From Pseudonocardia sp. HH130629-09 (GTDB lineage: Bacteria; Actinomycetota; Actinomycetes; Mycobacteriales; Pseudonocardiaceae): 64,000 nucleotides of DNA. Under the pieces are notes generated by a model. That model was given only the letters and a program-made list of their open reading frames with translations, searched no databases and was not told the DNA's origin. The position numbers were made by a program, and so were the translations under genes. Positions 1 to 64,000 of the stretch are shown piece after piece. The stretch spans positions 620,001 through 684,000 of the forward strand of contig NZ_CP011868.1 in assembly GCF_001294645.1 (NCBI RefSeq), given 5' to 3'. Numbering within the stretch: position 1 is the first letter of the stretch; the number at the start of each line of letters is the position of its first letter.

Positions 1-1
1 C

Positions 2-433
2 GTCGTGATCGAGCGCGACGGGCGGCGCTGCGGCTGCGGTGGCACCGGCTGCGTCGAGGTCTACGCGGGTCTGCCCGCCCTGCTCGGCGACGCGGGCGTC
101 GCCGACGTCGCCGCGCTGCGGACCGCCGCCCGCGCGGGGGACCCGGCCGCGACGGGGGCGCTGGCCCGGGCCGGCACCGCGCTCGGGACGGCGCTGACGT
201 CGGTGCTCCACGTCGTCGACGTCGGCACCGTCGTCCTCGGCGGCAGCTACGCCGAGCTGGGCACCTGGCTGGCGCCCGCGGTGCGGGCGGAGCTCGTGCG
301 TCGCGGGGTCGCGACCGGGCCGGACGTCGCGGTGGTCGTGTCCCCGCACGGCCGCGCGGCCACCGTCACCGGTACCGCCCGCGCGGTCGCCGACCGGGTG
401 CTGGGCGAGCCGGACCTGCTGCTCGCCGGCTGA
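2..433 (+). CDS. ROK family protein, C-terminal part
   Basis: The window opens inside this gene, so only the last 143 or so residues are present. Near the start it has the ROK zinc-binding signature CGCGGTGCVE (consensus CxCGxxGCxE). The glycine-rich GTVVLGGSYAELG stretch and the VSPHGRAATVTGTARAV tail are typical of the second half of ROK sugar kinases and ROK repressors. ROK kinases phosphorylate sugars such as glucose or N-acetylmannosamine, while ROK repressors add an N-terminal winged helix. The N-terminus is outside the window, so kinase and repressor cannot be separated. The gene converges on the next one with only 7 bases between the stop codons. Confidence 0.85.
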   Translation, partial: VVIERDGRRCGCGGTGCVEVYAGLPALLGDAGVADVAALRTAARAGDPAATGALARAGTALGTALTSVLHVVDVGTVVLGGSYAELGTWLAPAVRAELVRRGVATGPDVAVVVSPHGRAATVTGTARAVADRVLGEPDLLLAG

Positions 434-440
434 ACCTGCC

Positions 441-3026
441 TCAGGCCAGTACCCAGGTGTCCTTCGCCCCGCCGCCGCGCGAGGAGTTCACGATCATCCC
501 GCCGGGCGGGGCGACCCGCGACAGCGCCGCGGGCAGCACGTCGACCTCGGGCACTCCGCCGGCGCCGGGCGACTGCACCGCGAAGACCCGCAGGTCGACG
601 GCCTGGGGCTGCAGGGCGCCGTCGGTGAACGTGGGGTGGGTGGAGATCCCGACGAGGTCCTGGGCGACCCAGCCGGCCGGGGTGGCCCGGATCGCCTCGG
701 CCACCCGGTCCAGCTCGGCCCGACCGGCGTACGGGCCGATCACGATCCCGGCGCCGCCGTAGCCGTCGACGGGTTTGAGCACCAGCTGGTCGAGCCGGTC
801 CAGCACCTGCTCACGGGCCGCCGGGTCGACGCAGGGCAGCGTCGGCACCGAAGCCAGCACGGGCTTCTCGCCGAGGTAGTAGCGGATCATCTCCGGTACG
901 TAGGCGTAGACCAGCTTGTCGTCGGCGACGCCGTTGCCGGGCGCGTTGCGCAGCGCGACCCGTCCACGGGCCATCGCCGCCCACAGCGCGCGACCGAGCG
1001 GCCGGTGGTCGGCGCCGCGGGCGGTGGCGAGCTCGTTCTCGTCCATCCGACGGTAGAGGGTGGTGATCCGGCGCCGCCGCCCGCCGCCGACGAGGAACAC
1101 CGCGCCGTCGGTGACCTGCAGCCGCGCGGGGGTCACCAGCGGGACGTCCATCGCCTCGGCGAGCAGCTGGTGCTCGAAGAACGCCGGGTCCACCTCGCCC
1201 GCGGTCAGCAGCGCGGCCTCCCCGTCGGGCCCGTCGGGGTCGCCCGCCGCGAGCGCGGCGCGCAGCCGTTCCGGCACGTCGTCGAGGTGGCGGACCTCCG
1301 ACGGCGACTCCAGGTCGGGCAGCACGCTGCGGATCAGCCGCCGGCTCATCATCGAGAACCCGATGCCCGACGGGACCCGCAGGTTGTCCTCCAGCACGAC
1401 CCAGCCGTCGGCGTCGTCGCGGACCAGGTCGATGCCGCCGACGGCGATCCGGACGGCGTCCGGGGGCACCAGCGCGCCGGAGCGGGTGCGACCGGGGGCC
1501 TGCTCGACCACCGACCCCGGGACGACCCGGTCCCGCACGATCTCGCGGCGGCCGTAGACGTCGCGGACGAAGCACTCCAGCGCCCGGATCCGCTGCTCCA
1601 GCCCGGACGCCAGGTGCGCCCAGTCCTGGGCCTCGATGATCCGTGGCACCAGGTCCAGCGGGAACAGCCGCTCGCCGTCGTCGCCGGGCTCGACGCCGGG
1701 AACCGGGAAGGTCACCCCGCGGGCGCGCTGCTCGGTGCGCAGGGCGGCTTCCGCCGCGGCCAGGCCGCGCGGGCCGAGCCGCTCCAGCGACCGGAACAGC
1801 CAGCCGTAGCCGGGCCGGACGGCGCCGGTCGCGTCGACGGCCTCGTCGTAGCGGGGTGGGACGTAACCGTGCAGCAGCTCCGGCGCGGACGGCACGGTCT
1901 CCGCGGGGGCCGACGGCGGCCGCTCGCCGTGCGTGCGTGCCAGCAGGTCGTCGACGACGTCGGCCAGCGAGCCGCGTCGCCCGAAGGCCCGCCGCTGCGC
2001 CGCCGCGCCCGACCCGCGGGCCAGGACGCCCTCGGCGAGCTCGGCGACCTGGTCGTGGTCGCCGACCTCCTCCAGCCACGGCCGCAGCTCCTCGACCAGC
2101 CCGCGTAGCTGCATCGACGGGGAGCTCAGCGTCGGGGGACCGCCGGGGGCCCGGCCGATGTCGACGAGGTCGCCCTCCAGCCCGGACCGTGCGGCCCGCC
2201 ACCCGGCCGCGCGCAGTAGCTCGTACCGGGCGCGGGGCAGCGGCCTGCTCGCCTCGGTGTCGGTGCGGGCGCGGGCGACCAGGGCACGGAACAGTCCCGC
2301 GACCAGCACGACGTCGTCGACGTCGGGGCAGGCGTCGCACAGCCGCAGCTCGACGGTCGGCAGGTGCGCGCTGGGGCGGACGTCGAAGTAGAGCATCCCG
2401 GCGTCGCTGATCGTCCCGGACGCGATGAGCTCGTCGATCATCGCGTCGTACTCGGCGGCGGTGGTGACGTCACCGGGCGGTCCCGCGGTGGGCCAGCGCT
2501 GCCAGATCATGCTGCGGTAACTGGCGTAGCCGGTGTCGTGGCCGCGCCAGTACGGCGAGCTGGCGGTGATCGCGAGCAGGGTCGGCAGCGCGGGCGCGAC
2601 CCGGCGCGAGACCTGCACGGCGGTGTCGCGGTCGGGGACGTCGACGTGCACCTGCACCCCGCAGATGTGCTGCTCGCGCACCAGCATCTGGTACTCGTGC
2701 TGCATCCGCTCGTAGCGGGCACCGGCCGAGATGTCGTCGCCGGACAGGTCGACCAGCGGCACCGTCCCGGCCGCGACGACACCCAGCCCCAGCGGCTCGG
2801 CGGCCTCGCGCAGCCGGTTGCGCAGGCGTCGCACGTGGGCGCGCAGGTCGTCCAGCGACGGGGTCGCGGGCGAGTTGGTCTCGACCAGCGACCGTTGCAG
2901 CTCGGGGAAGAACTCCGCCCCGTCCAGGTGCTCCAGCAACCGTTCCGCGTCGGGCGCGGCCCGGCGGTCGGCCAGGCCGACCACGTGGAACTCCTCCTCG
3001 ACCCCCACCAGCGGCACGTTCCCCAC
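441..3026 (-). CDS. GCS2 carboxylate-amine ligase fused to circularly permuted ATP-grasp domain
   Basis: This 861-residue protein joins two enzymes usually encoded separately. Residues 1 to about 370 are a YbdK/GCS2-type glutamate-cysteine ligase: GVEEEFHVV at the start, the SLVETNSP segment, and CGVQVHVDVPD with its active-site histidines. From about residue 390 onward it is a circularly permuted ATP-grasp domain (DUF404/DUF407 type), with EDNLRVPSGIGFSMM, KPVDGYGGAGIVIGP and VDLRVFAVQ. Both domains form ATP-dependent carboxylate-amine bonds, so a peptide-like or gamma-glutamyl product is likely; the substrate is unknown. It starts ATG at 3026 and is transcribed away from the MFS gene. The alpha-E and transglutaminase genes that often accompany the ATP-grasp domain are absent. 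Confidence 0.88.
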   Translation of the reverse strand: MGNVPLVGVEEEFHVVGLADRRAAPDAERLLEHLDGAEFFPELQRSLVETNSPATPSLDDLRAHVRRLRNRLREAAEPLGLGVVAAGTVPLVDLSGDDISAGARYERMQHEYQMLVREQHICGVQVHVDVPDRDTAVQVSRRVAPALPTLLAITASSPYWRGHDTGYASYRSMIWQRWPTAGPPGDVTTAAEYDAMIDELIASGTISDAGMLYFDVRPSAHLPTVELRLCDACPDVDDVVLVAGLFRALVARARTDTEASRPLPRARYELLRAAGWRAARSGLEGDLVDIGRAPGGPPTLSSPSMQLRGLVEELRPWLEEVGDHDQVAELAEGVLARGSGAAAQRRAFGRRGSLADVVDDLLARTHGERPPSAPAETVPSAPELLHGYVPPRYDEAVDATGAVRPGYGWLFRSLERLGPRGLAAAEAALRTEQRARGVTFPVPGVEPGDDGERLFPLDLVPRIIEAQDWAHLASGLEQRIRALECFVRDVYGRREIVRDRVVPGSVVEQAPGRTRSGALVPPDAVRIAVGGIDLVRDDADGWVVLEDNLRVPSGIGFSMMSRRLIRSVLPDLESPSEVRHLDDVPERLRAALAAGDPDGPDGEAALLTAGEVDPAFFEHQLLAEAMDVPLVTPARLQVTDGAVFLVGGGRRRRITTLYRRMDENELATARGADHRPLGRALWAAMARGRVALRNAPGNGVADDKLVYAYVPEMIRYYLGEKPVLASVPTLPCVDPAAREQVLDRLDQLVLKPVDGYGGAGIVIGPYAGRAELDRVAEAIRATPAGWVAQDLVGISTHPTFTDGALQPQAVDLRVFAVQSPGAGGVPEVDVLPAALSRVAPPGGMIVNSSRGGGAKDTWVLA

Positions 3027-3100
3027 GGCCGGTGACGCTAGGTGGCTCCTGTTACGTCCGTGTGTCCCGCGGCGATCACGCCCGACACTGCGTCGGCTGC

Positions 3101-3138
3101 TGGTCCGGACGGCGGTACCGGATCATCTGTCCGGACCA
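3101..3138. promoter_or_regulatory. Inverted repeat in divergent promoter region
   Basis: Perfect 10-base arms TGGTCCGGAC (3101-3110) and GTCCGGACCA (3129-3138) are separated by 18 bases. Each arm also contains the self-palindrome GTCCGGAC, so this could be two operator half-sites. It lies between the divergent GCS2-ATP-grasp and MFS genes and may control both. The cognate regulator is not apparent nearby. Confidence 0.45.
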
Positions 3139-3195
3139 GTTCCCACTAGGTGTTGTCGCTAGCGTGTCCGGATCCGCCGACCCCACGGAGCCGCC

Positions 3196-4766
3196 ATGAC
3201 CGCCGGCAGCCGGGCGCGGGCCCTGGTCGCCCTGGTCCAAGTGCTCGGGCTCGCCGTGTGGTTCTCCGCGTCCGCGGTGCTGCCCGAGCTGCGCGCCGAG
3301 TGGAACCTGTCCGCGACGGCCGGGGTCTGGCTGACGACGTCGGTGCAGCTCGGGTTCGCCGCAGGCGCGGTGGTCTCGGCGGTGCTGACCCTCGCCGACC
3401 GGGTCCCGCCGCAGCGGTTGCTCGCGGCCGGCGCGGCCGCGGCCGCTGCGTGCACGCTGCTGCTCGCCGCCGTCGTCGACGGGCCGGTGGCGGCGCTGGT
3501 GCTGCGGACGCTGACCGGGGTGTGTCTCGCGCTCGTCTACCCGGTCGGCATGAAGATCATGACGTCCTGGTCGGACCGGTCGCGCCGGGCCCGCGACCTC
3601 GGCGTGCTGGTCGGCGCGCTGACCGTCGGGTCGGCGCTGCCGCACCTGATCGGTGGGCTGCCGGGGCTGCCGTGGCGCGGGGTGCTCGCCGGCGCCGCGC
3701 TGTGCGGGCTCGCGGCGGCCGCGTTGGCCCACTGGTGCCTGCGTCCCGGACCGGCGCTCGCCCCGGCCCCGCCCCCGGACACCGGCTACGCGCTGCGGCT
3801 GCTCCGGGAGCCCGGCCCGCGGCTGGTCGTGCTCGGCTACCTCGGGCACATGTGGGAGCTGTACGCGCTCTGGACCTGGCTGGGCGCCGCACTTGCCGGT
3901 GGCGACCCCGGCCCATCGGATCACCTGCTGGTGTTCGTGGCGGCCGGGCTGGGCGGCGCCGCCGGCTGCGTGCTGGGCGGCCGCGCCGCGGACAGCTACG
4001 GACGTGTCCCGGTGATCGCGACGGCGCTGCTGGTCAGCGGCGTCTGCTGCCTGGCGTCCCCGCTCGTGATCGGCGCGGCGCCCCTGCTGGTGAGCGCGTT
4101 CTGCGTGCTGTGGGGCGCGGCCGCCGTCGCCGACTCCGCGGTCCTGACGACGGCGACCATCGAGATCGCCGATCCCCGCTACACCGGCACCGCCCTGACC
4201 GTGCAGACCGCGCTGGGGTTCCTGCTCACCGTCGCCGGGATCGCGACGGTCACGGTGGCCGCGGCCGCGGTCGGATGGCAGGCGGCGCTCGTGGTGCTCG
4301 CCGTCGGCCCGGCGCTGGGACTGCCCGCGGTGCTCGCACTGCGCCGGCACCTGCCTGCCGTGCCGCCCCTTCGGTCACCCTCTCGGCGGGCCGGGCCGTG
4401 GACCTTCCGGTGGACCTGCCGACGGTCGAGCTCCCCCGGATCGCGACGGACGACCACCCGACCGCACCGCTGCCCCTGGTCGTGGCCGGGCCGCCGACCG
4501 TGGAGCTGTACCGCCTGCGCCGGGCGGCGGGCGTGGAACCCGACCCGTCCGGTGTCGCCGGCCGCGTCGCGCGCGTGCTGTCCGACCGGTCCCGGGGCGC
4601 CGCCCCACCGGCCGCTGTCCAGGCGGTCGCTGCCAAGCCGAACGCTGCCCAGCCGAACGCTCGCCGGCTCGACGGCGTCCCGCCCGACACGGCTCCGTCG
4701 GCCGCCCGCCGATCGGGGCTCGGCACCGGCCCGGCTCCGCGCCGGCGGGACCGACCGGACGGGTGA
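3196..4766 (+). CDS. MFS transporter with apparent frameshift before its C-terminal tail
   Basis: Residues 1 to about 390 form a 12-helix major facilitator: alternating hydrophobic segments, the motif-A-like loop GGRAADSYGR between helices 7 and 8, and RTLTGVCLALVYPVGMKIM in the N-terminal half, resembling the CynX/NarK group. After LRRHLPAVPP near 4365 the frame loses coding character. It would run to 5217, over the end of the opposite hydrolase gene. The other frame continues with a plausible tail (VDLPTVELPRIATDD onward) that ends at 4766. A single missing C in the run at 4366-4369 would join them. I annotate to 4766 on that reading. The substrate is unknown. Confidence 0.7.
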
Positions 4767-4855
4767 CCCCGGAGCATCGGCGGGACGCGGCGGCCACCCG
4801 GGATCGTGGCGCCGGGCCGGAACCCGCAACGGACCGCACCCGGCCGGTCGTGCAG

Positions 4856-4882
4856 GGATTCGCTTACTCGGTAAGCGAATCC
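4856..4882. promoter_or_regulatory. 27-bp palindrome, copy 1 (TTCGCTTAC-n3-GTAAGCGAA)
   Basis: Perfect 12-base arms (GGATTCGCTTAC and GTAAGCGAATCC) flank TCG. The 21-base core TTCGCTTAC-n3-GTAAGCGAA occurs again at 4993-5013. There is no T-run, so it looks more like a dimeric repressor operator of TetR size than a terminator. It lies downstream of the MFS gene and beyond the 3' end of the opposite hydrolase gene, so it is not in an obvious promoter position. Confidence 0.5.
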
Positions 4883-4988
4883 ACTCGAGGGGCGCCGTCA
4901 CCCGAGGTCGGCGACCCCGAGCGGTGATGACCGGCTCCCGGCTCCCTGCTCCCGGCTCCTGCGGCGTGGTCGGCAGACCCTTGTTGTG

Positions 4989-5017
4989 CGAGTTCGCTTA
5001 CCGGGTAAGCGAACTCG
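4989..5017. promoter_or_regulatory. 29-bp palindrome, copy 2, overlapping a stop codon
   Basis: Perfect 13-base arms (CGAGTTCGCTTAC and GTAAGCGAACTCG) flank CGG. The core is the same as at 4856-4882. It contains the TAA stop (4998-5000) and last codons of the minus-strand metallo-beta-lactamase-fold gene. Function unknown; a protein-binding site or part of a small lost element are both possible. Confidence 0.5.
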
Positions 5018-5879
5018 TAGACGGGGCGTCCGGAACCTCGGCATCGGAAACCTCGGCAGCTCGGGCGATCCGCAGCAGGTCCGCGTGCTGCGCTGCCGCC
5101 TCGTCGGGTGTCATCGGGTCGCCGTGCCCGGGCACGAACACCCGGGTGGCGACGGCCGAGGGTGCCGTGCCGACGTCGAGCAGCAGCCCCACGGCGGCCG
5201 CCCAGTCCCGGCGGTAGGCGTCCGGCCCGAACGACGGCGGCGCTCCGTTCTCCAGCAGGTCCCCGGCGAAGAGCACGCCCGTGTCGGGGACGTGCACCGC
5301 CAGGTCGTGTCCGGTGTGGGCGGGGCCGGGATGCACGAGCTGTACGACGCGTCCGCCCAGGTCGACCGGGTGCACCGAGCCGGCGCGGGGACAGACGGGG
5401 CGGTCGGGGAGCACCGGGACGGTGGCGGCGAGCGCGTCGGCCGTCGCGGCGGCGGTCGAGCCGCCTGTGTCGCCGGAGCCGCGGGTGTCCCCGTCCCCGG
5501 TGTCGGCGGTGTCTCCGGAGTCGCGGTAGTGCCGGACCCAGTGGGCGCGCTGCGCGGCGGCCGTCGCCAGGAGCGCGCCGGCGCAGCCGGCCTGGGCGTA
5601 CACCGGGGCGCCGGGGAACGCGGCGGTGCCGAAGCAGTGGTCGAAGTGTGCGTGGGTGAGGGCCACGACGACCGGCAGTGCGGTCACCGCACGCACCGCG
5701 GCGGCGAGCTCGGCGCCCTGGGCGGTGTCGCCGCGGGTGTCGATCACCAGCGCCGCGGAGGTGCCGAGCACGAGGCCGGTGGTCAGATCCAGCTCGTCGT
5801 GCCGGCGAGCGAGCACACCGTCGGCGAGCTCCACCCAGCGCCCGTCCGCCGGCTGCGCGTCCGACCGCTGCCCGTCCAT
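4998..5879 (-). CDS. Metallo-beta-lactamase-fold hydrolase
   Basis: A 293-residue protein with the zinc signature HAHFDH and later metal ligands in PGPAHTGHDLAVHV and FVPGHGDPM. This identifies the glyoxalase II/beta-lactamase-like superfamily; the substrate is unknown. I chose ATG 5879 (MDGQRSDAQPADG) because sequence upstream overlaps the DUF429 gene in a non-coding frame. A low-complexity Gly-Asp-Thr-rich insertion lies at about residues 117-135, between the metal-binding segments, and is probably a surface loop. Its stop codon sits inside a 29-bp palindrome. The next gene upstream on the same strand ends 16 bases away, so the two may be cotranscribed. Confidence 0.85.
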   Translation of the reverse strand: MDGQRSDAQPADGRWVELADGVLARRHDELDLTTGLVLGTSAALVIDTRGDTAQGAELAAAVRAVTALPVVVALTHAHFDHCFGTAAFPGAPVYAQAGCAGALLATAAAQRAHWVRHYRDSGDTADTGDGDTRGSGDTGGSTAAATADALAATVPVLPDRPVCPRAGSVHPVDLGGRVVQLVHPGPAHTGHDLAVHVPDTGVLFAGDLLENGAPPSFGPDAYRRDWAAAVGLLLDVGTAPSAVATRVFVPGHGDPMTPDEAAAQHADLLRIARAAEVSDAEVPDAPSTSSLTR

Positions 5880-5895
5880 CCGGTGATCCTCGCGC

Positions 5896-6570
5896 TCAGA
5901 CCGCGATCGCGGCGGACCGGCCCAGGGCGTCGGTTCCCGGGCCGAGCACCTCCGCGGTCCCGCGGGCCACCCGCTCGGCCGTCCAGGCACAGGCCAGTGC
6001 GTCGAGGACGTCGTCGAGCCGGGCGGCGGTGGGCAGGTCACCGAGCGACGCGGCGGAGGGGACCCACTCCGACAGCGCCGCGACCCGCTGGCCCGCCCCG
6101 CGCGCGGTCTTCTTCGACGCGAACGCCACCGCCGGTGCCATCGTGCGGAACGACAGCTCCGGGTGCGTCTCGACCACCGACGACGGCAGCCGCACCCGCT
6201 GGAACTCCCGGATCTTGTCGACGATGTACCAGGTCTGGAGGCTGATCTTCTTCCCCGTGACGGCCCGGGCGGTGGCACAGGCCTCCTCGTAGGTCTGCGC
6301 GTCGAGCACCGGAGCGGGCGGGGTGGGGAACAGCGAGGACCGCGCCCGGCCCAGCCGCGCCGACGCGAGGACCTCGGCCTCGCGCCGCTGCGCACCGGCC
6401 GGGACCGACAACGGGATGTCGACCCCCACGGCGTCGCACCCGGCCGTCGCGGCCAGCACCGACGCCGCGTCGGGGACCACCGTCCACCTCACCTCACGTG
6501 CTGCTCCGCTGCCGGAGAGCACGCACACCACCCAGCCACCCGGGACCCCGTCCACGCCGCCGATCCGCAT
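5896..6570 (-). CDS. DUF429 domain protein
   Basis: A 224-residue protein beginning MRIGGVDGVPGGWVV, the conserved N-terminus of the DUF429 family (predicted RNase H-like fold). The internal segment AVGVDIPLSVP and the later THPELSF also match. The biochemical role of the family is not established. Start ATG 6570 is only 18 bases from the divergent RpiB start, so the two genes share a very short promoter/leader region. It is followed closely by the metallo-hydrolase gene. Confidence 0.8.
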   Translation of the reverse strand: MRIGGVDGVPGGWVVCVLSGSGAAREVRWTVVPDAASVLAATAGCDAVGVDIPLSVPAGAQRREAEVLASARLGRARSSLFPTPPAPVLDAQTYEEACATARAVTGKKISLQTWYIVDKIREFQRVRLPSSVVETHPELSFRTMAPAVAFASKKTARGAGQRVAALSEWVPSAASLGDLPTAARLDDVLDALACAWTAERVARGTAEVLGPGTDALGRSAAIAV

Positions 6571-6588
6571 GGGGGAGGATCGTGCCCC

Positions 6589-7059
6589 GTGCGCGTCTAC
6601 CTGGGCAGTGACCACGCCGGTTTCGAGGTCAAGGGCAAGCTCGTCGAGTACCTGACCGAGAAGGGGATCGAGGCGATCGACGTCGGAGCGCCGACCTACG
6701 ACGCCCTCGACGACTACCCCGCCTGGTGCATCGAGACCGCGCGGCGCGTGGTCGAGGACCCCACGTCCCTCGGCATCGTGCTCGGCGGATCCGGCAACGG
6801 CGAGCAGATCGCCGCCAACAAGGTGCAGGGCATCCGCGCCGCGCTGGCGTGGAACGAGGCCACCGCCACCCTCGCCCGCGAGCACAACGACGCCCAGATC
6901 ATCGGCATCGGCGCGCGGCAGCACTCGTTCACCGAGGTCGTCGCGATCGTCGACGCCTTCATCGCCACCCCGTTCTCCGGCGACGCGCGCCACCAGCGCC
7001 GCATCGACCAGGTCCTGGACTACGAGCGGACCGGGAAGATCGAGCTCCCCGCCTCCTGA
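6589..7059 (+). CDS. rpiB: RpiB/LacAB-family sugar-phosphate isomerase
   Basis: A 156-residue protein of normal RpiB length. The N-terminus VYLGSDHAGFEVK carries the conserved GSDHAG. The catalytic region IVLGGSGNGEQIAANKVQG has Ser in place of the Cys seen in Escherichia coli RpiB (G[CS]GxG), as in mycobacterial enzymes. The predicted reaction is ribose-5-phosphate to ribulose-5-phosphate in the pentose phosphate pathway. GTG 6589 is preceded by GGGGGAGG. The nei-like gene follows after 25 bases on the same strand. Confidence 0.92.
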   Translation: MRVYLGSDHAGFEVKGKLVEYLTEKGIEAIDVGAPTYDALDDYPAWCIETARRVVEDPTSLGIVLGGSGNGEQIAANKVQGIRAALAWNEATATLAREHNDAQIIGIGARQHSFTEVVAIVDAFIATPFSGDARHQRRIDQVLDYERTGKIELPAS

Positions 7060-7084
7060 TCCCGCGTCCTGACCCGGAGCCGAG

Positions 7085-7900
7085 ATGCCCGAGGGACACA
7101 CGCTGCATCGGCTGGCCCGGCTGCACCGGAAGCTGTTCGTCCGCCGGCCGGTCGGCGTCTCCAGCCCGCAGGGCCGCTTCGCCGCCTCCGCGGCACTGCT
7201 CGACGGCGAGGTGATGACCGGCGCCGAGGCGCACGGCAAGCACCTGTTCCACCGCTACGGCCGCGACCGCGTCGTGCACGTCCACCTCGGGCTGTACGGC
7301 ACGTTCGTCGAACGGCCGCTGCCCGCGCCGGAACCGGTCGGGCAGCTGCGGATGCGGCTGGTGGGGCAGACCCACTACGCCGACCTGCGCGGCCCGACCG
7401 CCTGCGAGCTCCTCACCTCGGCCGAGGCCCGCGCGCTGCGGGCCCGGCTGGGTGCGGACCCGCTGCGTCCCGACGCCGACCCGGACACGGTCTGGGCCCG
7501 GATCTCGGCCTCGCGCAGCCCGCTCGCGACGTTGCTGATGGACCAGAAGGTGCTCGCCGGCGTCGGGAACGTCTACCGAGCCGAGGTCCTGTTCCGGCAC
7601 GGCCTGGACCCGCAGCTCCCGGGCCGGGCGCTGGACCGGGAGACGTGGGACGCGATGTGGGCCGACCTGGTCGTGCTCATGCGTGACGGCGTGCGGACCG
7701 GCCGCATCGACACCGTCCGCCCCGAGCACGACCCGCGCCGCCGCGGACAGCCCGGGCGCACCGACCGGCACGGCGGGGAGGTCTACGTCTACCGCCGCGC
7801 CGAGATGGACTGCCTCGTCTGCGGGACGCCGGTGCGGCACGCCGAGCACCAGAACCGCAACCTGTTCTGGTGCCCGCGCTGCCAACCGGCAGCCGTCTAG
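7085..7900 (+). CDS. nei: Fpg/Nei family DNA glycosylase (endonuclease VIII-like)
   Basis: A 271-residue protein starting MPEGHTLHRLAR. Pro2 and Glu3 are the catalytic pair of Fpg/Nei enzymes, and PEGH rather than PELPE points to the Nei branch. The helix-two-turn-helix segment MDQKVLAGVGNVYRAEVLF is present, and the C-terminus has a zinc finger (CLVCGTP...CPRC). Function: removal of oxidised pyrimidines with AP-lyase activity in base excision repair. It follows rpiB and is probably cotranscribed with it and with the HAD hydrolase gene. Its TAG stop is part of a 13-bp tandem duplication. Confidence 0.93.
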   Translation: MPEGHTLHRLARLHRKLFVRRPVGVSSPQGRFAASAALLDGEVMTGAEAHGKHLFHRYGRDRVVHVHLGLYGTFVERPLPAPEPVGQLRMRLVGQTHYADLRGPTACELLTSAEARALRARLGADPLRPDADPDTVWARISASRSPLATLLMDQKVLAGVGNVYRAEVLFRHGLDPQLPGRALDRETWDAMWADLVVLMRDGVRTGRIDTVRPEHDPRRRGQPGRTDRHGGEVYVYRRAEMDCLVCGTPVRHAEHQNRNLFWCPRCQPAAV

Positions 7901-7923
7901 GGTGGCGGCCTAGGGTGGCGGCC
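7898..7923. repeat. 13-bp tandem duplication at gene junction
   Basis: TAGGGTGGCGGCC occurs twice head to tail (7898-7910 and 7911-7923). The first copy supplies the nei stop codon, and the second carries the first GTG candidate of the HAD gene. It looks like a recent slippage or duplication event. Confidence 0.85.
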
Positions 7924-8703
7924 GTGGTGGAGCAGAAGCCGATCGAGTGCTGGATGACCGACATGGACGGCGTCCTCGTCCGCGAGGGCACCATCGTCCC
8001 GGGGGCGGACACCCTGTTGTCGCGGCTGCGCGACAAGGGCGTCCCGTTCCTGGTCCTGACCAACAACAGCATCCACACCCCCCGCGACCTGCGCTACCGG
8101 CTGCAGGCCACCGGCCTCGACGTGCCGGAGGAGTCGATCTGGACCTCCGCGCTCGCCACGGCCGCGTTCCTCGGGGAGCAGCGCCCACAGGGCAGCGCCT
8201 ACGTGATCGGCGAGGCCGGGCTGACCACCGCCCTGCACGACATCGGCTACGTCATCACCGACCGCAACCCCGACTACGTGGTGCTCGGCGAGACCCGCAC
8301 CTACAGCTTCTCCTCGATCGCCACCGCGATGCGCCTGGTCGAGCAGGGCTCCCGGTTCGTCGCCACCAACCCCGACGCGACCGGCCCGTCGCCCGAGGGC
8401 ATCCTCCCGGCGACCGGCTCGGTCGCCGCGATGATCTCCAAGGCGACCGGGGTCGACCCCTACTTCGTCGGCAAGCCGAACCCGCTGATGATGCGGGCCG
8501 CGCTCAACCGGCTCGGTGCGCACTCGGAGTCCACGGTCATGATCGGCGACCGGATGGACACCGACATCCTCGCCGGGCTGGAGGCCGGGATGCGCACGGT
8601 GCTGGTGCTCTCGGGGATCACCAAGGAGCACGAGATCGACCGGTTCCCGTTCCGCCCGAACCGGGTCGTCTCCTCGGTCGCGGACCTGATCGACGACGTC
8701 TGA
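7915..8703 (+). CDS. HAD-IIA family hydrolase (NagD-like)
   Basis: A 262-residue HAD phosphatase. Motif I is DMDGVLV, motif II lies in VLTNNSIHT, the cap region resembles NagD/pNPPase, and motifs III/IV are GKPNPLMM with VMIGDRMDTDILAGLEAG. Members dephosphorylate sugar phosphates or nucleotides; the substrate is unknown. GTG 7915 is chosen, but GTG 7924 or 7927 are nearly equal candidates because the start lies within a duplicated sequence. It follows nei by 14 bases. Confidence 0.88.
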   Translation: MAAVVEQKPIECWMTDMDGVLVREGTIVPGADTLLSRLRDKGVPFLVLTNNSIHTPRDLRYRLQATGLDVPEESIWTSALATAAFLGEQRPQGSAYVIGEAGLTTALHDIGYVITDRNPDYVVLGETRTYSFSSIATAMRLVEQGSRFVATNPDATGPSPEGILPATGSVAAMISKATGVDPYFVGKPNPLMMRAALNRLGAHSESTVMIGDRMDTDILAGLEAGMRTVLVLSGITKEHEIDRFPFRPNRVVSSVADLIDDV

Positions 8704-8727
8704 CCTGCGGGGTTGCGAACTACACCG

Positions 8728-8901
8728 ATGTGGTTCACCCTCGAACGCATGTACGGAGAACTGGTGTCCTGGCAGCGGTGCGCCGCCTGCGGCGCGGAGG
8801 CCGAGCTCCCCGGTGACGAGGCGGCGGGCGTCGCCGTCCCGTGCCCGGACTGTCCCGGCTCGATGACCGAGGAGTTCAGCTGGGACGCGGTCGCGGCCTG
8901 A
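8728..8901 (+). CDS. Small CxxC zinc-ribbon-like protein
   Basis: A short Cys-rich protein with two CxxC pairs (RCAACGAE and PCPDCPG) spaced like a zinc ribbon, followed by an acidic tail. ATG 8728 gives 57 residues. A GTG at 8764 has a better ribosome site (GGAGAA about 5 bases upstream) and would give 45 residues beginning just before WQRCAACG. No function can be assigned. It sits 24 bases after the HAD gene and converges on the RraA gene. Confidence 0.55.
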   Translation: MWFTLERMYGELVSWQRCAACGAEAELPGDEAAGVAVPCPDCPGSMTEEFSWDAVAA

Positions 8902-8910
8902 GCGACCCGC

Positions 8911-9573
8911 TCAGATCTTGAACCCCAGCGCGCTGGGCTCGCCCCGGCGCAGCGCCGCGACGTGCTCGACGACCGTGGTCAGCGAGTGCAGGTCGTGGCC
9001 GTTGCGCATGGCCGAGACCAACGCGCGCTCGGCGGCCTCGATGCCCTCGGCGGTCTCGACGACCTCGGCGAGCCGGTCCGGCGCGGCGATGAGCAGCCCG
9101 TCGTCGTCGCCGCACACCAGGTCGCCCGGGCTCACGACGAGCCCGCCGAACGACACCATCTCGTCGACGGTGCCGGGGTCGCTCGTGCTGCCCGACGCCG
9201 GGCATGTCCCGCGGGCGAACACCGGCAGCCCGATCCCGCGCAGCCCACGGATGTCGCGGACCAGCCCGTCGACGACGATCCCGGCCAGCCCGCGCCGCTT
9301 CGCCTCGGTCGCGAACAGCTCACCGGACACGGCGCGGTGACCACCGGCCCCGGCGACGACGAGCACCGAGCCCGGGCGGGCCGCGGACAGCGCCGCGAAC
9401 ATCGGCAGGTGGTCGTCCACACACGAGACCGTCACCGCGGGGCCGGCCATCGACACGTCCAGGACCAGGGCCCGGATCGCCGGGTCCACCACGGGCAGCG
9501 ACTTGTCGGCGTCGCAGAGGGAGGACACCTGCAGCTCGCGCAGACGGTCGAGGAGATCGGGCATGGTCGTCAT
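8911..9573 (-). CDS. RraA family protein (HMG/oxaloacetate aldolase-like)
   Basis: A 220-residue RraA-fold protein. GIVVDGLVRDIRGLR carries the conserved Arg-Asp pair, and GDLVCGDDDGLLI matches the metal/substrate site of 4-hydroxy-4-methyl-2-oxoglutarate aldolases. Because these catalytic elements are present and the neighbour is an acyl-CoA ligase, I favour an aldolase or decarboxylase in aromatic or organic-acid catabolism over an RNase E inhibitor. ATG 9573 overlaps the TGA of the upstream ligase (ATGA), which implies translational coupling and supports this start. Confidence 0.85.
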   Translation of the reverse strand: MTTMPDLLDRLRELQVSSLCDADKSLPVVDPAIRALVLDVSMAGPAVTVSCVDDHLPMFAALSAARPGSVLVVAGAGGHRAVSGELFATEAKRRGLAGIVVDGLVRDIRGLRGIGLPVFARGTCPASGSTSDPGTVDEMVSFGGLVVSPGDLVCGDDDGLLIAAPDRLAEVVETAEGIEAAERALVSAMRNGHDLHSLTTVVEHVAALRRGEPSALGFKI

Positions 9574-11069
9574 CCTGTCGCACCTCCCGCCGTTGCGCGT
9601 CGTCGAGCGTCGGCGGCGCGCGCGGCGATCTCCGAGCGGCGCACCTTCCCGGCGTCGTCGCGCAGCGGGTGGTCGACGACGTCGATGCTCCGTGGCTGTT
9701 TCGCCCTGCTCAGGCGTCCGTCGAGGAACTCGCGGAGATCGTTCTCGACGCCCGGTTCGGCCTGCACCACGGCGTGCAGGACGTGCCCGTAGTCGTCGTC
9801 GGGCAGCCCGACGACGACGGCGTCGCGCACCCCGGGGTGCGCGGTCAGCGCGGCCTCGACCTCGGCCGGGTACACGTTCGCGCCGCCGACGAGGATCATG
9901 TCCGAACGTCGGTCGGCCAGGTACAGATAGCCGTCGGCGTCCAGCGAGCCCATGTCGCCGAGTGACTCCCAGCCGTCCCGCTCGCGCGCGGAGGCACCCA
10001 GGTAGTGGTACGTCGGCGCCCCGCCGGACCGCATCCAGATCTCGCCGGTCACGCCGGGGCCGAGCTCGCGGCCGTCGTCGTCGCGGACGGTGATCTCGCC
10101 GCGGGTGACCCGTCCGACCGAACCCGGGTGGGCCAGCCAGTCGCGGCCGTCGATCGCGGTACCGGCCTGGGACTCGGTGCCGGAGTAGATCTCGAGCACC
10201 GTCTCCGCGCCGACCCGGTCGATCCAGCCGCGCTTGACCTCCGGCGGGCAGGGCGCGCCGACGTGCAGCACGGTCCGCAGGGTGCCGACGTCGCAGGCGG
10301 CCCAGTCGGCGTCGGGCAACCGCAGCATCCGGCTCATCATGGTCGGCACCGCGTAGAGCCAGGTCACGCCGTACGCGGGGATCATCCACAGTGCCCGGGC
10401 GGCGTCGAACCGGCCCATGAGCACGACGTGGTGGCCCTGCAGCAACGCCATCAGCGTGAACATGAACGGGGCGTTGTGGTGCAGCGGTGCGGTGCAGCCG
10501 AACACGCCGTCGCGGTCGATCCGCAGCCCGTCGACGCGGGCCAGGACCTGTTCGACGCAGGCTGCCTGACCGGCGACGATCACCTTCGGCGTGCCGGTCG
10601 ACCCACCCGAGGTGGGTGCCTTCCAGCTCGGCCCGATCACGTCGGGGAGCGGGCCGTCGGCGTACCCGTCGGCGTCGACCGGGGTGTCGACGACGAGCGC
10701 CGGCGCGGCGACGGCGAGCACCGCGTCGCGCTCGGCGGCGGGCAGCCGGGCCGACAGCGGCTGGGGCACCGCACCGATCTTCCACACCGCGACCGAGCAC
10801 TCGAGGTGCGCTGCGGTGTTCGGCAGCGCGATCGACACCAGGTCCCCGCACCGGACCCCGCGGTCGGCGAACGCCCTGGCCAGGCGGTTGGTACGGGCGT
10901 CGAACCCCGCGCGGGTGCGCACCACGCCGGTGCCGTCGGGGCTGTCCTCGGTGACCAGCGGGCGGTCCGGGGCGGCGGCGACGAGCTCGCGCAGCCGGGC
11001 CGCGAGCGCGGTGGCACCGGAGGGCACCACGGGCTCGGGGAACCGCGGCCCGGTGACGCGCGCGTTCAC
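9570..11069 (-). CDS. AMP-forming acyl-CoA ligase
   Basis: A 499-residue ANL-superfamily enzyme. The P-loop is TSGGSTGTPKVI, the A5 motif is EIYSGTESQ, the A7/A8 region contains GWESLGDMGSLDADGYLYLADR followed by SDMILVGGANVYPAEVE, and the C-terminal catalytic lysine lies in the DDAGKVRRSE context. It activates a carboxylic acid as an acyl-adenylate and transfers it to CoA; the substrate is not predictable. GTG 11069 is preceded by CCGGGAG. It is coupled through ATGA to the RraA gene, suggesting one catabolic transcription unit. Confidence 0.9.
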   Translation of the reverse strand: MNARVTGPRFPEPVVPSGATALAARLRELVAAAPDRPLVTEDSPDGTGVVRTRAGFDARTNRLARAFADRGVRCGDLVSIALPNTAAHLECSVAVWKIGAVPQPLSARLPAAERDAVLAVAAPALVVDTPVDADGYADGPLPDVIGPSWKAPTSGGSTGTPKVIVAGQAACVEQVLARVDGLRIDRDGVFGCTAPLHHNAPFMFTLMALLQGHHVVLMGRFDAARALWMIPAYGVTWLYAVPTMMSRMLRLPDADWAACDVGTLRTVLHVGAPCPPEVKRGWIDRVGAETVLEIYSGTESQAGTAIDGRDWLAHPGSVGRVTRGEITVRDDDGRELGPGVTGEIWMRSGGAPTYHYLGASARERDGWESLGDMGSLDADGYLYLADRRSDMILVGGANVYPAEVEAALTAHPGVRDAVVVGLPDDDYGHVLHAVVQAEPGVENDLREFLDGRLSRAKQPRSIDVVDHPLRDDAGKVRRSEIAARAADARRRATAGGATG

Positions 11070-11338
11070 GCGGTACTCCCGGCCTCGTCGTCGTCGGCGG
11101 CCGGGCCGAGCCGCTCGTCGTCGGGAACCGGCCCGCGGGCCGGCACGGAGCGCGCGCTCGTCGTCGCCGGGCTGGTGATCCGGCCGCGGATCGAGGAGAG
11201 CTCCGTCCTGGTCGCGATGTGGTCGGCGGGCACCACGGCGCGGTTCCCGCTCGCCGGGCTGCTGCCCGGCTCGTCCAGTGCCTCGCGCTCCGCGGAGGAC
11301 TCCCAGCTCATGCCGCCGAGCGGGCCGATCGCGCGCAC
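11066..11338 (-). pseudogene. Aspartate/glutamate racemase family remnant
   Basis: The 90-codon frame opens with MRAIGPLGGMSWESSAE, very close to the conserved N-terminus of aspartate/glutamate racemases (IGLLGGMSWEST-type). It then loses family similarity and stops after 90 residues, against a usual length of about 230. It abuts the acyl-CoA ligase start. I read it as a 5' fragment left after a deletion; a functional micro-protein is unlikely. Confidence 0.6.
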
Positions 11339-11346
11339 GGGTGATC

Positions 11347-11967
11347 CTAGTGTCCGTCGTGGACGGGATCGGAGGTCCTGCGCGGGCCCCGGTTCCGGTC
11401 GGTGTGGACGCCCGCGGTGGCCAGCGCGACCCGGCGGCGCGCCGCCGCCGGGTCGTCACCGAAGTGGTCGACCGCCCAGGCCGTGGCCGTGATCAGCTCG
11501 AGGAGCGCCCCGGCGGTGACGCCCGGATCGGCCGAGCCCTCGGCCCGGGCGCGGTCGAGGAGCTCCCCGGTGCGCGCGCCGAGCCGGGCACAGATCGCCT
11601 GCAGCGGGGAGTCCGGTGCATTCAGGGCGGCGGCGACGTAGGTCGGCAGGTCGTGCCAGGTCCGCAGGTGCCATGCGAGCCGGAAGCACCACTCGCGCAG
11701 CGGGTCGGCGGCAGCGGGTGCGGCGTCGAGGTCGGCCGAGGTGTCGAGCAGGTCGGACATGCTGTCCTCGACGACAGCGGCCAGCAGGTCGTCACGGGTG
11801 GGGAAGTTGCGGTAGAGCGTCGCGTTGCCCACCCCTGCCGCGGTCGCGATGCCGTCGGTCGGGGCCCGGAGGCCCTCGGCCTCGAACACCTGCCGCGCCG
11901 CAGCGACGATCGCTGCGCGGTTGCGCCGGGCGTCCGCCCGCGGTGGACGCGACCGTACCGGGGGCAT
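11347..11967 (-). CDS. TetR family transcriptional regulator
   Basis: A 206-residue regulator with an N-terminal TetR helix-turn-helix (RAAIVAAARQVFEAEG then ATAAGVGNATLYRNFPTRDDL) and a ligand-binding C-terminal half with a TetR_C-type LITATAWAVDHFG region. ATG 11967 has AGGAGGC upstream. It is divergent from a zinc-type oxidoreductase, and the gap holds a perfect 18-base inverted repeat. The regulator is therefore predicted to repress itself and the oxidoreductase, as is common for such pairs. Confidence 0.9.
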   Translation of the reverse strand: MPPVRSRPPRADARRNRAAIVAAARQVFEAEGLRAPTDGIATAAGVGNATLYRNFPTRDDLLAAVVEDSMSDLLDTSADLDAAPAAADPLREWCFRLAWHLRTWHDLPTYVAAALNAPDSPLQAICARLGARTGELLDRARAEGSADPGVTAGALLELITATAWAVDHFGDDPAAARRRVALATAGVHTDRNRGPRRTSDPVHDGH

Positions 11968-11985
11968 GGGGCCGCCTCCTTGCAC

Positions 11986-12032
11986 AAGTGGGGAATGTCC
12001 CCATATCTTCGAAGTGGGGACATTCCCCACTT
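11986..12032. promoter_or_regulatory. Operator: 18-bp perfect inverted repeat between TetR and oxidoreductase
   Basis: AAGTGGGGAATGTCCCCA (11986-12003) and its exact reverse complement (12015-12032) are separated by 11 bases. Each arm contains a near-palindromic GGGGA-n3-TCCCC core, so the site can be read as two dimer sites. Its position in the divergent promoter region makes it the likely binding site of the adjacent TetR protein. Confidence 0.75.
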
Positions 12033-12083
12033 CGTACCGGATCTGATCGCCACGGTACGGAACGATCGCGATCCGGAGGAACC

Positions 12084-13068
12084 ATGAGCACGACACCCGA
12101 CACGATGCGGGTCGTCGAGTACGACCGACACGGCGGCCCCGAGGTCCTGGTGGTCCGGGAGGCACGTGTCCCCCGGCCCGCAGCGGGGGAGGTTCTGGTG
12201 CGGGTCGCCGCGGCGTCGGCCAGCAACGGGGAGAACCTGACGCGCGGCGGGGAGCTGCGGGAGATGGTGGGAGCTACGCTGCCGGGACGGGTGGGGATCG
12301 ACTTCTCCGGTGTCGTCGCCGCGGTCACCGACGGCGTCGGGCTGCGGGTGGGCGAACCGGTCTGGGGGCTCACCCCGCACTGGGTCCCCGGGTCCATGGC
12401 GGAGTTCGTCGCCGTGCCGGCCGAGCAGGTGTCCCGGGCCCCGGCCGGGCTCGACCTCCTCGACGCCGCCGCGGCACCCGCGGTCGGGACGACCGCGGCA
12501 CACGCCCTGCGCGACGTCGCACGGGTGCAGCCGGGGGAGCGGCTGCTCGTCCGCGGGGCCAGTGGCGGTGTCGGGAGCGTCGCGGTGCAGATCGGCCGCG
12601 CGTGGGGGGGGGCACGTCACCGCGCTGGCCGGTACCGCGCACCAGGAGTGGGTGCAGGGGCTCGGCGCCGACGTCGTCCTCGACTACCGCGCCACGGATG
12701 TCGGGGACCTGCGCGCGCTGCCGCCGTTCGACGTCGTCGTCGACCTCGTCGGGACCGAACCGGCCGCGCTCTACGATCTGCTGGGTCCCGGCGGACGGTT
12801 GGTGCCGCTCGGTGTGGACGCCGCCGACCCACTCGGCGGCCTGCGCGCGACCGCAGACCTGGCCGAGCGCCATCCCGGCCGGGTGCTCCCGTTCAGCAAC
12901 GACGCACGGTCCGACGAGCTCGGGGCGTTCGCCGAACTCGTCGAGAAGGGCGTGGTCCGGGTGCCGGTCCAGGCACGCTTCGCCCTGGACGACGTCGCCG
13001 CGGCCTACCGGCGGGTCGAGGCGGGCGGAATCCGCGGCAAGGTCGTCGTGGTGGTCGACCGGTCCTGA
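12084..13068 (+). pseudogene. Quinone oxidoreductase-like MDR dehydrogenase, frameshifted in a G9 run
   Basis: The gene starts at ATG 12084 (GGAGGAACC upstream) and encodes a medium-chain dehydrogenase/quinone oxidoreductase. The N-terminal GroES-like half includes VEYDRHGGPEVLVV. The Rossmann motif VRGASGGVGSVAVQIGRAW leads directly into a run of nine G (12604-12612). After it the frame must shift for GHVTALAGTAHQEW and the rest of the NADP domain, ending GGIRGKVVVVVDRS at 13068. Eight G would restore one frame. A homopolymer like this is prone to both replication slippage and sequencing error. It is divergent from, and probably regulated by, the TetR protein. If intact, it would be a cytosolic NADPH-dependent reductase. 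Confidence 0.8.
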
Positions 13069-13280
13069 GCGGGACGCGGCCGCCCGACCCGATGGGCCCC
13101 GCGGTTCGCCGACATCGCGGGCGACCTCGCCGAACGCCAGTCCGGTCGGGCGTGGCCGCCCGCGACGCGATCTTCGGCCTGCGGTCCCCGACCGCCGGTC
13201 CGGGCGGCACCGGCCACACCCCGCCGACGTGGCCGGTGCCGCGCACCGTGCAGCTGCTGAACCGGCCGCCCGGGGCAGGC

Positions 13281-13985
13281 TCAGCCGCCGGCCCCGGCCC
13301 GGGCGATGTAGTCGATCATCGCCTGGTCCGGGCCACCCGCCACGGTCACCTCCCCGGAGTTCTCCTCCCGCAGCCGGTACAGCTGCCGGCGCAACGACTC
13401 GTCGCCGTGGTGGAAGGCCGCCAGCAGCTCCGACCACCGCGCCGCGAGCGCCTGCACGCGCGGCTCCGACGGGTCGGTGCCGGTGTCCATCTCGGCCCGG
13501 ACGGCGGCGATCAGCCCCGGCCACGCGGCCGCGGTCGTCTCGCCCTCGGCACGTCGCGCCCGGAGTGCGGCGACCTGCTCGGGAGTGAAGTACTGCGCGA
13601 AGGTGTCGTTCACCCTGCTCACCTCGTCGATCATCATCAACACGTCCGACGGGTCGGGGTCCGGCGCCTCCCGGAGCCGGTCGACGACCGCCGCGAGCGT
13701 GCCCCGCAGGGCGTGCAGCGCGGCCAGTCTTGCGTCGACCTGGTTCAGGTGCGCGGTGAGGACCTCGGCAAAGGACCCCGACGACAGCAGCTCACCGATG
13801 GCGTCCAGCGGCAGCCCCAGCTCCCGCAGAGCGACCACCTGGTAGACGCTGCGGACGTCCTGGTCGTCGTAGACCCGGTGGCCCGAGGACGTCCGTGCCG
13901 ACGGCACGACCAGTCCCCGCTCCTCCCAGTGGTGCAGGGTGCGCACCGTCAGCCCGGTCGCCCGGGCCAGCTCGCCGACCTTCAC
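13281..13985 (-). CDS. MerR family regulator with TipAS effector domain
   Basis: A 234-residue protein. Residues 1-70 are a MerR winged helix (VGELARATGLTVRTLHHWEERGLV ... SGHRVYDDQDV). A dimerisation helix follows, and then a TipAS-type antibiotic/effector domain with FTPEQVAALRARR and the WSELLAAFHHGDESLRRQL region. TipAS domains bind thiopeptides or other amphipathic ligands. ATG 13985. A MerR-style dyad lies 56 bases upstream, suggesting autoregulation. The target gene is not obvious. Confidence 0.88.
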   Translation of the reverse strand: MKVGELARATGLTVRTLHHWEERGLVVPSARTSSGHRVYDDQDVRSVYQVVALRELGLPLDAIGELLSSGSFAEVLTAHLNQVDARLAALHALRGTLAAVVDRLREAPDPDPSDVLMMIDEVSRVNDTFAQYFTPEQVAALRARRAEGETTAAAWPGLIAAVRAEMDTGTDPSEPRVQALAARWSELLAAFHHGDESLRRQLYRLREENSGEVTVAGGPDQAMIDYIARAGAGG

Positions 13986-14040
13986 CCCGTGCCCCTCCCC
14001 GTCGCACCGCCACGTCGTGGCGGCATGATGGACGGTGCCG

Positions 14041-14057
14041 CCTCACGTCGCGTGAGG
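14041..14057. promoter_or_regulatory. MerR-type operator dyad
   Basis: CCTCACG-TCG-CGTGAGG, a perfect 7-base dyad, lies upstream of the MerR/TipAS gene. It resembles the CCTCA-centred dyads bound by SoxR and other MerR proteins. It is followed by GTGCAAG, possibly part of a promoter. The assignment comes from position and form only. Confidence 0.55.
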
Positions 14058-14419
14058 TGCAAGCCCCGACCGGCACCGTTCTGCCGCGACACGCCGGACC
14101 CGGCGACACGCCGGTCACGAGTTCACCCCCGCGGGTGGTGGGGTCCCGTCCACGAGCCGGGCATCCCGTGACGCTTCGCGTCCGTCGCCCCGTCCGTGGG
14201 GACGGAGGGTATCCGGCGTCCAGGGCGAACCCGTTCCGTCCGGTTCACACCACACGTTCGGTACCCGTGGTGACCGTGTCACCCGGTGGTGTCGTTCGCG
14301 TATCCCCGCCGGTGAGCACCTGCCTACTGTCCGCTTGCCGTGACGCACAGGCGTCCCGGTGGTGCTCACGGGAATCGTGAGGCACGTCCGTCCCACCGGA
14401 CACGATCGGGGAGAACGAC
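14058..14419. other. Intergenic region without a recognised gene
   Basis: About 360 bases between the MerR operator and the small secreted protein gene. It should contain the promoter of the latter; a ribosome site (CGGGGAGA) lies just before 14420. I see no convincing open frame, RNA gene or strong repeat. Confidence 0.5.
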
Positions 14420-14707
14420 ATGCGCAGGAAGCTCGCGGTCACCGGCGTCGCCGTCATCGCCACCATGGTGGCCTTCAGCCCGCTGGCGTCGGCTGCGCCC
14501 GCGCCGAAGGACGACGACGGTGACTCCTTCGTCCAGGACGTCGGCAACACCAGGGGCGACCAGTTCGGCCTGGTGAACCTGGACGACGTCAACGTGCTCA
14601 ACAACGCGAACATCTGCCCGGGCGTCAACGCGACCCTGGGCAACGTCCTCGGGATCCTCGGTGGCGGCGCGGCCCAGACCCGGGACAACCCCACGAAGTG
14701 TGACTGA
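14420..14707 (+). CDS. Small secreted protein of unknown function
   Basis: A 95-residue protein with a clear Sec signal peptide (MRRKLAV then a hydrophobic stretch ending at ASA-AP, about residue 26). The mature part is about 69 residues: an acidic linker, then LVNLDDVNVLNNANICPGVN and a Gly/Ile-rich segment (LGNVLGILGGG), with two cysteines. The Val/Asn/Leu-rich pattern is reminiscent of small actinobacterial surface proteins (chaplin/rodlin-like), but I cannot place it in a family. It is followed by a strong stem-loop. Confidence 0.75.
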   Translation: MRRKLAVTGVAVIATMVAFSPLASAAPAPKDDDGDSFVQDVGNTRGDQFGLVNLDDVNVLNNANICPGVNATLGNVLGILGGGAAQTRDNPTKCD

Positions 14708-14720
14708 CCCGCACACGCCT

Positions 14721-14759
14721 CCGCCCCCTGCATCCCGCCGCCACGGGGTGCAGGGGCGG
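14721..14759. terminator. Stem-loop between convergent genes
   Basis: CCGCCCCCTGCATCCCG pairs with CGGGGTGCAGGGGCGG with one bulge and one mismatch, enclosing a short loop. It lies between the ends of the small secreted protein and the monooxygenase genes, so it may act in both directions. There is no U-tract, as is common in high-GC actinobacteria. Confidence 0.65.
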
Positions 14760-14777
14760 TTCCGTGCGGGCGTAGGA

Positions 14778-16226
14778 TCAGTGGAAGACGTAGTCCGACG
14801 GCTCGACACGGCGGGTGCGCTCGTCGTACTCGCGCATGTAGCCGGGCCAGTTGGTGACGATCCGCCCGGTGTCGTCGCGGTACCAGGAGTCGCACCGGGT
14901 CCACGCGGTGCCGGGGAACCGGGCCTGGATCTCCTCGTCGTAGGCCCGCTCGACCTCGGGGCGGACCTCCACGCCGGACGCGCCGCGCCGGGCCGCCTCC
15001 TGCAGGGCCTCGCGGACGTAGCGGACCTGGTGCTCCAGGTACCGGATGATCGAGCCGCCCGAGGTGTTGGTGTTGGGGCCGTAGAGCACGAACAGCGACG
15101 GGAACCCGGGCACGGTCATCCCCAGGTAGGCGTGCGCGCCGTCGGACCACTCGGTGCGCAGCGACCGCCCACCCGGACCACTGATCTCCATCGGGAACAT
15201 GAAGTCGGTCGCCGCGAAGCCGGTGCCCCAGATGATCGTGTCGACCTCGTGCAGCGTGCCATCCTCGGTGCGCACCCCGGTCGGCTCGATCGCGGCGATC
15301 CGCGACGTCTCGACCTCGACGTTGGGCCGCTGCAGCGCGGGCAGCCAGTGCGAGCTGAACAGGATGCGCTTGCAGCCGAAGGTGTAGTCCGGCCAGACCT
15401 TGCGGCGGACCTCCGGGTCGCGCAGCTGGGCCCGCATGAACAACGTCGACCAGAGCCGCCCCAGCCGTCCCCAGGTGGCGGGGTGGCGGATCATCAGCGT
15501 CAGCGTCTCGCAGTACTCGGTGATGAACCGACGGCGCGCGGCCTGCAGGCCGGGCACCCGGGCGATCGCGGCCCGCCACCACGCCGGGAACTTCCGGTTC
15601 CGCCGCGGCAGGAACCAGTTCCCGGACCGCTGGAACACCGTCATGTGCCCCACCTCGGGGGCGATCGCCGGCACGAACTGCACGGCGCTGGCGCCGGTCC
15701 CGATCACGGCGACGCGGCGTCCGCGCAGGTCGTGGTCGTGGTCCCAGCGCGCGGAGTGGAACATCGTCCCGGTGAAGGAGTCGACGCCGGGCAGGTCGGG
15801 GGAGACCGGCCGGTTGAGCTGCCCGGTCGCGACGATCAGCACGTCGCAGGTCCAGGTGCGGCCCTCGTCCGCGGTGACCGTCCACGGTCCGTCGGCCTCG
15901 TCGCGGCGGGCGTCGACGATCCGCACACCGGCCTGCACCACCTCGTCGATCCCGAACTCGGCGGCGACGCCGCGCAGGTAGGCCAGGATCTCCGGCTGCG
16001 GTGAGCAGAGCCGCGACCAGTCAGTGCGCTGGGCGAACGAGTACGAGTACAGGTGGCTGGGGACGTCGCAGGCTGCGCCCGGATAGGTGTTGTGCAGCCA
16101 CGTGCCGCCGATGCCGTCGGCGGCGTCGACGATCGTGACGTCGCGGATGCCGTGGGCGCGCAGCTCGATCGCAGCAGCGATGCCACCGAATCCGGCGCCG
16201 ACGATGAGAACGCTCGGTGCGTGCAT
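14778..16226 (-). CDS. Baeyer-Villiger-type flavin monooxygenase
   Basis: A 482-residue FAD/NADPH monooxygenase. The N-terminal Rossmann FAD motif is VLIVGAGFGGIAAAIEL. The Baeyer-Villiger fingerprint (FxGxxxHxxxW) appears as FTGTMFHSARWDHD. A second Rossmann motif, VAVIGTGASAVQF, binds NADPH. Predicted role: conversion of ketones to esters or lactones, or hydroxylation. The fingerprint has Asp rather than Pro after the Trp. ATG 16226 has GGGAGGT upstream. It is divergent from the universal stress protein gene; the substrate is unknown. Confidence 0.9.
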   Translation of the reverse strand: MHAPSVLIVGAGFGGIAAAIELRAHGIRDVTIVDAADGIGGTWLHNTYPGAACDVPSHLYSYSFAQRTDWSRLCSPQPEILAYLRGVAAEFGIDEVVQAGVRIVDARRDEADGPWTVTADEGRTWTCDVLIVATGQLNRPVSPDLPGVDSFTGTMFHSARWDHDHDLRGRRVAVIGTGASAVQFVPAIAPEVGHMTVFQRSGNWFLPRRNRKFPAWWRAAIARVPGLQAARRRFITEYCETLTLMIRHPATWGRLGRLWSTLFMRAQLRDPEVRRKVWPDYTFGCKRILFSSHWLPALQRPNVEVETSRIAAIEPTGVRTEDGTLHEVDTIIWGTGFAATDFMFPMEISGPGGRSLRTEWSDGAHAYLGMTVPGFPSLFVLYGPNTNTSGGSIIRYLEHQVRYVREALQEAARRGASGVEVRPEVERAYDEEIQARFPGTAWTRCDSWYRDDTGRIVTNWPGYMREYDERTRRVEPSDYVFH

Positions 16227-16346
16227 GGGACCTCCCTGTCGCCGCCGGTCACGGTAACGATCGCCCGCGGGGCCCCGGAGGCCCGCCCCGGCCCGCGCGG
16301 GCCGTCTGCCACCTCACATTCCGGACACGTGCGGGGCGGCGCGGAT

Positions 16347-16404
16347 CGGAGCACAGTGGAGGGTGAGAGGCCGACACCGGGCCGGCCTGGAACGGAGCAC
16401 AGTG
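16347..16404 (+). repeat. 12-bp direct repeat in the leader of the universal stress protein gene
   Basis: CGGAGCACAGTG occurs at 16347-16358 and again at 16393-16404, the second copy ending directly at the ATG. Each copy contains a GGAG ribosome-binding core. It may be a duplicated translation-initiation region or a regulator site. Confidence 0.55.
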
Positions 16405-17262
16405 ATGAGCACCGTCGTCGTCGGCGTGGACGGATCGGACGCGGCCCTGGACGCCGTCGCCTGGGCGGCCCGCGAGGCCGCCACCCGGCACGCCGACCTG
16501 CTGCTCGTACAGGCCTTCGACGTGGCCCGCCTCTACGCCGACGCCGTCGTCGCGCCCCTGCTCGACGACGTCGAGACCTCGATCCGCGAGGAGTCCCGCG
16601 CGACCCTCGACGCGGCCCGGCACACCGCCGCGCAGGCCGCACCCGAGGTCGCGGTCGACCTCGCGGAGGACCGGCGGGCGCCGTCGACGGCGCTGGTCGA
16701 ACGGTCCGCCACGGCCGAGCTGCTGGTGCTCGGGTCCGCCGGGCGCGGTGCGATGGGCACCGCGCTGGGATCGGTGACCCTGGCGGTGGCCTCGCACGCC
16801 CAGTGCCCGGTCGTCGTCGTGCGCGGCACCTCGTCGGAGGGGCCGGTGCTGGTCGGCGTCGACGGTGGTCCGCTGTCCGACGCGGCCCTGGAGCACGCCT
16901 TCGCCGCAGCCTCCGAGCACGGCACCGGCCTGGTCGCCCTGTACGCCTGGCACGACGGCCGTTCCCCGGCATTGCGTGCCGCCGGGGTCTTCGACCGGCT
17001 GCGCGACGCCGAGGAGCGCGCGCTCGCCGAGCGGCTCGCGGGCTGGTCGGAGCGCTATCCCGACGTCGCCGTGGAGCGGGTGATCGAGCGCGAGGAGCCG
17101 GGGCGGGCGCTGGCCCGGCGCAGTGGTGCGGCGCGGCTGGTCGTCGTCGCCACCCGGGGTCGTGGCGGGTTCACCGGGCTGCTGCTGGGGTCGACCGGTT
17201 TGGCCCTGGTCCAGCGTGCGGACTGCCCGGTGATGCTGGTCGGTCCGGCCGCCGCGACGTGA
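16405..17262 (+). CDS. Tandem universal stress protein
   Basis: A 285-residue protein made of two UspA domains (about 1-143 and 147-285). Each starts with a VGVDG strand and ends in a nucleotide-binding loop: LVLGSAGRGAMGTALGSV in the first and VVATRGRGGFTGLLLGSTGL in the second. The G-2x-G-9x-G(S/T) ATP-binding pattern is intact in both. It fits the hypoxia/dormancy-associated tandem Usp proteins of actinobacteria. The start is ATG 16405; GTG 16402 overlaps it. It is convergent with the secreted hydrolase. Confidence 0.92.
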   Translation: MSTVVVGVDGSDAALDAVAWAAREAATRHADLLLVQAFDVARLYADAVVAPLLDDVETSIREESRATLDAARHTAAQAAPEVAVDLAEDRRAPSTALVERSATAELLVLGSAGRGAMGTALGSVTLAVASHAQCPVVVVRGTSSEGPVLVGVDGGPLSDAALEHAFAAASEHGTGLVALYAWHDGRSPALRAAGVFDRLRDAEERALAERLAGWSERYPDVAVERVIEREEPGRALARRSGAARLVVVATRGRGGFTGLLLGSTGLALVQRADCPVMLVGPAAAT

Positions 17263-17290
17263 GCGCGGCGCCCCGCGTCGGGTGCTCTCC

Positions 17291-18148
17291 TCAGCCGTGG
17301 TGGCGGTAGTCGACGATCGCCCGGTCGGTGCACGCTCCGCAGTCGGCGCCGACGAACTGTGCGGCGGCGGCCGTGTCGCCGCGCAGCTGGTAGTCCAGCC
17401 AGGCGGTCAGCAGAGCGCGGAACCGGCCTCCGTCGGGGAGCGGCTCGAAGTGGCCGACACCGGCGAACTCGGCGTAGGCCGCCTCGACCTGGGGGGTGTT
17501 CTCGTAGAACGGCTCCACGATCAGCTCCGGCCGCGCCGTCGTGTCCCGCTCGCCCGCCAGGTACAGGATCGGGCCCCGGATGCGCTGCGGCACCGCCAGC
17601 GGCCCCGGCTGCACGGCGACGATGGTCGTGATCAGCGGGTCGGCCGCGGCTACCATCGCACCGGCGCCCCCTGGCGAGTGCCCGGTCGCGGCGATCGCCG
17701 AGGTGTCGACCCGCTGGTAGTAGGGGCTGCCGGGGTCGGCATCGGCCCGCACGAGCGTGCGCGCGCCCGCGAGCATCTCCTGCCCGCTGTTGGCCAGCGG
17801 GGTGTTGGCGGCGGTGACGAGGTAGCCGTGCGAGGCGAGGTGGATCAGCAGGCCTCGGTAGACGGCGGGGATGCCGCCGGTGCCGTTGCCCCAGGTCACG
17901 ACCGGGTGCCGGGTGCCGGGTGGACCGAGGTCGGCGGGCCGGAACACGGTGTGGGTCGCCCCGATCTCCTCGGTGACCTCCTCCGGCCCCGGCGCGCTCC
18001 AACGGTCGATCGGAGCGGCCGTGGTCGCGGTCGCGGTCGCGGTGTGTGCGATCCGACCGGTCGCGGCGGTCGCGGGCTGTGCGGCCGCGACCGGGCCGAG
18101 CAGGGAGCCGACGCACAGCACCGCGGTGAGCAGGGGAGTGACCCGCAC
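17291..18148 (-). CDS. Secreted alpha/beta hydrolase (cutinase/chlorophyllase-like)
   Basis: A 285-residue protein with a signal peptide cleaved near AAAQPATAA. The nucleophile elbow is GHSPGGAG (Ser), the acid lies in YLAGERDTTARPE and the histidine in FAGVGHFEP. An oxyanion-type VTWGNGTGG segment precedes them, and two Cys near the C-terminus (DCGACTD) may form a disulfide. The fold and order resemble the dienelactone/PET-hydrolase-like secreted esterases; the polymer or ester substrate is not known. GTG 18148 has GGAGGAGC upstream. IS30 copy 1 is inserted about 57 bases upstream of this start and may have displaced its promoter. Confidence 0.85.
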   Translation of the reverse strand: MRVTPLLTAVLCVGSLLGPVAAAQPATAATGRIAHTATATATTAAPIDRWSAPGPEEVTEEIGATHTVFRPADLGPPGTRHPVVTWGNGTGGIPAVYRGLLIHLASHGYLVTAANTPLANSGQEMLAGARTLVRADADPGSPYYQRVDTSAIAATGHSPGGAGAMVAAADPLITTIVAVQPGPLAVPQRIRGPILYLAGERDTTARPELIVEPFYENTPQVEAAYAEFAGVGHFEPLPDGGRFRALLTAWLDYQLRGDTAAAAQFVGADCGACTDRAIVDYRHHG

Positions 18149-18204
18149 GCTTGCTCCTCCGTCGGGTGATGCCGGGCGCGACCGTGATAAGCAAAGATAG
18201 CCAA

Positions 18205-19428
18205 CTTGGACTCAACCGGTCAGCGCAACAGTGCTCCGAATCTATCAGCCGGGGTGTCGAAATCAAGCGTTTTGCGCGGTCGGGTGTTGAGGCGTTCCGC
18301 GACGCGGTCGAGTTGGGCCTGGGTGATGTGGTCGAGCCGGGTGCCCTTCGGGAAGTACTGGCGTAGTAGCCGGTTGGTGTTCTCGTTCGTGCCACGCTGC
18401 CAGGGGCTGGCCGGGTCGGCGAAGTAGACGTCCAACCCGGTCCGGGCGGTGACGATGGTGTGGCGGGCCAGTTCCATCCCGCGGTCCCAGGTCAGCGACT
18501 TGCGGACGTGTTCGGGCAGTCGGGCCATCTGCCGGGACAGTTGGTGGGCGACGGTGTGCATGTCGCGCCCTCCGAGCGCGACCAGCACGGTGAACCGGGT
18601 CGCGCGCTCGACCACGGTCGCGATCTGGGTGGTGCCACGCCCGAGCAGCAGATCACCTTCCCAGTGCCCGGGCACCGCCCGATCAGTCACCTCGGCGGGC
18701 CGGTCGTGGATGGAGACCGCGCCGGGGATCTGCGAGCGCCACTGCCCACCGGTGGTGTTGTGCACGTTACGCCGGATCGGACGGCCCGACCGCAGGTGTT
18801 TCTGCAGGTCTTTGGCCAGCACACCGCGGGTCTGCACGAACAGCGACTTGTAGATCGTCTCGTGTGACACCCGCATCCCCGATCCCGGAGCGTAGTGCTT
18901 GGCCAGGTGCCCGGCGATCTGCTCGGGCGACCAGTCCTCACCCAGTCTGGCAGCGACGAACCCACACAGCAGCGGACGACGGGCGAGCAGACACGTCTTG
19001 GGGCGCTGGGCCCGGCGCCAGGCGCGGTCCTCGGCGTCCACAGCACGGTAGGCACGCCGACCCTTGTTGCGGGCGACCTCCCGGCTCACCGTCGAGGCCG
19101 GACGACCGAGCCCAGCCGCGATGGCCCGGATCGAACGATACTGGGCCAGACCACGAGAGATCTCCTCCCGCTCGGCCGCGGTCAGCGTCCCCGGTCGGCG
19201 ACGACGTGATGGCGGCACGTAGCCACCGGTGGACTTGAGCACCGTGAACACCGACCCCGGCGGGCGTCCGATCGCCCGAGCGATGTCACTGATCGACTCC
19301 CCACGCCCCCACCGGACCCACAGATCCGCGCGGTCGGCATCGGACATCCCAGGTCGTCCCAGTCGCGCCATCCCACACCCCTATCATGATCAACTACCCG
19401 GGTGTTGCGCTGACCGGTTGAGTCCAAG
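18205..19428 (-). mobile_element. IS30-family insertion sequence, copy 1
   Basis: A 1224-bp element with perfect 26-base terminal inverted repeats beginning CTTGGACTCAACCGGTCAGC. It is flanked by a 2-base direct repeat AA (18203-18204 and 19429-19430). It encodes one IS30 transposase on the minus strand. It has the same length, ends and encoded protein as the copy at 34415-35638, and I saw no difference between them, which points to recent transposition. Confidence 0.95.
18220..19371 (-). CDS. IS30 family transposase
   Basis: A 383-residue DDE transposase. The N-terminal half holds two helix-turn-helix motifs (ISDIARAIGRPPGSVFTVL and IRAIAAGLGRPASTVSREV). The catalytic core includes PGHWEGDLLLG (first Asp), LTWDRGMELARH (second Asp) and SPWQRGTNENTNRLLRQYFPKG (Glu), as in IS30. 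Full length for the family and uninterrupted. It fills nearly the whole element, starting at ATG 19371. Confidence 0.96.
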   Translation of the reverse strand: MARLGRPGMSDADRADLWVRWGRGESISDIARAIGRPPGSVFTVLKSTGGYVPPSRRRRPGTLTAAEREEISRGLAQYRSIRAIAAGLGRPASTVSREVARNKGRRAYRAVDAEDRAWRRAQRPKTCLLARRPLLCGFVAARLGEDWSPEQIAGHLAKHYAPGSGMRVSHETIYKSLFVQTRGVLAKDLQKHLRSGRPIRRNVHNTTGGQWRSQIPGAVSIHDRPAEVTDRAVPGHWEGDLLLGRGTTQIATVVERATRFTVLVALGGRDMHTVAHQLSRQMARLPEHVRKSLTWDRGMELARHTIVTARTGLDVYFADPASPWQRGTNENTNRLLRQYFPKGTRLDHITQAQLDRVAERLNTRPRKTLDFDTPADRFGALLR

Positions 19429-19431
19429 AAT

Positions 19432-19596
19432 GAGCCTTTTTCAACCTGACCAGCGAGCTTCTGCGTCAGGAGATCGCGAAGGTTGCAGCGCAACTGCTCT
19501 GACCACAGCTGCACAGGTCACCGGCTCGCTAGCTCGGCGTCTGCACCCACACAACCAGGCCCCTGAGCTGCCGGAACGGCAGGTTGAAAAAGGCTC
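19432..19596. repeat. 165-bp MITE, copy A
   Basis: The termini GAGCCTTTTTCAACCT and AGGTTGAAAAAGGCTC are inverted repeats, and no coding sequence lies inside. It is flanked by AAT on both sides (19429-19431 and 19597-19599), a 3-base A-N-T target duplication. The ends resemble those of the IS5-family element at 29422-30363 (GAGCCTTTGCCAACCTGG). The AA duplicated by IS30 copy 1 overlaps the left AAT. Confidence 0.9.
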
Positions 19597-19683
19597 AATG
19601 TTACTTATACGGTCGAGTATGGCCTGTCGTACATGGGCCACCCAGTAGGGTGACGAGGTCGAGCGGAGGAGGTGACGGCCGCG

Positions 19684-20379
19684 GTGGCAGAGTCGGTGTC
19701 GGACGCGGTCGGCGCGGAGCGCACACCGACGACGATTGCGGAGGGTGTGTTCTTCACGACCCCACCCGCCCTGCCCCGAGGTCGACACCGGCTCGGCCGC
19801 GAGGAGGTCTGCACCAAGCGTCGGGAGCGGATGATGATCGCCGCGACCGAGCTGCTGGCCGGCGACGGCTACCGCAACATCGGCGTCCGCGAGATCTGTG
19901 CCCGTGCCGGGGTGTCCCTGACGGCCTTCTACGAGGTCTTCTCGGACAAGGACGAGTGCATGTTCGCGGCCTTCGACCGGTTCGTGAACGTGATCGTCGG
20001 CGGCTTCGCCGAGGTCCACTACCGCTCCGACGACTGGACCTCGATCATCCGGCACTTCACGCTCGTCTACCTGGACCTGCTGGGCCGCGACATCGTCGTG
20101 GCCCGTGCCTTCCTCGTGGAGCTCGAACCGCTGGGCCGGGAGGCCCGGCACCGGAACCGGCTCGCGATGCAGGGCATCGCGGCGCTGCTGGAGGTGCGCC
20201 GCCGGGAGTGGGCGGGCGGTGTCGAGGACGATCTGGAGTCCGAGGTGTTCCTCGTGGTCGTCTACGCGTTGCGTCAGCTCGCGGTCGACATCCTCGACGC
20301 CCCGAACCCGTCCTTCGACGGTTGTGCCAACCGCTGGACACCCTGGCTCGCCCGTCTGCTGCCCCCGCCGACCGGGTGA
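19684..20379 (+). CDS. TetR family transcriptional regulator
   Basis: A 231-residue TetR protein with a long N-terminal extension before the helix-turn-helix (REEVCTKRRERMMIAATELL ... VREICARAGVSLTAFYEVFSDKDE). The C-terminal half is all-helical with no assignable ligand. GTG 19684 is chosen because GGAGGAGG ends about 11 bases upstream; GTG 19672 overlaps that ribosome site. The gene is boxed in by a MITE upstream and a decayed GDP-fucose synthase fragment downstream, so its original target gene may be lost. Confidence 0.8.
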   Translation: MAESVSDAVGAERTPTTIAEGVFFTTPPALPRGRHRLGREEVCTKRRERMMIAATELLAGDGYRNIGVREICARAGVSLTAFYEVFSDKDECMFAAFDRFVNVIVGGFAEVHYRSDDWTSIIRHFTLVYLDLLGRDIVVARAFLVELEPLGREARHRNRLAMQGIAALLEVRRREWAGGVEDDLESEVFLVVVYALRQLAVDILDAPNPSFDGCANRWTPWLARLLPPPTG

Positions 20380-20404
20380 GGCCGCGGTCGGTCGGACGCG
20401 CACC

Positions 20405-20628
20405 TCAGCACGCATGCTCGAGGAACCAGGCGTAGGCGTCGGCGAGCCCGTCGCGCAGCTCGACCGTCGGCTGCCGGCCGAGTCCCCGGATCCGGGTGGT
20501 CTCCAGCAGCTTGCGGGGCGTCCCGTCCGGACGCCGTCGGTCGGGCACGATCAGCCCCTGGAAGCCGACCACGCGGCGATCATCGCGGCCAGGTCGCTGA
20601 TCGCCACGTCGAACCCGCTCCCGGCAGT
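20405..20628 (-). pseudogene. GDP-L-fucose synthase C-terminal remnant
   Basis: The minus strand reads RRPDGTPRKLLETTRIRGLG ... ELRDGLADAYAWFLEHA, the conserved C-terminus of GDP-fucose synthase (NAD-dependent epimerase family). Upstream, DVAISDLAAMIAA is in another frame, so there is a frameshift near 20573. The 5' part is missing at the MITE insertion (20629). It is a dead fragment of a nucleotide-sugar gene. Confidence 0.72.
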
Positions 20629-20793
20629 GAGCCTTTTTCAACCTGACCAGCGAGCTTCTGCGTCAGGAGATCGCGAAGGTTGCAGCGCAACTGCTCTGAC
20701 CACAGCTGCACAGGTCACCGGCTCGCCAGCTCGGCGTCTGCACCCACACAACCAGGCCCCTGAGCTGCCGGAACGGCAGGTTGAAAAGGGCTC
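20629..20793. repeat. 165-bp MITE, copy B
   Basis: Same length and ends as copy A, with few base differences. It is flanked by AGT on both sides (20626-20628 and 20794-20796), again A-N-T. The right-hand AGT is immediately followed by the left end of an IS5-like remnant. Confidence 0.9.
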
Positions 20794-20796
20794 AGT

Positions 20797-20932
20797 GAGC
20801 CTGTGCCAACCTGCTGGACGGGCAGGTCGGCGGCGGTGCGGCGTGGCGTGACCACGAAGGGGTGAAGCTCCTGGTAGACGGGCGATTACCGAGATCAACC
20901 CGCGCTAACCAGGAGATTCAAGGTGTTGTCCC
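20797..20932 (+). mobile_element. IS5-family left-end remnant
   Basis: Begins GAGCCTGTGCCAACCTGCTGG and continues with GGGTGAAGCTCCTGGTAGAC, GGGCGATTACCGAGATC and CCAGGAGATTCAAGGTG. These closely parallel the first 130 bases of the IS5-family element at 29422. Similarity stops at about 20932, just after the position of the transposase start, so only the 5' end is left. Confidence 0.8.
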
Positions 20933-21136
20933 GCGAAGCGGGTGCCCGAAGTGAGATCTGCCCGCTCGGATTCGGAGACGCGGCGCCGGCCCTGCGGTTC
21001 TCGATGGCCTGATCAGAAGCCTGTCCGGTCCGTTGCCGCGGACCGTGACCCGTCACAGTATTGCCGCGAGAGCACCTCATGCCCGGGCCGGCGCCCGTCA
21101 CGGATGCCCACAGCCCGGAACAGGACGAACATCCGC

Positions 21137-21345
21137 ATGCCCATCGTCGCACCCCTCGTCGCCGACAACCACGACCTGCTCATCGGCGTCGACACCCACG
21201 CTGCCAGCCATACCTACGCGATCGTCGAAGCCGCCACCGGGGCTCTGATCGAGCATCGCGAGTTCCCGACCAGCCAGCCTGGTCTGCGCCGAGCGCAGGA
21301 CTGGATCAACCGGCGCGCCGGCTCCCGCTCTGTCCTGGTACTCAT
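21137..21345 (+). pseudogene. IS110-family transposase, N-terminal fragment
   Basis: ATG 21137 opens MPIVAPLVADNHDLLIGVDTHAASHTYAIVEAATGALIEHREFP, an alignment to the IS110 DEDD domain start (GVDTHxxxHxxxVVDxxTGxxLxxREFP). Similarity ends near 21345, where the sequence passes into a cholesterol-oxidase-like remnant. The catalytic C-terminal half is missing. Only the underlined motif GVDTHAASHTYAIVEAATG is needed to recognise it. Confidence 0.75.
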
Positions 21346-21790
21346 CGATGGGCGCCGGCCCCGGACGAGGTGCGGGTCCAGGCCGGTGCCCGGATGGACC
21401 GGTTGCTCTCGTTCCTGCACCGCAACGGTGCGTCGATCACGAACGCCCCCGCTCCGGGCGACGTGACGGTCGCCGGCGTGCTGGCCGTCGGGGGACACGG
21501 GTCCTCGGTGCCCGCGGCCGGTGAGCGACGGGTGCGCGGGCAGAGCTTCGGTTCCGTGTCCAACCTCGTGACCGCGGTGACCGCCGTGGTCTGGGACGCG
21601 GCGCGGGGCGGCTTCGCCGAGCGGACCTTCGACCGGCCGGACCCAGGTGTGCCGCGCTGCTCACCGGGCTGGGGCGCATCGTGCTCACCGAGGTCCGGCT
21701 GCGGGTACAGCCCGCCTATGACCTGCGCTGCCGGAACCACACCGACATCCCGGCAGATGTCCTCGACCGACACACCGTCCAGTCCGTGTT
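21346..21790 (+). pseudogene. FAD-linked cholesterol-oxidase-like (VAO-type) remnant
   Basis: The frame reads EVRVQAGARMDRLLSFL, PAPGDVTVAGVLAVGGHG, then SVSNLVTAVTAVVWDAARG, matching the FAD-binding and early substrate-binding region of VAO-type cholesterol oxidases. At about 21650 the frame shifts and continues ALLTGLGRIVLTEVRLRVQP, then HTDIPADVL. Both ends are missing: the 5' side joins an IS110 fragment and the 3' side fades after 21790. It is a clear relic of a larger oxidoreductase gene. Confidence 0.68.
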
Positions 21791-22010
21791 CGACGAACAG
21801 CGCCTCCGCGCAGTCCAGGAGCTGTTGCGCGTACCGCCCGAGGGACCCGGCCGTGGCGGAAGCCCTGGACGTCCTGGGGGTGAGGCTCGCCCGGCCGATC
21901 GTCTCCAGCTGCCATTCGTCAAGGTTGCATCGTGTAGGTCAAGCGTCTGTCGTGCGCAGGTGGTCCGGTCCGGCGCGCCGGCTGCCCGGTGACGCCGACC
22001 GGTCCGTCCG

Positions 22011-22577
22011 CTACGAGGTGAGTGCGGGGTCCAGCGCGGCGGAGAGCTCCGCGACGCCGACCTGGCCGCGGTAGCGCTCGCCGTTCACGAACAGTGTCGG
22101 CGTGCCGCGGACCCCGGAGCGCACGGCCGCGTTGAACCCGGCCTCCACCCGGTCCTCCGCCAGCTGCGTCGCCGGCCAGACGACCCGGTCCGGACGCACC
22201 CCCGCGGCGACGGCGTGTTCCCGCAGGTCGTCCTGGCGCAGCCGGGGCGGGCCGGGGGCGAACAGCGTCTCGTGCATCTCCCAGAACCGGCCCTCGAAGC
22301 CGGCCATCTCCGCGGCGAGCGCTGCCGCGATGGCGTGCGGATGCACCTCGTGCAGCGGGAAGTGCCGGAACACGAACTGCAGCCGGTCCCCGAAACGGAC
22401 GCGGACCTGCTCCAGGACCGGCGCCGCATCGCGGCAGTACGGGCACTCGAAGTCGCCGTACTCCACCAGCGTCAGCTCGGCCTCGGGTGGGCCCAGGACG
22501 TGGTCGTACGGTCCGACGGGTGGGTCCAGACTGATGGCGGCCTCCTCGTCGTGACCCGCGCAGGGCAGGATCAGCAC
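22011..22577 (-). CDS. DsbA/thioredoxin-like disulfide protein
   Basis: A 188-residue thioredoxin-fold protein with the active site FECPYCRDAAP and the cis-Pro segment GVRGTPTLFVNGERYRG. It has no signal peptide, so it is cytosolic or was once a domain of a larger protein. In many actinobacteria this DsbA-like domain is the C-terminal half of NhaA; here the linker-like LDPPVGPYDHVLGPPEAE remains at its N-terminus, but the gene is separate and inverted. GTG 22577 abuts the ATG of nhaA (22578), leaving no intergenic base. Confidence 0.85.
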   Translation of the reverse strand: MLILPCAGHDEEAAISLDPPVGPYDHVLGPPEAELTLVEYGDFECPYCRDAAPVLEQVRVRFGDRLQFVFRHFPLHEVHPHAIAAALAAEMAGFEGRFWEMHETLFAPGPPRLRQDDLREHAVAAGVRPDRVVWPATQLAEDRVEAGFNAAVRSGVRGTPTLFVNGERYRGQVGVAELSAALDPALTS

Positions 22578-23918
22578 ATGGCGGTGGTGACCCTAGCCGA
22601 GCGCGGCGACCTCTCCGATGCCGCGAGGCGCTTCCTCGGGACCGAGTCCGGATCGGCGGTCCTGCTGGTCGGGGCGGCCGTCGTGGCCCTGGTGTGGGCC
22701 AACCTGGGTGCCGGGTACGAGTCGTTCTGGCACACCGGCTTGGCCGTCTCCTTCGGCGATGCCGCGCTCGACCTCGACCTGAAGCACTGGGTCAACGACG
22801 GCCTGATGGTCCTGTTCTTCCTCTCGGTCGGGCTGGAGATCGCCCGCGAGACGACGCTGGGGGAGCTGCGCGGTTTCCGTGCCCTGGCCGCACCGGCCGC
22901 GGCCGCGCTGGGTGGCCTCGTCGTACCCGCGCTGTTCTTCCTCGCGCTCAACGCCGGGGGTGAGGCAGCGGGCGCCTGGGGCATCGCGATCTCCACCGAC
23001 ACGGCGGTGATGCTCGGGGTGCTGGCGCTGCTCGGGCCGCGCTGCCCGGACCAGCTGCGGGTGTTCCTGCTGGCGCTGGCCATCGTCGACGACATCGGCG
23101 CGGTGCTGGCGATCGCGCTGTTCTACACCGACGAGGTCGACCTGCTCGCGCTGTTCGTCGCCGTCGTGCTGCTCGCCGGGCTGCTCGCGCTGCGCTGGGT
23201 GCGGTTCTGGCGGACGCCGTTCTACGCCGTCGTCGGGATCCTGTGCTGGGTCGCGGTGCTGCGCTCGGGGGTGCACCCGAGCGTCGTCGGCGTCGCGCTC
23301 GGGCTGCTGGTCAACGCCTACGCACCCCGCCGCACGGAGATGGTCGAGGCGGTGCGGATCGGCAAGAACTTCCTGCTCGACCCGACCCCGGAGCGGGCTC
23401 GCACCGCCCGCGCGGTCGCGGTCGCCGCCGTCTCGCCGAACGAGCGGCTGCAGCAGGCGATCCAGCCGTGGAGCAGCTACGTCATCGTGCCGCTGTTCGT
23501 GCTCGCCAACGCCGGCGTGGTGCTCTCGTCGGAGACCCTGTCCGCCGCGGCGACCTCGCTGCTGACCTGGGGCATCGTGCTTGGACTGGTGGTGGGCAAG
23601 CCGATCGGCGTCGCCGTCGGGACGTGGGTCGCGCTGCGCACCGGGCTGGGACGGGTGCCGGACACGCTGCGCTGGGGACAGCTGCTCGGCGGCTCGGCGC
23701 TGTCGGGCATCGGGTTCACCGTGGCGCTGTTCGTCACTGAGCTCGCGCTCACCGACGAGCTGCTCATCGCCGAGGCGAAGATCGGGATCCTCACCGGGTC
23801 GGTGCTGGCGGCGCTGTCGGGCTGGCTGGTGTTCCGGCTGGCCGGCGAGCGCGGTGGGCAGTGCGCGCCGAGCGGGCTGCCGATGCTGCCGCCGCGTCCG
23901 TGGCGGCCGGTGGACTGA
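22578..23918 (+). CDS. nhaA: Na+/H+ antiporter NhaA
   Basis: A 446-residue membrane antiporter. NhaA hallmarks are the GLMVLFFLSVGLEIARE segment, STDTAVMLGVLALLGPRCP, and the ion-binding Asp pair in LALAIVDDIGAVLAIALFY. The GKPIGV and GSALSGIGFTVALFV segments close the core. It exchanges protons for sodium across the cell membrane in pH and salt homeostasis. Its ATG abuts the divergent dsbA-like start, so its promoter must lie inside that gene. The C-terminal thioredoxin domain found in many actinobacterial NhaA proteins is missing here. Confidence 0.94.
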   Translation: MAVVTLAERGDLSDAARRFLGTESGSAVLLVGAAVVALVWANLGAGYESFWHTGLAVSFGDAALDLDLKHWVNDGLMVLFFLSVGLEIARETTLGELRGFRALAAPAAAALGGLVVPALFFLALNAGGEAAGAWGIAISTDTAVMLGVLALLGPRCPDQLRVFLLALAIVDDIGAVLAIALFYTDEVDLLALFVAVVLLAGLLALRWVRFWRTPFYAVVGILCWVAVLRSGVHPSVVGVALGLLVNAYAPRRTEMVEAVRIGKNFLLDPTPERARTARAVAVAAVSPNERLQQAIQPWSSYVIVPLFVLANAGVVLSSETLSAAATSLLTWGIVLGLVVGKPIGVAVGTWVALRTGLGRVPDTLRWGQLLGGSALSGIGFTVALFVTELALTDELLIAEAKIGILTGSVLAALSGWLVFRLAGERGGQCAPSGLPMLPPRPWRPVD

Positions 23919-23929
23919 CCGGCCGCCAC
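23900..23929. terminator. Perfect 12-bp stem-loop at the nhaA stop
   Basis: GTGGCGGCCGGT (23900-23911) and ACCGGCCGCCAC (23918-23929) flank a 6-base loop. The nhaA TGA (23916-23918) lies in the loop/stem junction. It lies between convergent nhaA and the acyl-CoA dehydrogenase, so it probably terminates both. Confidence 0.75.
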
Positions 23930-23950
23930 GGCCCGCGTGCGACGACGGGC

Positions 23951-25209
23951 TCAGCCGGTGACGTCGCGCCCGATCAGCTGCCGGGCCACGATCCACTGCT
24001 GCAGCTCGTTGGCGCCCTCGAAGATCTCCAGGATCTTCGCGTCCCGGTACATCTCCTCCAGGCGGACCGACTCGCCGGACTCCGACACCTGCCGGGCGAA
24101 GCCCAGCGCGCCGTGGATCTGGATCGCCTCGCGGACGAGGTCGTTGGCCAGCCGGGTGCCGTAGGCCTTGGCCATGGCGGCCTCGGGCTCGGCCGACCGG
24201 TCGCCGCGGTCGAGCAGGGTCGCGGCCTTCTGGTAGAGCGTGCGGGCGCACTCGATCTCGGTCGCGCGCTGGGCCATCGTGAACTGCCAGTGCTGCATCG
24301 CGCCGAGCGGTCCGCCGAAGACCTGCCGCGTGCGCAGCCGCTGCACGGCCAGGTCCAGCGCGGCCTGGGCGACGCCGACGCCCGCCGCGCCGATCCCGAT
24401 CCGGCCCCGGACGAGCGCGGACAGGGCCACACCCAGCCCCACGCCCCACTGGCCGAGCAGGTTCCCGGCGGGGACCCGGACGTCGTCGAACACGATGTCG
24501 GCGGTGATCTGGCCCCGGTGGCCCATCTTCAGGTCGGGGGCACCGATCCGGACCCCGGGGTGGACAGGTCGACGAGGAACATGGCGGCCCGGTCGCTGCC
24601 CGCCCCGGCGCGCACGAGCACCGACACCCAGCCGGCGACGACGCTGTTGGTGATCCAGCGCTTGCGCCCGTTGAGCAGGTAGTCACCGTCGGCGGTCGGC
24701 TCGGCGACGGTCTGCATCCGCTCCGCGGTGAGGTCCGAGCTGGTCTCCGGCTCGGTCGTGGCGAAGGAGAACGCGGTGCGACCGCTGGTCAGCTCGGGGA
24801 TCAGCCGGGCGCGCAGCTCGTCGGAGGCGTAGGTGAGCGTCTGCGGGACGAGGATGCACTGGCCGTCGTAGACGCCCGCCATCGAGCTCGAGTGGTAGGC
24901 GATCTCCTCGGTGACCGTGCAGGTGGCGAGCATCGGGTGCGCCAGCCCCGCGCCGAAGTCGGCGCCGAACGGCACCTCGAACAGGCCCTCCTCGGCGAGG
25001 CCGCGGAACGCCTCCCACGGGAAGCTGTCGGCGGACTCCTCGCGGGCGCCGATGTCGCGGGCGTGCGGGGCGAGCCGCTTCTCGACGGCGGCGCGGGCCG
25101 TCGCACGGACCGCGACGATCTCGTCGGGCAGCCAGACGTCGTGGGTCATGCGGTCCTGCGTGCGCGGCACCTGGGTCTCGGTGCCCCGTCCCTGCTCGGC
25201 GATCGTCAC
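23951..25209 (-). pseudogene. Acyl-CoA dehydrogenase, single frameshift
   Basis: The N-terminal part (24529-25209) carries GLAEEGLFEVPFGADFGAG, FATTEPETSSDLTAERM and LNGRKRWITNS, and breaks after LVDLSTPG. The C-terminal part (23951-24526) resumes with MGHRGQITADIVFDDVRVP and contains RQVFGGPLGAMQHWQF, QIHGALGFARQ and EIFEGANELQQWIVAR. Together they make a full acyl-CoA dehydrogenase. One extra G beside 24557-24560 would rejoin the frames in mid-motif. The FAD flavoenzyme would desaturate an acyl-CoA. A palindrome upstream suggests TetR-type control. Real mutation or sequencing error cannot be told apart here. Confidence 0.85.
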
Positions 25210-25242
25210 GGAACGTCCCTCCTCGGTCGACAGCGCACACTA

Positions 25243-25260
25243 ACAGTCATTTCTGACTGT
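25243..25260. promoter_or_regulatory. Operator-like palindrome ACAGTCA-n4-TGACTGT
   Basis: Perfect 7-base arms (25243-25249 and 25254-25260) around TTTC, lying 34 bases upstream of the acyl-CoA dehydrogenase start. Size and symmetry suit a TetR-family fatty-acid regulator. No such regulator is adjacent. Confidence 0.6.
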
Positions 25261-25446
25261 AAGTGGTGTGTGTCTCGACGCGCCCCGGTCCGCGCCGCCC
25301 GCGCGGCGGGCTCGTGATCGGGGTCCCGAGCACCCGTCCGGGTGGTCGGGCACCGGTGTGTCGCCCGGTTCCGGCCGGCCGGCTCCAGGACTGGCAGGGT
25401 GGTCGGCCCACCGGTACCGAGCCGGGCCGGACCTGAGAGGACCTCG

Positions 25447-25815
25447 ATGTCGCAGCCGTACCCCGCCGAATCCAGCCGGATCGCCGCGATCCTCGCCCAC
25501 CTCTCGGCGCCGATCGCCGCGATCCTGAGCGCCGGGCTGCTGAGCCTGGTCGGCCCGCTGCTGGTGTGGCTGGTCAAGAAGGACGACCCGTTCGCGCGGC
25601 GGGCCGCAGCCGGGGCGTTCAACTTCAACCTGTCGTTCTGGGTGCTGTTCATCGTCAGCTGGATCCTGATCTTCACCGTGGTGGGGATCCTCGTGGCGAT
25701 CCCCCTCATGATCGCGCTGTTCGTCGTCTCCGCGTGGTGCCACATCAAGGGCGCGGTGCGGGCGTCGAACAACCGGCCCTACGACTACCCGTTCCAGCTG
25801 CGCGTGCTGTCCTGA
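25447..25815 (+). CDS. DUF4870 membrane protein
   Basis: A 122-residue protein with three predicted membrane helices. AAILAHLSAPIAAILSAG opens it, LVKKDDPFARRAAAGAFNFN is the conserved cytoplasmic loop with the F-N-F-N signature, and the C-terminal helices carry small/Ile residues. This is the DUF4870/Tic20-like family, function unknown. I chose ATG 25447 because the alternative upstream frame has no ribosome site and non-coding composition. Confidence 0.85.
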   Translation: MSQPYPAESSRIAAILAHLSAPIAAILSAGLLSLVGPLLVWLVKKDDPFARRAAAGAFNFNLSFWVLFIVSWILIFTVVGILVAIPLMIALFVVSAWCHIKGAVRASNNRPYDYPFQLRVLS

Positions 25816-25831
25816 GTCCGGGTTGCGCGGG

Positions 25832-25987
25832 TCAGCGGCGTCGGGCGCTGGTCGCGCGGAACGGGAAGCCGTCCTGCGGCCCCGGCTCGTGCTCGAACAC
25901 GACGCGGTCGCCGGCGGCGAGGGTCCGGTAGTCCTCGTCGGTCTGGATCGCGCCGAAGTGCATGAACACGTCCGTCCCCTCCGGCCG
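25832..25987 (-). pseudogene. Cold-shock protein C-terminal fragment
   Basis: The minus strand reads EGTDVFMHFGAIQTDEDYRTLAAG and then a tail ending FRATSARRR, the second half of a cold-shock domain (RNP2-like VFMHF present, RNP1 GxGFI part missing). The 5' half is replaced at about 25987 by sequence of the neighbouring integrative element. The intact csp gene at 29149-29367 ends similarly (FRVTRARRL), but the two differ at many bases. Confidence 0.75.
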
Positions 25988-26161
25988 TTCACCACCCCTC
26001 GCCGCTGCCGGGCCGGAGACGGTGGGTGCCGTGACGGCGCGGCGGTTCGGGGGAGGGTTCGGCCCGCTCGTCGGAACGATCACAAGTCCCGACGTCGACC
26101 TCCGGAATACTCTTCGGCCCGCCGCGATCGTCCCGCCTCCGCACCCGGTGGGCGATGCGTC

Positions 26162-27408
26162 ATGACCACCGAGCTGACCGTTCCGTCCCGCCGTGACGCC
26201 ACGCGGCCCCGGACCGGTATCCCCGGCTGGCTCACCTGGTTGCTGCTCACCTGGTCCGAGCGCCGCGCCCGCCGAGAGGAGGACTACGAGGCACGCGCCT
26301 TCGCCGAGTGGCTCCGCTACGCCTGGCGGGACGCCTGCGAGGGAGTCGGAGCTTGCAAGATAGTCGAGACGGTGACCTGCCCGACGGCCCGCACGCCGCG
26401 GGTCGGCTCGGTGATGACCGGGCCGCCGGTGTCGATGCTCGTCGAGCTGATACCCGGCCAGGAGCCGGAGGACCTCACTCGCGTCGGGGGTCGGCTCGCG
26501 CACTCGTTGTGCTTCGAGGGTCTGCGGGTCGTCCCGCACGCGGGCCGGTGGGTGCGGATCGAGCTGCTCGACCGGGACCCGCTCGCCGACCAGTACGCGC
26601 TGCCGCGCACCGCTGTCACGACGTGCCGGAAGCCGGTCCTGATCGGACGGGACGAACTCGGCGACGCGCTCGGGCACGCCTTCGCCGACGCGGCGCACGT
26701 CGCGTTGCACGGGCAGAACGGTGCCGGGAAGTCCCAGTTCGCCTACGGGCTGCTCGCGCAGCTCGCCGGTGCCGACGACGTCCGGATCGCGGGTTCGGCC
26801 ATCACCGGCCTGCTGCTCGGGCGCCCGTGGGAGGGCACCGTGCACCGGCGATGGCAGGCGACCGGCACGGCCGACCTCGAGGAGCACGCGACCCTCCTCG
26901 AACGGCTCGTCGGCGTCATGGACGACCGTCTCGCCGCGCTGCCCGACCGGACCGACAAGCTTGACCCGACGGCGGAGCGGCCGCTGTTCCTCGTCGTGGT
27001 CGAGGAGTTCCCCGGCCTGCTGCGCGCGGCTGCCCGCCTCCCGAAGCCGGGACGTGGTGAGCGCTCGGTGCTCGACCGGATCAAGGCCGCCAACCTGCGG
27101 CTGCTCTCGGAAGGCCGGAAGGTCGCCTTCCGCGTCGTCACCCTCGCCCAGAGGCCGAGGCGATGGGCGGCGGCTACGCCCGTGACCAGTACGCGCTGCG
27201 GCTCTCGTTCCGGGTCCCCGGCGACTCGCTGGAGATGCTGCACGGTGCCGCCGTCCGGGACCTCGCCGAGCAGCACGCCACCGCACCGCCCGGCGTCGCC
27301 GTCGTGTCCGCACCCGGGCGTGAGCTCGTCCGGGTCCGGGTGCCCTACCTCGGCGAGTACGCCGAGTACTGCGACCGCATCGCCCGCACCGCCCGGAAGG
27401 GGAACTGA
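26162..27408 (+). pseudogene. FtsK/SpoIIIE-like transfer ATPase, frameshifted
   Basis: From ATG 26162 the protein runs through a basic N-terminus and a small domain (SMLVELIPGQEPEDLTRVG) to a P-loop, LHGQNGAGKSQFAYGLLAQLAG, and a Walker B-like LFLVVVEEFPGLL. The frame breaks near 27150, right after VVTLAQR. The true C-terminus continues in the next frame (EAEAMGGGYARDQYALRLSF ... DRIARTARKGN) to TGA 27408. This is the double-stranded-DNA translocase of AICEs that drives conjugal transfer. With the break it lacks the last 80 or so residues. Confidence 0.78.
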
Positions 27409-27409
27409 C

Positions 27410-27727
27410 ATGGCCACGACCACCGATCCGGTGTTCGACACCGTCCGGGGCGGCCTGGACCGGGTCACCGCCGAGATCCTCCGGCTCGGAGCGGTCCAGC
27501 CGGACAGCCCTGCTGCGCACGCGGTCCGTGCCCGCCGCATGGCCGACCTGTACGACCGGACCGCGCGCTGGTGGCGTGTGCTCGCTCGTAGCCAGGCTGC
27601 GCGCACCAAGGTCGACCTGCTGTTCTACCGCGCCGTTCTGGGAGCCCGGGGCGACGCCGAGCACGAGGCCCGCTTCTGGCGGGAGTCCGCCCACAACTGG
27701 GACGCCCACACGAAGGAGGTCCGCTGA
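27410..27727 (+). CDS. Small helical AICE-associated protein
   Basis: A 105-residue, mainly helical protein. The segment RTARWWRVLARSQAARTKVDLLFY matches in position and pattern DARWWSVLARSAVADHTIPLVY of the protein at 41976-42293, where it also follows FtsK. No known catalytic motif. Its ATG lies 1 base after the FtsK-like stop, so it is coupled. The paralogy shows that the two elements share a backbone. Confidence 0.75.
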   Translation: MATTTDPVFDTVRGGLDRVTAEILRLGAVQPDSPAAHAVRARRMADLYDRTARWWRVLARSQAARTKVDLLFYRAVLGARGDAEHEARFWRESAHNWDAHTKEVR

Positions 27728-27728
27728 C

Positions 27729-27914
27729 ATGGACGCCCTGCTGCTGCTCACCGCCGAGGAGACCGCCAAGCTGCTCCACATCGGACGCTGCAAGGTCTAT
27801 GACCTGATCCGCAACAACGAGTTGCGCTCCATCAAGATCGGTGGTGCCCGCCGCATCCCGCGTTCGGCCGTGGAGGAGTACGTCGCCCGGCTGCTCGACG
27901 ATGACGCGGCCTGA
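27729..27914 (+). CDS. Excisionase-type helix-turn-helix protein
   Basis: A 61-residue MerR-like winged helix of the excisionase type: LLTAEETAKLLHIGRCKVYDLIRNNELRSIKIGGARRIPRSAVEEYV-like order, with the typical C-terminal YV anchor. It would bend att DNA and promote excision by the adjacent integrase. Its TGA overlaps the integrase ATG by one base (TGATG). It closely resembles the excisionase at 43835-44023 (KVYDLIRNG). Confidence 0.85.
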   Translation: MDALLLLTAEETAKLLHIGRCKVYDLIRNNELRSIKIGGARRIPRSAVEEYVARLLDDDAA

Positions 27915-29140
27915 TGCCGCCGCGCAGGCCCCGAGGCCGCCGGGGCAACGGAGAGGGCTCGATCTACCAGCGCGAGAGCGACGGCTACTGGGTCGGCATG
28001 GCCTATGTGCACACCACGTCCGGGCAGATCAAACGCCGCCCCGTCTACGGGCGGTCGTTCGAGGAGGTCCGCGAGAAGCTCGACGTCCTCAAGACCCGCT
28101 CGGCCGCCGGGATGCCCGCACCTGACCGGCGCACGACCGTCGCGCAGTTCCTCGACCAGTGGCTCGCCGACATCCGCGACGACAAGCGCGCCACCACGAT
28201 CCGCGGCTACGAGTCCGCGGTCCGGCTGCACCTGGTGCCCGCTCTCGGCAAGAAGCGCCTCGACCGGCTCAACGCCACCGACGTCCGCTCGTTCATGGCC
28301 GGGATGCGGGAGAAGTGCCTCTGCTGCGCCAACCAGTGGGACGCCCGCCGGCCGCCGGCGCAGCAGTGCTGCTCACGGGGACGTTGCTGCGGGCGCCGGC
28401 CCTCGCCCCGGCAGCTCCAGTTCGTGCACGCCGTCCTGCGCAACGCGCTCGGGCACGCCGAGCGCCTGGAGCTGGTCCCGCGCAACGTCGCCAAGCTCGT
28501 GCGGGTCAAGACGCCGGAGTACTCCGTCGGGAAGGGGCTGCCTGTCGACCAGGTTCGCACGCTCCTCACGGCCGCGGAGGGGACGAGGTTCCATCCGCTC
28601 TACGTCGTCGCGGCCACCCTCGGACTCCGACGCGGCGAGCTGCTCGGGCTGCGGTGGTGTGACATCGACATGGACGACGCGACGATCCACGTCCGGCAGA
28701 CCGTGCAGCGGGTCGGCGGCGAGCTGGTCGTCGAGGGCACCAAGACCCGCGCCTCGTCGGCCGTCGTCCCGCTGCCGAAGATCACCCGCTCGGCGATCCT
28801 GGCTCGTCGCCGCATCTGGGCCGACGAACGGGAGACCGCGGGGGAGTGCTGGCAGGACCACGACCTTGTGCTCTGCACGCAGATCGGCACCCCGCTCGAA
28901 CCGCGCGCGGTGAACCGCGACTTCGACAAGCTCCGCGTCCGCGCTGGCCTTCCTGGCGTTCGGCTGCACGACCTGCGGCACACCGTCGTCAGCTTGCTGC
29001 TGTCGCTCGGGACGCCGCCGCACGTGGTGCAGGCCATCGCCCGGCACGCCGACATCGACGTGACCATGACGATCTACGCCCACACCAACCTGGACGAGAT
29101 GCGCCAGGCGCTCGATGCGATCGAGTGGGAGGCGGGATGA
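27914..29140 (+). CDS. Tyrosine site-specific integrase with Cys-rich insert
   Basis: A 408-residue integrase. An arm-binding N-terminus (RGNGEGSIYQRESDGYWVG) and SAM-like core-binding domain are followed by the catalytic domain: Arg in LGLRRGELLGLRW, HDLRHTVVSLLLSLG, and Tyr in TIYAHTNLDEM. A Cys-rich insert (CLCCANQWDARR ... CCSRGRCCGR, about residues 135-158) lies in the core-binding domain and may bind zinc; a similar insert is in the integrase at 57471. Start overlaps the excisionase stop. Confidence 0.92.
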   Translation: MPPRRPRGRRGNGEGSIYQRESDGYWVGMAYVHTTSGQIKRRPVYGRSFEEVREKLDVLKTRSAAGMPAPDRRTTVAQFLDQWLADIRDDKRATTIRGYESAVRLHLVPALGKKRLDRLNATDVRSFMAGMREKCLCCANQWDARRPPAQQCCSRGRCCGRRPSPRQLQFVHAVLRNALGHAERLELVPRNVAKLVRVKTPEYSVGKGLPVDQVRTLLTAAEGTRFHPLYVVAATLGLRRGELLGLRWCDIDMDDATIHVRQTVQRVGGELVVEGTKTRASSAVVPLPKITRSAILARRRIWADERETAGECWQDHDLVLCTQIGTPLEPRAVNRDFDKLRVRAGLPGVRLHDLRHTVVSLLLSLGTPPHVVQAIARHADIDVTMTIYAHTNLDEMRQALDAIEWEAG

Positions 29141-29148
29141 GCCAGGTG

Positions 29149-29367
29149 TCAGAGGCGTCGTGCGCGCGTCACACGGAACCGGAAGCTGTCCTGCTGGGCC
29201 GGTTCGTAATCGAACTCGACCTGGTCGCCCTGCTCGAACGCCTTATAGCCGTCGGCCTCGATGACGCTGAAGTGGACGAAGGCGTCGAGGCCGTCGGGCA
29301 GCTCCGGGCTGCTGATCGCGCCCCAGCCCTTCTCGGCCTTGTAGAACTTCACGACCCCGGTTGCCAT
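29149..29367 (-). CDS. Cold-shock domain protein
   Basis: A 72-residue CSD protein: [18 protein letters not shown] carries a modified RNP1 (KGWGAI in place of KGFGFI), and [17 protein letters not shown] carries RNP2. It would bind single-stranded RNA/DNA as a chaperone. Its stop lies 9 bases from the integrase stop (convergent), and the IS5-family element starts 55 bases upstream of its start, so its promoter may be disturbed. Confidence 0.88.
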
Positions 29368-29421
29368 GCGTCGATCAGAGCAGGTCAGGTCGCCATGGTC
29401 TACGCGGTTGCGGGAGCCACT

Positions 29422-30363
29422 GAGCCTTTGCCAACCTGGTGTTGGGGCTGGTCAGAGCCTGTGCGGCGTGGCGTGCCCTCGGATGGGTGAAGCTCCTGGT
29501 AGACGGGCGATTGCTGAGATCGAAACCGTCCAACCAGGAGCTTCAAGGTGCTGTCCTACCCGTCCGGGATGACCGTGTCCAGCCGTGCCCTGCACGTGCT
29601 CTCCGACGCGTTGCGCGCGCACCGCAACCAGCGCCAGAGCCGGTGGCGGAAGCTGACGGCGGGCCGTCAGGCCCTGCTCGTCATGGCCCACCTGCGCAAG
29701 GGCGAGACCTACGCCGATCTGGCCTGCGGTTTCCGGGTCGGGACCTCGACGGTGTACCGCTACCTGCGCGAGGCGATCGACCTGCTCGCGACGATGGCCC
29801 CCACCCTCGAGCAGGCCATCGAGATCGCCATCGGCAAGGCGTTCGTGATCCTCGACGGCACCTTGCTGCGCATCGACCGCGTCGGGATGGCCTCGGGCTA
29901 TGACCGCGGGTTCTACTCCGGCAAGCACAAGTGCCACTGACTCAACGTCCAGGTCATCGCCGATCCGGCCGGCCGGCTGGTGTGGATCTCCCCGCCGCTT
30001 CCCGGAGCCCGCCACGACATGGGCGCCGCCCGCGAGCACGGCATCATCGACGCCCTGACCGAGCACCGGATCCGGGCGGCTGCCGACACCGCATATCAGG
30101 GCGCCGGCCCGACGGTCGCGGTCCCGCACCGGCGGCGACGCAAGGACCCCGACACCGGCCGGTTCCGTCCGCTGTCGCACAACCAGCGCGAGGTCAACGC
30201 CGCTCACTCACGCCGCCGCGGACCCGGTGAGCGGGTCAACGCCGAGCTGAAGAACTGGAAGATCCTGCGCAAGATCCGCTCCAGCCCGAACCGGGCCGGA
30301 CAGCTCATCGCCGCAGTTCAGACCCTCATGATCGTCAACACCTGACCAGGTTGGCAAAGGCTC
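29422..30363 (+). mobile_element. IS5-family element (ISL2-like)
   Basis: A 942-bp element with inverted ends GAGCCTTTGCCAACCTGG and CCAGGTTGGCAAAGGCTC. It is flanked by ACT on the left (29419-29421) and AGT on the right (30364-30366): both fit A-N-T, the ISL2-group target form, but they do not match. Its right-hand AGT directly precedes MITE copy C. It holds one transposase frame broken by an internal TGA. Confidence 0.9.
29548..30345 (+). pseudogene. IS5-family transposase with in-frame TGA
   Basis: Frame 29548 encodes an N-terminal helix-turn-helix (YADLACGFRVGTSTVYRYL) and the first catalytic Asp region (VILDGTLLRIDRVG). It hits TGA at 29938-29940 after GKHKCH, then continues in the same frame with LNVQVIADPAGRLVW, the second Asp in AADTAYQGAGP, and the Glu region ERVNAELKNWKILRKIR to 30345. 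The family has Gly at the stop position, so one G-to-T change (GGA to TGA) explains it. Inactive unless read through. Confidence 0.88.
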
Positions 30364-30366
30364 AGT

Positions 30367-30397
30367 GAGCCTTTTTCAACCTGACCAGCGAGCTTCT
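30367..30397. repeat. MITE copy C, left part
   Basis: The first 31 bases of the 165-bp MITE (GAGCCTTTTTCAACCTGACC...), ending at the 7-base target AGCTTCT where the IS21-family element is inserted. Confidence 0.88.
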
Positions 30398-30468
30398 GTC
30401 GACGACGGGCTCAGACTGACCCCCTAGCGTCGGCTTGGGATTGACCCCCTCTGCACGACGCTGAGGGG

Positions 30469-31728
30469 GTGTTGTCGGTGGAGGACTGGGCCGAGATCCG
30501 TCGTCTGCATCGGGCCGAGGGTGTCCCGATCAAGGAGATCGCCCGCCGGCTGGGGGTGGCCCGCAACACGGTGCGCTCCGCGTTGCGGGCGCCGGGCCCG
30601 CCGAAGCGGGAACGGGGCCCGCGGGGATCGCTGGCGGATGCGGTCGAGCCGCAGGTGCGGGCATTGCTGGCGCAGTTCCCACGCATGCCGGCCACGGTGA
30701 TCGCAGAGCGGATCGGGTGGGAGCACTCGCTGACCGTGCTCAAGGACCGGATCCGCCAGATCCGCCCCGAGTATGTCGGGATCGACCCGGTCGACCGGGT
30801 CGCCTACGCACCGGGCGAGATCACCCAGTGCGACCTGTGGTTCCCCGAGACCACGATCCCCGTCGGCCCAGGCCAGGAACGGGTCCTACCGGTGCTGGTG
30901 ATGACGCTGGGCTACTCGCGGTTCTTGTCCGCGACGATGATCCCCTCGCGCCAGGCCGGGGACATCCTGTCCGGGATGTGGCAGCTGATCAGCGACGTCG
31001 GGCGGGTGACCCGCACGCTGGTCTGGGACCGGGAGTCTGCGATCGGCGGGACCGGGCGGGTCTCGGCACCGGCCGCTGCGTTCGCCGGCACTCTGGCCAC
31101 CCGGATCCGGCTTGCCCCACCGCGGGATCCGGAGTTCAAGGGGCTGGTCGAACGCAACAACGGCTACTTCGAGACCTCGTTCCTGCCCGGACGTCGCTTC
31201 GCCTCCCCAGCCGACTTCAACCACCAGATCGACGACTGGCTGGCCCGGGCCAACACCCGCACCGTCCGAGCGATCGGCGGCCGCCCGGTGGACGTGCTCG
31301 CCCACGACTACGCGGCGATGACTCCGCTGCCGCCGCTGGACCCGCCGATCGGGCTGGCCCAGCGGATCCGGCTGGCACGGGACTACTACGTCCGCGTCGA
31401 TGCCAACGACTACTCCGTGGATCCGCAGATGATCGGCCGGTTCGTCGATGTCGCCGCCTCACCGCGCGAGGTCGTCGTCTACTGCGCCGGCCAGGTCGTC
31501 GCCCGTCACGACCGCAGCTGGGCCCGCCACGCGGTGATCACCGACCCGGCGCACCAGCACACCGCCGCGGCGATGCGCCGCGCCCTGGCCCACGACCGCA
31601 ACACCCGACAGGCCGCAGCACGCCGTCACCTCGACGGCCACCCGGTGACCCTGCGCGCACTGCCCGACTACGACGCCCTGTTCGGTGTCGACTTCGTCTC
31701 CACTGCCGAGGAAGCGAGCAGCTCATGA
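30469..31728 (+). CDS. istA: IS21-family transposase IstA
   Basis: A 419-residue integrase-type transposase. The helix-turn-helix is EIARRLGVARNTVRSAL. The rve catalytic core carries ITQCDLWFPETTIPVG (Asp), VTRTLVWDRESAIGG (Asp) and PEFKGLVERNNGYFETSF (Glu), so DDE is intact. GTG 30469 matches the usual MLSVEDWAEIRRLH family start; GTG 30478 has equally good Shine-Dalgarno spacing. istB starts within its stop codon. Confidence 0.95.
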   Translation: MLSVEDWAEIRRLHRAEGVPIKEIARRLGVARNTVRSALRAPGPPKRERGPRGSLADAVEPQVRALLAQFPRMPATVIAERIGWEHSLTVLKDRIRQIRPEYVGIDPVDRVAYAPGEITQCDLWFPETTIPVGPGQERVLPVLVMTLGYSRFLSATMIPSRQAGDILSGMWQLISDVGRVTRTLVWDRESAIGGTGRVSAPAAAFAGTLATRIRLAPPRDPEFKGLVERNNGYFETSFLPGRRFASPADFNHQIDDWLARANTRTVRAIGGRPVDVLAHDYAAMTPLPPLDPPIGLAQRIRLARDYYVRVDANDYSVDPQMIGRFVDVAASPREVVVYCAGQVVARHDRSWARHAVITDPAHQHTAAAMRRALAHDRNTRQAAARRHLDGHPVTLRALPDYDALFGVDFVSTAEEASSS

Positions 31729-32576
31729 CAACCACACCACCGAAGATCACCACCGACCCCGCTGGGAGCTCGGGGCCGGCCGGTCCGGTGCTGGCCGCGG
31801 TCCCCGACGGACTGCCGGCGATGATCGCCTACCTGACCCGGGTCCTGAAGACCCCGACCATCGCGGCCAGCTGGGAACAGCTTGCCGCCCAGGCCCGTGA
31901 GGAGAACTGGTCGCACGAGGAGTATCTGGGCGCGCTGCTGCAGCGCCAGGTCGCCGACCGCGAGTCCAAGGGCACGGTCATGCGGATCCGCACCGCGCAC
32001 TTCCCCCAGGTCAAGACCTTGGAGGACTTCAACCTCGACCATCTGCCCTCGCTGCGCCGCGACATCCTGGCCCACCTGGCCACGAGCACGTTCGTCGCCA
32101 AGTGCGAGAACGTGATCCTGCTCGGCCCGCCCGGGATCGGGAAGACCCACCTCGCGATCGGGCTCGGCGTCAAAGCCGCCCACGCCGGCTACTCGGTCCT
32201 GTTCGACACCGCCAGCAACTGGATCACCAGACTCGCCGCCGCGCACCAGAGCGGCCGGCTCGAGGCCGAGCTGAAGAAGATCCGCCGCTACAAACTGATC
32301 ATCATCGACGAGGTCGGCTACATCCCGTTCGACCAGGACGCAGCGAACCTGTTCTTCCAGCTCATCGCTTCCCGCTATGAACAAGGCAGCGTCATGGTCA
32401 CCAGCAATCTGCCCTTCGGCCGCTGGGGCGAGACCTTCTCCGACGACGTCGTCGCCGCAGCCATGATCGACCGCCTCGTCCACCACGCCGAAGTCCTGAC
32501 CCTGTCCGGGGACTCCTACCGCACCCGCGCCCGACGCGAGCTCCTGGCCAAACACAACCGCGCCAGCAACGACTGA
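31725..32576 (+). CDS. istB: IS21-family helper ATPase IstB
   Basis: A 283-residue AAA+ ATPase of the IstB/DnaC group. Walker A is LLGPPGIGKTHLAIGLG and Walker B is LIIIDEVGYIPFDQDAANLFF. The sensor/arginine-finger region FGRWGETFSDDVVAAAMIDRL and the C-terminal SYRTRARREL are standard. It assembles on DNA and directs IstA to the target. ATG 31725 overlaps the istA TGA. Confidence 0.96.
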   Translation: MTTTPPKITTDPAGSSGPAGPVLAAVPDGLPAMIAYLTRVLKTPTIAASWEQLAAQAREENWSHEEYLGALLQRQVADRESKGTVMRIRTAHFPQVKTLEDFNLDHLPSLRRDILAHLATSTFVAKCENVILLGPPGIGKTHLAIGLGVKAAHAGYSVLFDTASNWITRLAAAHQSGRLEAELKKIRRYKLIIIDEVGYIPFDQDAANLFFQLIASRYEQGSVMVTSNLPFGRWGETFSDDVVAAAMIDRLVHHAEVLTLSGDSYRTRARRELLAKHNRASND

Positions 32577-32646
32577 CCATCACCACACCACGCCGGGGGT
32601 CAGTTCCAATCCGTCGCTACGGGGTCACTCCCAACCCGCCGTTGAC

Positions 32647-32738
32647 AGCTTCTGCGTCAGGAGATCGCGAAGGTTGCAGCGCAACTGCTCTGACCACAGC
32701 TGCACAGGTCACCGGCTCGCTAGCTCGGCGTCTGCACC
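32647..32738. repeat. MITE copy C, middle part, cut by the IS256 element
   Basis: After the IS21 element the MITE resumes (AGCTTCTGCGTCAGGAGATC ... GGCGTCTGCACC) and stops at 32738, where the IS256-family element begins. The last 50 or so bases of the MITE do not reappear on the far side of that element, so this copy has lost its right end. Confidence 0.85.
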
Positions 32739-34143
32739 GGGCCTGTCTCGTGATCGGTGTTTCGGCGTCGTTGCTCAGTAGGTCTCGGCTCCCGGCCAGC
32801 GGTCACCGAACGTGATGGCGAACGCGTTGATCACGGGCTTCCAACGCATCGTCCACCTCGTGCGGCCCGTCCCGGTCGGGTCCAGGCTGCGAGTCACAAG
32901 ATACAAGCATTTCATCGCAGCCTGCTCAGTGGGGAAATGACCACGCGCCCGCACCGCGCGCCGGTAGCGGGCGTTAAGCGATTCGATCGCATTCGTAGAG
33001 CAGATCACCCTTCGAATCTCGACGTCGTAGTCCAAGAACGGCACGAACTCTTCCCACGCGTTGCGCCATAGCCGGATCATCGCCGCGTACTTACGGCCCC
33101 ATTTCTCGTCGAGCTCATCCATAGCGATAAGTGCTGCATTCGGGTTGGGCGCGGCATAGATTGGTTTGATGTCGCGCTTCACCGCGTCCCAGTCCTGTCG
33201 ACCCACCAGCCGGAAAGTGTTTCGGATCAGGTGCACGACGCAGGTTTGGACAATGGTTTGCGGCCACACGTTGGCCACGACCTCCGGGAGTCCTTTGAGG
33301 CCGTCGCAGACCAGGAACAGCACGTCACGCACGCCGCGGTTCTTCAGGTCGACCAGCACGCTCATCCAGAACTTCGCGCCCTCACTGCCGACGCCCATCC
33401 ACAGCCCCAGCACGTCCTTGCAGCCGTCCACGGTGACGCCGATGGCTGCGTAGACCGGCCGGTTGGCGACCTGCCCGTCCCGGACCTTGACGTGGACAGC
33501 GTCGATGAACACCGCGGCGTACACCGAATCCAACGGCCGACCAACCCAGTCATTCATCTCGGCGACGACCTTGTCGGTGATCCGCGAGACCGTCTCCTTC
33601 GATACTGACGCCCCATAGATGTCAGCGAAATGTGCGGAAACCTCCCCGGTCGTCATCCCTTTCGCATACAGCGACAGTACGACCTCGTCGACATCTGTGA
33701 GGCGCCGCTGACGCTTCTTCACGATCTGCGGCTCGAAAGTGCTGGCCCTGTCTCTCGGAACGTCGATCTCCACGTCACCCGCGGCATCCGAGAGAACCGT
33801 CTTCGAGCGGGACCCGTTCCGCACGTTGGTGGATTCCCGGCCGGGGTCGGCCCGGTTCTTGTCGTGCCCGAGGTGCTCGGTCATCTCCTCGTTCAGCGCC
33901 GTTTCCAGAACATTCTTGGTAAAGAGCTTCAACAGGCCGTCCGGGCCGGTCAACGCCAGCCCGCGCGCCTTCGCCTCGGCCACCATCGCCGCCGCAGCGG
34001 CCCGCTCCGCCGACGCCTGCCGAGCAGGCTTCGGGTCACCCTCGCTTGGATCCACAAGGTCCGATGTCATCACTGTCCGTGCCCATCTCGCCGGACCTCA
34101 GCCCGGCGTGTCGGGCCGAAAACACCGATCTTGAAACAGTCCC
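32739..34143 (-). mobile_element. IS256-family element
   Basis: About 1405 bp. The left end GGGCCTGTCTCGTGATCGG and the reverse complement of the right end GGGACTGTTTCAAGATCGG are imperfect inverted repeats that run on into GTGTTT. The 8 bases outside (TCTGCACC and CCGACGCC) do not match, unlike the usual 8-9-base duplication. The left neighbour is a MITE and the right neighbour an unrelated transposase gene, so a deletion or recombination next to the element is likely. Confidence 0.82.
32775..34073 (-). CDS. IS256 (mutator) family transposase
   Basis: A 432-residue mutator-type transposase. NVRNGSRSKTVLSDAAGDVEI is the N-terminal conserved block. The catalytic region has VFIDAVHVKVRDGQVANRP (Asp), the LFLVCDGLKGLPEVVANVWP signature with Asp and nearby CVVHLIRN, and CSTNAIESLNARYRRAVRARG (Glu). 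Intact and normal length. ATG 34073 (MMTSDLVDP). Confidence 0.95.
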   Translation of the reverse strand: MMTSDLVDPSEGDPKPARQASAERAAAAAMVAEAKARGLALTGPDGLLKLFTKNVLETALNEEMTEHLGHDKNRADPGRESTNVRNGSRSKTVLSDAAGDVEIDVPRDRASTFEPQIVKKRQRRLTDVDEVVLSLYAKGMTTGEVSAHFADIYGASVSKETVSRITDKVVAEMNDWVGRPLDSVYAAVFIDAVHVKVRDGQVANRPVYAAIGVTVDGCKDVLGLWMGVGSEGAKFWMSVLVDLKNRGVRDVLFLVCDGLKGLPEVVANVWPQTIVQTCVVHLIRNTFRLVGRQDWDAVKRDIKPIYAAPNPNAALIAMDELDEKWGRKYAAMIRLWRNAWEEFVPFLDYDVEIRRVICSTNAIESLNARYRRAVRARGHFPTEQAAMKCLYLVTRSLDPTGTGRTRWTMRWKPVINAFAITFGDRWPGAETY

Positions 34144-34414
34144 CCGACGCCGACTCGGTGTGCGGCGCGGCCTGGGGCGAGCGTTCCGAGGCTCGCACGA
34201 ACACCCGCAACGGCTACCGCCACCGCGACTTCGACACCCGCGCCGGCACGATCGACGTGGCGATCCCCAAGCTGCGCAACGGCTCCTACTTCCCCGACTG
34301 GTTGCTGGAGCGTCGTCGCCGGGCGGAGCGGGCCCTGACCACGGTGGTCGCGACCTGCTACCTGCTCGGGGTCTCGACGCGGCGGATGGAGAAACTCGTC
34401 GACTCCCTGGGCAT

Positions 34415-35638
34415 CTTGGACTCAACCGGTCAGCGCAACAGTGCTCCGAATCTATCAGCCGGGGTGTCGAAATCAAGCGTTTTGCGCGGTCGGGTGTTGA
34501 GGCGTTCCGCGACGCGGTCGAGTTGGGCCTGGGTGATGTGGTCGAGCCGGGTGCCCTTCGGGAAGTACTGGCGTAGTAGCCGGTTGGTGTTCTCGTTCGT
34601 GCCACGCTGCCAGGGGCTGGCCGGGTCGGCGAAGTAGACGTCCAACCCGGTCCGGGCGGTGACGATGGTGTGGCGGGCCAGTTCCATCCCGCGGTCCCAG
34701 GTCAGCGACTTGCGGACGTGTTCGGGCAGTCGGGCCATCTGCCGGGACAGTTGGTGGGCGACGGTGTGCATGTCGCGCCCTCCGAGCGCGACCAGCACGG
34801 TGAACCGGGTCGCGCGCTCGACCACGGTCGCGATCTGGGTGGTGCCACGCCCGAGCAGCAGATCACCTTCCCAGTGCCCGGGCACCGCCCGATCAGTCAC
34901 CTCGGCGGGCCGGTCGTGGATGGAGACCGCGCCGGGGATCTGCGAGCGCCACTGCCCACCGGTGGTGTTGTGCACGTTACGCCGGATCGGACGGCCCGAC
35001 CGCAGGTGTTTCTGCAGGTCTTTGGCCAGCACACCGCGGGTCTGCACGAACAGCGACTTGTAGATCGTCTCGTGTGACACCCGCATCCCCGATCCCGGAG
35101 CGTAGTGCTTGGCCAGGTGCCCGGCGATCTGCTCGGGCGACCAGTCCTCACCCAGTCTGGCAGCGACGAACCCACACAGCAGCGGACGACGGGCGAGCAG
35201 ACACGTCTTGGGGCGCTGGGCCCGGCGCCAGGCGCGGTCCTCGGCGTCCACAGCACGGTAGGCACGCCGACCCTTGTTGCGGGCGACCTCCCGGCTCACC
35301 GTCGAGGCCGGACGACCGAGCCCAGCCGCGATGGCCCGGATCGAACGATACTGGGCCAGACCACGAGAGATCTCCTCCCGCTCGGCCGCGGTCAGCGTCC
35401 CCGGTCGGCGACGACGTGATGGCGGCACGTAGCCACCGGTGGACTTGAGCACCGTGAACACCGACCCCGGCGGGCGTCCGATCGCCCGAGCGATGTCACT
35501 GATCGACTCCCCACGCCCCCACCGGACCCACAGATCCGCGCGGTCGGCATCGGACATCCCAGGTCGTCCCAGTCGCGCCATCCCACACCCCTATCATGAT
35601 CAACTACCCGGGTGTTGCGCTGACCGGTTGAGTCCAAG
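34415..35638 (-). mobile_element. IS30-family insertion sequence, copy 2
   Basis: 1224 bp, same termini, length and orientation as copy 1, flanked by AT on both sides (34413-34414 and 35639-35640). It lies inside the IS1081-like transposase gene, proving that it arrived later than that element. Confidence 0.95.
34430..35581 (-). CDS. IS30 family transposase, second copy
   Basis: 383 residues, identical in translation to the protein at 18220-19371. It contains the same DDE residues (PGHWEGDLLLG, LTWDRGMELARH, NTNRLLRQYFPKG). Uninterrupted and probably active, given two identical copies with clean target duplications. Confidence 0.96.
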   Translation of the reverse strand: MARLGRPGMSDADRADLWVRWGRGESISDIARAIGRPPGSVFTVLKSTGGYVPPSRRRRPGTLTAAEREEISRGLAQYRSIRAIAAGLGRPASTVSREVARNKGRRAYRAVDAEDRAWRRAQRPKTCLLARRPLLCGFVAARLGEDWSPEQIAGHLAKHYAPGSGMRVSHETIYKSLFVQTRGVLAKDLQKHLRSGRPIRRNVHNTTGGQWRSQIPGAVSIHDRPAEVTDRAVPGHWEGDLLLGRGTTQIATVVERATRFTVLVALGGRDMHTVAHQLSRQMARLPEHVRKSLTWDRGMELARHTIVTARTGLDVYFADPASPWQRGTNENTNRLLRQYFPKGTRLDHITQAQLDRVAERLNTRPRKTLDFDTPADRFGALLR

Positions 35639-36511
35639 ATCACGAGGTTGTCGAAGTCGCAGGTCTCAGAGATGGTCCGGGACCTCGACGGCCAAGTCGA
35701 GCAGTTCCGGACGCGTCCGCTCGACCAGGGCCCCTACACCTTCGTCGCCGCCGACGCGCTCGTGCTCAAAGTCCGCGAGGGCGGCCGGGTCGTGGCAGTC
35801 CACGCCCTGCTCGCCACCGGGGTCAACGGCGACGGACACCGGGAGATCCTCGGCCTGCAGGTCAGCTCCGCCGAGGACGGCGCCGGCTGGCTGGGGTTCT
35901 TCCGCGACCTCACCGCCCGCGGTCTGACCGGCGTCGCGCTGGTCACCAGCGACGCCCACGCCGGCTTGGTGTCCGCGATCGGGGCGACCCTGCCCGGCGC
36001 CGCCTGGCAGAGGTGCAGGACGCACTACGCGGCGAACCTGATGGCTGCGACCCCGAAGCAGTCCTGGCCGTGGGTGCGGGCGTTGCTGCACTCGGTCTAT
36101 GACCAGCCCGACGCCGCATCGGTGCACGCCCAGTTCGACCGGGTCCTCGACGCCTTGGCCGACAAGCTCCCGAAGGTCGCCGAGCACCTCGACGCCGCCC
36201 GAGCCGACGTCCTGGCCTTCACCGGCTTCCCGAAAGAACTGTGGCGCCAGATCTGGTCGAACAACCCCTCCGAGCGCCTGAACCGTGAGATCCGGCGCCG
36301 CACCGACGTCGTCGGGATCTTCCCCGACCGCGACTCCCTGATCCGCCTCGTCGGCGCGGTCCTGGCCGAGCAACACGACGAATGGGCCGAAGGACGCCGC
36401 TACCTCGGCCTCGACGTCCTCGCCCGCTCCCGCGTCACCAGGATCCCCGACACCGCCACCAGCGCTGAGGAGGCGACCTCGACCACCACCATCCCGGCGC
36501 TCAGCGCCTGA

Positions 36512-36825
36512 CCGAACAAGAAGATCACGCGGTCGTCGTCACACACCACGCCAGCGGACTTGACCGTCCAGGGGCGCCGTAGGCGCTCGCGTAGCGACGG
36601 TTCTGTGTGGGGTAGGGGCCCCGCGCAGGTTCGCCCTGGATGCCGCGCGGACCACGTACGACCGTTCTCGGCATCGGGGGTGGGCTGATCGCTTCGACTC
36701 CCAAGGTCCAGTGCGATCGATTCGTTCACCAACGCTTCGACCCCTCAGGATAGTCTCGGCGCATTGAGCTAGTTGCTAATTAGGCAAGTAGGTGCCATGC
36801 TGGGCCCCCAACCAAGGAGGCGGAC
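36512..36825. other. IS end and intergenic sequence
   Basis: About 310 bases. The first 60-90 presumably hold the right end of the IS1081-like element (CACGCCAGCGGACTTGACCG), but its partner end is lost so the limit is not fixed. The rest is less GC-rich and ends with a strong ribosome site AAGGAGG (36814-36820) for the next gene. No gene seen. Confidence 0.5.
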
Positions 36826-37293
36826 ATGGACGACACTCCGAGGCGAGATCAGGCGACTGCGGCACTGCATGAGATCGAGGCTGCCCGACGGGCCGTCGAT
36901 GCGACGGATCGTCGGGCGCGGCCGGCGATCTTGCTGGCCACCTCCGCGCTGACGTTCGTCGATTTCGCGGCGAAGGACCACGTCTCGCGACCAGCGCAGT
37001 ACGCGGTTACTGCGCTGGTACAGACAGGACTCCTGGCGATGACCCTCGCGGAGACGCGAACGAACCCGGTCGTCCCGTATGAGCCCGCTGATGGGCCATC
37101 GCCCGGCCGGGCAGCAATGCTGTTCGGATCGATCGCCACTTGGATGGCACTCGAACGAACCGCGGTTGCGCTCATTCGGCGCAGCCGAGTGCGTCGTCCG
37201 AACACAGTCGCGGGATTTTTACTCTCCGTAACAAGACCTGCCGGGTTCGCCTTCGCCGCGCAGCTCATGCCCCGCGCAGGAAGACATGTCTGA
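36826..37293 (+). CDS. Small putative membrane protein
   Basis: A 155-residue protein of unknown family. A charged N-terminus (RRDQATAALHEIEAARRAVD) is followed by hydrophobic segments (ILLATSALTFVDF, YAVTALVQTGLLAMTLA, AAMLFGSIATWMALERTAVALI), suggesting a small multi-helix membrane protein. Codon use is less GC-biased than the core genes. It overlaps the next regulator by 8 bases, so the two are cotranscribed and the regulator may control it. Confidence 0.65.
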   Translation: MDDTPRRDQATAALHEIEAARRAVDATDRRARPAILLATSALTFVDFAAKDHVSRPAQYAVTALVQTGLLAMTLAETRTNPVVPYEPADGPSPGRAAMLFGSIATWMALERTAVALIRRSRVRRPNTVAGFLLSVTRPAGFAFAAQLMPRAGRHV

Positions 37294-37594
37294 GATCCCA
37301 CCAGATACCCGGCTCATACCACTCCTACTGGAGCCCACGAGACTACGCATCGTAGCCACTCTGCTCGCAGCGGGCGAGGTCGATTTCGCGTTCGTGCGCG
37401 ACCGAGTTGGCCTGACCGATTCGGCCATGTCCAAGCAGGTCAAGACGCTCGTCGAATCGGGACTAGTGACCTCTCGACGTGAACGTTTTGGGCCCGCCCG
37501 GCGGAGCTGGCTGCGCTTGAGCACCGAAGGCCGTGCACAAGTGGCGAGCCATGTCGGTGCCCTGCGAGATATCGCCACTCGGGCCGAGCAGTGA
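37286..37594 (+). CDS. Winged-helix regulator (MarR/ArsR-like)
   Basis: A 102-residue winged helix: IPLLLEPTRLRIVATLLAAGEVDFAFVRDRVGLTDSAMSKQVKTL-type order, with recognition helix LTDSAMSKQVKTLVESG and wing SRRERFGPARRSWLRLS. It has no metal-binding Cys/His set, so it belongs to the small single-domain HTH_34-like regulators. It overlaps the preceding membrane-protein gene. Low-GC codons suggest transfer. Confidence 0.78.
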   Translation: MSEIPPDTRLIPLLLEPTRLRIVATLLAAGEVDFAFVRDRVGLTDSAMSKQVKTLVESGLVTSRRERFGPARRSWLRLSTEGRAQVASHVGALRDIATRAEQ

Positions 37595-37839
37595 CATCGC
37601 TGCGCAGTCTGCGGCTGTTCGTTCGTCACCCCTGGAGCTGGTCTGCGATGGCGGGCGTGCGCGCGCCGGTCGCCGGGCCGGAGGCAGGAGGCGGACGGCA
37701 GCGACGCCGCCCGTCCGGCCCGTCAGGGCCGGCTTGAAGACGTGAAGAAAGTCCTCACCGACCGAGCGGGTGGGTTTCGGCCGGCTGCGGTCAATGGTCC
37801 GGGCAGACGCCCGGACGGCCTCCTAGGCTCGGAGATGTG

Positions 37840-38394
37840 ATGGTCCTCGACGCAGCCCGCTCGGTGGCTGAACGCCACCTCGCCGAGACGCTGCCGCGTC
37901 GCTGGAACCACGTCCAGGGCGTCGCCACACGCGCTGAGGTCATCGGCCCACATCTCGATGGCGGCCCGGTCCTCGTCGCTGCCTGCTGGCTTCACGACGT
38001 CGGCTACGCGCCGGACCTCGGTGCGACACGGTTCCATCCGCTCGACGGTGCCCGTGCACTCCGCGACTGGGGTGCGAACGACCTGATGTGTGGCCTGGTC
38101 GCATTCCACTCCGCTGCGGCCCACGAGGCTGACGTCCTGGGCCTGCTCGACGAGCTGCGTGCCTTCGACGATCCGCAGGGCCTCGTCCGCGATCTGCTCT
38201 GGTACCTCGACATGACTACGAGCCCGGACGGCGAGCGCGTCTCGTTCGACGACCGCATGGCTGAAGTGCGGGAGCGCTATCCCGTCGACCACTACGTGAG
38301 CCGCGCTCTCGACGGCAGCATGGCCGACCGCCGTGGTGCTGTGGATCGAGCACGAGCTTGGCTGTCGTCGGTCGGTCTCGGCGGTCAGGTGTAG
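37840..38394 (+). CDS. HD-domain protein
   Basis: A 184-residue HD phosphohydrolase-like protein. HVQGVATRAEVIG gives the first His, ACWLHDVGYAP the HD pair, and AFHSAA plus the later Asp region complete the metal site. HD proteins hydrolyse nucleotides or phosphodiesters. Genes of this type commonly sit with NUDIX and XRE genes at the edge of AICEs, as here. ATG 37840 is chosen over GTG 37837. It converges on, and overlaps by 10 bases, the NUDIX gene. Confidence 0.8.
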   Translation: MVLDAARSVAERHLAETLPRRWNHVQGVATRAEVIGPHLDGGPVLVAACWLHDVGYAPDLGATRFHPLDGARALRDWGANDLMCGLVAFHSAAAHEADVLGLLDELRAFDDPQGLVRDLLWYLDMTTSPDGERVSFDDRMAEVRERYPVDHYVSRALDGSMADRRGAVDRARAWLSSVGLGGQV

Positions 38395-38852
38395 TACGGG
38401 TCCCGCCGGCTGAACCCGTGCTCGATCCGCAGCCGGATCGACGGGTGCACGTCGATGCCGTCCAGCTCGGCCCGCTCGACCCACAGCACTTCCGAGGACT
38501 CGTCGCTCGTCCTCGGCTCGCCCCCTACCGGCCGGGCGCGGAAGCAGATGGAGAACTCCTGCCGGACCTCGCCGTCGCTGTAGGCCATGACGTGGTCGGG
38601 GTTGCTGTAGATGCCGACCAGGCTGGTGACCTCGATGCGGATGCCGGTCTCTTCGTCGGTTTCGCGGACCGCGGTCTCGGTCATGGTCTCGCCGAGCTCG
38701 TGGCGTCCGCCGGGGAGCGCGTAGAGGTTGTTGTCGGTGCGGCGGATCATCAGCAGCCGGGCGCGCTCGTCGGTGACGAACGCGCTCACGGCGATGACGA
38801 TGCTGGTCGCCTTCGGCGCGTCGGGGTCGTGGAAGTGGTCGGTCCGGGCCAC
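38385..38852 (-). CDS. NUDIX hydrolase (Pif-like AICE protein)
   Basis: A 155-residue NUDIX protein. The Nudix box is GRHELGETMTETAVRETDEE followed by TGI, a good fit to Gx5Ex7REUxEExGU. It hydrolyses a nucleoside diphosphate linked to another moiety. In pSAM2 a NUDIX-box protein, Pif, prevents redundant transfer between cells carrying the same element, so an immunity role is possible here. GTG 38852 is used; the ATG further upstream lies in the end of the XRE gene. It is preceded on the same strand by the XRE regulator. Confidence 0.8.
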   Translation of the reverse strand: MARTDHFHDPDAPKATSIVIAVSAFVTDERARLLMIRRTDNNLYALPGGRHELGETMTETAVRETDEETGIRIEVTSLVGIYSNPDHVMAYSDGEVRQEFSICFRARPVGGEPRTSDESSEVLWVERAELDGIDVHPSIRLRIEHGFSRRDPYYT

Positions 38853-38859
38853 GCGCCGG

Positions 38860-39603
38860 TCACCAACGCGCTGGGGTCGAGGTGCTCCACACGTCGACGA
38901 AACTACGCGCATAGGTGTCGAACAGGTCCCCGGCGCCGAGCTTGCGCAGATGCAGGGCCGGGGCGTGGGCGCCGGGCACGCCGTAGACGTGGGTGTTGAT
39001 GATGGCCTGGTCGTCGAACCGGAAGATCGAGTTGTAGAGCGTGGTCGTGTGGAACCGGAACTCGATGCCCGGGGTGTCCAGTAGCGGCCGGTACGCGGCC
39101 AGGCCGTAGCGGATCCGCGCGGCCAGTGTCCCGGTCCCGAGGCGTTCTTCCTGGCTGCGCAGCTCGACGGCGTCGCTGTCGGGGTCGCCGAAGTTGATCC
39201 GCACGGTCACGCCGGCGCCGGCCTTCTCGGCCACGGTGCGGATGAAGTCCGGGCGTTCGATGAGGAACTGCCCGGCGTGGACCAGGATGTCGATCCGGTC
39301 GGTCGCCGAGGCGAGCAGCTCGTCCCACAGCTCGGTAGGGACCGCGCCGCGGTGCGGATAGGCGGCGACGATCTCCGAGGCCGCGATCCTCACCTGACGC
39401 TCGGGCGGTACCGCTGCGGGCCACAGGTAGGACTCGCTCTGCCCGACCAGCGCGGACAGCGCTGCCCTGTGTCGGGCGTAGGGGGTGCGGCCCCGGGTGG
39501 CCCATCGCTCGACGGTCTTGGCGTCCACGCCGATCTGCTCTGCTGCCGTCGCGGGCGTGAGGCCGGCGTTCATCAGCGCGTCGCGCAGTCGCTCGTTCGC
39601 CAT
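38860..39603 (-). CDS. XRE-type regulator with large C-terminal domain
   Basis: A 247-residue protein. Residues 1-55 form a helix-turn-helix (LRDALMNAGLTPATAAEQIGVDAKTVERW). The C-terminal 170 residues are a separate alpha/beta domain: RIDILVHAGQFLIERPDFI, VTVRINFGDPDSDAV and FRFHTTTLYNSIFRFDD, with some resemblance to phospholipase-D-like folds, though a complete HKD motif is not seen. It is probably the master regulator of the AICE, reading a ligand through that domain. It is divergent from the SCO3933-like gene, with a dyad in between. Confidence 0.78.
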   Translation of the reverse strand: MANERLRDALMNAGLTPATAAEQIGVDAKTVERWATRGRTPYARHRAALSALVGQSESYLWPAAVPPERQVRIAASEIVAAYPHRGAVPTELWDELLASATDRIDILVHAGQFLIERPDFIRTVAEKAGAGVTVRINFGDPDSDAVELRSQEERLGTGTLAARIRYGLAAYRPLLDTPGIEFRFHTTTLYNSIFRFDDQAIINTHVYGVPGAHAPALHLRKLGAGDLFDTYARSFVDVWSTSTPARW

Positions 39604-39630
39604 CGCCGCACCCCTCCGTGGACACGAGCT

Positions 39631-39670
39631 GGGACGTCTTGATTCTAGCTGAAACGTCCTGAGATGTCCC
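39631..39670. promoter_or_regulatory. Dyad and repeats in the AICE control region
   Basis: GGGACGTCT (39631-39639) and AGATGTCCC (39662-39670) are inverted with one mismatch. Between them AACGTCCTG repeats the same half-site. It lies between the divergent XRE regulator and the SCO3933-like gene and is the best candidate operator for the regulator. Confidence 0.55.
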
Positions 39671-39760
39671 TCTGTGTGGTCGGGCCGTCCCGGTGATTTC
39701 CGGAGTCTTGGACCTGCCCCGCTACGAGGGCCATCCCGATTCAGTCCCTGGAGGACGGTC

Positions 39761-40084
39761 ATGGCAACGATCAAGGTCGACATCACCGGCACGCGCTACA
39801 CCGTGGGCGCGGCTCCGCGTCCGAAGAACGACATGGACGGCCGTCAGCGCACCGACCGCCAGACCGGGACGCCGCTGTTCACCACGCAGCTGGTCAAGGT
39901 CGACGCCGAGGGCGCGGAGATCCTGACCATTACGACCCCGGGTGCCCCGCAGGTGGAGCAGGGCGCGGAGGTGCGTCCGGTGGGGCTGGTCGCGATCCCG
40001 TGGCAGCAGGGTCAGCGGGCCGGTGTGGCGTTCAAGGCCGACCGGATCGAGCCCGCGCACGCGCAGGCGTCCAAGGCGTCCTGA
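39761..40084 (+). CDS. SCO3933-family AICE protein
   Basis: A 107-residue protein, mostly beta-strand, without catalytic motifs: GTRYTVGAAPRPKNDMDG, RTDRQTGTPLFTTQLV, and a hydrophobic VGLVAIPWQQGQRAG. Proteins of this type (annotated SCO3933 family regulatory protein) occur directly before the FtsK/TraB genes of AICEs. The fold suggests single-strand DNA binding, but this is not shown. ATG 39761 has CTGGAGGA upstream. Confidence 0.8.
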   Translation: MATIKVDITGTRYTVGAAPRPKNDMDGRQRTDRQTGTPLFTTQLVKVDAEGAEILTITTPGAPQVEQGAEVRPVGLVAIPWQQGQRAGVAFKADRIEPAHAQASKAS

Positions 40085-40211
40085 CCGCCTGTCTGGTCGG
40101 TGGTGCGGGTCGCGGGGCTGTCTTCCCTGGAGTCCAGCCCCGCACCCCGGCGCTCCGTCGCTGTTCGTGCTTCCCGCCTCGTCGCTCGCCCCGCGTCCGG
40201 AAGGCCCTGTC

Positions 40212-41021
40212 ATGGCTCGCAACGCCGCTCCTGCCCGCACCTTCGGTGCCGGGAAGTCCCGTGTGGACTCCTTCGAGATCATCTCCGCCCCGCCCACCAA
40301 CCCCGCTGTCCGCGTCGCCGCCCTGCTGCTGCGACTGCGCGCCGAGCTGTTCGTCCTCGCCGTCGGGGTGTGGGCGTGGGTGGCGCTGGGCCCGGACCAC
40401 GTCCGCGACGAGGCCGGCCGATTCGTCGCCGTCCCGGGCACCGGCTTCGACACCACGACGCGGGTCGCGCTGTTCGTTGCGGTCGGGCTGGTGCTGGCGG
40501 GGCTGCCGTGGACGCGGCGGTTCCTGTTCCACCGCGCTCAGGCCGTGCTGACCCGTCACCGGGTCCGGCAGACGCTCCTGGAGTGCCGGGTCCTGAACTC
40601 CCGCTCCCGGGCCTGCCCGCTCACCGTGTGGGCCCGCCCGACCCGGGTCGGGGAAGCGGTGTGGGTGGTCCTGCGCGCCGGGATCTCCCCGACCGCGGTC
40701 GCCGAGCAGACCGAGGAGCTGGCATCGGCGTGCTTCGCCCGCGAGGCCCGCGTCGTCCCGTGGTCGCGATTCACCACCGTGGTGCGCATCGAGATCATCC
40801 GACGCGACCCGCTGGCGCCGAACCTGATCCGCTCGGACCTGTTCCGCTACGCCTCCGGCGACATCCACGACCCGGGCTGGCCCACCCACGACGGCCCTGA
40901 CTCGCCGGTTCCGACTCCGCGTCGTGAGCTGTCCCGGCCGGTGCTGCCCGCGGCCCCGCAGCCTGCGTTCGATGGCCCGTCCGATAGCGGTCGGGGTGGG
41001 GACTGGTCGGACTATGTCTGA
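40212..41021 (+). CDS. Membrane protein of the AICE transfer module
   Basis: A 269-residue protein with two predicted membrane helices (ELFVLAVGVWAWVALGP and VALFVAVGLVLAGLPW). A cytoplasmic domain follows with RVLNSRSRACPLTVWARPTRVGEAVWVVLRAG and EIIRRDPLAPNLIRSDL. The same type of domain is in the N-terminal half of the FtsK-like protein at 26162. It is thus likely the membrane-anchor half of a split TraB/FtsK transfer pump. Its TGA overlaps the next gene's ATG by 8 bases. Confidence 0.75.
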   Translation: MARNAAPARTFGAGKSRVDSFEIISAPPTNPAVRVAALLLRLRAELFVLAVGVWAWVALGPDHVRDEAGRFVAVPGTGFDTTTRVALFVAVGLVLAGLPWTRRFLFHRAQAVLTRHRVRQTLLECRVLNSRSRACPLTVWARPTRVGEAVWVVLRAGISPTAVAEQTEELASACFAREARVVPWSRFTTVVRIEIIRRDPLAPNLIRSDLFRYASGDIHDPGWPTHDGPDSPVPTPRRELSRPVLPAAPQPAFDGPSDSGRGGDWSDYV

Positions 41022-41979
41022 GCACCCGCCCACACAGCCCCTGCCACTGATCACCGATAACGATGACGTACCGGGTCGGCTGGTGCGCCCGCTGCTGGTC
41101 CTGCGCCGCTGGGCCGATGAGTACCGCGCCCACCGCCGCGAACGCCGCACCGACGACGGGCCATCGATCTGGGAGCCGATCCACCTCGGCATCGACGAGA
41201 ACGGACGTCCGGTCCGGGTCCCGCTGATCTACCGCAACATGCTCCTGGCCGGTGAGCCCGGCGCCGGCAAGTCGGTGGGCCTGAACAACATCGTCGCCCA
41301 CGCCGCCCTCGCCACGGACTGCCGCCTGTGGCTGTTCGACGGCAAGATCGTCGAACTCGGCCTGTGGCGGTCGTGCGCGGACCGGTTCGTCGCCAACAGC
41401 CTCGACGACGCCATCGCCGCTCTGCTGGACCTGCAGTCGGAGATGGACTCCCGCTACGCCGTCCTCGACGATGAGCGCCGCCGCAAGGTCGCCGCCGCCG
41501 ACGGCGTTCCGCCGATCGTGGTCGTCCTCGACGAGCTGGCCTACTTCTCCGCCACCGTCGGGACCAAGCGCGAGCAGGAAGCCTTCTCCGTGCTCGTGCG
41601 TGACCTGGTGGCCCGGGGCCGTGCGGCCGGGATCATCGTCGTGGCGGCGACGCAGCGGCCCAGCTCGGACATCATCCCCACCTCGTTGCGGGACCTGTTC
41701 GGGTATCGGTGGGCCTTCCGCTGCACTACCGACGCCAGCTCGGACATCGTGCTCGGTCACGGCTGGGCTTCCCGCGGCCACTCCGCGGCGAGCGTGGCTC
41801 CGGAGACCAAGGGCATCGGGTTCCTGCTCGCCGAGGGCGGTGTCCCGCGCCGGATCAAGGCTGCGCATCTGTCCGACGAGCAGGTCTACGCCCTGGCCGA
41901 CCGTGCCGCGCTGCGACGGCTCGCCGCCGGGATCGCCCACGGCCAGGACCTCGACGACACCACCGGTGGTGCCGCATGA
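41014..41979 (+). CDS. FtsK/TraB-type DNA translocase
   Basis: A 321-residue FtsK-family ATPase. Walker A is LLAGEPGAGKSVGLNN (about residues 79-94), Walker B is PIVVVLDELAYFS (about 169-181), followed by RDLVARGRAAGIIVVAATQRPSSDIIPTSLRDLF, the typical sensor region; only key parts are quoted. In AICEs this single protein moves double-stranded DNA between mycelial cells. ATG 41014 is used because it overlaps the preceding stop. Transfer would rely on the membrane protein encoded just upstream. Confidence 0.9.
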   Translation: MSEHPPTQPLPLITDNDDVPGRLVRPLLVLRRWADEYRAHRRERRTDDGPSIWEPIHLGIDENGRPVRVPLIYRNMLLAGEPGAGKSVGLNNIVAHAALATDCRLWLFDGKIVELGLWRSCADRFVANSLDDAIAALLDLQSEMDSRYAVLDDERRRKVAAADGVPPIVVVLDELAYFSATVGTKREQEAFSVLVRDLVARGRAAGIIVVAATQRPSSDIIPTSLRDLFGYRWAFRCTTDASSDIVLGHGWASRGHSAASVAPETKGIGFLLAEGGVPRRIKAAHLSDEQVYALADRAALRRLAAGIAHGQDLDDTTGGAA

Positions 41980-42293
41980 CCGCCCGCCTGAGGACGGCCG
42001 AGCTGGTCTACGCCGGGCTGCGTCGGTGCGCGGCTGCTCGCCGTCAGGCCAGCGCCCGCTACGAGCGCGGAGCCGTCACCGCCGCTGAGTGGGCCGACGC
42101 TCTCGCCGCGTTGCACGCCCGCGACGCCCGCTGGTGGTCTGTGCTCGCCCGCAGCGCTGTCGCCGACCACACGATCCCACTCGTCTACATCGCGGCCGTG
42201 TCCGACGCCGAGGCCGGCGCCCTGCGCTCCGCCGCCGACTGGGCCCGGACCGCCCGCGAGTACACCGGCACCGCTGTGGCTCGGGTGGCGTGA
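41976..42293 (+). CDS. Small helical AICE-associated protein
   Basis: A 105-residue helical protein with DARWWSVLARSAVADHTIPL, the counterpart of the protein at 27410-27727. No enzymatic motif. It overlaps the FtsK stop (ATGA) and the Rep start (TGATG), so it is part of one transfer-replication operon. Role unknown. Confidence 0.78.
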   Translation: MTARLRTAELVYAGLRRCAAARRQASARYERGAVTAAEWADALAALHARDARWWSVLARSAVADHTIPLVYIAAVSDAEAGALRSAADWARTAREYTGTAVARVA

Positions 42294-43819
42294 TGAGCAC
42301 CGGCCACGGCTCGGCGACCGTCGAGGACCTCGCGGCCCGACGTCTGTCCCGCCTGGCCGGAACCACCCCCGCCGCCGACCTGGTCGCTGCCGCAGGTCGC
42401 CGGGAGGACTTCGCTGGGTGGCTGCTCCACGTCACCCCTGCCGCCGGATGTGCCCACCCGATCCGCCTGTCCGGGACGGTGTTCCGGGTCGAGGAAGCCA
42501 CCGGCCGCATCACCGGCGAGCGCCACACCGCGGAGATGCCCGACGGGCTGATCTACACCGCCTGCGGCAACCGCCGCGCGAGCGTCTGCCCCTCGTGCGC
42601 CGAGACCTACCGCGCCGACACCTTCCAGCTCGTCACCGCCGGACTGGTCGGCGGCAAAGGCACCCCGGCCAGCGTCGCGGGGCACCCGTGCGTGTTCCTG
42701 ACCGTCACCGCGCCCTCGTTCGGCCCGGTCCACGCCCACCGCACCGATCGGAAAGGCCGGCCTCTTCCGTGCCGCCCCCGCCGCGACGAGACGAGCTGCG
42801 AGCACGGGACCGAGCACGCCTGCTGGGAACGCCACACCGCCGACGACCCGCGCGTGGGCCGGCCGCTGTGCCTGGACTGCTACGACCACCCGCACCAGGC
42901 GGTGTGGAACCTGCACGTCGGCGAACTCTGGCGCCGCACGATGATCGCCGCGACCCGCAACCTGCGGCAGCTCGAGAAGCTCACCGGCGCCAAGCTCCGG
43001 CTGAGCTACACCAAGGTCGCGGAGTTCCAGGCCCGCGGCGCCGTGCACCTGCACGCCCTGGTCCGCCTCGACGGCCGCGACCCCGCCGCCACCCACCGCA
43101 GCCTTCCGCCCCCGCCCGGAGTGTCCGCCGCACAGATCGCGCAACTGCTGCGCTGTGCGGCCGTCGAGACCTCGTTCACCACCGCCCCGCACCCGGCCCG
43201 CCCCGAGGGCTGGCCGATCGGCTGGGGTGAGCAGGTCGATCCCCGCCCGGTCCGGCTCGCTCCTCGCGATCTCGACGACGCCGCGGAGATCACCACGACC
43301 GCCGTCGCCGCCTACCTCGCCAAGTACGCGACCAAGGCGACGGAGACCGCCGGGCACCTGTCGACGCGGTTGCGGCCGGACACGGTGCGCTCCTACACCG
43401 ACCACACCACCCACACCGGCCGCCAGATCGACGCCTGCTGGCGGATCGGGCAGCGGCCCGGTGGCTGGGACCCCGAGGAGTGGTCGGCCTCGTGGGGACG
43501 GTTGTGGCGGTGGGCGCACATGCTCGGGTTCGCCGGTCACTTCTCCACCCGCTCCCGCCGGTACTCGACGACTCTCACGGCGTTGCGGCAGGCGCGTCGG
43601 GACTGGCAACGCAGCCACGCCAGCCCCCGCCCCGCCGCTGAGGACGTCGAGCGTCTGGATGAGGGCGAGGACACCACCGAGGTGGTCATCTCCTCGCTGC
43701 ACTTCGCCGGGATCGGCTGGCACACCACCGCCGACGCGCTACTGGCCAACACCGCTGCCGCCCAGGCCCGGGCCAGGAGGCGTGCCGCCCGCGAGGAACT
43801 GGCCACCACGACCGCATGA
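42293..43819 (+). CDS. RepSA-like rolling-circle replication initiator
   Basis: A 508-residue initiator of the pSAM2 RepSA type. A zinc-finger-like ASVCPSCAETYRADTF lies near residue 100, and further Cys/His pairs lie near 170 (SCEHGTEHACWERH). The HUH motif is AVHLHALVRLDG (about residue 250) and the nicking Tyr region is AAYLAKYATKATE (about 340). It nicks the excised circular element at its double-strand origin, which is probably within or near the gene as in pSAM2. ATG 42293 overlaps the previous stop. Confidence 0.9.
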   Translation: MSTGHGSATVEDLAARRLSRLAGTTPAADLVAAAGRREDFAGWLLHVTPAAGCAHPIRLSGTVFRVEEATGRITGERHTAEMPDGLIYTACGNRRASVCPSCAETYRADTFQLVTAGLVGGKGTPASVAGHPCVFLTVTAPSFGPVHAHRTDRKGRPLPCRPRRDETSCEHGTEHACWERHTADDPRVGRPLCLDCYDHPHQAVWNLHVGELWRRTMIAATRNLRQLEKLTGAKLRLSYTKVAEFQARGAVHLHALVRLDGRDPAATHRSLPPPPGVSAAQIAQLLRCAAVETSFTTAPHPARPEGWPIGWGEQVDPRPVRLAPRDLDDAAEITTTAVAAYLAKYATKATETAGHLSTRLRPDTVRSYTDHTTHTGRQIDACWRIGQRPGGWDPEEWSASWGRLWRWAHMLGFAGHFSTRSRRYSTTLTALRQARRDWQRSHASPRPAAEDVERLDEGEDTTEVVISSLHFAGIGWHTTADALLANTAAAQARARRRAAREELATTTA

Positions 43820-43834
43820 GCCCTGGGAGACCCC

Positions 43835-44023
43835 ATGAACCGCGTGTTCCTCACGGCGGAGGAAGCCGCCGACGCACTGCACATCAGCCGCAGCAAGGTC
43901 TACGACCTGATCCGCAACGGCGACATCGTCTCGATCAAGATCGGCCGACTCCGTCGCGTCCCGGTCGACGCCGTGCAGGACTTCGCCCGGCGGCTGATCG
44001 AGGCGGGGGAGGACGCCGCATGA
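43835..44023 (+). CDS. Excisionase-type helix-turn-helix protein
   Basis: A 62-residue winged helix: FLTAEEAADALHISRSKVYDL, then RNGDIVSIKIGRLRRVPVDAV. It is homologous to the protein at 27729. It controls the direction of recombination by the coupled integrase; the TGA overlaps the integrase ATG (ATGA). This xis-int order is standard for AICEs. Confidence 0.88.
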   Translation: MNRVFLTAEEAADALHISRSKVYDLIRNGDIVSIKIGRLRRVPVDAVQDFARRLIEAGEDAA

Positions 44024-45177
44024 GCAAGAACGTCAACGGCGACGGCAGCGTCTGGAAGCGCAACGACGGCCGCTGGTCCGGCGCCGCCTACGTGAGCACC
44101 AGCACCGGCCGGATCGAGCGCCGCTACGTCTACGGGAAGACGAAGAAGGAGGCGCTGAGCAAGCTCGTCGGCCTCCAGGGTCGCCACGACAAGGGCATCC
44201 CGGCCGGGCCGACCAAGCTCACCGTGGAGCAGTTTCTGACCGAGTGGCTGGACCACATCAAGCTGCACGTGCGGCCTCAGACCTGGGCGGGCTACGAGAG
44301 CAACGTGCGCAACCACCTCGTGCCGAGGCTCGGCAGGAAGAAGGTCACCACACTCTCGGTGCGCGACGTCCGGCTCATGGTCGACGACCTGAAGGCCGGC
44401 GGTACCAGTGCGCGCATGGTCCAGTGGATCCACTCCACGCTCCGGGTCGCATTGCAGCACGCCGTTTCCGAGGAGCTGGTGACCCGCAACGTCGCCCGCA
44501 GCGTCCGGGTCGCCCAGCCGCCGCGCGACACCCTGAGCGAGCCGCTGACCGCCGACGAGGCCACGGCGTTCCTGCGGGCGGTCAAGACGCACCGGCTGCA
44601 CGGGCTCTGGGTGACCGTCCTCGTGCTCGGCCTGCGGCGCTCGGAGGTGTGCGGGCTGCACTGGGACGACGTCGATCTCGACCGCGGCACCCTCAAGATC
44701 CAGCGCGGACTACAGCGCACCGGGGGACGGTTGCAGGAGCTGCCGACCAAAACCCGGCGGTCCCGCCGGACGGTGCCGCTGCCCGCGATGGTCGTCGACG
44801 CCCTGCGCGAGCACCAGGAGTGCCAGCGCGCCGAGCGGACCGCGGCCGTGCGGGGGACCTGGACGGACACGCCGTACGTGTTCACCTCGTCGGTCGGCAC
44901 CCCACTCGAACCGCGGACCCTGACCCGCACGTTCCACGCGCTGCTCGAACGGCACGGGTTCCGCAGGGTGCGGCTGCACGACCTCCGGCACACCTGCGTG
45001 AGCCTGCTGCTCTCGCTCGGCGTGCACCCGCGGATCGTCATGGAGATCGTCGGCCACAGCGCGATCGAGATGACGATGAACGTCTACGGTCACGTCACTC
45101 TCGACAGCCAGCGTGACGCACTGGACCTGCTGAACACCCAGCTCGGCGCCGGTGCCGAGAACCCCGGCGAGCACTGA
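44020..45177 (+). CDS. Tyrosine integrase of the AICE
   Basis: A 385-residue integrase. The arm-binding N-terminus is NGDGSVWKRNDGRWSGAAYV; the core-binding domain has TWAGYESNVRNHLVPRLG. Catalytic residues are Arg in LGLRRSEVCGLHWDD, HDLRHTCVSLLLSLG, HSAIEM and Tyr in NVYGHVTLD. The stop is 61 bases from the 3' end of tRNA-Pro, so that tRNA gene is the predicted attB. It lacks the Cys-rich insert of the integrases at 27914 and 57471. Confidence 0.93.
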   Translation: MSKNVNGDGSVWKRNDGRWSGAAYVSTSTGRIERRYVYGKTKKEALSKLVGLQGRHDKGIPAGPTKLTVEQFLTEWLDHIKLHVRPQTWAGYESNVRNHLVPRLGRKKVTTLSVRDVRLMVDDLKAGGTSARMVQWIHSTLRVALQHAVSEELVTRNVARSVRVAQPPRDTLSEPLTADEATAFLRAVKTHRLHGLWVTVLVLGLRRSEVCGLHWDDVDLDRGTLKIQRGLQRTGGRLQELPTKTRRSRRTVPLPAMVVDALREHQECQRAERTAAVRGTWTDTPYVFTSSVGTPLEPRTLTRTFHALLERHGFRRVRLHDLRHTCVSLLLSLGVHPRIVMEIVGHSAIEMTMNVYGHVTLDSQRDALDLLNTQLGAGAENPGEH

Positions 45178-45238
45178 GGTTGCTGTCAGATGCCGCTGTC
45201 AACCGCCTCCGGAACGCCGCTCGCGGCGACGTTTCCGC

Positions 45239-45315
45239 TGGTCGGGGTGGCGGGATTTGAACCCACGGCCCCTCGCTCCCAAAGCGAGTGCGCTACCAAG
45301 CTGCGCCACACCCCG
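45239..45315 (-). tRNA. tRNA-Pro (anticodon TGG)
   Basis: On the minus strand it reads CGGGGTGTGGCGCAGCTTGG, with a 7-bp acceptor stem (CGGGGTG/CACCCCG), anticodon loop TTTGGGA giving TGG, T-arm GTGGGTTCAAATCCCGC and an encoded CCA end. It is next to the AICE integrase, which is the usual attachment arrangement. Intact cloverleaf, so the element preserved the tRNA. Confidence 0.95.
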
Positions 45316-45422
45316 TCGCCCGCATTCTAGCCCTGCGCCTGTCCCGCTCGTCCGCCGCCGTCGACGCCGGGTGTGTCCTGCGCGACAGCGACCGGCCGTT
45401 GATCCGTCCGCTCTCCCCTTCT

Positions 45423-45441
45423 TAAGGTAAGCCTTCCCTTA
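45423..45441 (+). promoter_or_regulatory. DtxR/IdeR-type iron box
   Basis: TAAGGTAAG-C-CTTCCCTTA: a 19-base dyad with 9-base arms and one mismatch. It matches the actinobacterial iron box (TTAGGTTAGSCTAACCTAA) at 14 of 19 positions. It lies 18 bases upstream of the glutamate-synthase-like start, before its AAGGAGGAG ribosome site, a position suited to repression when iron is plentiful. Confidence 0.75.
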
Positions 45442-45459
45442 CTGAAGGAGGAGCGCCAC

Positions 45460-48400
45460 GTGGCACCGTCCGGACTGCACGACCCCACCGCGGAGCACGC
45501 GAGCTGCGGCGTCGGGCTGATCGTCCGCAAGGACGGGGTGCAGACCCACGACGTGCTCGCCCTCGCTCATCGTGCCCTCTGCGCCGTGCCGCACCGCGGC
45601 GGGATGTCCGCCGAGGGCGTCGGCGACGGCGGCGGGGTCTCGGTGGACCTCTCGGTGTCGTTCTTCTCCCGGCTCGCCGGCCGCGAGCTGGCTCCGGGAC
45701 GGTTCGCCGTCGCGAACGTCTTCCTCCCCGCCGACCCGGAACGCGCCGCGGCGGCCGCGGCGCTGGTCACACTCACCCTCACCGCGCACGGCTGCACGGT
45801 CCTGGCCGTCCGCGACGTGCCGGTCGATCCGTCGGTGCTGCGCCCCGCGGCCGCCGCACAGCAGCTCCCGGTTCGGCAGTGGATCGTCGAGGTCCCCGAC
45901 GTCGCCGACCCGGAGCGCCTGGCGCACGGCATCCTGCTCGACGTCGAGTCGGTCGCCTACACCGACGAGACCGTCGCCGGCCTCTACCCGCTCAGCCTCT
46001 CGACCCGCACCCAGGTCCTCAAGGGACGACTGAATTCGTGGGAGGTCGTGCCGTACTTCGCCGATCTCACCGACCCCGAGCACCGGGTGCGCAGCCTCTA
46101 CTTCCACACCCGCTTCTCCACCAACACCGACCCGCACCCGTCGATGGCGCAGCCCTTCCGGCTGCTCGCGCACAACGGCGAGCTCAACACCGACCGCAAG
46201 AACCGGATCGCCGACGAGGCACTCGCCCGCGCCCGGGGCCGCCGGATCGTGCGGCCGCCCGGGCAGTCCGACAGCGCGCGGTTCGACCAGACCCTGCACG
46301 CACGTGTGGCGGGCGACGGGCTCGACCTCGTCGCGGCCGTCGTCGCCGCGATGCCTCCGGCCTGGGAGAACGACCGCACGTTGCCCGGGCCGGTGCGTGC
46401 GATGCTGGAGTACCGGTCGCTGGTCGAGGAGATCAACGACGGCCCGGCCGCGCTGGTCTTCTCCGACGGCGAGGTCATCGGTGCCCGTCTCGACCGGCTC
46501 GGCCTGCGTCCCCTGCGGACCTGCGAGACCGCCGACTACCTGACCGTCTCCTCGGAGGCGGGCCAGTTCCCGTTCCCCGACGACGACGTGCTGCGCCGCG
46601 GCCGTATCGAGGCCGGCGGCATGCTGTGGTGGAGCACCCGTGATCATCGCACCTACGACACCGCGCAGACCCTGGAGCTGCTCGCCGTCCGCGCCGACCA
46701 CGAGGCCCTCCTGGCCGGGGCGCGGACACCGGCGGCCGAGCTCCCGGCCGCACCCGGGGCCCCCGAGAAGGCCGTGGGCGACGACCTCACCGTCCACCAG
46801 CGCTACGTCGCCTACGGCCTCGACGCCGAGGCGTTCCGCGTCCTGCTCGACCCGATGCTCGACACCGGCACCGAACGCGTCTCGGCCATGGGTTACGGCA
46901 ACGCCATCAACGCCCTCAGCGACCGCGAGGGCGGCGTCGCGCACTTCTTCTCCCAGCGCTTCGCCCAGGTCACCAACCCGCCGCTGGACCCGATCCGCGA
47001 GGCCGACGGCATGACCCTGCGCGTCGCGCTCGGTGCCCGTCCGGTGCACGACGGCCCGTTCCACCGCATCGTCCTCGACTCGCCCGTGCTCGACGCCGAC
47101 GGCCTCGCCCGCATCGAGGCCCAGCAGGTCGTCCCGGTCGGCCGGTTCGCGCTGCTGCACGAGCCGGGGACGCTGGAGGCCACGGTCGAGGGACTGTGCG
47201 CGGAGGTCGTCGCCTTCGTCCGCGACCGCGGTGGCATCGCCGTCCTCGACGACCGCGCCGTCGCCCGCGGCCGGGCCGCGGTCCCCGCGGCGCTCGCCGT
47301 CGCCGCGGTGAACCGTTCCCTGGTCGCGGCCGGTCTGCGGCCCGCGGTGTCGCTGGTCGTCGCGACCGGGCAGGTCTGCTCGGCGCACCACCTCGCCGTC
47401 GTCCTGGGGTTCGGGGCGTCGGCGGTGCACCCGCACACCGCGCACCTGCGCGCGGTCCAGCAGCACCCCGACGACCCCGGCGCGGCGTTCGCGCGCTTCC
47501 GCGCCGCGGCGGAGAAGTCCCTGCTCAAGACCATGGCCCGGGTTGGGCTGTGCACGATGGAGAGCTACGTCGGCGGCGAGTTCTTCGAGTCCGCCTACCT
47601 CGACACCCGCGACCCGGTGCTCGCCCGCTGGCTCCCCGAGGTCGACTCCCCGGTCGGCGGTGCCGGCTTCACCGACGTCGAGCGCTCGGTCCGCGACTGG
47701 CACGCTCGCGCGCTGACCGTCACCGGCCCCGAGGACCTCCCGCAGCTCGGCCTGTTCAAGGAACGCTCCGACGGCGCCGGGCACTCCTACGGCGCCGCCG
47801 CCGTCACCGCCTTCACCGGTCTGGTCGACGAACGGGCCGGCCTCACCGCGGGCACGGTCGACCGCGAGCTCCGGCTGCTGCCGCTCGCCGCGCTCACCGA
47901 CTCCCTCGGCCTGCACGACGACGCCTACGTCCACACCGGACTGGGTGCGCTCACCGACGCCGAGATCGACGCGTCCGCGCCCACGCCCGGCTACCGCGAG
48001 CTCGTCCGGTCCCTCGCCGCCGAGCGCGAGCGGCGCCCGTCCGCGCTGCGCGACGTCCTGGTCCTGCCGCCGGACCTGCGCGACGGCGATCCCGCCGCCG
48101 CGCTCGACCGCATCGACCCGCACGGCAACGCCTGCATCGCCGTGCGCGGGTTGCGCCGCGACGGCGACCTGCTGTACGTCGACGGCGACGCCGGCCCGCT
48201 GGCGTCCTGGCTGACCGAGCGGCTCGGGGTGTCCGTCGAACGCCTCGACCACCGCACCCTGCGGGTGGCCGCGACGGGGACGGCTGCGGACCGGCTGGAC
48301 CTGCTCGTCACCGCCCCCGACCCGGTCCCGCTGTCGCAGGTACAGCCCGCCTCGGAGATCACCCGCACCCTCGCCTCGGGCGCGATGAGCCACGGCGCCC

Positions 48401-50736
48401 TCATCGCCGGGGCGCACGAGGCCGTCGCCCACGGCACCAACATGGTCGGCGGGCTGTCCAACTGCGGCGAGGGCGGCGAGTCCCGCAGTCGGTTCGGCAC
48501 CATCCGCGGTTCCCGGGTCAAGCAGTTCGCCTCCGGACGGTTCGGGGTGTGGGCGGGCTACCTCGCCGACCCGATGCTCGACCAGGTCGAGATCAAGATC
48601 GCGCAGGGGGCCAAGCCCGGCGAGGGCGGCCAGCTGCCCGGCGCCAAGGTGACCGTCGACATCGCCGCCGCCCGCGGCGCGACGCCCGGGGTCGAGCTGG
48701 TGTCCCCGCCGCCGCACCACGACACCTACTCCATCGAGGATCTCGCCCAGCTCATCCACGACGCCACCGCGGCGCGGGTGAGGGTCGTGGTCAAGCTGGT
48801 GTCCTCGGAGGGCATCGGGACGATCGCCGTCGGCGTCGCGAAGGCCGGGGCGCACGTCATCAACGTCGCCGGCAACACCGGCGGCACCGGCGCCGCCAAC
48901 GTCACCAGCCTCAAGTTCGCCGGGCGCTCCGCGGAGCTGGGCGTCGCCGAGGTGCACCAGGCGCTGTCCGCGCACGGTCTGCGCGACGCCGTCGAGCTGC
49001 GCTGCTCCGGGGCGCACCAGACCGGCGGCGACGTCGTCGTCTCCGCGCTGCTCGGCGCCGACTCCTTCGAGTTCGGGACGACCGCGCTGATGATGCTGCG
49101 CTGCGTCATGGCGAAGAACTGCAACGTGAAGTGCCCGGCCGGGATCACCACCGACGCCGACGCCTTCGACGGCGACCCCCGCGCGCTGGCCCAGTACCTG
49201 CTCGGCGTCGCCCACGAGGTCCGCGAGATCCTCGCCGGCCTCGGGCTGCGCAGCCTGCGCGAGGCCCGCGGCCGGGCCGACCTGCTGCACCTCGCCCGGC
49301 ACCCGTCGCTGGTCGGGCGGCTGGACCTGCGCCGTCTGCTGCACCGCGTCACGACCCCGCAGGTCGCCGACCCGGTGCGGGTCGGCGCTCACCACGACCA
49401 CGACGAGCGGTGGTCGGCCACCGTCCGGGCGGCCCTGGCCCGTGGGGAGTCCGGAGTGGACATCGACGGCGGCGTGCTGGGCAACCGGCACCGATCCGTG
49501 GGCGGGCGCCTCGCCGTCGACGTGGAGCGGATGCTGAACCACGAGCACGTCCCCGGTCCGGCACTCGTCGACGACCGAGGCCGCCGGTTCCTGCCGCAGC
49601 GGTGGCTGCGGGTCCGCACCCACGGCGCCGCGGGACAGTCGTTCGGGCTGTTCTGCAACGACGGGATGTGGCTCGTCCACACCGGCACCGCCAACGACGG
49701 CGTCGGCAAGTCAGCCTGCGGCGGCACCATCGCGGTCCGGTCGCCCGGCACCGTGCACGACGACCGGCCCGGCACCAACGTGCTCGTCGGCAACTTCGTG
49801 CTGTTCGGGGCCACCGGCGGCCGGCTGTTCGTGCAGGGCGAGGCGGGGGACCGGTTCGCGGTGCGGAACTCCGGGGCGAGCGCCGTCGTCGAGGGGCTCG
49901 GCGACTTCGGCTGCGAGTACATGACCGGCGGGGCCGTGCTGAACCTCGGCGCCGCCGGGTCGGGTCTGGGCAACGGCATGTCCGGCGGGTTCCTCTACCA
50001 GTACGACCCGGCCGGGACGGTCGGGTTCTCGACCGACTCGGTCGACGTCGCACCGGTCTCGGGGTTCCACACGACCGCCGTCCGGCTGCTGCTGGAGTGG
50101 CACGCCGAGGCGACCGGTTCGCCGCTCGCCACCCGGCTGCTCGAGGACTGGGAGCGCGAGCGCGCGCACCTGCTCGTCGCGACCCCGCGGTCGCTGCGGC
50201 TCTACCAGGACGCCGGGGAGATCCTCGCCGCCCGCACCCGGCGCGAGCTCGTCGACGAGCTCGCCGCCGCCCTCGCCGCGCACCAGCTGCGGCGGCACAA
50301 GCTGGCCCAGCGCGACGGCGTCCCCGTCGCGTCCGGGGTGGTACCCGACGGCGACGCCGGGGAGGAGATGTTCGTCCTGCTCAACGGACTGACCGTGCAG
50401 ACCGTCGCCGAGGAGGTCGCCGCGCGCCGCGGCGTTCCCGTCCGCACGCTGCTGCTCACCGAGGACCATGCCGTCCGGACGCGGCTGGTGCGCTACGCCC
50501 GCGACGCGCTGGCCGGCTACACCGACGACGAGCTCGCCGTACTGGTCTCGGACAAGCGCGTCGGCGACCTCAAGCGCTCCCTCGCCCGGCGTGACGTGTA
50601 CGGCACCGACAGCCCCGGCACCTACGGCTGGATCCTCGCCCAGGACGCTGCCAACACCGCACGCCTCGGTCGGATCCCGAGCGTCGAGGAGCTGTTCGCG
50701 GCCCGCGCCGCACCGGACCTGGTGGGTGCCCCGTGA
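45460..50736 (+). CDS. Glutamate-synthase-like large subunit with C-terminal extension
   Basis: A 1758-residue GltB homologue. The class II amidotransferase has Cys16 as predicted nucleophile after propeptide removal (HASCGVGLIV), RFSTNTDPHPSMAQPFRLL and LAHNGELNTDRKNR. The central and FMN domains follow (GEGGESRSRFGTIRGSRVKQ, KPGEGGQLPGAKV). The 3Fe-4S cysteines appear as Cys1215, 1221, 1225 (CVMAKNCNVKCPAG); the second gap is one residue shorter than in typical GltB. GXGXG repeats include HTGTANDGVGKSACGG. About 130 extra residues follow after 1620. The partner gene is a diflavin reductase, not GltD. GTG 45460 follows AAGGAGGAG. Confidence 0.9.
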   Translation: MAPSGLHDPTAEHASCGVGLIVRKDGVQTHDVLALAHRALCAVPHRGGMSAEGVGDGGGVSVDLSVSFFSRLAGRELAPGRFAVANVFLPADPERAAAAAALVTLTLTAHGCTVLAVRDVPVDPSVLRPAAAAQQLPVRQWIVEVPDVADPERLAHGILLDVESVAYTDETVAGLYPLSLSTRTQVLKGRLNSWEVVPYFADLTDPEHRVRSLYFHTRFSTNTDPHPSMAQPFRLLAHNGELNTDRKNRIADEALARARGRRIVRPPGQSDSARFDQTLHARVAGDGLDLVAAVVAAMPPAWENDRTLPGPVRAMLEYRSLVEEINDGPAALVFSDGEVIGARLDRLGLRPLRTCETADYLTVSSEAGQFPFPDDDVLRRGRIEAGGMLWWSTRDHRTYDTAQTLELLAVRADHEALLAGARTPAAELPAAPGAPEKAVGDDLTVHQRYVAYGLDAEAFRVLLDPMLDTGTERVSAMGYGNAINALSDREGGVAHFFSQRFAQVTNPPLDPIREADGMTLRVALGARPVHDGPFHRIVLDSPVLDADGLARIEAQQVVPVGRFALLHEPGTLEATVEGLCAEVVAFVRDRGGIAVLDDRAVARGRAAVPAALAVAAVNRSLVAAGLRPAVSLVVATGQVCSAHHLAVVLGFGASAVHPHTAHLRAVQQHPDDPGAAFARFRAAAEKSLLKTMARVGLCTMESYVGGEFFESAYLDTRDPVLARWLPEVDSPVGGAGFTDVERSVRDWHARALTVTGPEDLPQLGLFKERSDGAGHSYGAAAVTAFTGLVDERAGLTAGTVDRELRLLPLAALTDSLGLHDDAYVHTGLGALTDAEIDASAPTPGYRELVRSLAAERERRPSALRDVLVLPPDLRDGDPAAALDRIDPHGNACIAVRGLRRDGDLLYVDGDAGPLASWLTERLGVSVERLDHRTLRVAATGTAADRLDLLVTAPDPVPLSQVQPASEITRTLASGAMSHGALIAGAHEAVAHGTNMVGGLSNCGEGGESRSRFGTIRGSRVKQFASGRFGVWAGYLADPMLDQVEIKIAQGAKPGEGGQLPGAKVTVDIAAARGATPGVELVSPPPHHDTYSIEDLAQLIHDATAARVRVVVKLVSSEGIGTIAVGVAKAGAHVINVAGNTGGTGAANVTSLKFAGRSAELGVAEVHQALSAHGLRDAVELRCSGAHQTGGDVVVSALLGADSFEFGTTALMMLRCVMAKNCNVKCPAGITTDADAFDGDPRALAQYLLGVAHEVREILAGLGLRSLREARGRADLLHLARHPSLVGRLDLRRLLHRVTTPQVADPVRVGAHHDHDERWSATVRAALARGESGVDIDGGVLGNRHRSVGGRLAVDVERMLNHEHVPGPALVDDRGRRFLPQRWLRVRTHGAAGQSFGLFCNDGMWLVHTGTANDGVGKSACGGTIAVRSPGTVHDDRPGTNVLVGNFVLFGATGGRLFVQGEAGDRFAVRNSGASAVVEGLGDFGCEYMTGGAVLNLGAAGSGLGNGMSGGFLYQYDPAGTVGFSTDSVDVAPVSGFHTTAVRLLLEWHAEATGSPLATRLLEDWERERAHLLVATPRSLRLYQDAGEILAARTRRELVDELAAALAAHQLRRHKLAQRDGVPVASGVVPDGDAGEEMFVLLNGLTVQTVAEEVAARRGVPVRTLLLTEDHAVRTRLVRYARDALAGYTDDELAVLVSDKRVGDLKRSLARRDVYGTDSPGTYGWILAQDAANTARLGRIPSVEELFAARAAPDLVGAP

Positions 50737-52463
50737 TCGCGCCGCCACCCCCGGCCGAGCTGGGCGACCTGGCGATCTCGCCGGACGCCCCGTTCACCGC
50801 CGAGCAGCGCATCTGGCTGTCCGGCTACCTCGCGGGCGCCCGCAGCGCCGCCGCACCCGTCCGGAAGGAGACCGGGATGACCCCGGTGCACGTGCTGTAC
50901 GGCACCGAGACCGGCAACGCCGAGTACGTCGCCGACCTGCTCACCGAACGCCTCACCGAGGCCGGGGTGCCGTGGGAGCTCCACGAGCTCGACGCGGTCG
51001 ACGGCGACGCGCTCGCCGCGATGAGCAGGGTGGTCGTCGTCTGCTCCACCTACGGCGACGGCGAGATGCCCGACAACGCCGACCTCTTCCGGAAGATGAT
51101 CACCGCCGACGACGCGCCACGCCTGGACGCGATGTCGTTCGCGGTGTGCGCGCTGGGCGACGAGTCCTACGAGGACTTCTGCGCGGCCGGGCGGCTGCTC
51201 GACACCCGCCTCGCCGAGCTGGGGGCCACCCGCCTCCTGGAACGCCGCGACTGCGACGTGATGTGGGAGGACGCCTCCGCGCAGTGGTTCCCCGAGATCG
51301 TCGCCGTGCTGAGCGCCGCGCCCGCCGCGGAGGAGCCCGCACCCGCGCCCGCACCCGCGCTGGAGCCGGCGCGCCGCCGCGAACGCCCCGCCCCGGTGCC
51401 CGCCGTGCTCGCCCACCGGGTGCGGCTGTCCGGGCCCGCCTCGGACAAGGAGATCCACCACCACGAGTTCGACCTCACCGGCACCGGCCTGACCTACGCC
51501 GCGGGAGACTCGCTCAACGTCGTGCCCGCCAACGACCCCGCGCTCGTCGAGGCGTTCCTCGACCACCTCGGTCACGACGGCGACACCCCGGTCGGTGACC
51601 GTCCGCTGCGCGAGCTCCTGACCTGCGCGCACGAGATCGTCACGCCGTCGCGGGACCTGCTCGAGGTGCTCGCCGAGCGGGCCGCCGACGCCGGGCTGCG
51701 CGCAGGCCTGCGCGAGGACCGCGCGGCCGCCTTGTGGGACCGCGACCTGCTCGGACTGCTGCACGCCGCACGGGTGCGGCTCGACCCGGAGGAGTTCGTC
51801 GGGCTGCTGCGCCCGCTGCAGCACCGGGCGTACTCGATCTCGTCGAGCCCGCTGCTGTTCCCGGACCGGGTGCACCTGACCGTCGCCTCGGTCCGCTACC
51901 GGTGCGACGACCGCGCGGTCGGCGGGGTCTGCTCCACCCACCTCGCGGACCGGCTCGCCGTCGGGGACACCGCTGTCGTCTCCCTGCAGCCCAACACCGG
52001 GTTCCGGCCACCCGCCGACGACGTCGACATGATCATGATCGGGCCGGGCACGGGTGTCGCCCCGTTCCGCGCGTTCCTGCAGGAACGGGCCGCTCGCGGG
52101 GCGCGGGGCCGGAACTGGCTGCTGTTCGGCGACCGCCGCTCCGACCACGACTTCCTCTACCGGTCCGAGCTGCTCGGCTGGGCCTCCGACGGCCTGCTCA
52201 CCCACCTCGACCTCGCCTTCTCCCGCGACCAGCCGGAGAAGGTGTACGTCCAGGACCGGATGCGCGAACACGGCGCCCGGCTGTACGCGTGGCTGGCCGA
52301 GGGCGCCCACCTCTACGTGTGCGGCGACGCGAGCCGGATGGCCCGCGACGTCGACGCCGCGCTGCACGAGATCCTCGCCGCCCACACCGGGGGCGAGGAC
52401 GGTGCGGCCGAGTTCGTCGCCGACCTCAAGCGCGGGAAGCGGTACCTGCGTGACGTCTACTGA
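50733..52463 (+). CDS. CysJ/cytochrome-P450-reductase-like diflavin reductase
   Basis: A 576-residue diflavin protein. The N-terminal PFTAEQRIWLSGYLAG resembles CysJ. The flavodoxin domain has LYGTETGNAEYVAD and CSTYGDGEMPDNADLF (FMN). The FAD domain has HRAYSISSSPLL and GVCSTHLAD, and the NADPH domain MIGPGTGVAPFRAFLQER, LFGDRR and YVCGDASRMARDV. Electrons would pass NADPH to FAD to FMN to an acceptor. GTG 50733 overlaps the gltB-like TGA, so production is coupled. No CysI hemoprotein is adjacent. Candidate acceptors are the GltB-like iron-sulfur protein and the HmuS-like heme protein. Confidence 0.92.
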   Translation: MIAPPPPAELGDLAISPDAPFTAEQRIWLSGYLAGARSAAAPVRKETGMTPVHVLYGTETGNAEYVADLLTERLTEAGVPWELHELDAVDGDALAAMSRVVVVCSTYGDGEMPDNADLFRKMITADDAPRLDAMSFAVCALGDESYEDFCAAGRLLDTRLAELGATRLLERRDCDVMWEDASAQWFPEIVAVLSAAPAAEEPAPAPAPALEPARRRERPAPVPAVLAHRVRLSGPASDKEIHHHEFDLTGTGLTYAAGDSLNVVPANDPALVEAFLDHLGHDGDTPVGDRPLRELLTCAHEIVTPSRDLLEVLAERAADAGLRAGLREDRAAALWDRDLLGLLHAARVRLDPEEFVGLLRPLQHRAYSISSSPLLFPDRVHLTVASVRYRCDDRAVGGVCSTHLADRLAVGDTAVVSLQPNTGFRPPADDVDMIMIGPGTGVAPFRAFLQERAARGARGRNWLLFGDRRSDHDFLYRSELLGWASDGLLTHLDLAFSRDQPEKVYVQDRMREHGARLYAWLAEGAHLYVCGDASRMARDVDAALHEILAAHTGGEDGAAEFVADLKRGKRYLRDVY

Positions 52464-52478
52464 ACCGGAGCGCGCCTC

Positions 52479-53354
52479 GTGACCCTGCCCCGCACCGACC
52501 TCGACGTCCTGCTCTCCCACCTCGTCGGCGACCGGCTCGACCTCGACGCCGGCACGCTGGCGCGGCACCTCCCGCTGCTCGACGAGGTCGTCGCGACCAC
52601 CGCGAACGGCAGCGCCCTGATCAGCGAGCTCGGCACCTACGCCGAGCCGACCTTCACCGGCGAGGCGTTCGGGGTCCGGGCCGACGCGGTGACCCTGCGC
52701 CTGTCCCGGCCCGCGGTCGCCGCGGTCGTCGCGACCCGGGCCGACGACGAGCGTCGCGAGCCCGCCGCGCTGTGGCTGTTCGACGGCGACGGCGCGGCCG
52801 TGCACCGCACGCACCTGCTGTCGCCCGACGCCCCGCTGGTCACCGAGGTGATGCGGCTGGCCCCGCGCGTCGACGACCCGCCCGTCGCGCCGACGGCGGT
52901 CCCCGACGAGCTCGACCACCTCGGCCTGCTCGACGCGCTCACCGACGGCGGCGGCCGGGTCCCCGACGGGCTCGTCCCGGCCGCCCCGCCGTGCGACGTC
53001 GCCCGGGCCGTCGACCTGCTGTGCCTGCTCTGCGAGCACGGGGTTCCTGCCGGGCTGGCCGTGCCGAACGGCGGCTGTCTGCAGGTCGGCACGGGATCGG
53101 TCGACCACGTCGAGACCGGCGACGTCGTCGGCGTGGTGTCGGGTGCGGTGCAGTTCGCGTTCGCCCCCGGCGGGATCGAGGCGGTGCGCCCGGTCCGCAC
53201 GCACGGCCCACACGGTCCGATGACGACGGTGCTCCTGACCGGGCCGGACGGCCGCTGCCCCGCCCTGATCGGCCAGTTCGGACTGCCGTCCACCGACGTC
53301 GTGACGGCCTGGGAGCGCATGGTCCGGGACGTGCTGCTGCACCCGATCAGGTGA
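52479..53354 (+). CDS. HmuS/ChuS-like heme-utilisation protein
   Basis: A 291-residue protein with the two-repeat plan of hemin-degrading HmuS/ChuS. In the N-terminal half, VVATTANGSALISELGTYAEPTFTG-like order is followed by ALWLFDGDGAAVHRTHLL, matching the family's FFDxxGDAVHKxYL. In the C-terminal half, AVPNGGCLQVGTGSVDHVETG matches the GNRGCIQIHTGPV segment. It is slightly shorter than usual (about 340). HmuS proteins bind and degrade heme with external electrons. GTG 52479 lies 15 bases after the diflavin reductase stop. The assignment is by motif order and awaits a profile search. Confidence 0.72.
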   Translation: MTLPRTDLDVLLSHLVGDRLDLDAGTLARHLPLLDEVVATTANGSALISELGTYAEPTFTGEAFGVRADAVTLRLSRPAVAAVVATRADDERREPAALWLFDGDGAAVHRTHLLSPDAPLVTEVMRLAPRVDDPPVAPTAVPDELDHLGLLDALTDGGGRVPDGLVPAAPPCDVARAVDLLCLLCEHGVPAGLAVPNGGCLQVGTGSVDHVETGDVVGVVSGAVQFAFAPGGIEAVRPVRTHGPHGPMTTVLLTGPDGRCPALIGQFGLPSTDVVTAWERMVRDVLLHPIR

Positions 53355-53427
53355 GTGGTGAACGCGGCCGACGCGGTGGTCGTAGAGACAGGCAATCAAG
53401 GATGAACCCGTCAGAAAGGACACCGGG

Positions 53428-54129
53428 ATGCGCCGCACCCTGCCCCGTCTCGCCGCCGTCACCGCCGCCACCGCACTCGGCTTCGCCGCGACCGCGGGGA
53501 TCGCGTTCGCCCAGGAGACCGAGGCCGGGGAGCCGTCGACGTTCACGAGCATGTACACCGTGAGCGCCACCCCGGACACCATCGTCAACAACGACGGGCA
53601 GGCCGTCCCCGGTCAGCCCGGTGCGACCGGCGAGTTCAACTTCCGGATCAACTCCGACGACGAGATCATCTGCTACGACATCACCCTGCGGGGCGTCACC
53701 GGCGAGTACCAGAGCCCGGCCAAGACCGCGACGCACATCCACGAGGCGGCGCTCGGCAAGCCCGGCCCGCCGCGTCTGGCGTTCCCGAACCCCGAGGGCG
53801 ACGGCGACGTCCGCACCTCGTCGGGCTGCCTGCAGGGCCCGTTCACCACCGGGCTCGAGGGCCCGAACGGCCAGGACACCGCCACCGGCTTCTCGCTGAA
53901 GCAGATCGAGGCGAACCCGGCCGGCTTCACCGGTGACACCCACACCGCCGACTTCGCGGCCGGCACGGTGCGCGGCCAGCTCGCCGCCGTTCCGATGGGC
54001 GGCGTCGAGACCGGCGCCGGTGGGTCCTCCTCCGACTCGACCGCGCTCTACGCGGTCGGTGCCGCCGGGCTGGCCGCCGCGGCCGGTGCGGGCGTGCTGA
54101 TGGCCCGCCGGGGCCGTGCGCAGGGCTGA
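53428..54129 (+). CDS. Secreted CHRD-domain protein with sortase-like tail
   Basis: A 233-residue protein. A signal peptide ends near AFAQE. A CHRD domain covers about residues 35-190 (GEFNFRINSDDEIICYDITL, ATHIHEAALGKPG, FAAGTVRGQLAA). A spacer with GVETGAGG, a hydrophobic helix (ALYAVGAAGLAAAAGAGVLM) and an Arg-rich end follow, the layout of a sortase substrate in which GVETG stands where LPxTG is expected. The next gene is a class F sortase that overlaps it by 14 bases, so it is the likely substrate. Ligand unknown. Confidence 0.88.
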   Translation: MRRTLPRLAAVTAATALGFAATAGIAFAQETEAGEPSTFTSMYTVSATPDTIVNNDGQAVPGQPGATGEFNFRINSDDEIICYDITLRGVTGEYQSPAKTATHIHEAALGKPGPPRLAFPNPEGDGDVRTSSGCLQGPFTTGLEGPNGQDTATGFSLKQIEANPAGFTGDTHTADFAAGTVRGQLAAVPMGGVETGAGGSSSDSTALYAVGAAGLAAAAGAGVLMARRGRAQG

Positions 54130-54724
54130 CCACACGCGTGACCGGCGCCCGGGAGCCCTGCTGCTCCCGGGCGCCGTCGCGCTGGTGTTCCTGCTCGTGG
54201 AGTGTGCGGCACCGCCCGCCCCCGCTCCTGCCGTTCCCGTGTCTGCCGCGCCGCCCGCCAGCCCGCTGTCCGGCGCCGTCCCGGCAGCCGCCGGTGTGCC
54301 CGTCTCGCTGCACATCCCGGCGATCGGGGTGGACGAGTCGCAGCTGCTCCGGCTCGGCATCGCCGACGACGGCACCGCCGAGGTGCCGCAGGACTACGAC
54401 CGCGTCGGCTGGTTCGACCGCGGCACCGCGCCCGCCCCGACCGTCCTGCTCGGGCACGTCGACTCACGTGACGGGCCCGCGGTGTTCATCGACCTGGCTG
54501 ACCTCGCCCCGGGCGACGTGATCGAGGTCGGCCGCGACGACGGCTCCGTCGACCGGTACGCCGTCGAGCGGACCGAGCAGATGCCCAAGGACGCGTTCCC
54601 GACCTTCGCCGTGTTCGGCGGTACGTCACCGGACCAGCTGCGCCTGGTCACCTGTGCGGGTGACTTCGACCGGGGGGCACTCAGCTACCTCGACAACATG
54701 GTCGTGCACGCCCGCGCGCTGTGA
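54116..54724 (+). CDS. Class F sortase
   Basis: A 202-residue sortase. An N-terminal signal anchor (LLLPGAVALVFLLVECAA) precedes a Pro/Ala-rich linker. The catalytic domain starts at SLHIPAIGVDESQLLRLG, with catalytic His in LLGHVDSRDG, Cys in LRLVTCAGDFD, and a following Arg equivalent. Transpeptidase that joins a sorting-signal protein to the cell envelope. GTG 54116 overlaps the CHRD gene, which fixes the start and links the pair functionally. Confidence 0.9.
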   Translation: MRRADHTRDRRPGALLLPGAVALVFLLVECAAPPAPAPAVPVSAAPPASPLSGAVPAAAGVPVSLHIPAIGVDESQLLRLGIADDGTAEVPQDYDRVGWFDRGTAPAPTVLLGHVDSRDGPAVFIDLADLAPGDVIEVGRDDGSVDRYAVERTEQMPKDAFPTFAVFGGTSPDQLRLVTCAGDFDRGALSYLDNMVVHARAL

Positions 54725-54791
54725 CCGTTGCCCGACGCGCCGAGACGTCCGGTTCCACTCCGGACACCTGGTCCGGGACCACACTGATCGG

Positions 54792-55958
54792 GTGACGGTG
54801 CCGCGACAGCGCGACCCGCGCCCGACGGGCGCCGCAGCCGGACGCCCCCGGGCGTCGCGGCTCGCCCGGCTGCGCCGCGTCCCGCCGCTGCACCTGCTGC
54901 TCGGGGCGACGGGCGTGCTGCTCGCGGTCGGCGTCGTGATGGTGCTGTCGGCGTCGGCGGGCGGGCGGACCGTCGCGGACGGGATGGTGCTCACGGTCTT
55001 CGTCCGTCACCTGATCTTCCTGCTGCTCGGGGCCGGCGCGTTCGCGCTCGGGATGTGGGTGTCACCGGCCGGGCTGCGACGGTGGACGCCGTGGCTGCTG
55101 TTCGCCTGCCTCGCCGCGCTGGTGCTCGTGCTGGTCCCGGGCATCGGTGAGGTCCGCGGCGGTGCCCGCCGGTGGATCTCGGTGGCCGGGTTCACCGTGC
55201 AGCCGGGTGAGGCGGCGAAGGTCGTGCTCCTGCTGTGGGGCGCGCACGTGCTGGCCCTGCGCGGCCGTGCCGTGCGCCGGGGCCGCTACGCCGTCCTCCC
55301 ACTGGTCCCGGTCGCGCTGCTGGCCGCGGCGCTGCTCATGCTGCAACCCGCGCTCAGTACGACGGTGGCGCTCGGTGTCATCGTGCTGTCGCTGCTGTTC
55401 TTCGCCGGGGCGCCGCTGCTGCTGCTCGGCGGCATGTCCGTCGGGGCGCTGCTCGGCGTCGCCGTCCTGGGGCTCACCGCCGACTACCGCCGCGACCGGA
55501 TCAGCACGTTCCTCGGCGCGGGCGACGAGCTCGGCGCCGGCTACCAGTCCCGTCAGGCGCTGCTGTCCCTCGCCGACGGCGGCCTGTTCGGCACCGGCCT
55601 CGGACAGGGCCGCGCGAAGTGGGACTACCTGCCCAACGCCGCGAACGACTTCATCTTCGCCGTCATCGGCGAGGAGCTCGGCCTGGTCGGCGGGCTCGCC
55701 GTGCTGGCGCTGTACCTGCTGCTCGCCTGGGTCGGGCTGCGCGTCGCCGTCCGCACCCGGGATCCGTTCCTGCGGCTGGTGACGGCGGCGACCGTGACCT
55801 GGGTGGTCGTGCAGGCCGTGATGAACGTCGGCTACGTCGTCGGTCTGCTCCCGGTGACCGGCCAGCAGCTGCCGTTGGTGTCCGCGGGCGGGACGGCGCT
55901 GGTCAGCACCCTGTTCCTGCTCGGGCTGGTCGCCAACGCCGCCCGCCGGGTCAGGTAG
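54792..55958 (+). CDS. FtsW/RodA/SpoVE family lipid II polymerase
   Basis: A 388-residue SEDS protein with about ten membrane helices. It has GIGEVRGGARRWISVAGFTVQPGEAAK (conserved block quoted in part), QPALSTTVALGVI, ALLSLADGGLFGTGLGQG, and NDFIFAVIGEELGLVGG, followed by PLVSAGGTALV. SEDS proteins polymerise lipid II into peptidoglycan with a class B PBP. No PBP gene is adjacent, so it may be an accessory copy. GTG 54792 is chosen because sequence upstream overlaps the sortase end. It converges on the anti-sigma gene with an 8-base overlap. Confidence 0.9.
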   Translation: MTVPRQRDPRPTGAAAGRPRASRLARLRRVPPLHLLLGATGVLLAVGVVMVLSASAGGRTVADGMVLTVFVRHLIFLLLGAGAFALGMWVSPAGLRRWTPWLLFACLAALVLVLVPGIGEVRGGARRWISVAGFTVQPGEAAKVVLLLWGAHVLALRGRAVRRGRYAVLPLVPVALLAAALLMLQPALSTTVALGVIVLSLLFFAGAPLLLLGGMSVGALLGVAVLGLTADYRRDRISTFLGAGDELGAGYQSRQALLSLADGGLFGTGLGQGRAKWDYLPNAANDFIFAVIGEELGLVGGLAVLALYLLLAWVGLRVAVRTRDPFLRLVTAATVTWVVVQAVMNVGYVVGLLPVTGQQLPLVSAGGTALVSTLFLLGLVANAARRVR

Positions 55959-56619
55959 CCAGGCTGCCGCGCAGCACCGTGGCCCCGGCGCCGTCGACGA
56001 CCCGGAACTGCTCCGCGTCGGCCCGCAGCACCGAGGAGTTGAGGTTGCAGACCATCGGCGACGCGCCGGTCCCGATGAACTCGCCCGCGCTCACCTCGCG
56101 CCCGTCCTCGGCCTCGACGACGACGCGGTAGGTCGCACCGGAGCGGAACCCGTCGCCGTCGAGCACGATCTCGACGCCCCAGGTGTGCGGGATCGCGACC
56201 GCCGTGGCCCGCACCGCGGGGTCCATCGCCTGGACCGCGACCGGCTCGCGCGGAATGCCGTCGTGGTCGCCGACCAGGTAGCCGGCGACGCCGCCGACGA
56301 TCAGCGCGGCCGCGGCCGCCGCGGCGGCCGGTGCCCACCGGCTCCGTGACCGGCCCGCGATGGACGCCGGGCGCTCGGCCCGCGCCGCCGCGACGATCCG
56401 GTCACCCAGGTCCGCCGGGGGAGCGGGGGTGTGGTCGAGCCGGTCCGGATCGACCCGGCCCAGCGCGGGCAGCACACTCGCGACCTCGGCCAGCTCGTCG
56501 CGGCACGCCGGGCAGCCCTGCAGGTGGGCCGCGAGGGTCGCCAGCTCGTCGCCCTCCAGCCGGCCCATCGCGTGGTCGCCCAGAGACTCCCGCATCGCCC
56601 GGTGCTCGTCCGGAGTCAC
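55951..56619 (-). CDS. Zinc-finger anti-sigma factor
   Basis: A 222-residue membrane anti-sigma factor. A cytoplasmic ZAS-type zinc finger has HLQGCPACRDELAEV (HxxxCxxC), one membrane helix lies at WAPAAAAAAAALIVGGVAGYL, and an extracytoplasmic beta-rich domain resembles RskA (WGVEIVLDGDGFRSG). It holds the cognate sigma factor inactive until regulated proteolysis. GTG 56619 overlaps the sigma factor TGA. Its outer domain probably senses an envelope signal. Confidence 0.9.
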   Translation of the reverse strand: MTPDEHRAMRESLGDHAMGRLEGDELATLAAHLQGCPACRDELAEVASVLPALGRVDPDRLDHTPAPPADLGDRIVAAARAERPASIAGRSRSRWAPAAAAAAAALIVGGVAGYLVGDHDGIPREPVAVQAMDPAVRATAVAIPHTWGVEIVLDGDGFRSGATYRVVVEAEDGREVSAGEFIGTGASPMVCNLNSSVLRADAEQFRVVDGAGATVLRGSLAT

Positions 56620-57185
56620 GGTTCCACCCCCATCTCGTCCATCGCCAGTCGCAACGCCTTCAGCCCGTAGAAGACCCGGCTCCGGATCGTCCCCAGGGGC
56701 ACCCCCGCCTCCGCCGCGATCTCGGCGTGCGGACGGCCCCGCAGGTACGCCTCGACGATCGCCTGCCGGTGCTCCGGACGGAGCCGCCGCAACGCCTCCT
56801 CGACCAGCCAGCCGTCGACGAGCGCGTCGTCGGCGGGGCCGACGGAGTCGTTCCCGGGGTCGGGCTCGTCGGTGAGCCTGCGGCGCCAGGGCCGCGCAGC
56901 GACCCTACGGATCTCGTCGATCACCACGTTGCGGGCGATGGCGAACAACCACACCCGCAGGCTGGAGATCGACGGGTCGTAGGAGTCGGCACGACGCCAG
57001 GCGCGCAGGAAGACCTCCTGCACGGACTCCTGGGCCGCGCCCTCGTCGCCGAGCTGACGCAGGGCGTAGCGGTAGAGCTCGGCTCCGTGCGCCGTGTACG
57101 CGGCCCGGAGCCCCTGCTCGGTGTCGAGCCCGGGTTCTGCGACCCGCGCGTCGACGGAGCGCAGCCTGCGGTGGGGCGCCTTCAT
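56616..57185 (-). CDS. ECF sigma factor
   Basis: A 189-residue extracytoplasmic-function sigma factor. Region 2 has ELYRYALRQLGDEGAAQESVQEVFLRAW and SLRVWLFAIARNVVIDEIRR; region 4 has PEHRQAIVEAYLRGRPHAEIAAEAGVPLGTIRSRVFYG (only motif parts matter). It resembles SigK/SigL-type factors paired with RskA-like anti-sigmas. ATG 57185 with AGGAGG about 13 bases upstream. Targets are not known; the adjacent genes are obvious candidates. Confidence 0.92.
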   Translation of the reverse strand: MKAPHRRLRSVDARVAEPGLDTEQGLRAAYTAHGAELYRYALRQLGDEGAAQESVQEVFLRAWRRADSYDPSISSLRVWLFAIARNVVIDEIRRVAARPWRRRLTDEPDPGNDSVGPADDALVDGWLVEEALRRLRPEHRQAIVEAYLRGRPHAEIAAEAGVPLGTIRSRVFYGLKALRLAMDEMGVEP

Positions 57186-57305
57186 CGGTGTCTGCGAACC
57201 TCCTGAACGTCCCTGTGACCGGTGTGTACGTACCCGGGGGCGGGGATGTTCACGGGGCCGGTGTGGGATACGCTGTGGAGGTCCTGCTCGGTGAGATCGG
57301 GGCAT

Positions 57306-57379
57306 GCGGGCGTAGCTCAATGGTAGAGCCCCAGTCTTCCAAACTGGCTACGCGGGTTCGATTCCCGTCGCCCGCTCCA
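57306..57379 (+). tRNA. tRNA-Gly (anticodon TCC)
   Basis: GCGGGCG acceptor stem pairs with CGCCCGC before T-CCA; D-arm TAGCTCAATGGTAGAGC; anticodon loop CTTCCAA gives TCC; T-arm CGGGTTCGATTCCCG. CCA is encoded. An integrase gene starts 92 bases downstream, so the 3' end is probably an attachment site. Confidence 0.96.
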
Positions 57380-57470
57380 CCATCTGACCAGCGGAAACGC
57401 TGATCAGCTGTGATCTTGAGACAGACTTTGTGCATCAAACGTGGTGCGAGTCGGTCCTAGCGTTGACTGC

Positions 57471-59408
57471 ATGGCAGGTCGACAGCCCGCGAGCACGGCT
57501 CGCGCCCGGGGCAGCATCACCACGCTTCCGAGCGGCACCATCCGCGTCCGGGTCTACGCCGGGATCGACCCGGTGTCCGGACGCCGGCACTACCTCACCG
57601 AGCTGGTCCAGCCGGGGAAGAAGGCGCAGCGCGAGGCCGAGGCCGTGCGGGCCCGGCTGCTCGCCCAGGTCGAGGAGCGCCGCAACCCGCGGACCAACGC
57701 CACGGTCGACGAGTTGGTGCGGCGCCACCTCGACCAGTTCGCCGGGGCGCCGAACACCCTGCAGATGTACCGCGGGCACGTGAAGAACCACATCTCTCCG
57801 CTGCTCGGGCGGATCAGCATCGGCCGCCTGGACCCCGAGATCCTGGACTCCTTCTACGCCGAGCTGCGCCGCTGCCGGATCCACTGCTCCGGGTCCGGGC
57901 TCGTCGACCACCGGACCCGCCGGGACCACGAGTGCGACGACCGGTGCCGCCCGCACCGCTGCAAGCCGCTCTCGGCGACGACGATCCGGCACATCCACTT
58001 CATCCTCTCCGGTGCCTACAAGCGCGCCGTGCGCTGGCGCTGGGTCGCGGTGAACCCGCTCGCCCAGGCCGAGCCGCCGCCGGCACCGAAGTCGAACCCC
58101 CGGCCGCCGAGCGCCGAGCAGGCCGCGCAGCTCCTCAATAAGGCGTGGGACGACCCGGACTGGGGCGCCCTGATCTGGACGGCGATGACGACCGGCGCCC
58201 GCCGGGGCGAGTTGTGCGCCGTCCGCTGGACGTGGCTCAACTTCGAGGAGGGCCGCGAGACCCTCTGGTTGCAGAGCGGGATTCGCAAGAGTGACGACGG
58301 CTGGGTCGAGGGTGACCTCAAGACCCACCAGCAGCGCCGGATCGCGCTCGACGCCGAGACGGTCGCGGTGCTCACGGATCTGAGCGGCCGAGCCATGAAG
58401 CGCGCGGAGATGCTCGGGATCGAGCTGGCGCCGGACGCGTTCGTGTTCAGCACCGCGGCCGACGGCGCGACGTTCCCGACGCCGGACAGCGTGACTCAGG
58501 GCTACGACCGGATGGCGAAGAAGCTCGGGATCGTGACGACGTTTCACAAGCTGCGGCACTACTCGGCGACGGAGCTGATCGTGGGTGGGGTCGACCCGCG
58601 GACGGTCGCGGGGCGGCTCGGGCACGGAGACGGCGGGACCACGACGTTGAAGACTTACACGGCGTGGGTGTCGGAGGCGGACCAGCGGGCGGCGACCGGG
58701 CTCGGAGCGCGGATGCCGGAGAGGCCGAGTCGGGCCGAGGATGAGCGGCGGGCCGTCCGGGTGTCGGAGCACCCGTACGAGCATCTGGCGGACGCGATCG
58801 TCGCGAAGTCGGCTCGGGGTGAAATCGCTGTCGGAGATGCGCTTCCGCCCGCGGAGCAGATCGCGTCCGAGGCAGGGGTGTCGTTGTCGACGGCGCGTCG
58901 CGCCGTTCGCCTGTTGAAGGACCGAGGTGCGGTCGCGACCGTCCGCGGACGTCCGATTCTGACCGCAAGTGCGCCGACTGCAGCAAACTCGGCTGTGCAG
59001 GAGGCGCCTGCTCCGCACCCGCTGGCCCGGCCAGCCGAGGAGGCGGCGAACGTGAAGTGGCTCGCGGCGCTGCGCGGGCCGGCCGGGCTGCATACTCACG
59101 CACGGATCATCAGCGGCGCGCTCGACGACCCGGACGGATTCCGCCGGCATCTCCTCGGAATCGCGCGAATCGAGGACCCCGATGGAACGGACGAAGGCGA
59201 AGCGTGGATCGGACGCTACGAACTCGATCTTCGTCGGCCCTACATCACCACGTTCACCGTGCTGGCTCCCGGGGACGTCATCCTCACCGGCACTCCGGGC
59301 GGCGTCGGCCTGTTCCGGGACCCGCCGGTCTTCCTGACCGACGGGGACCTCGTCGAGGTCGAGATCACCGGGATCGGCCGGCTCGTGAACCCGGTGGTGG
59401 CGGGCTGA
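57471..59408 (+). CDS. Integrase-GntR protein fused to a fumarylacetoacetate-hydrolase C-terminus
   Basis: A 645-residue chimera. Residues 1-430 are a tyrosine integrase: [17 protein letters not shown], a Cys/His-rich insert (CRIHCSGSG ... [10 protein letters not shown]), Arg in [29 protein letters not shown], and [14 protein letters not shown] with the Tyr. Residues about 445-510 are a GntR helix-turn-helix ([35 protein letters not shown]). The last 55 residues are the C-terminus of a fumarylacetoacetate hydrolase-family protein ([29 protein letters not shown]). The joint is near 59245. It follows tRNA-Gly directly. Confidence 0.85.
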
Positions 59409-59821
59409 GTTCGGGACGGCCACGGCAGGTGCGCTGACCGGCATCGCGGTCGGGGTGGAACCCGACTGCGAATCGGTGGTTCGCACCATTCACAAGAACG
59501 GGCCGGATCTGCGCACAGATTTGCATCCATCGCAGTCTGGAGTTGCTCTCGGTCCGTGCGCGAGTATCGGAAACGTCGCCAGGCGCGGCCGGTCGGGACT
59601 CCGGCCCGACCCGCTCGGGCCAGCGGATCAGGGTGGTCTCGCGTGCTCGTCACCGTTGTGACGGCGATGTGCATCGAACACGGGGAACCGCAGTCTCCCC
59701 ACCGGTGCCAGTGCGACGAATGGTCGAGGCAGGGATGCATAGGGATGCGTGGCCGGAGAACCGGCCGCGGATTCCGTCGCCGTGCCTCGACGTCGTGCCT
59801 GTTCATGATGGAGGAGAACGT
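59409..59821. other. Intergenic region upstream of the methylcitrate operon
   Basis: About 410 bases with no convincing gene. A short dyad TGCGAA-n7-TTCGCA lies at 59467-59485, followed by GATTTGCATCC near 59519. These may belong to the promoter of prpD, which has a strong ribosome site GGAGGAG just before 59822. An open frame reaching back to 59543 in the prpD frame lacks family similarity. Confidence 0.5.
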
Positions 59822-61333
59822 ATGACCGTCGAGCACAAGGTGCGCGTGTACCGCAGCGAGGAGAACCTCGCCCGCGCCGACCAGCTGGCCTGGAAGATCG
59901 CCGAGGTGGCCGCCGACCAGGTACCGCCGCCGGCCGAGGTGGCCGACATGGTCGTGAACCGGGTGGTCGACAACGCGGGTGTGGCGACGGCGTCGTTGAA
60001 CCGTCGTCCGGTCGTGGCCGCACGGGCGCAGGCGCTGCGTCACGCGGCCCCGCAGGACCGGGCCGGGGCGGTCGTGTTCGGCACCCGTGAGCGGGTGTCG
60101 CCGGAGTGGGCGGCGTGGGCCAACGGTGTCGCGGTGCGGGAGCTGGACTTCCACGACACGTTCCTGGCGGCGGACTACTCCCATCCCGGCGACAACATCC
60201 CGCCGCTGCTCGCGGTCGCCCAGCACACGGGTGCGGACGGCGCCGCGCTGACCCGGGCGATCGCGGTCGCCTACGAGGTCCAGGTCGCGCTGGTCACCGG
60301 GATCTGCCTGCACCAGCACAAGATCGACCACGTCGCGCACCTCGGTCCGTCGGTCGCCGCCGGGATCGGTGCCCTGCTGGACCTGCCGGCCGAGGTCACC
60401 TACCAGGCCGTGCAGCAGGCCCTGCACACGACGACCGCGACCCGGCAGTCGCGCAAGGGCGAGATCTCGTCGTGGAAGGCGTTCGCCCCCGCGTTCGCGG
60501 GGAAGGTCGCGATCGAGGCCGCCGACCGCGCGATGCTCGGCGAGGGCGCGCCGTCGCCGATCTACGAGGGCGAGGACGGTGTCATCGCCTGGCTGCTCGA
60601 CGGCCCGGACGCCGCGTACACCGTTCCGCTGCCGGAACGCGGGGAGGCACCCCGCGCGATCCTGCAGACCTACACCAAGGAGCACTCCGCGGAGTACCAG
60701 AGCCAGGCGCTGATCGACCTCGCGCGCCGGCTCGGCCCCCGGATCCGGGAGGCGGGCGGCGCGGAGCGGGTGCGCAGCATCGTCATCCACACCAGCCACC
60801 ACACCCACTACGTGATCGGGTCCGGGTCCGGGGACCCGCAGAAGTACGACCCGACGGCGTCGCGGGAGACCCTGGACCACTCGATCCCCTACATCGTCGC
60901 CGTCGCGCTGCTCGACGGCGGCTTCCACCACGAGCGCTCTTACCCGCCGCACCGCGCGGCCGACGCGGAGCTCGTCCAGCTGTGGCACGCGATCTCCACC
61001 CTCGAGGACCCGGAGTGGACGCGCCGCTACCACTCCCACGACCCCGCGGAGAAGGCGTTCGGTGGTCGGGTCGAGGTCACCTTCACCGACGGCACGATCC
61101 TGGTCGACGAGATCGCCGTCGCCGACGCGCATCCGTTCGGCGCCCGCCCGTTCGGTCGTGACGAGTACGTCGGCAAGTTCCGCGACCTGGCGCGCGACGT
61201 CGTCGACCGCGTCGAACAGGACCGGTTCCTCGACCACGCCCTGCGCCTGCCCGAGCTGAGCGCCGCCGAGCTGGGCGAGCTGACGATGGTCCCGGCGTCG
61301 CTCGCGACCGCACCGGGTCGCGGGGTGTTCTGA
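59822..61333 (+). CDS. prpD: 2-methylcitrate dehydratase (MmgE/PrpD family)
   Basis: A 503-residue MmgE/PrpD protein. It has [51 protein letters not shown], and [35 protein letters not shown] carries the conserved lysine region, and [15 protein letters not shown] closes the family signature. It dehydrates 2-methylcitrate in propionyl-CoA catabolism. ATG 59822 has GGAGGAGAACGT upstream. Its TGA overlaps the prpB ATG. Order PrpD-PrpB-PrpC supports the assignment. Confidence 0.94.
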
Positions 61334-62241
61334 TGCTCGGCGCGACCAGCACACCCCACGCGCGCAGGGTGGCGTTCCGCGAGGCGCTGGCGAGCGGCCG
61401 GCTGCTGCAGTTCCCCGGCGCGTTCAACGCACTGTCGGCGATGCTGATCGCCGAGCAGGGATTCGACGGCGTGTACGTCTCGGGCGCCGTCCTCTCCGCG
61501 GAGCTGGGGCTGCCCGACGTCGGGCTCACCACCGCCACCGAGGTCGCGGCCCGCGCCGCGACGATCGCCCGGCAGACCGGCCTGCCCGTCCTGGTCGATG
61601 CCGACACCGGATGGGGCGGTCCGGCGAACGTGGCCCGCACGATCCAGACCTTCGAGGACGCCGGGCTGGCCGGGTGCCACCTGGAGGACCAGGTCGACCC
61701 GAAGCGCTGCGGACACCTGGCAGGCAAGGCGCTGGTGCCGACCGAGGACATGCGCACCCGCATCCGGGCGGCGGTGCGCGGGCGCCGCGACGACGCGTTC
61801 GTGCTGTGCGCCCGGACCGACGCCCGCGCCGTCGACGGGCTGGACGCCGCGATCGACCGCGCCCGCGCCTACGTGGCCGCCGGCGCCGACATGATCTTCG
61901 CGGAGGCGCTGACCGGGGAGGACGAGTACGCCGCGTTCCGCGACGCCCTCGACGTCCCGCTGCTGGCGAACATGACCGAGTTCGGGAAGAGCCCCCTGCT
62001 GACCGCGGACACCCTCGAGAAGCTCGGCGTCAACGTCGTCATCTACCCGGTGACCCTGCTCCGGCTCGCCATGGGTGCCGCGGAGGCCGGGCTCGCCGAG
62101 ATCCGCCGCACCGGCACCCAGGCCGGAGTGGTCGACCGGATGCAGACCCGCGCCCGGCTCTACGAACTCCTGCACTACGACGAGTACGGCGCCTTCGACG
62201 CCGGGCTCGCCGGCTATCTCGACGAGGAGGACCCCTCATGA
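61333..62241 (+). CDS. prpB: Methylisocitrate lyase
   Basis: A 302-residue isocitrate-lyase-superfamily enzyme. FPGAFNALSAMLIAEQGFDG, VDADTGWGG (metal Asp), LEDQVDPKRCGHLAGK with the catalytic KRCGH, and CARTDARAVDGLD are all present. It cleaves 2-methylisocitrate to pyruvate and succinate. The length (about 300) and KRCGH mark PrpB rather than isocitrate lyase. It overlaps prpD (TGATG) and prpC (ATGA), so the three are translated as a coupled set. Confidence 0.95.
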   Translation: MLGATSTPHARRVAFREALASGRLLQFPGAFNALSAMLIAEQGFDGVYVSGAVLSAELGLPDVGLTTATEVAARAATIARQTGLPVLVDADTGWGGPANVARTIQTFEDAGLAGCHLEDQVDPKRCGHLAGKALVPTEDMRTRIRAAVRGRRDDAFVLCARTDARAVDGLDAAIDRARAYVAAGADMIFAEALTGEDEYAAFRDALDVPLLANMTEFGKSPLLTADTLEKLGVNVVIYPVTLLRLAMGAAEAGLAEIRRTGTQAGVVDRMQTRARLYELLHYDEYGAFDAGLAGYLDEEDPS

Positions 62242-63365
62242 CCGTGGCCGACGCACCCCCGCAGATCCACAAGGGGCTGGCCGGAGTGGTCGCCGACACC
62301 ACGACCATCTCCAAGGTCGACGCCGACACCAACTCCCTGCTGTACCGCGGTTACCCGGTGCAGGACCTGTGCGCGCACTCCGGCTTCCTCCAGGTCGCGC
62401 ACCTGCTCTGGCACGGCGAGCTGCCCGCCGCCGACGCCCTGGCCCGGCTGGAGGCACAGGAACGCGCGCTCCGCCCGATCGACCGCAGCCTGCAGGCACT
62501 GCTGCTCGGCACGCCCACCACCTGCCACCCGATGGACACCCTGCGCACCGCCGTGAGCTGGCTCGGCTCCGAGGACGCCCAGGAGGACGACCCGGCCGCC
62601 GACACGCAGAAGTCGCTGCGGCTGCTCGCCGCGCTGCCGACCGTCGTGGCGATCGATCAGCGCCGCCGACGGGGGCTCGACCCGATCGCGCCCGACCCGG
62701 ACCTGGGCTACGCGGCGAACTTCTTCCACATGACATTCGGCGCGGTGCCCGAGCCCGAGGTGGTGCGTGCGTTCGAGGTCTCGATGATCCTCTACGCCGA
62801 GCACAGCTTCAACGCCTCGACCTTCACCGCCCGGGTCGTGACCTCGACCCTGTCGGACCTCTACAGCGCCGTCGTCGCGGGGATCGGTGCGTTGAAGGGG
62901 CCGCTGCACGGCGGGGCCAACGAGGCCGTCATGCACATGCTCGCCGAGATCGACGGTCCCGACGCCGCCGATGCGTGGCTCGCCGACGCGCTCGCGCACA
63001 AGAAGAAGATCATGGGCTTCGGGCACCGCGTCTACAAGCGCGGCGACTCCCGGGTCCCGACCCTGCAGGCCGCACTCGAACGGATCGTGGAGCTGCGCGG
63101 GGCCCACGAGCTGCTGGCCACCCACACTGCGCTGGCTGAGGCGATGCACCGGGCGAAGGGGCTGCACCCCAACCTCGACTATCCGGCGGGCCCGCTCTAC
63201 CACCTCATGGGCTTCGACATCCCGATGTTCACCCCGCTGTTCGTGATGGCGCGGATCACCGGTTGGACGGCCCACATCGCCGAGCAGCTCGCGGCGAACT
63301 CCCTCATCCGGCCGCTCGCGGCCTACGAGGGCTCGGCCCGCCGTGAGGTCCCGGCCGGACGCTGA
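62238..63365 (+). CDS. prpC: 2-methylcitrate synthase
   Basis: A 375-residue citrate-synthase-family enzyme. GLAGVVADTTTISKVDADTN starts it, LLYRGYPVQDLC is family-typical, and the catalytic region has AEHSFNASTF (His), KGPLHGGANE (His) and KIMGFGHRVYKRGDSR, with Asp in LDYPAGPLYHLMG. Size and the GFGHRVYK motif fit PrpC-type synthases that join propionyl-CoA and oxaloacetate. It is coupled to prpB by ATGA and followed by a perfect stem-loop. Confidence 0.94.
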   Translation: MTVADAPPQIHKGLAGVVADTTTISKVDADTNSLLYRGYPVQDLCAHSGFLQVAHLLWHGELPAADALARLEAQERALRPIDRSLQALLLGTPTTCHPMDTLRTAVSWLGSEDAQEDDPAADTQKSLRLLAALPTVVAIDQRRRRGLDPIAPDPDLGYAANFFHMTFGAVPEPEVVRAFEVSMILYAEHSFNASTFTARVVTSTLSDLYSAVVAGIGALKGPLHGGANEAVMHMLAEIDGPDAADAWLADALAHKKKIMGFGHRVYKRGDSRVPTLQAALERIVELRGAHELLATHTALAEAMHRAKGLHPNLDYPAGPLYHLMGFDIPMFTPLFVMARITGWTAHIAEQLAANSLIRPLAAYEGSARREVPAGR

Positions 63366-63411
63366 CCGTTCCGGCCTCGCCCACCGGCCGACCGCCGGTT
63401 CTCCCGCGGGC

Positions 63412-63438
63412 GGCCCGCCCGTCGATCACGGGCGGGCC
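63412..63438. terminator. Perfect 10-bp stem-loop after prpC
   Basis: GGCCCGCCCG (63412-63421) and CGGGCGGGCC (63429-63438) flank a 7-base loop TCGATCA. It lies between prpC and the enoyl-CoA hydratase gene and is probably the operon terminator or an attenuator. No U-tract. Confidence 0.7.
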
Positions 63439-63462
63439 GGCCGCCCACATCCGGAGGTATCC

Positions 63463-64000
63463 ATGGCCGCGACCGCGGTGGCGAGCTCCGGCAGGCCGTC
63501 CGGCACCGCCGGCGTCCGGCTGAGCCGCGACGGGCAGCACGTCGCCGTCCTCACGCTGGACGCCGCGCCCGCCAACGCGCTGTCCCGTCCCGTGCGTGCG
63601 GCACTGCGCCACGCCCTCGACGAGGTGGACCGTGACACCCGGTTCCGCGCCGCCGTCCTCACCGGCGTCGGTCACTTCAGCGCCGGTGGCCATCTCGTCG
63701 AGGAGCAGCACGCCCGCGACGACGGCGACGCCGCGGCCTTCCTGACCGAGATCGTCGAGCTCACCGACCGGGTCGAGGAGCTCCGCGTCCCCGTGGTCGC
63801 CGCGGTCGCCGGAGGCGCCGTCGGCGCCGGGCTTGAACTCGCCCTGGCCTGCGACCTGCGGGTCGCCGCCGAGGACGGCTTCTTCGTGGCTGCCGGGGTC
63901 AACGTCGGCCTGATCATGAGCACCTGGCGGCTGCTCGGGCTCGGCCCGGCCAAGGACATGCTGCTCACCGGTGACCGGTGCGACGCGGCTACGGCCCTGC
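63463..64000 (+). CDS. Enoyl-CoA hydratase/isomerase family protein (partial)
   Basis: The gene runs off the window end; 179 residues are visible with no stop. Crotonase-fold features are LTLDAAPANALSRPVRAAL, AVLTGVGHFSAGGHLVEE (first oxyanion region) and PVVAAVAGGAVGAGLELALACDLRVAAED (second oxyanion region and helix). It would hydrate or isomerise an acyl-CoA. ATG 63463 has GGAGGT upstream. A catalytic Glu assignment needs the rest of the gene. Confidence 0.88.
   Translation, partial: MAATAVASSGRPSGTAGVRLSRDGQHVAVLTLDAAPANALSRPVRAALRHALDEVDRDTRFRAAVLTGVGHFSAGGHLVEEQHARDDGDAAAFLTEIVELTDRVEELRVPVVAAVAGGAVGAGLELALACDLRVAAEDGFFVAAGVNVGLIMSTWRLLGLGPAKDMLLTGDRCDAATAL

Follow-up and report, generated by a model that had tools for sequence, protein, structure and literature searches.

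A genus-wide divergent nhaA/dsbA-like gene pair in Pseudonocardia and the probable AUC or AUU translation start of its redox gene

To our knowledge, very few bacterial genes with an AUC or AUU start have been described, and gene finders ignore such starts. According to one study (PMC5472188), infC, which encodes the self-regulating translation factor IF3, starts with ATT in E. coli and with ATC in Streptomyces, while IF3 represses the Streptomyces thiol-stress gene sigR, whose GTC start follows an extended Shine-Dalgarno site. The locus described here, from Pseudonocardia sp. HH130629-09, resembles infC in having a strong Shine-Dalgarno site followed after about 5 nt by AUC or AUU, but it encodes a redox protein. 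It resembles sigR as an actinobacterial thiol-related gene with a non-canonical start and an extended Shine-Dalgarno site. With respect to its proteins, the closest systems are the actinobacterial NhaA-thioredoxin fusions, such as those at loci of Geodermatophilus, Nonomuraea and Streptomyces, which carry the same two domains, homologous throughout, in one chain, whereas Pseudonocardia has two divergent genes. A literature search on such fusions and on Pseudonocardia nhaA returned nothing pertinent, and searches of open-access literature listed no earlier report of the DsbA-like gene or of its predicted AUC/AUU start.

The window, meaning the whole stretch of 64,000 nucleotides that was analysed, covers bases 620001-684000 of contig 1 in a 6.3 Mb genome. 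On its forward strand, nhaA (22578-23918, ATG at 22578-22580) encodes a 446-residue Na+/H+ antiporter, which scores 431.6 bits against Pfam Na_H_antiport_1 (cut-off 23.5) and 321.1 bits against TIGR00773, above the curated cut-off of 254. It aligns to E. coli NhaA (1zcd) with E 2.8e-76, including the Asp-Asp pair and the lysine of GKP. The DsbA-like gene lies on the reverse strand, its open reading frame spanning 22011-22577 when counted from the first GTG (22577-22575) and 22011-22535, or 174 codons, from the predicted ATC start. Its product scores 66.8 bits against Pfam Thioredoxin_4 (cut-off 23.2) and has an active-site CPYC motif (22434-22445, reverse strand); both cysteines and the loop proline (cis-Pro) are invariant in an alignment of 22 rows. 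A structure model begun at the ATC reached pLDDT 94.3 and pTM 0.90, with a mean of 92 over the first ten residues, and BdbD and 3gyk are its nearest solved folds, the TM-scores by query length against 3eu3, 3gyk and 4gxz being 0.78-0.81. These DsbA/BdbD/ScsC-type proteins share the fold, the CxxC and the cis-Pro loop with the DsbA-like protein and are exported, whereas no signal peptide or membrane anchor was seen in the latter when its N-terminus, ISLDPPVGPYDH, was read by eye.

Several other features were observed around the pair. An acyl-CoA dehydrogenase (23951-25209, reverse strand) occupies two frames, with the N-terminal and middle parts at 24529-25209 and the C-terminal part at 23951-24526, which reflects either a frameshift in the gene or an error in the sequence. 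A transposase gene (18220-19371, reverse strand), with HTH_38 and integrase core domains, is one which we take to be IS30-like, and a reverse-strand gene at 17291-18148 encodes a predicted alpha/beta hydrolase with 52 bits against the Pfam family PETase (PET hydrolase-like; cut-off 28). A 170-nt direct repeat, 98% identical between its copies (19431-19600 and 20628-20797), lies on both sides of a TetR-type regulator gene. A second repeat, 82% identical, joins 20793-20875, near the dsbA/nhaA pair, to 29418-29500, beyond an integrase gene (27914-29140), and may be related to an integrated element.

Searches of 62 Pseudonocardia genomes with the two proteins in turn found the DsbA-like gene in 51 (E 1e-40 or better) and NhaA in 53 (E 1e-80 or better). 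Both genes occur in 49 genomes and neither in nine, with four (G018, G070, G076 and G082) set aside for matches of a fused or more distant type. The pair is divergent at all 49 loci read, one for each genome with this nhaA, and likewise in G121, from another genus of the same family. Two loci carry breaks, which are either decay or sequence errors: in G074 (L146) nhaA lies in two broken frames, and in G085 (L155) a 1-nt indel interrupts the DsbA-like gene. The initial annotation had asked whether an inversion had separated the antiporter from its customary fused domain. A recent inversion that broke such a fusion in this strain might be imagined, given how often other actinobacteria have NhaA-thioredoxin fusions, but the 49 of 49 genomes and G121 all speak against it, as does the grouping of the 16 divergent rows of the NhaA tree in a single clade with 99% support. 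It was rejected for this strain, its chance being negligible. As judged from this comparison of genomes, the arrangement is old and genus-wide, and there was no recent inversion.

The claim that the antiporter is separated from its customary thioredoxin-type partner, with divergent genes for the two, has, on the other hand, been confirmed: the two domains do not share a reading frame in the window but form two divergent genes, and the split forms fall among the fused ones in the trees. Apart from the divergent loci of the genus and G121, loci with both genes, from other lineages, include 42 fused (one a second copy), five tail-to-tail and one with dsbA followed by nhaA, where 20 loci with overlapping NhaA and thioredoxin matches were counted as fused. 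The trees were built by a quick method, with L104 omitted as a copy of L166 and the 16 divergent loci picked by hand. The tail-to-tail rows form another NhaA clade (100%), and both this and the divergent clade lie inside a clade with fused rows, within a wider grade of fusions. The thioredoxin tree has the same outline with weaker support. Since the divided forms branch from within the NhaA-thioredoxin fusions, the simplest reading, and a likely one, is that a fusion was split long ago, although the root of the NhaA tree, a single long-branched paralogue, is unsure. The linker-like N-terminus of the DsbA-like protein had been likened to that of the domain when fused to NhaA, but it does not indicate a broken fusion: unfused homologues from Paraburkholderia, Ancylobacter and others begin with MSxLxPPVGxxDH at the same place, and in the unfused homologues from Proteobacteria an ATG stands at the position matching the predicted start. 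In three fused genes (L082, L095 and L136) the linker holds a GTG preceded by a strong Shine-Dalgarno site; an internal start there could yield a free thioredoxin domain.

That predicted start in the window is an ATC on the reverse strand (22535-22533), in frame and 42 nt from nhaA, preceded at 5 nt by the Shine-Dalgarno site GAGGAGG (22541-22547, reverse strand; duplex -12.1 kcal/mol). Candidate starts were scored by walking upstream in frame from the CxxC and pairing the 13 bases upstream of each candidate with the 16S tail. Scoring covered 48 non-redundant divergent loci, the 49 less L155, whose indel breaks the frame after the ATC. L064, L070, L071, L075 and L150 had been dropped as second copies of L144, L157, L154, L156 and L009 by matching read-outs, and L164 and L165 were left out of the counts because the nhaA match was absent from the stretch examined. 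L014 was changed by hand from ATC to the ATG directly preceding it, while the reads are ambiguous for L151, which could be GTG or ATC, and for L027 and L029, which have ATC-ATC pairs. Across these loci, which are counted as loci and not as independent events, the codon spaced for the Shine-Dalgarno site is ATC in 29, ATT in five, ATG in nine and GTG in five, with no other codon. Valine at this position is always encoded by GTG, although the genes use GTC 1500 times and GTG 1418 times. On the tree, the start states require at least 14 changes, of which 11 or more exchange ATC/ATT for ATG/GTG or the reverse, and close pairs of loci share the same Shine-Dalgarno site while differing in the start (L019 with ATG and L031 with ATT; L028 with ATC and L030 with ATG).

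The Shine-Dalgarno energy is -10 kcal/mol or lower at 27 of the 34 ATC/ATT starts but at only 19 of 1207 internal in-frame ATC/ATT codons; six of the 34 are weaker than -9, which counts against the reading. No ATC/ATT locus has an upstream alternative with a better Shine-Dalgarno site, the nearest being L147, with an ATG inside nhaA at -12.2 compared with -14.0 for its own ATC. Ten of the 34 lack any in-frame ATG, GTG or TTG between the predicted start and the upstream stop, and the window keeps a poor GTG. CTG was considered as a start and rejected, as five of these ten loci also lack an upstream CTG and CTC frequently encodes the leucine of the LDPP block. Relatives agree in 9.5% of amino acids immediately before the predicted start and in 77% immediately after it. 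ATT makes up 5/34 of the ATC/ATT starts but 4/1209 (0.3%) of the isoleucine codons elsewhere in these genes; as the five ATT loci represent about three lineages, the calculated probability of 1e-7 overstates the case, but ATT remains over-represented. Comparison across the genus thus places the start codon and its Shine-Dalgarno site consistently, and AUC initiation of the DsbA-like gene is well supported by these patterns. The presence of ATG or GTG in 14 of the 48 loci indicates that the rare start is not essential. A second DsbA-like copy in G007 (L164) also shows an ATC (289-291) behind a strong Shine-Dalgarno site, with no nhaA found in the 288 bases upstream.

For the window itself, an in-frame GTG is retained, so the start is not forced, and it is probably at the ATC. 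The GTG at 22577-22575, which the initial annotation had given as the start, does abut the nhaA ATG at 22578 with zero bases between, as had been described. If translation began there, the ATC would be an isoleucine codon within the gene and the start codons of both genes would touch, a reading which can appeal to the window and L006, where the GTG is in frame. Three very close loci have equal spacing to nhaA (L001, which is the window, L006 and L144), and the third, with a DsbA-like gene 91% identical, has GCG in place of the GTG and no other ATG, GTG or TTG upstream. Moreover, the site before the GTG pairs at only -3.2 kcal/mol, compared with -12.1 for the ATC, the stretch upstream is not conserved as protein, and in ten relatives no ATG, GTG or TTG is available as a start. 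The GTG was rejected as the start on these grounds and is a very improbable one. The contact between the two start codons is probably a coincidence, because the GTG is weak in Shine-Dalgarno pairing and is GCG in L144. Both findings which had been named at the outset as contrary to the initial annotation's reading, the use of a downstream start and a shared arrangement in related strains, have largely been made, the downstream start being probably used and the arrangement being common to all 49 genus genomes with this nhaA.

The infC gene serves as a control. It appears to start on ATC in the genus (L175-L204 and L205), with ATT in G031: among 30 loci, the 29 readable ones have 28 ATC and one ATT, and the window's own genome has ATC. 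G031 also has ATT in its DsbA-like gene (L020). Most infC genes of the genus have GAGGAG, a short spacer and ATC-AGC, and ATC-AGC is frequent in the DsbA-like gene as well; their usual annotation in the genus may be wrong too. Unlike the infC class, the DsbA-like gene has ATG or GTG in some species. The likeness to sigR extends to a GTG in or near the Shine-Dalgarno site, which makes a wrong call easy, but sigR encodes a sigma factor, its start is GTC and its response to IF3 has been tested, whereas for the DsbA-like gene, with its probable AUC start, such an effect is a prediction. By analogy with sigR of Streptomyces, the DsbA-like gene should be repressed by IF3. The ATC might instead be a start that is a neutral leftover, compensated by the strong Shine-Dalgarno site and used without IF3-dependent control; ATC/ATT and ATG/GTG have replaced one another at least 11 times in the genus, which suggests tolerance. 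Nonetheless, 34 of the 48 loci, lying to either side of the midpoint root, still have ATC or ATT although ATG is one base change away, and neutrality is a tenable though unlikely explanation. Five IF3 proteins of these genomes contain PPVCKLMD, and judging from this motif the IF3 cysteine discussed in PMC5472188 may be present. More speculatively, and rather doubtfully, there could be a translational redox circuit in which IF3, whose own gene starts with AUC, uses the AUC/AUU signal common to both genes to repress directly the cytosolic DsbA-like protein that partners NhaA. If IF3 were oxidised or in short supply, the level of the redox protein would then rise and NhaA would be adjusted, with interlocked promoters setting the ratio of the two messages.

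Comparison of the loci also draws attention to a rare leucine codon near the start of nhaA. Codon 6 is CTA in 25, TTA in 19 and CTG in four of 48 nhaA rows, which here include L155 (L007 lies outside the motif count and was read by eye as CTT); the CTG and CTT loci count against a -10 box at this codon. TTA or CTA thus occurs in 44 of 48, compared with 11 of the 3806 other leucine codons of both genes, among which TTA is absent. Read on the opposite strand, codons 6 and 5 (Thr) give TANNGT, which fits the pattern TANNNT, described as the -10 box of M. tuberculosis in PMC3898074; the same source reports that about a quarter of the genes with a primary start are leaderless in that organism. In the window, the TAGGGT predicted as -10 box for the DsbA-like gene (22590-22595, reverse strand) lies within codons 5-6 (ACC CTA), spaced for a dsbA transcription start about 6-7 nt on, at about 22584. 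Control by rare codons, as with bldA, is another way to view codon 6, which would then act on nhaA translation and not as a dsbA promoter element. The lack of TTA at the 3806 other leucine positions agrees with this, but CTA is as common here as TTA and the feature kept is TA, the first two places of TANNNT on the dsbA strand, making the rare-codon explanation quite improbable. A predicted dsbA promoter within nhaA is preferred.

Upstream of nhaA, the predicted -10-like box CAGGAT (22566-22571, forward strand) lies 6 nt before the ATG, at which a leaderless mRNA is predicted to begin. A box of the form NAnnnT, mostly CAGGAT, stands 6 nt before nhaA in 30, 7 nt in 13 and 8 nt in two of the 48 rows, and is missing in three, so that by this loose pattern 43 of 48 loci have the 6-7 nt spacing taken to mark a leaderless start. 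From this spacing nhaA looks leaderless. The box could alternatively be a weak Shine-Dalgarno site (mean -6.7), but loci which lose AGGA (AATGAT, GATGAT, CAGTAT, CATGAT, CAAGAT) retain the A and T of the box, contrary to that idea. A search found no terminator and neither a -35 element nor a sigma-70-type promoter, the lack of the last two counting against the predicted promoters. The complement of the Shine-Dalgarno site was considered as a -35 box for nhaA and rejected, its distance to the nhaA box differing between loci by eye. The suggestion that each promoter must lie inside the other gene is upheld in part: the predicted dsbA -10 box is within nhaA, but the predicted nhaA box lies in the dsbA 5' leader, which is non-coding if the ATC start is right.

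Taken together, these results are best accounted for by an ancient, genus-wide divergent pair in which an AUC/AUU-started, IF3-restrained dsbA-like gene has its promoter within nhaA and nhaA is leaderless, a reading to which we give a probability of roughly 0.75. The antiporter and its cytosolic DsbA-like partner would have split from the actinobacterial NhaA-thioredoxin fusion or represent an unfused form of it, and the two proteins would act in physical partnership. The dsbA-like mRNA would begin within nhaA, from the TANNNT box over codons 5-6; its leader, some 48 nt long, would carry the strong Shine-Dalgarno site, and translation would proceed from AUC, or from AUU in some species. As with infC of these genomes, IF3 would hold down this start, so that the redox protein stays scarce and follows the IF3 level. 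Transcription of nhaA would run in the opposite direction, as a leaderless mRNA from the -10-like box in the dsbA leader, and the two promoters would interlock. The DsbA-like gene would add a further clear AUC/AUU case, one that is kept genus-wide and does not belong to the translation apparatus, and its ATC, ATT, ATG and GTG forms offer a natural set of variants for testing the purpose of IF3-sensitive starts. A predicted -10 box inside the coding sequence of a neighbour, visible as a rare leucine codon, may also provide a way to find other such promoters.
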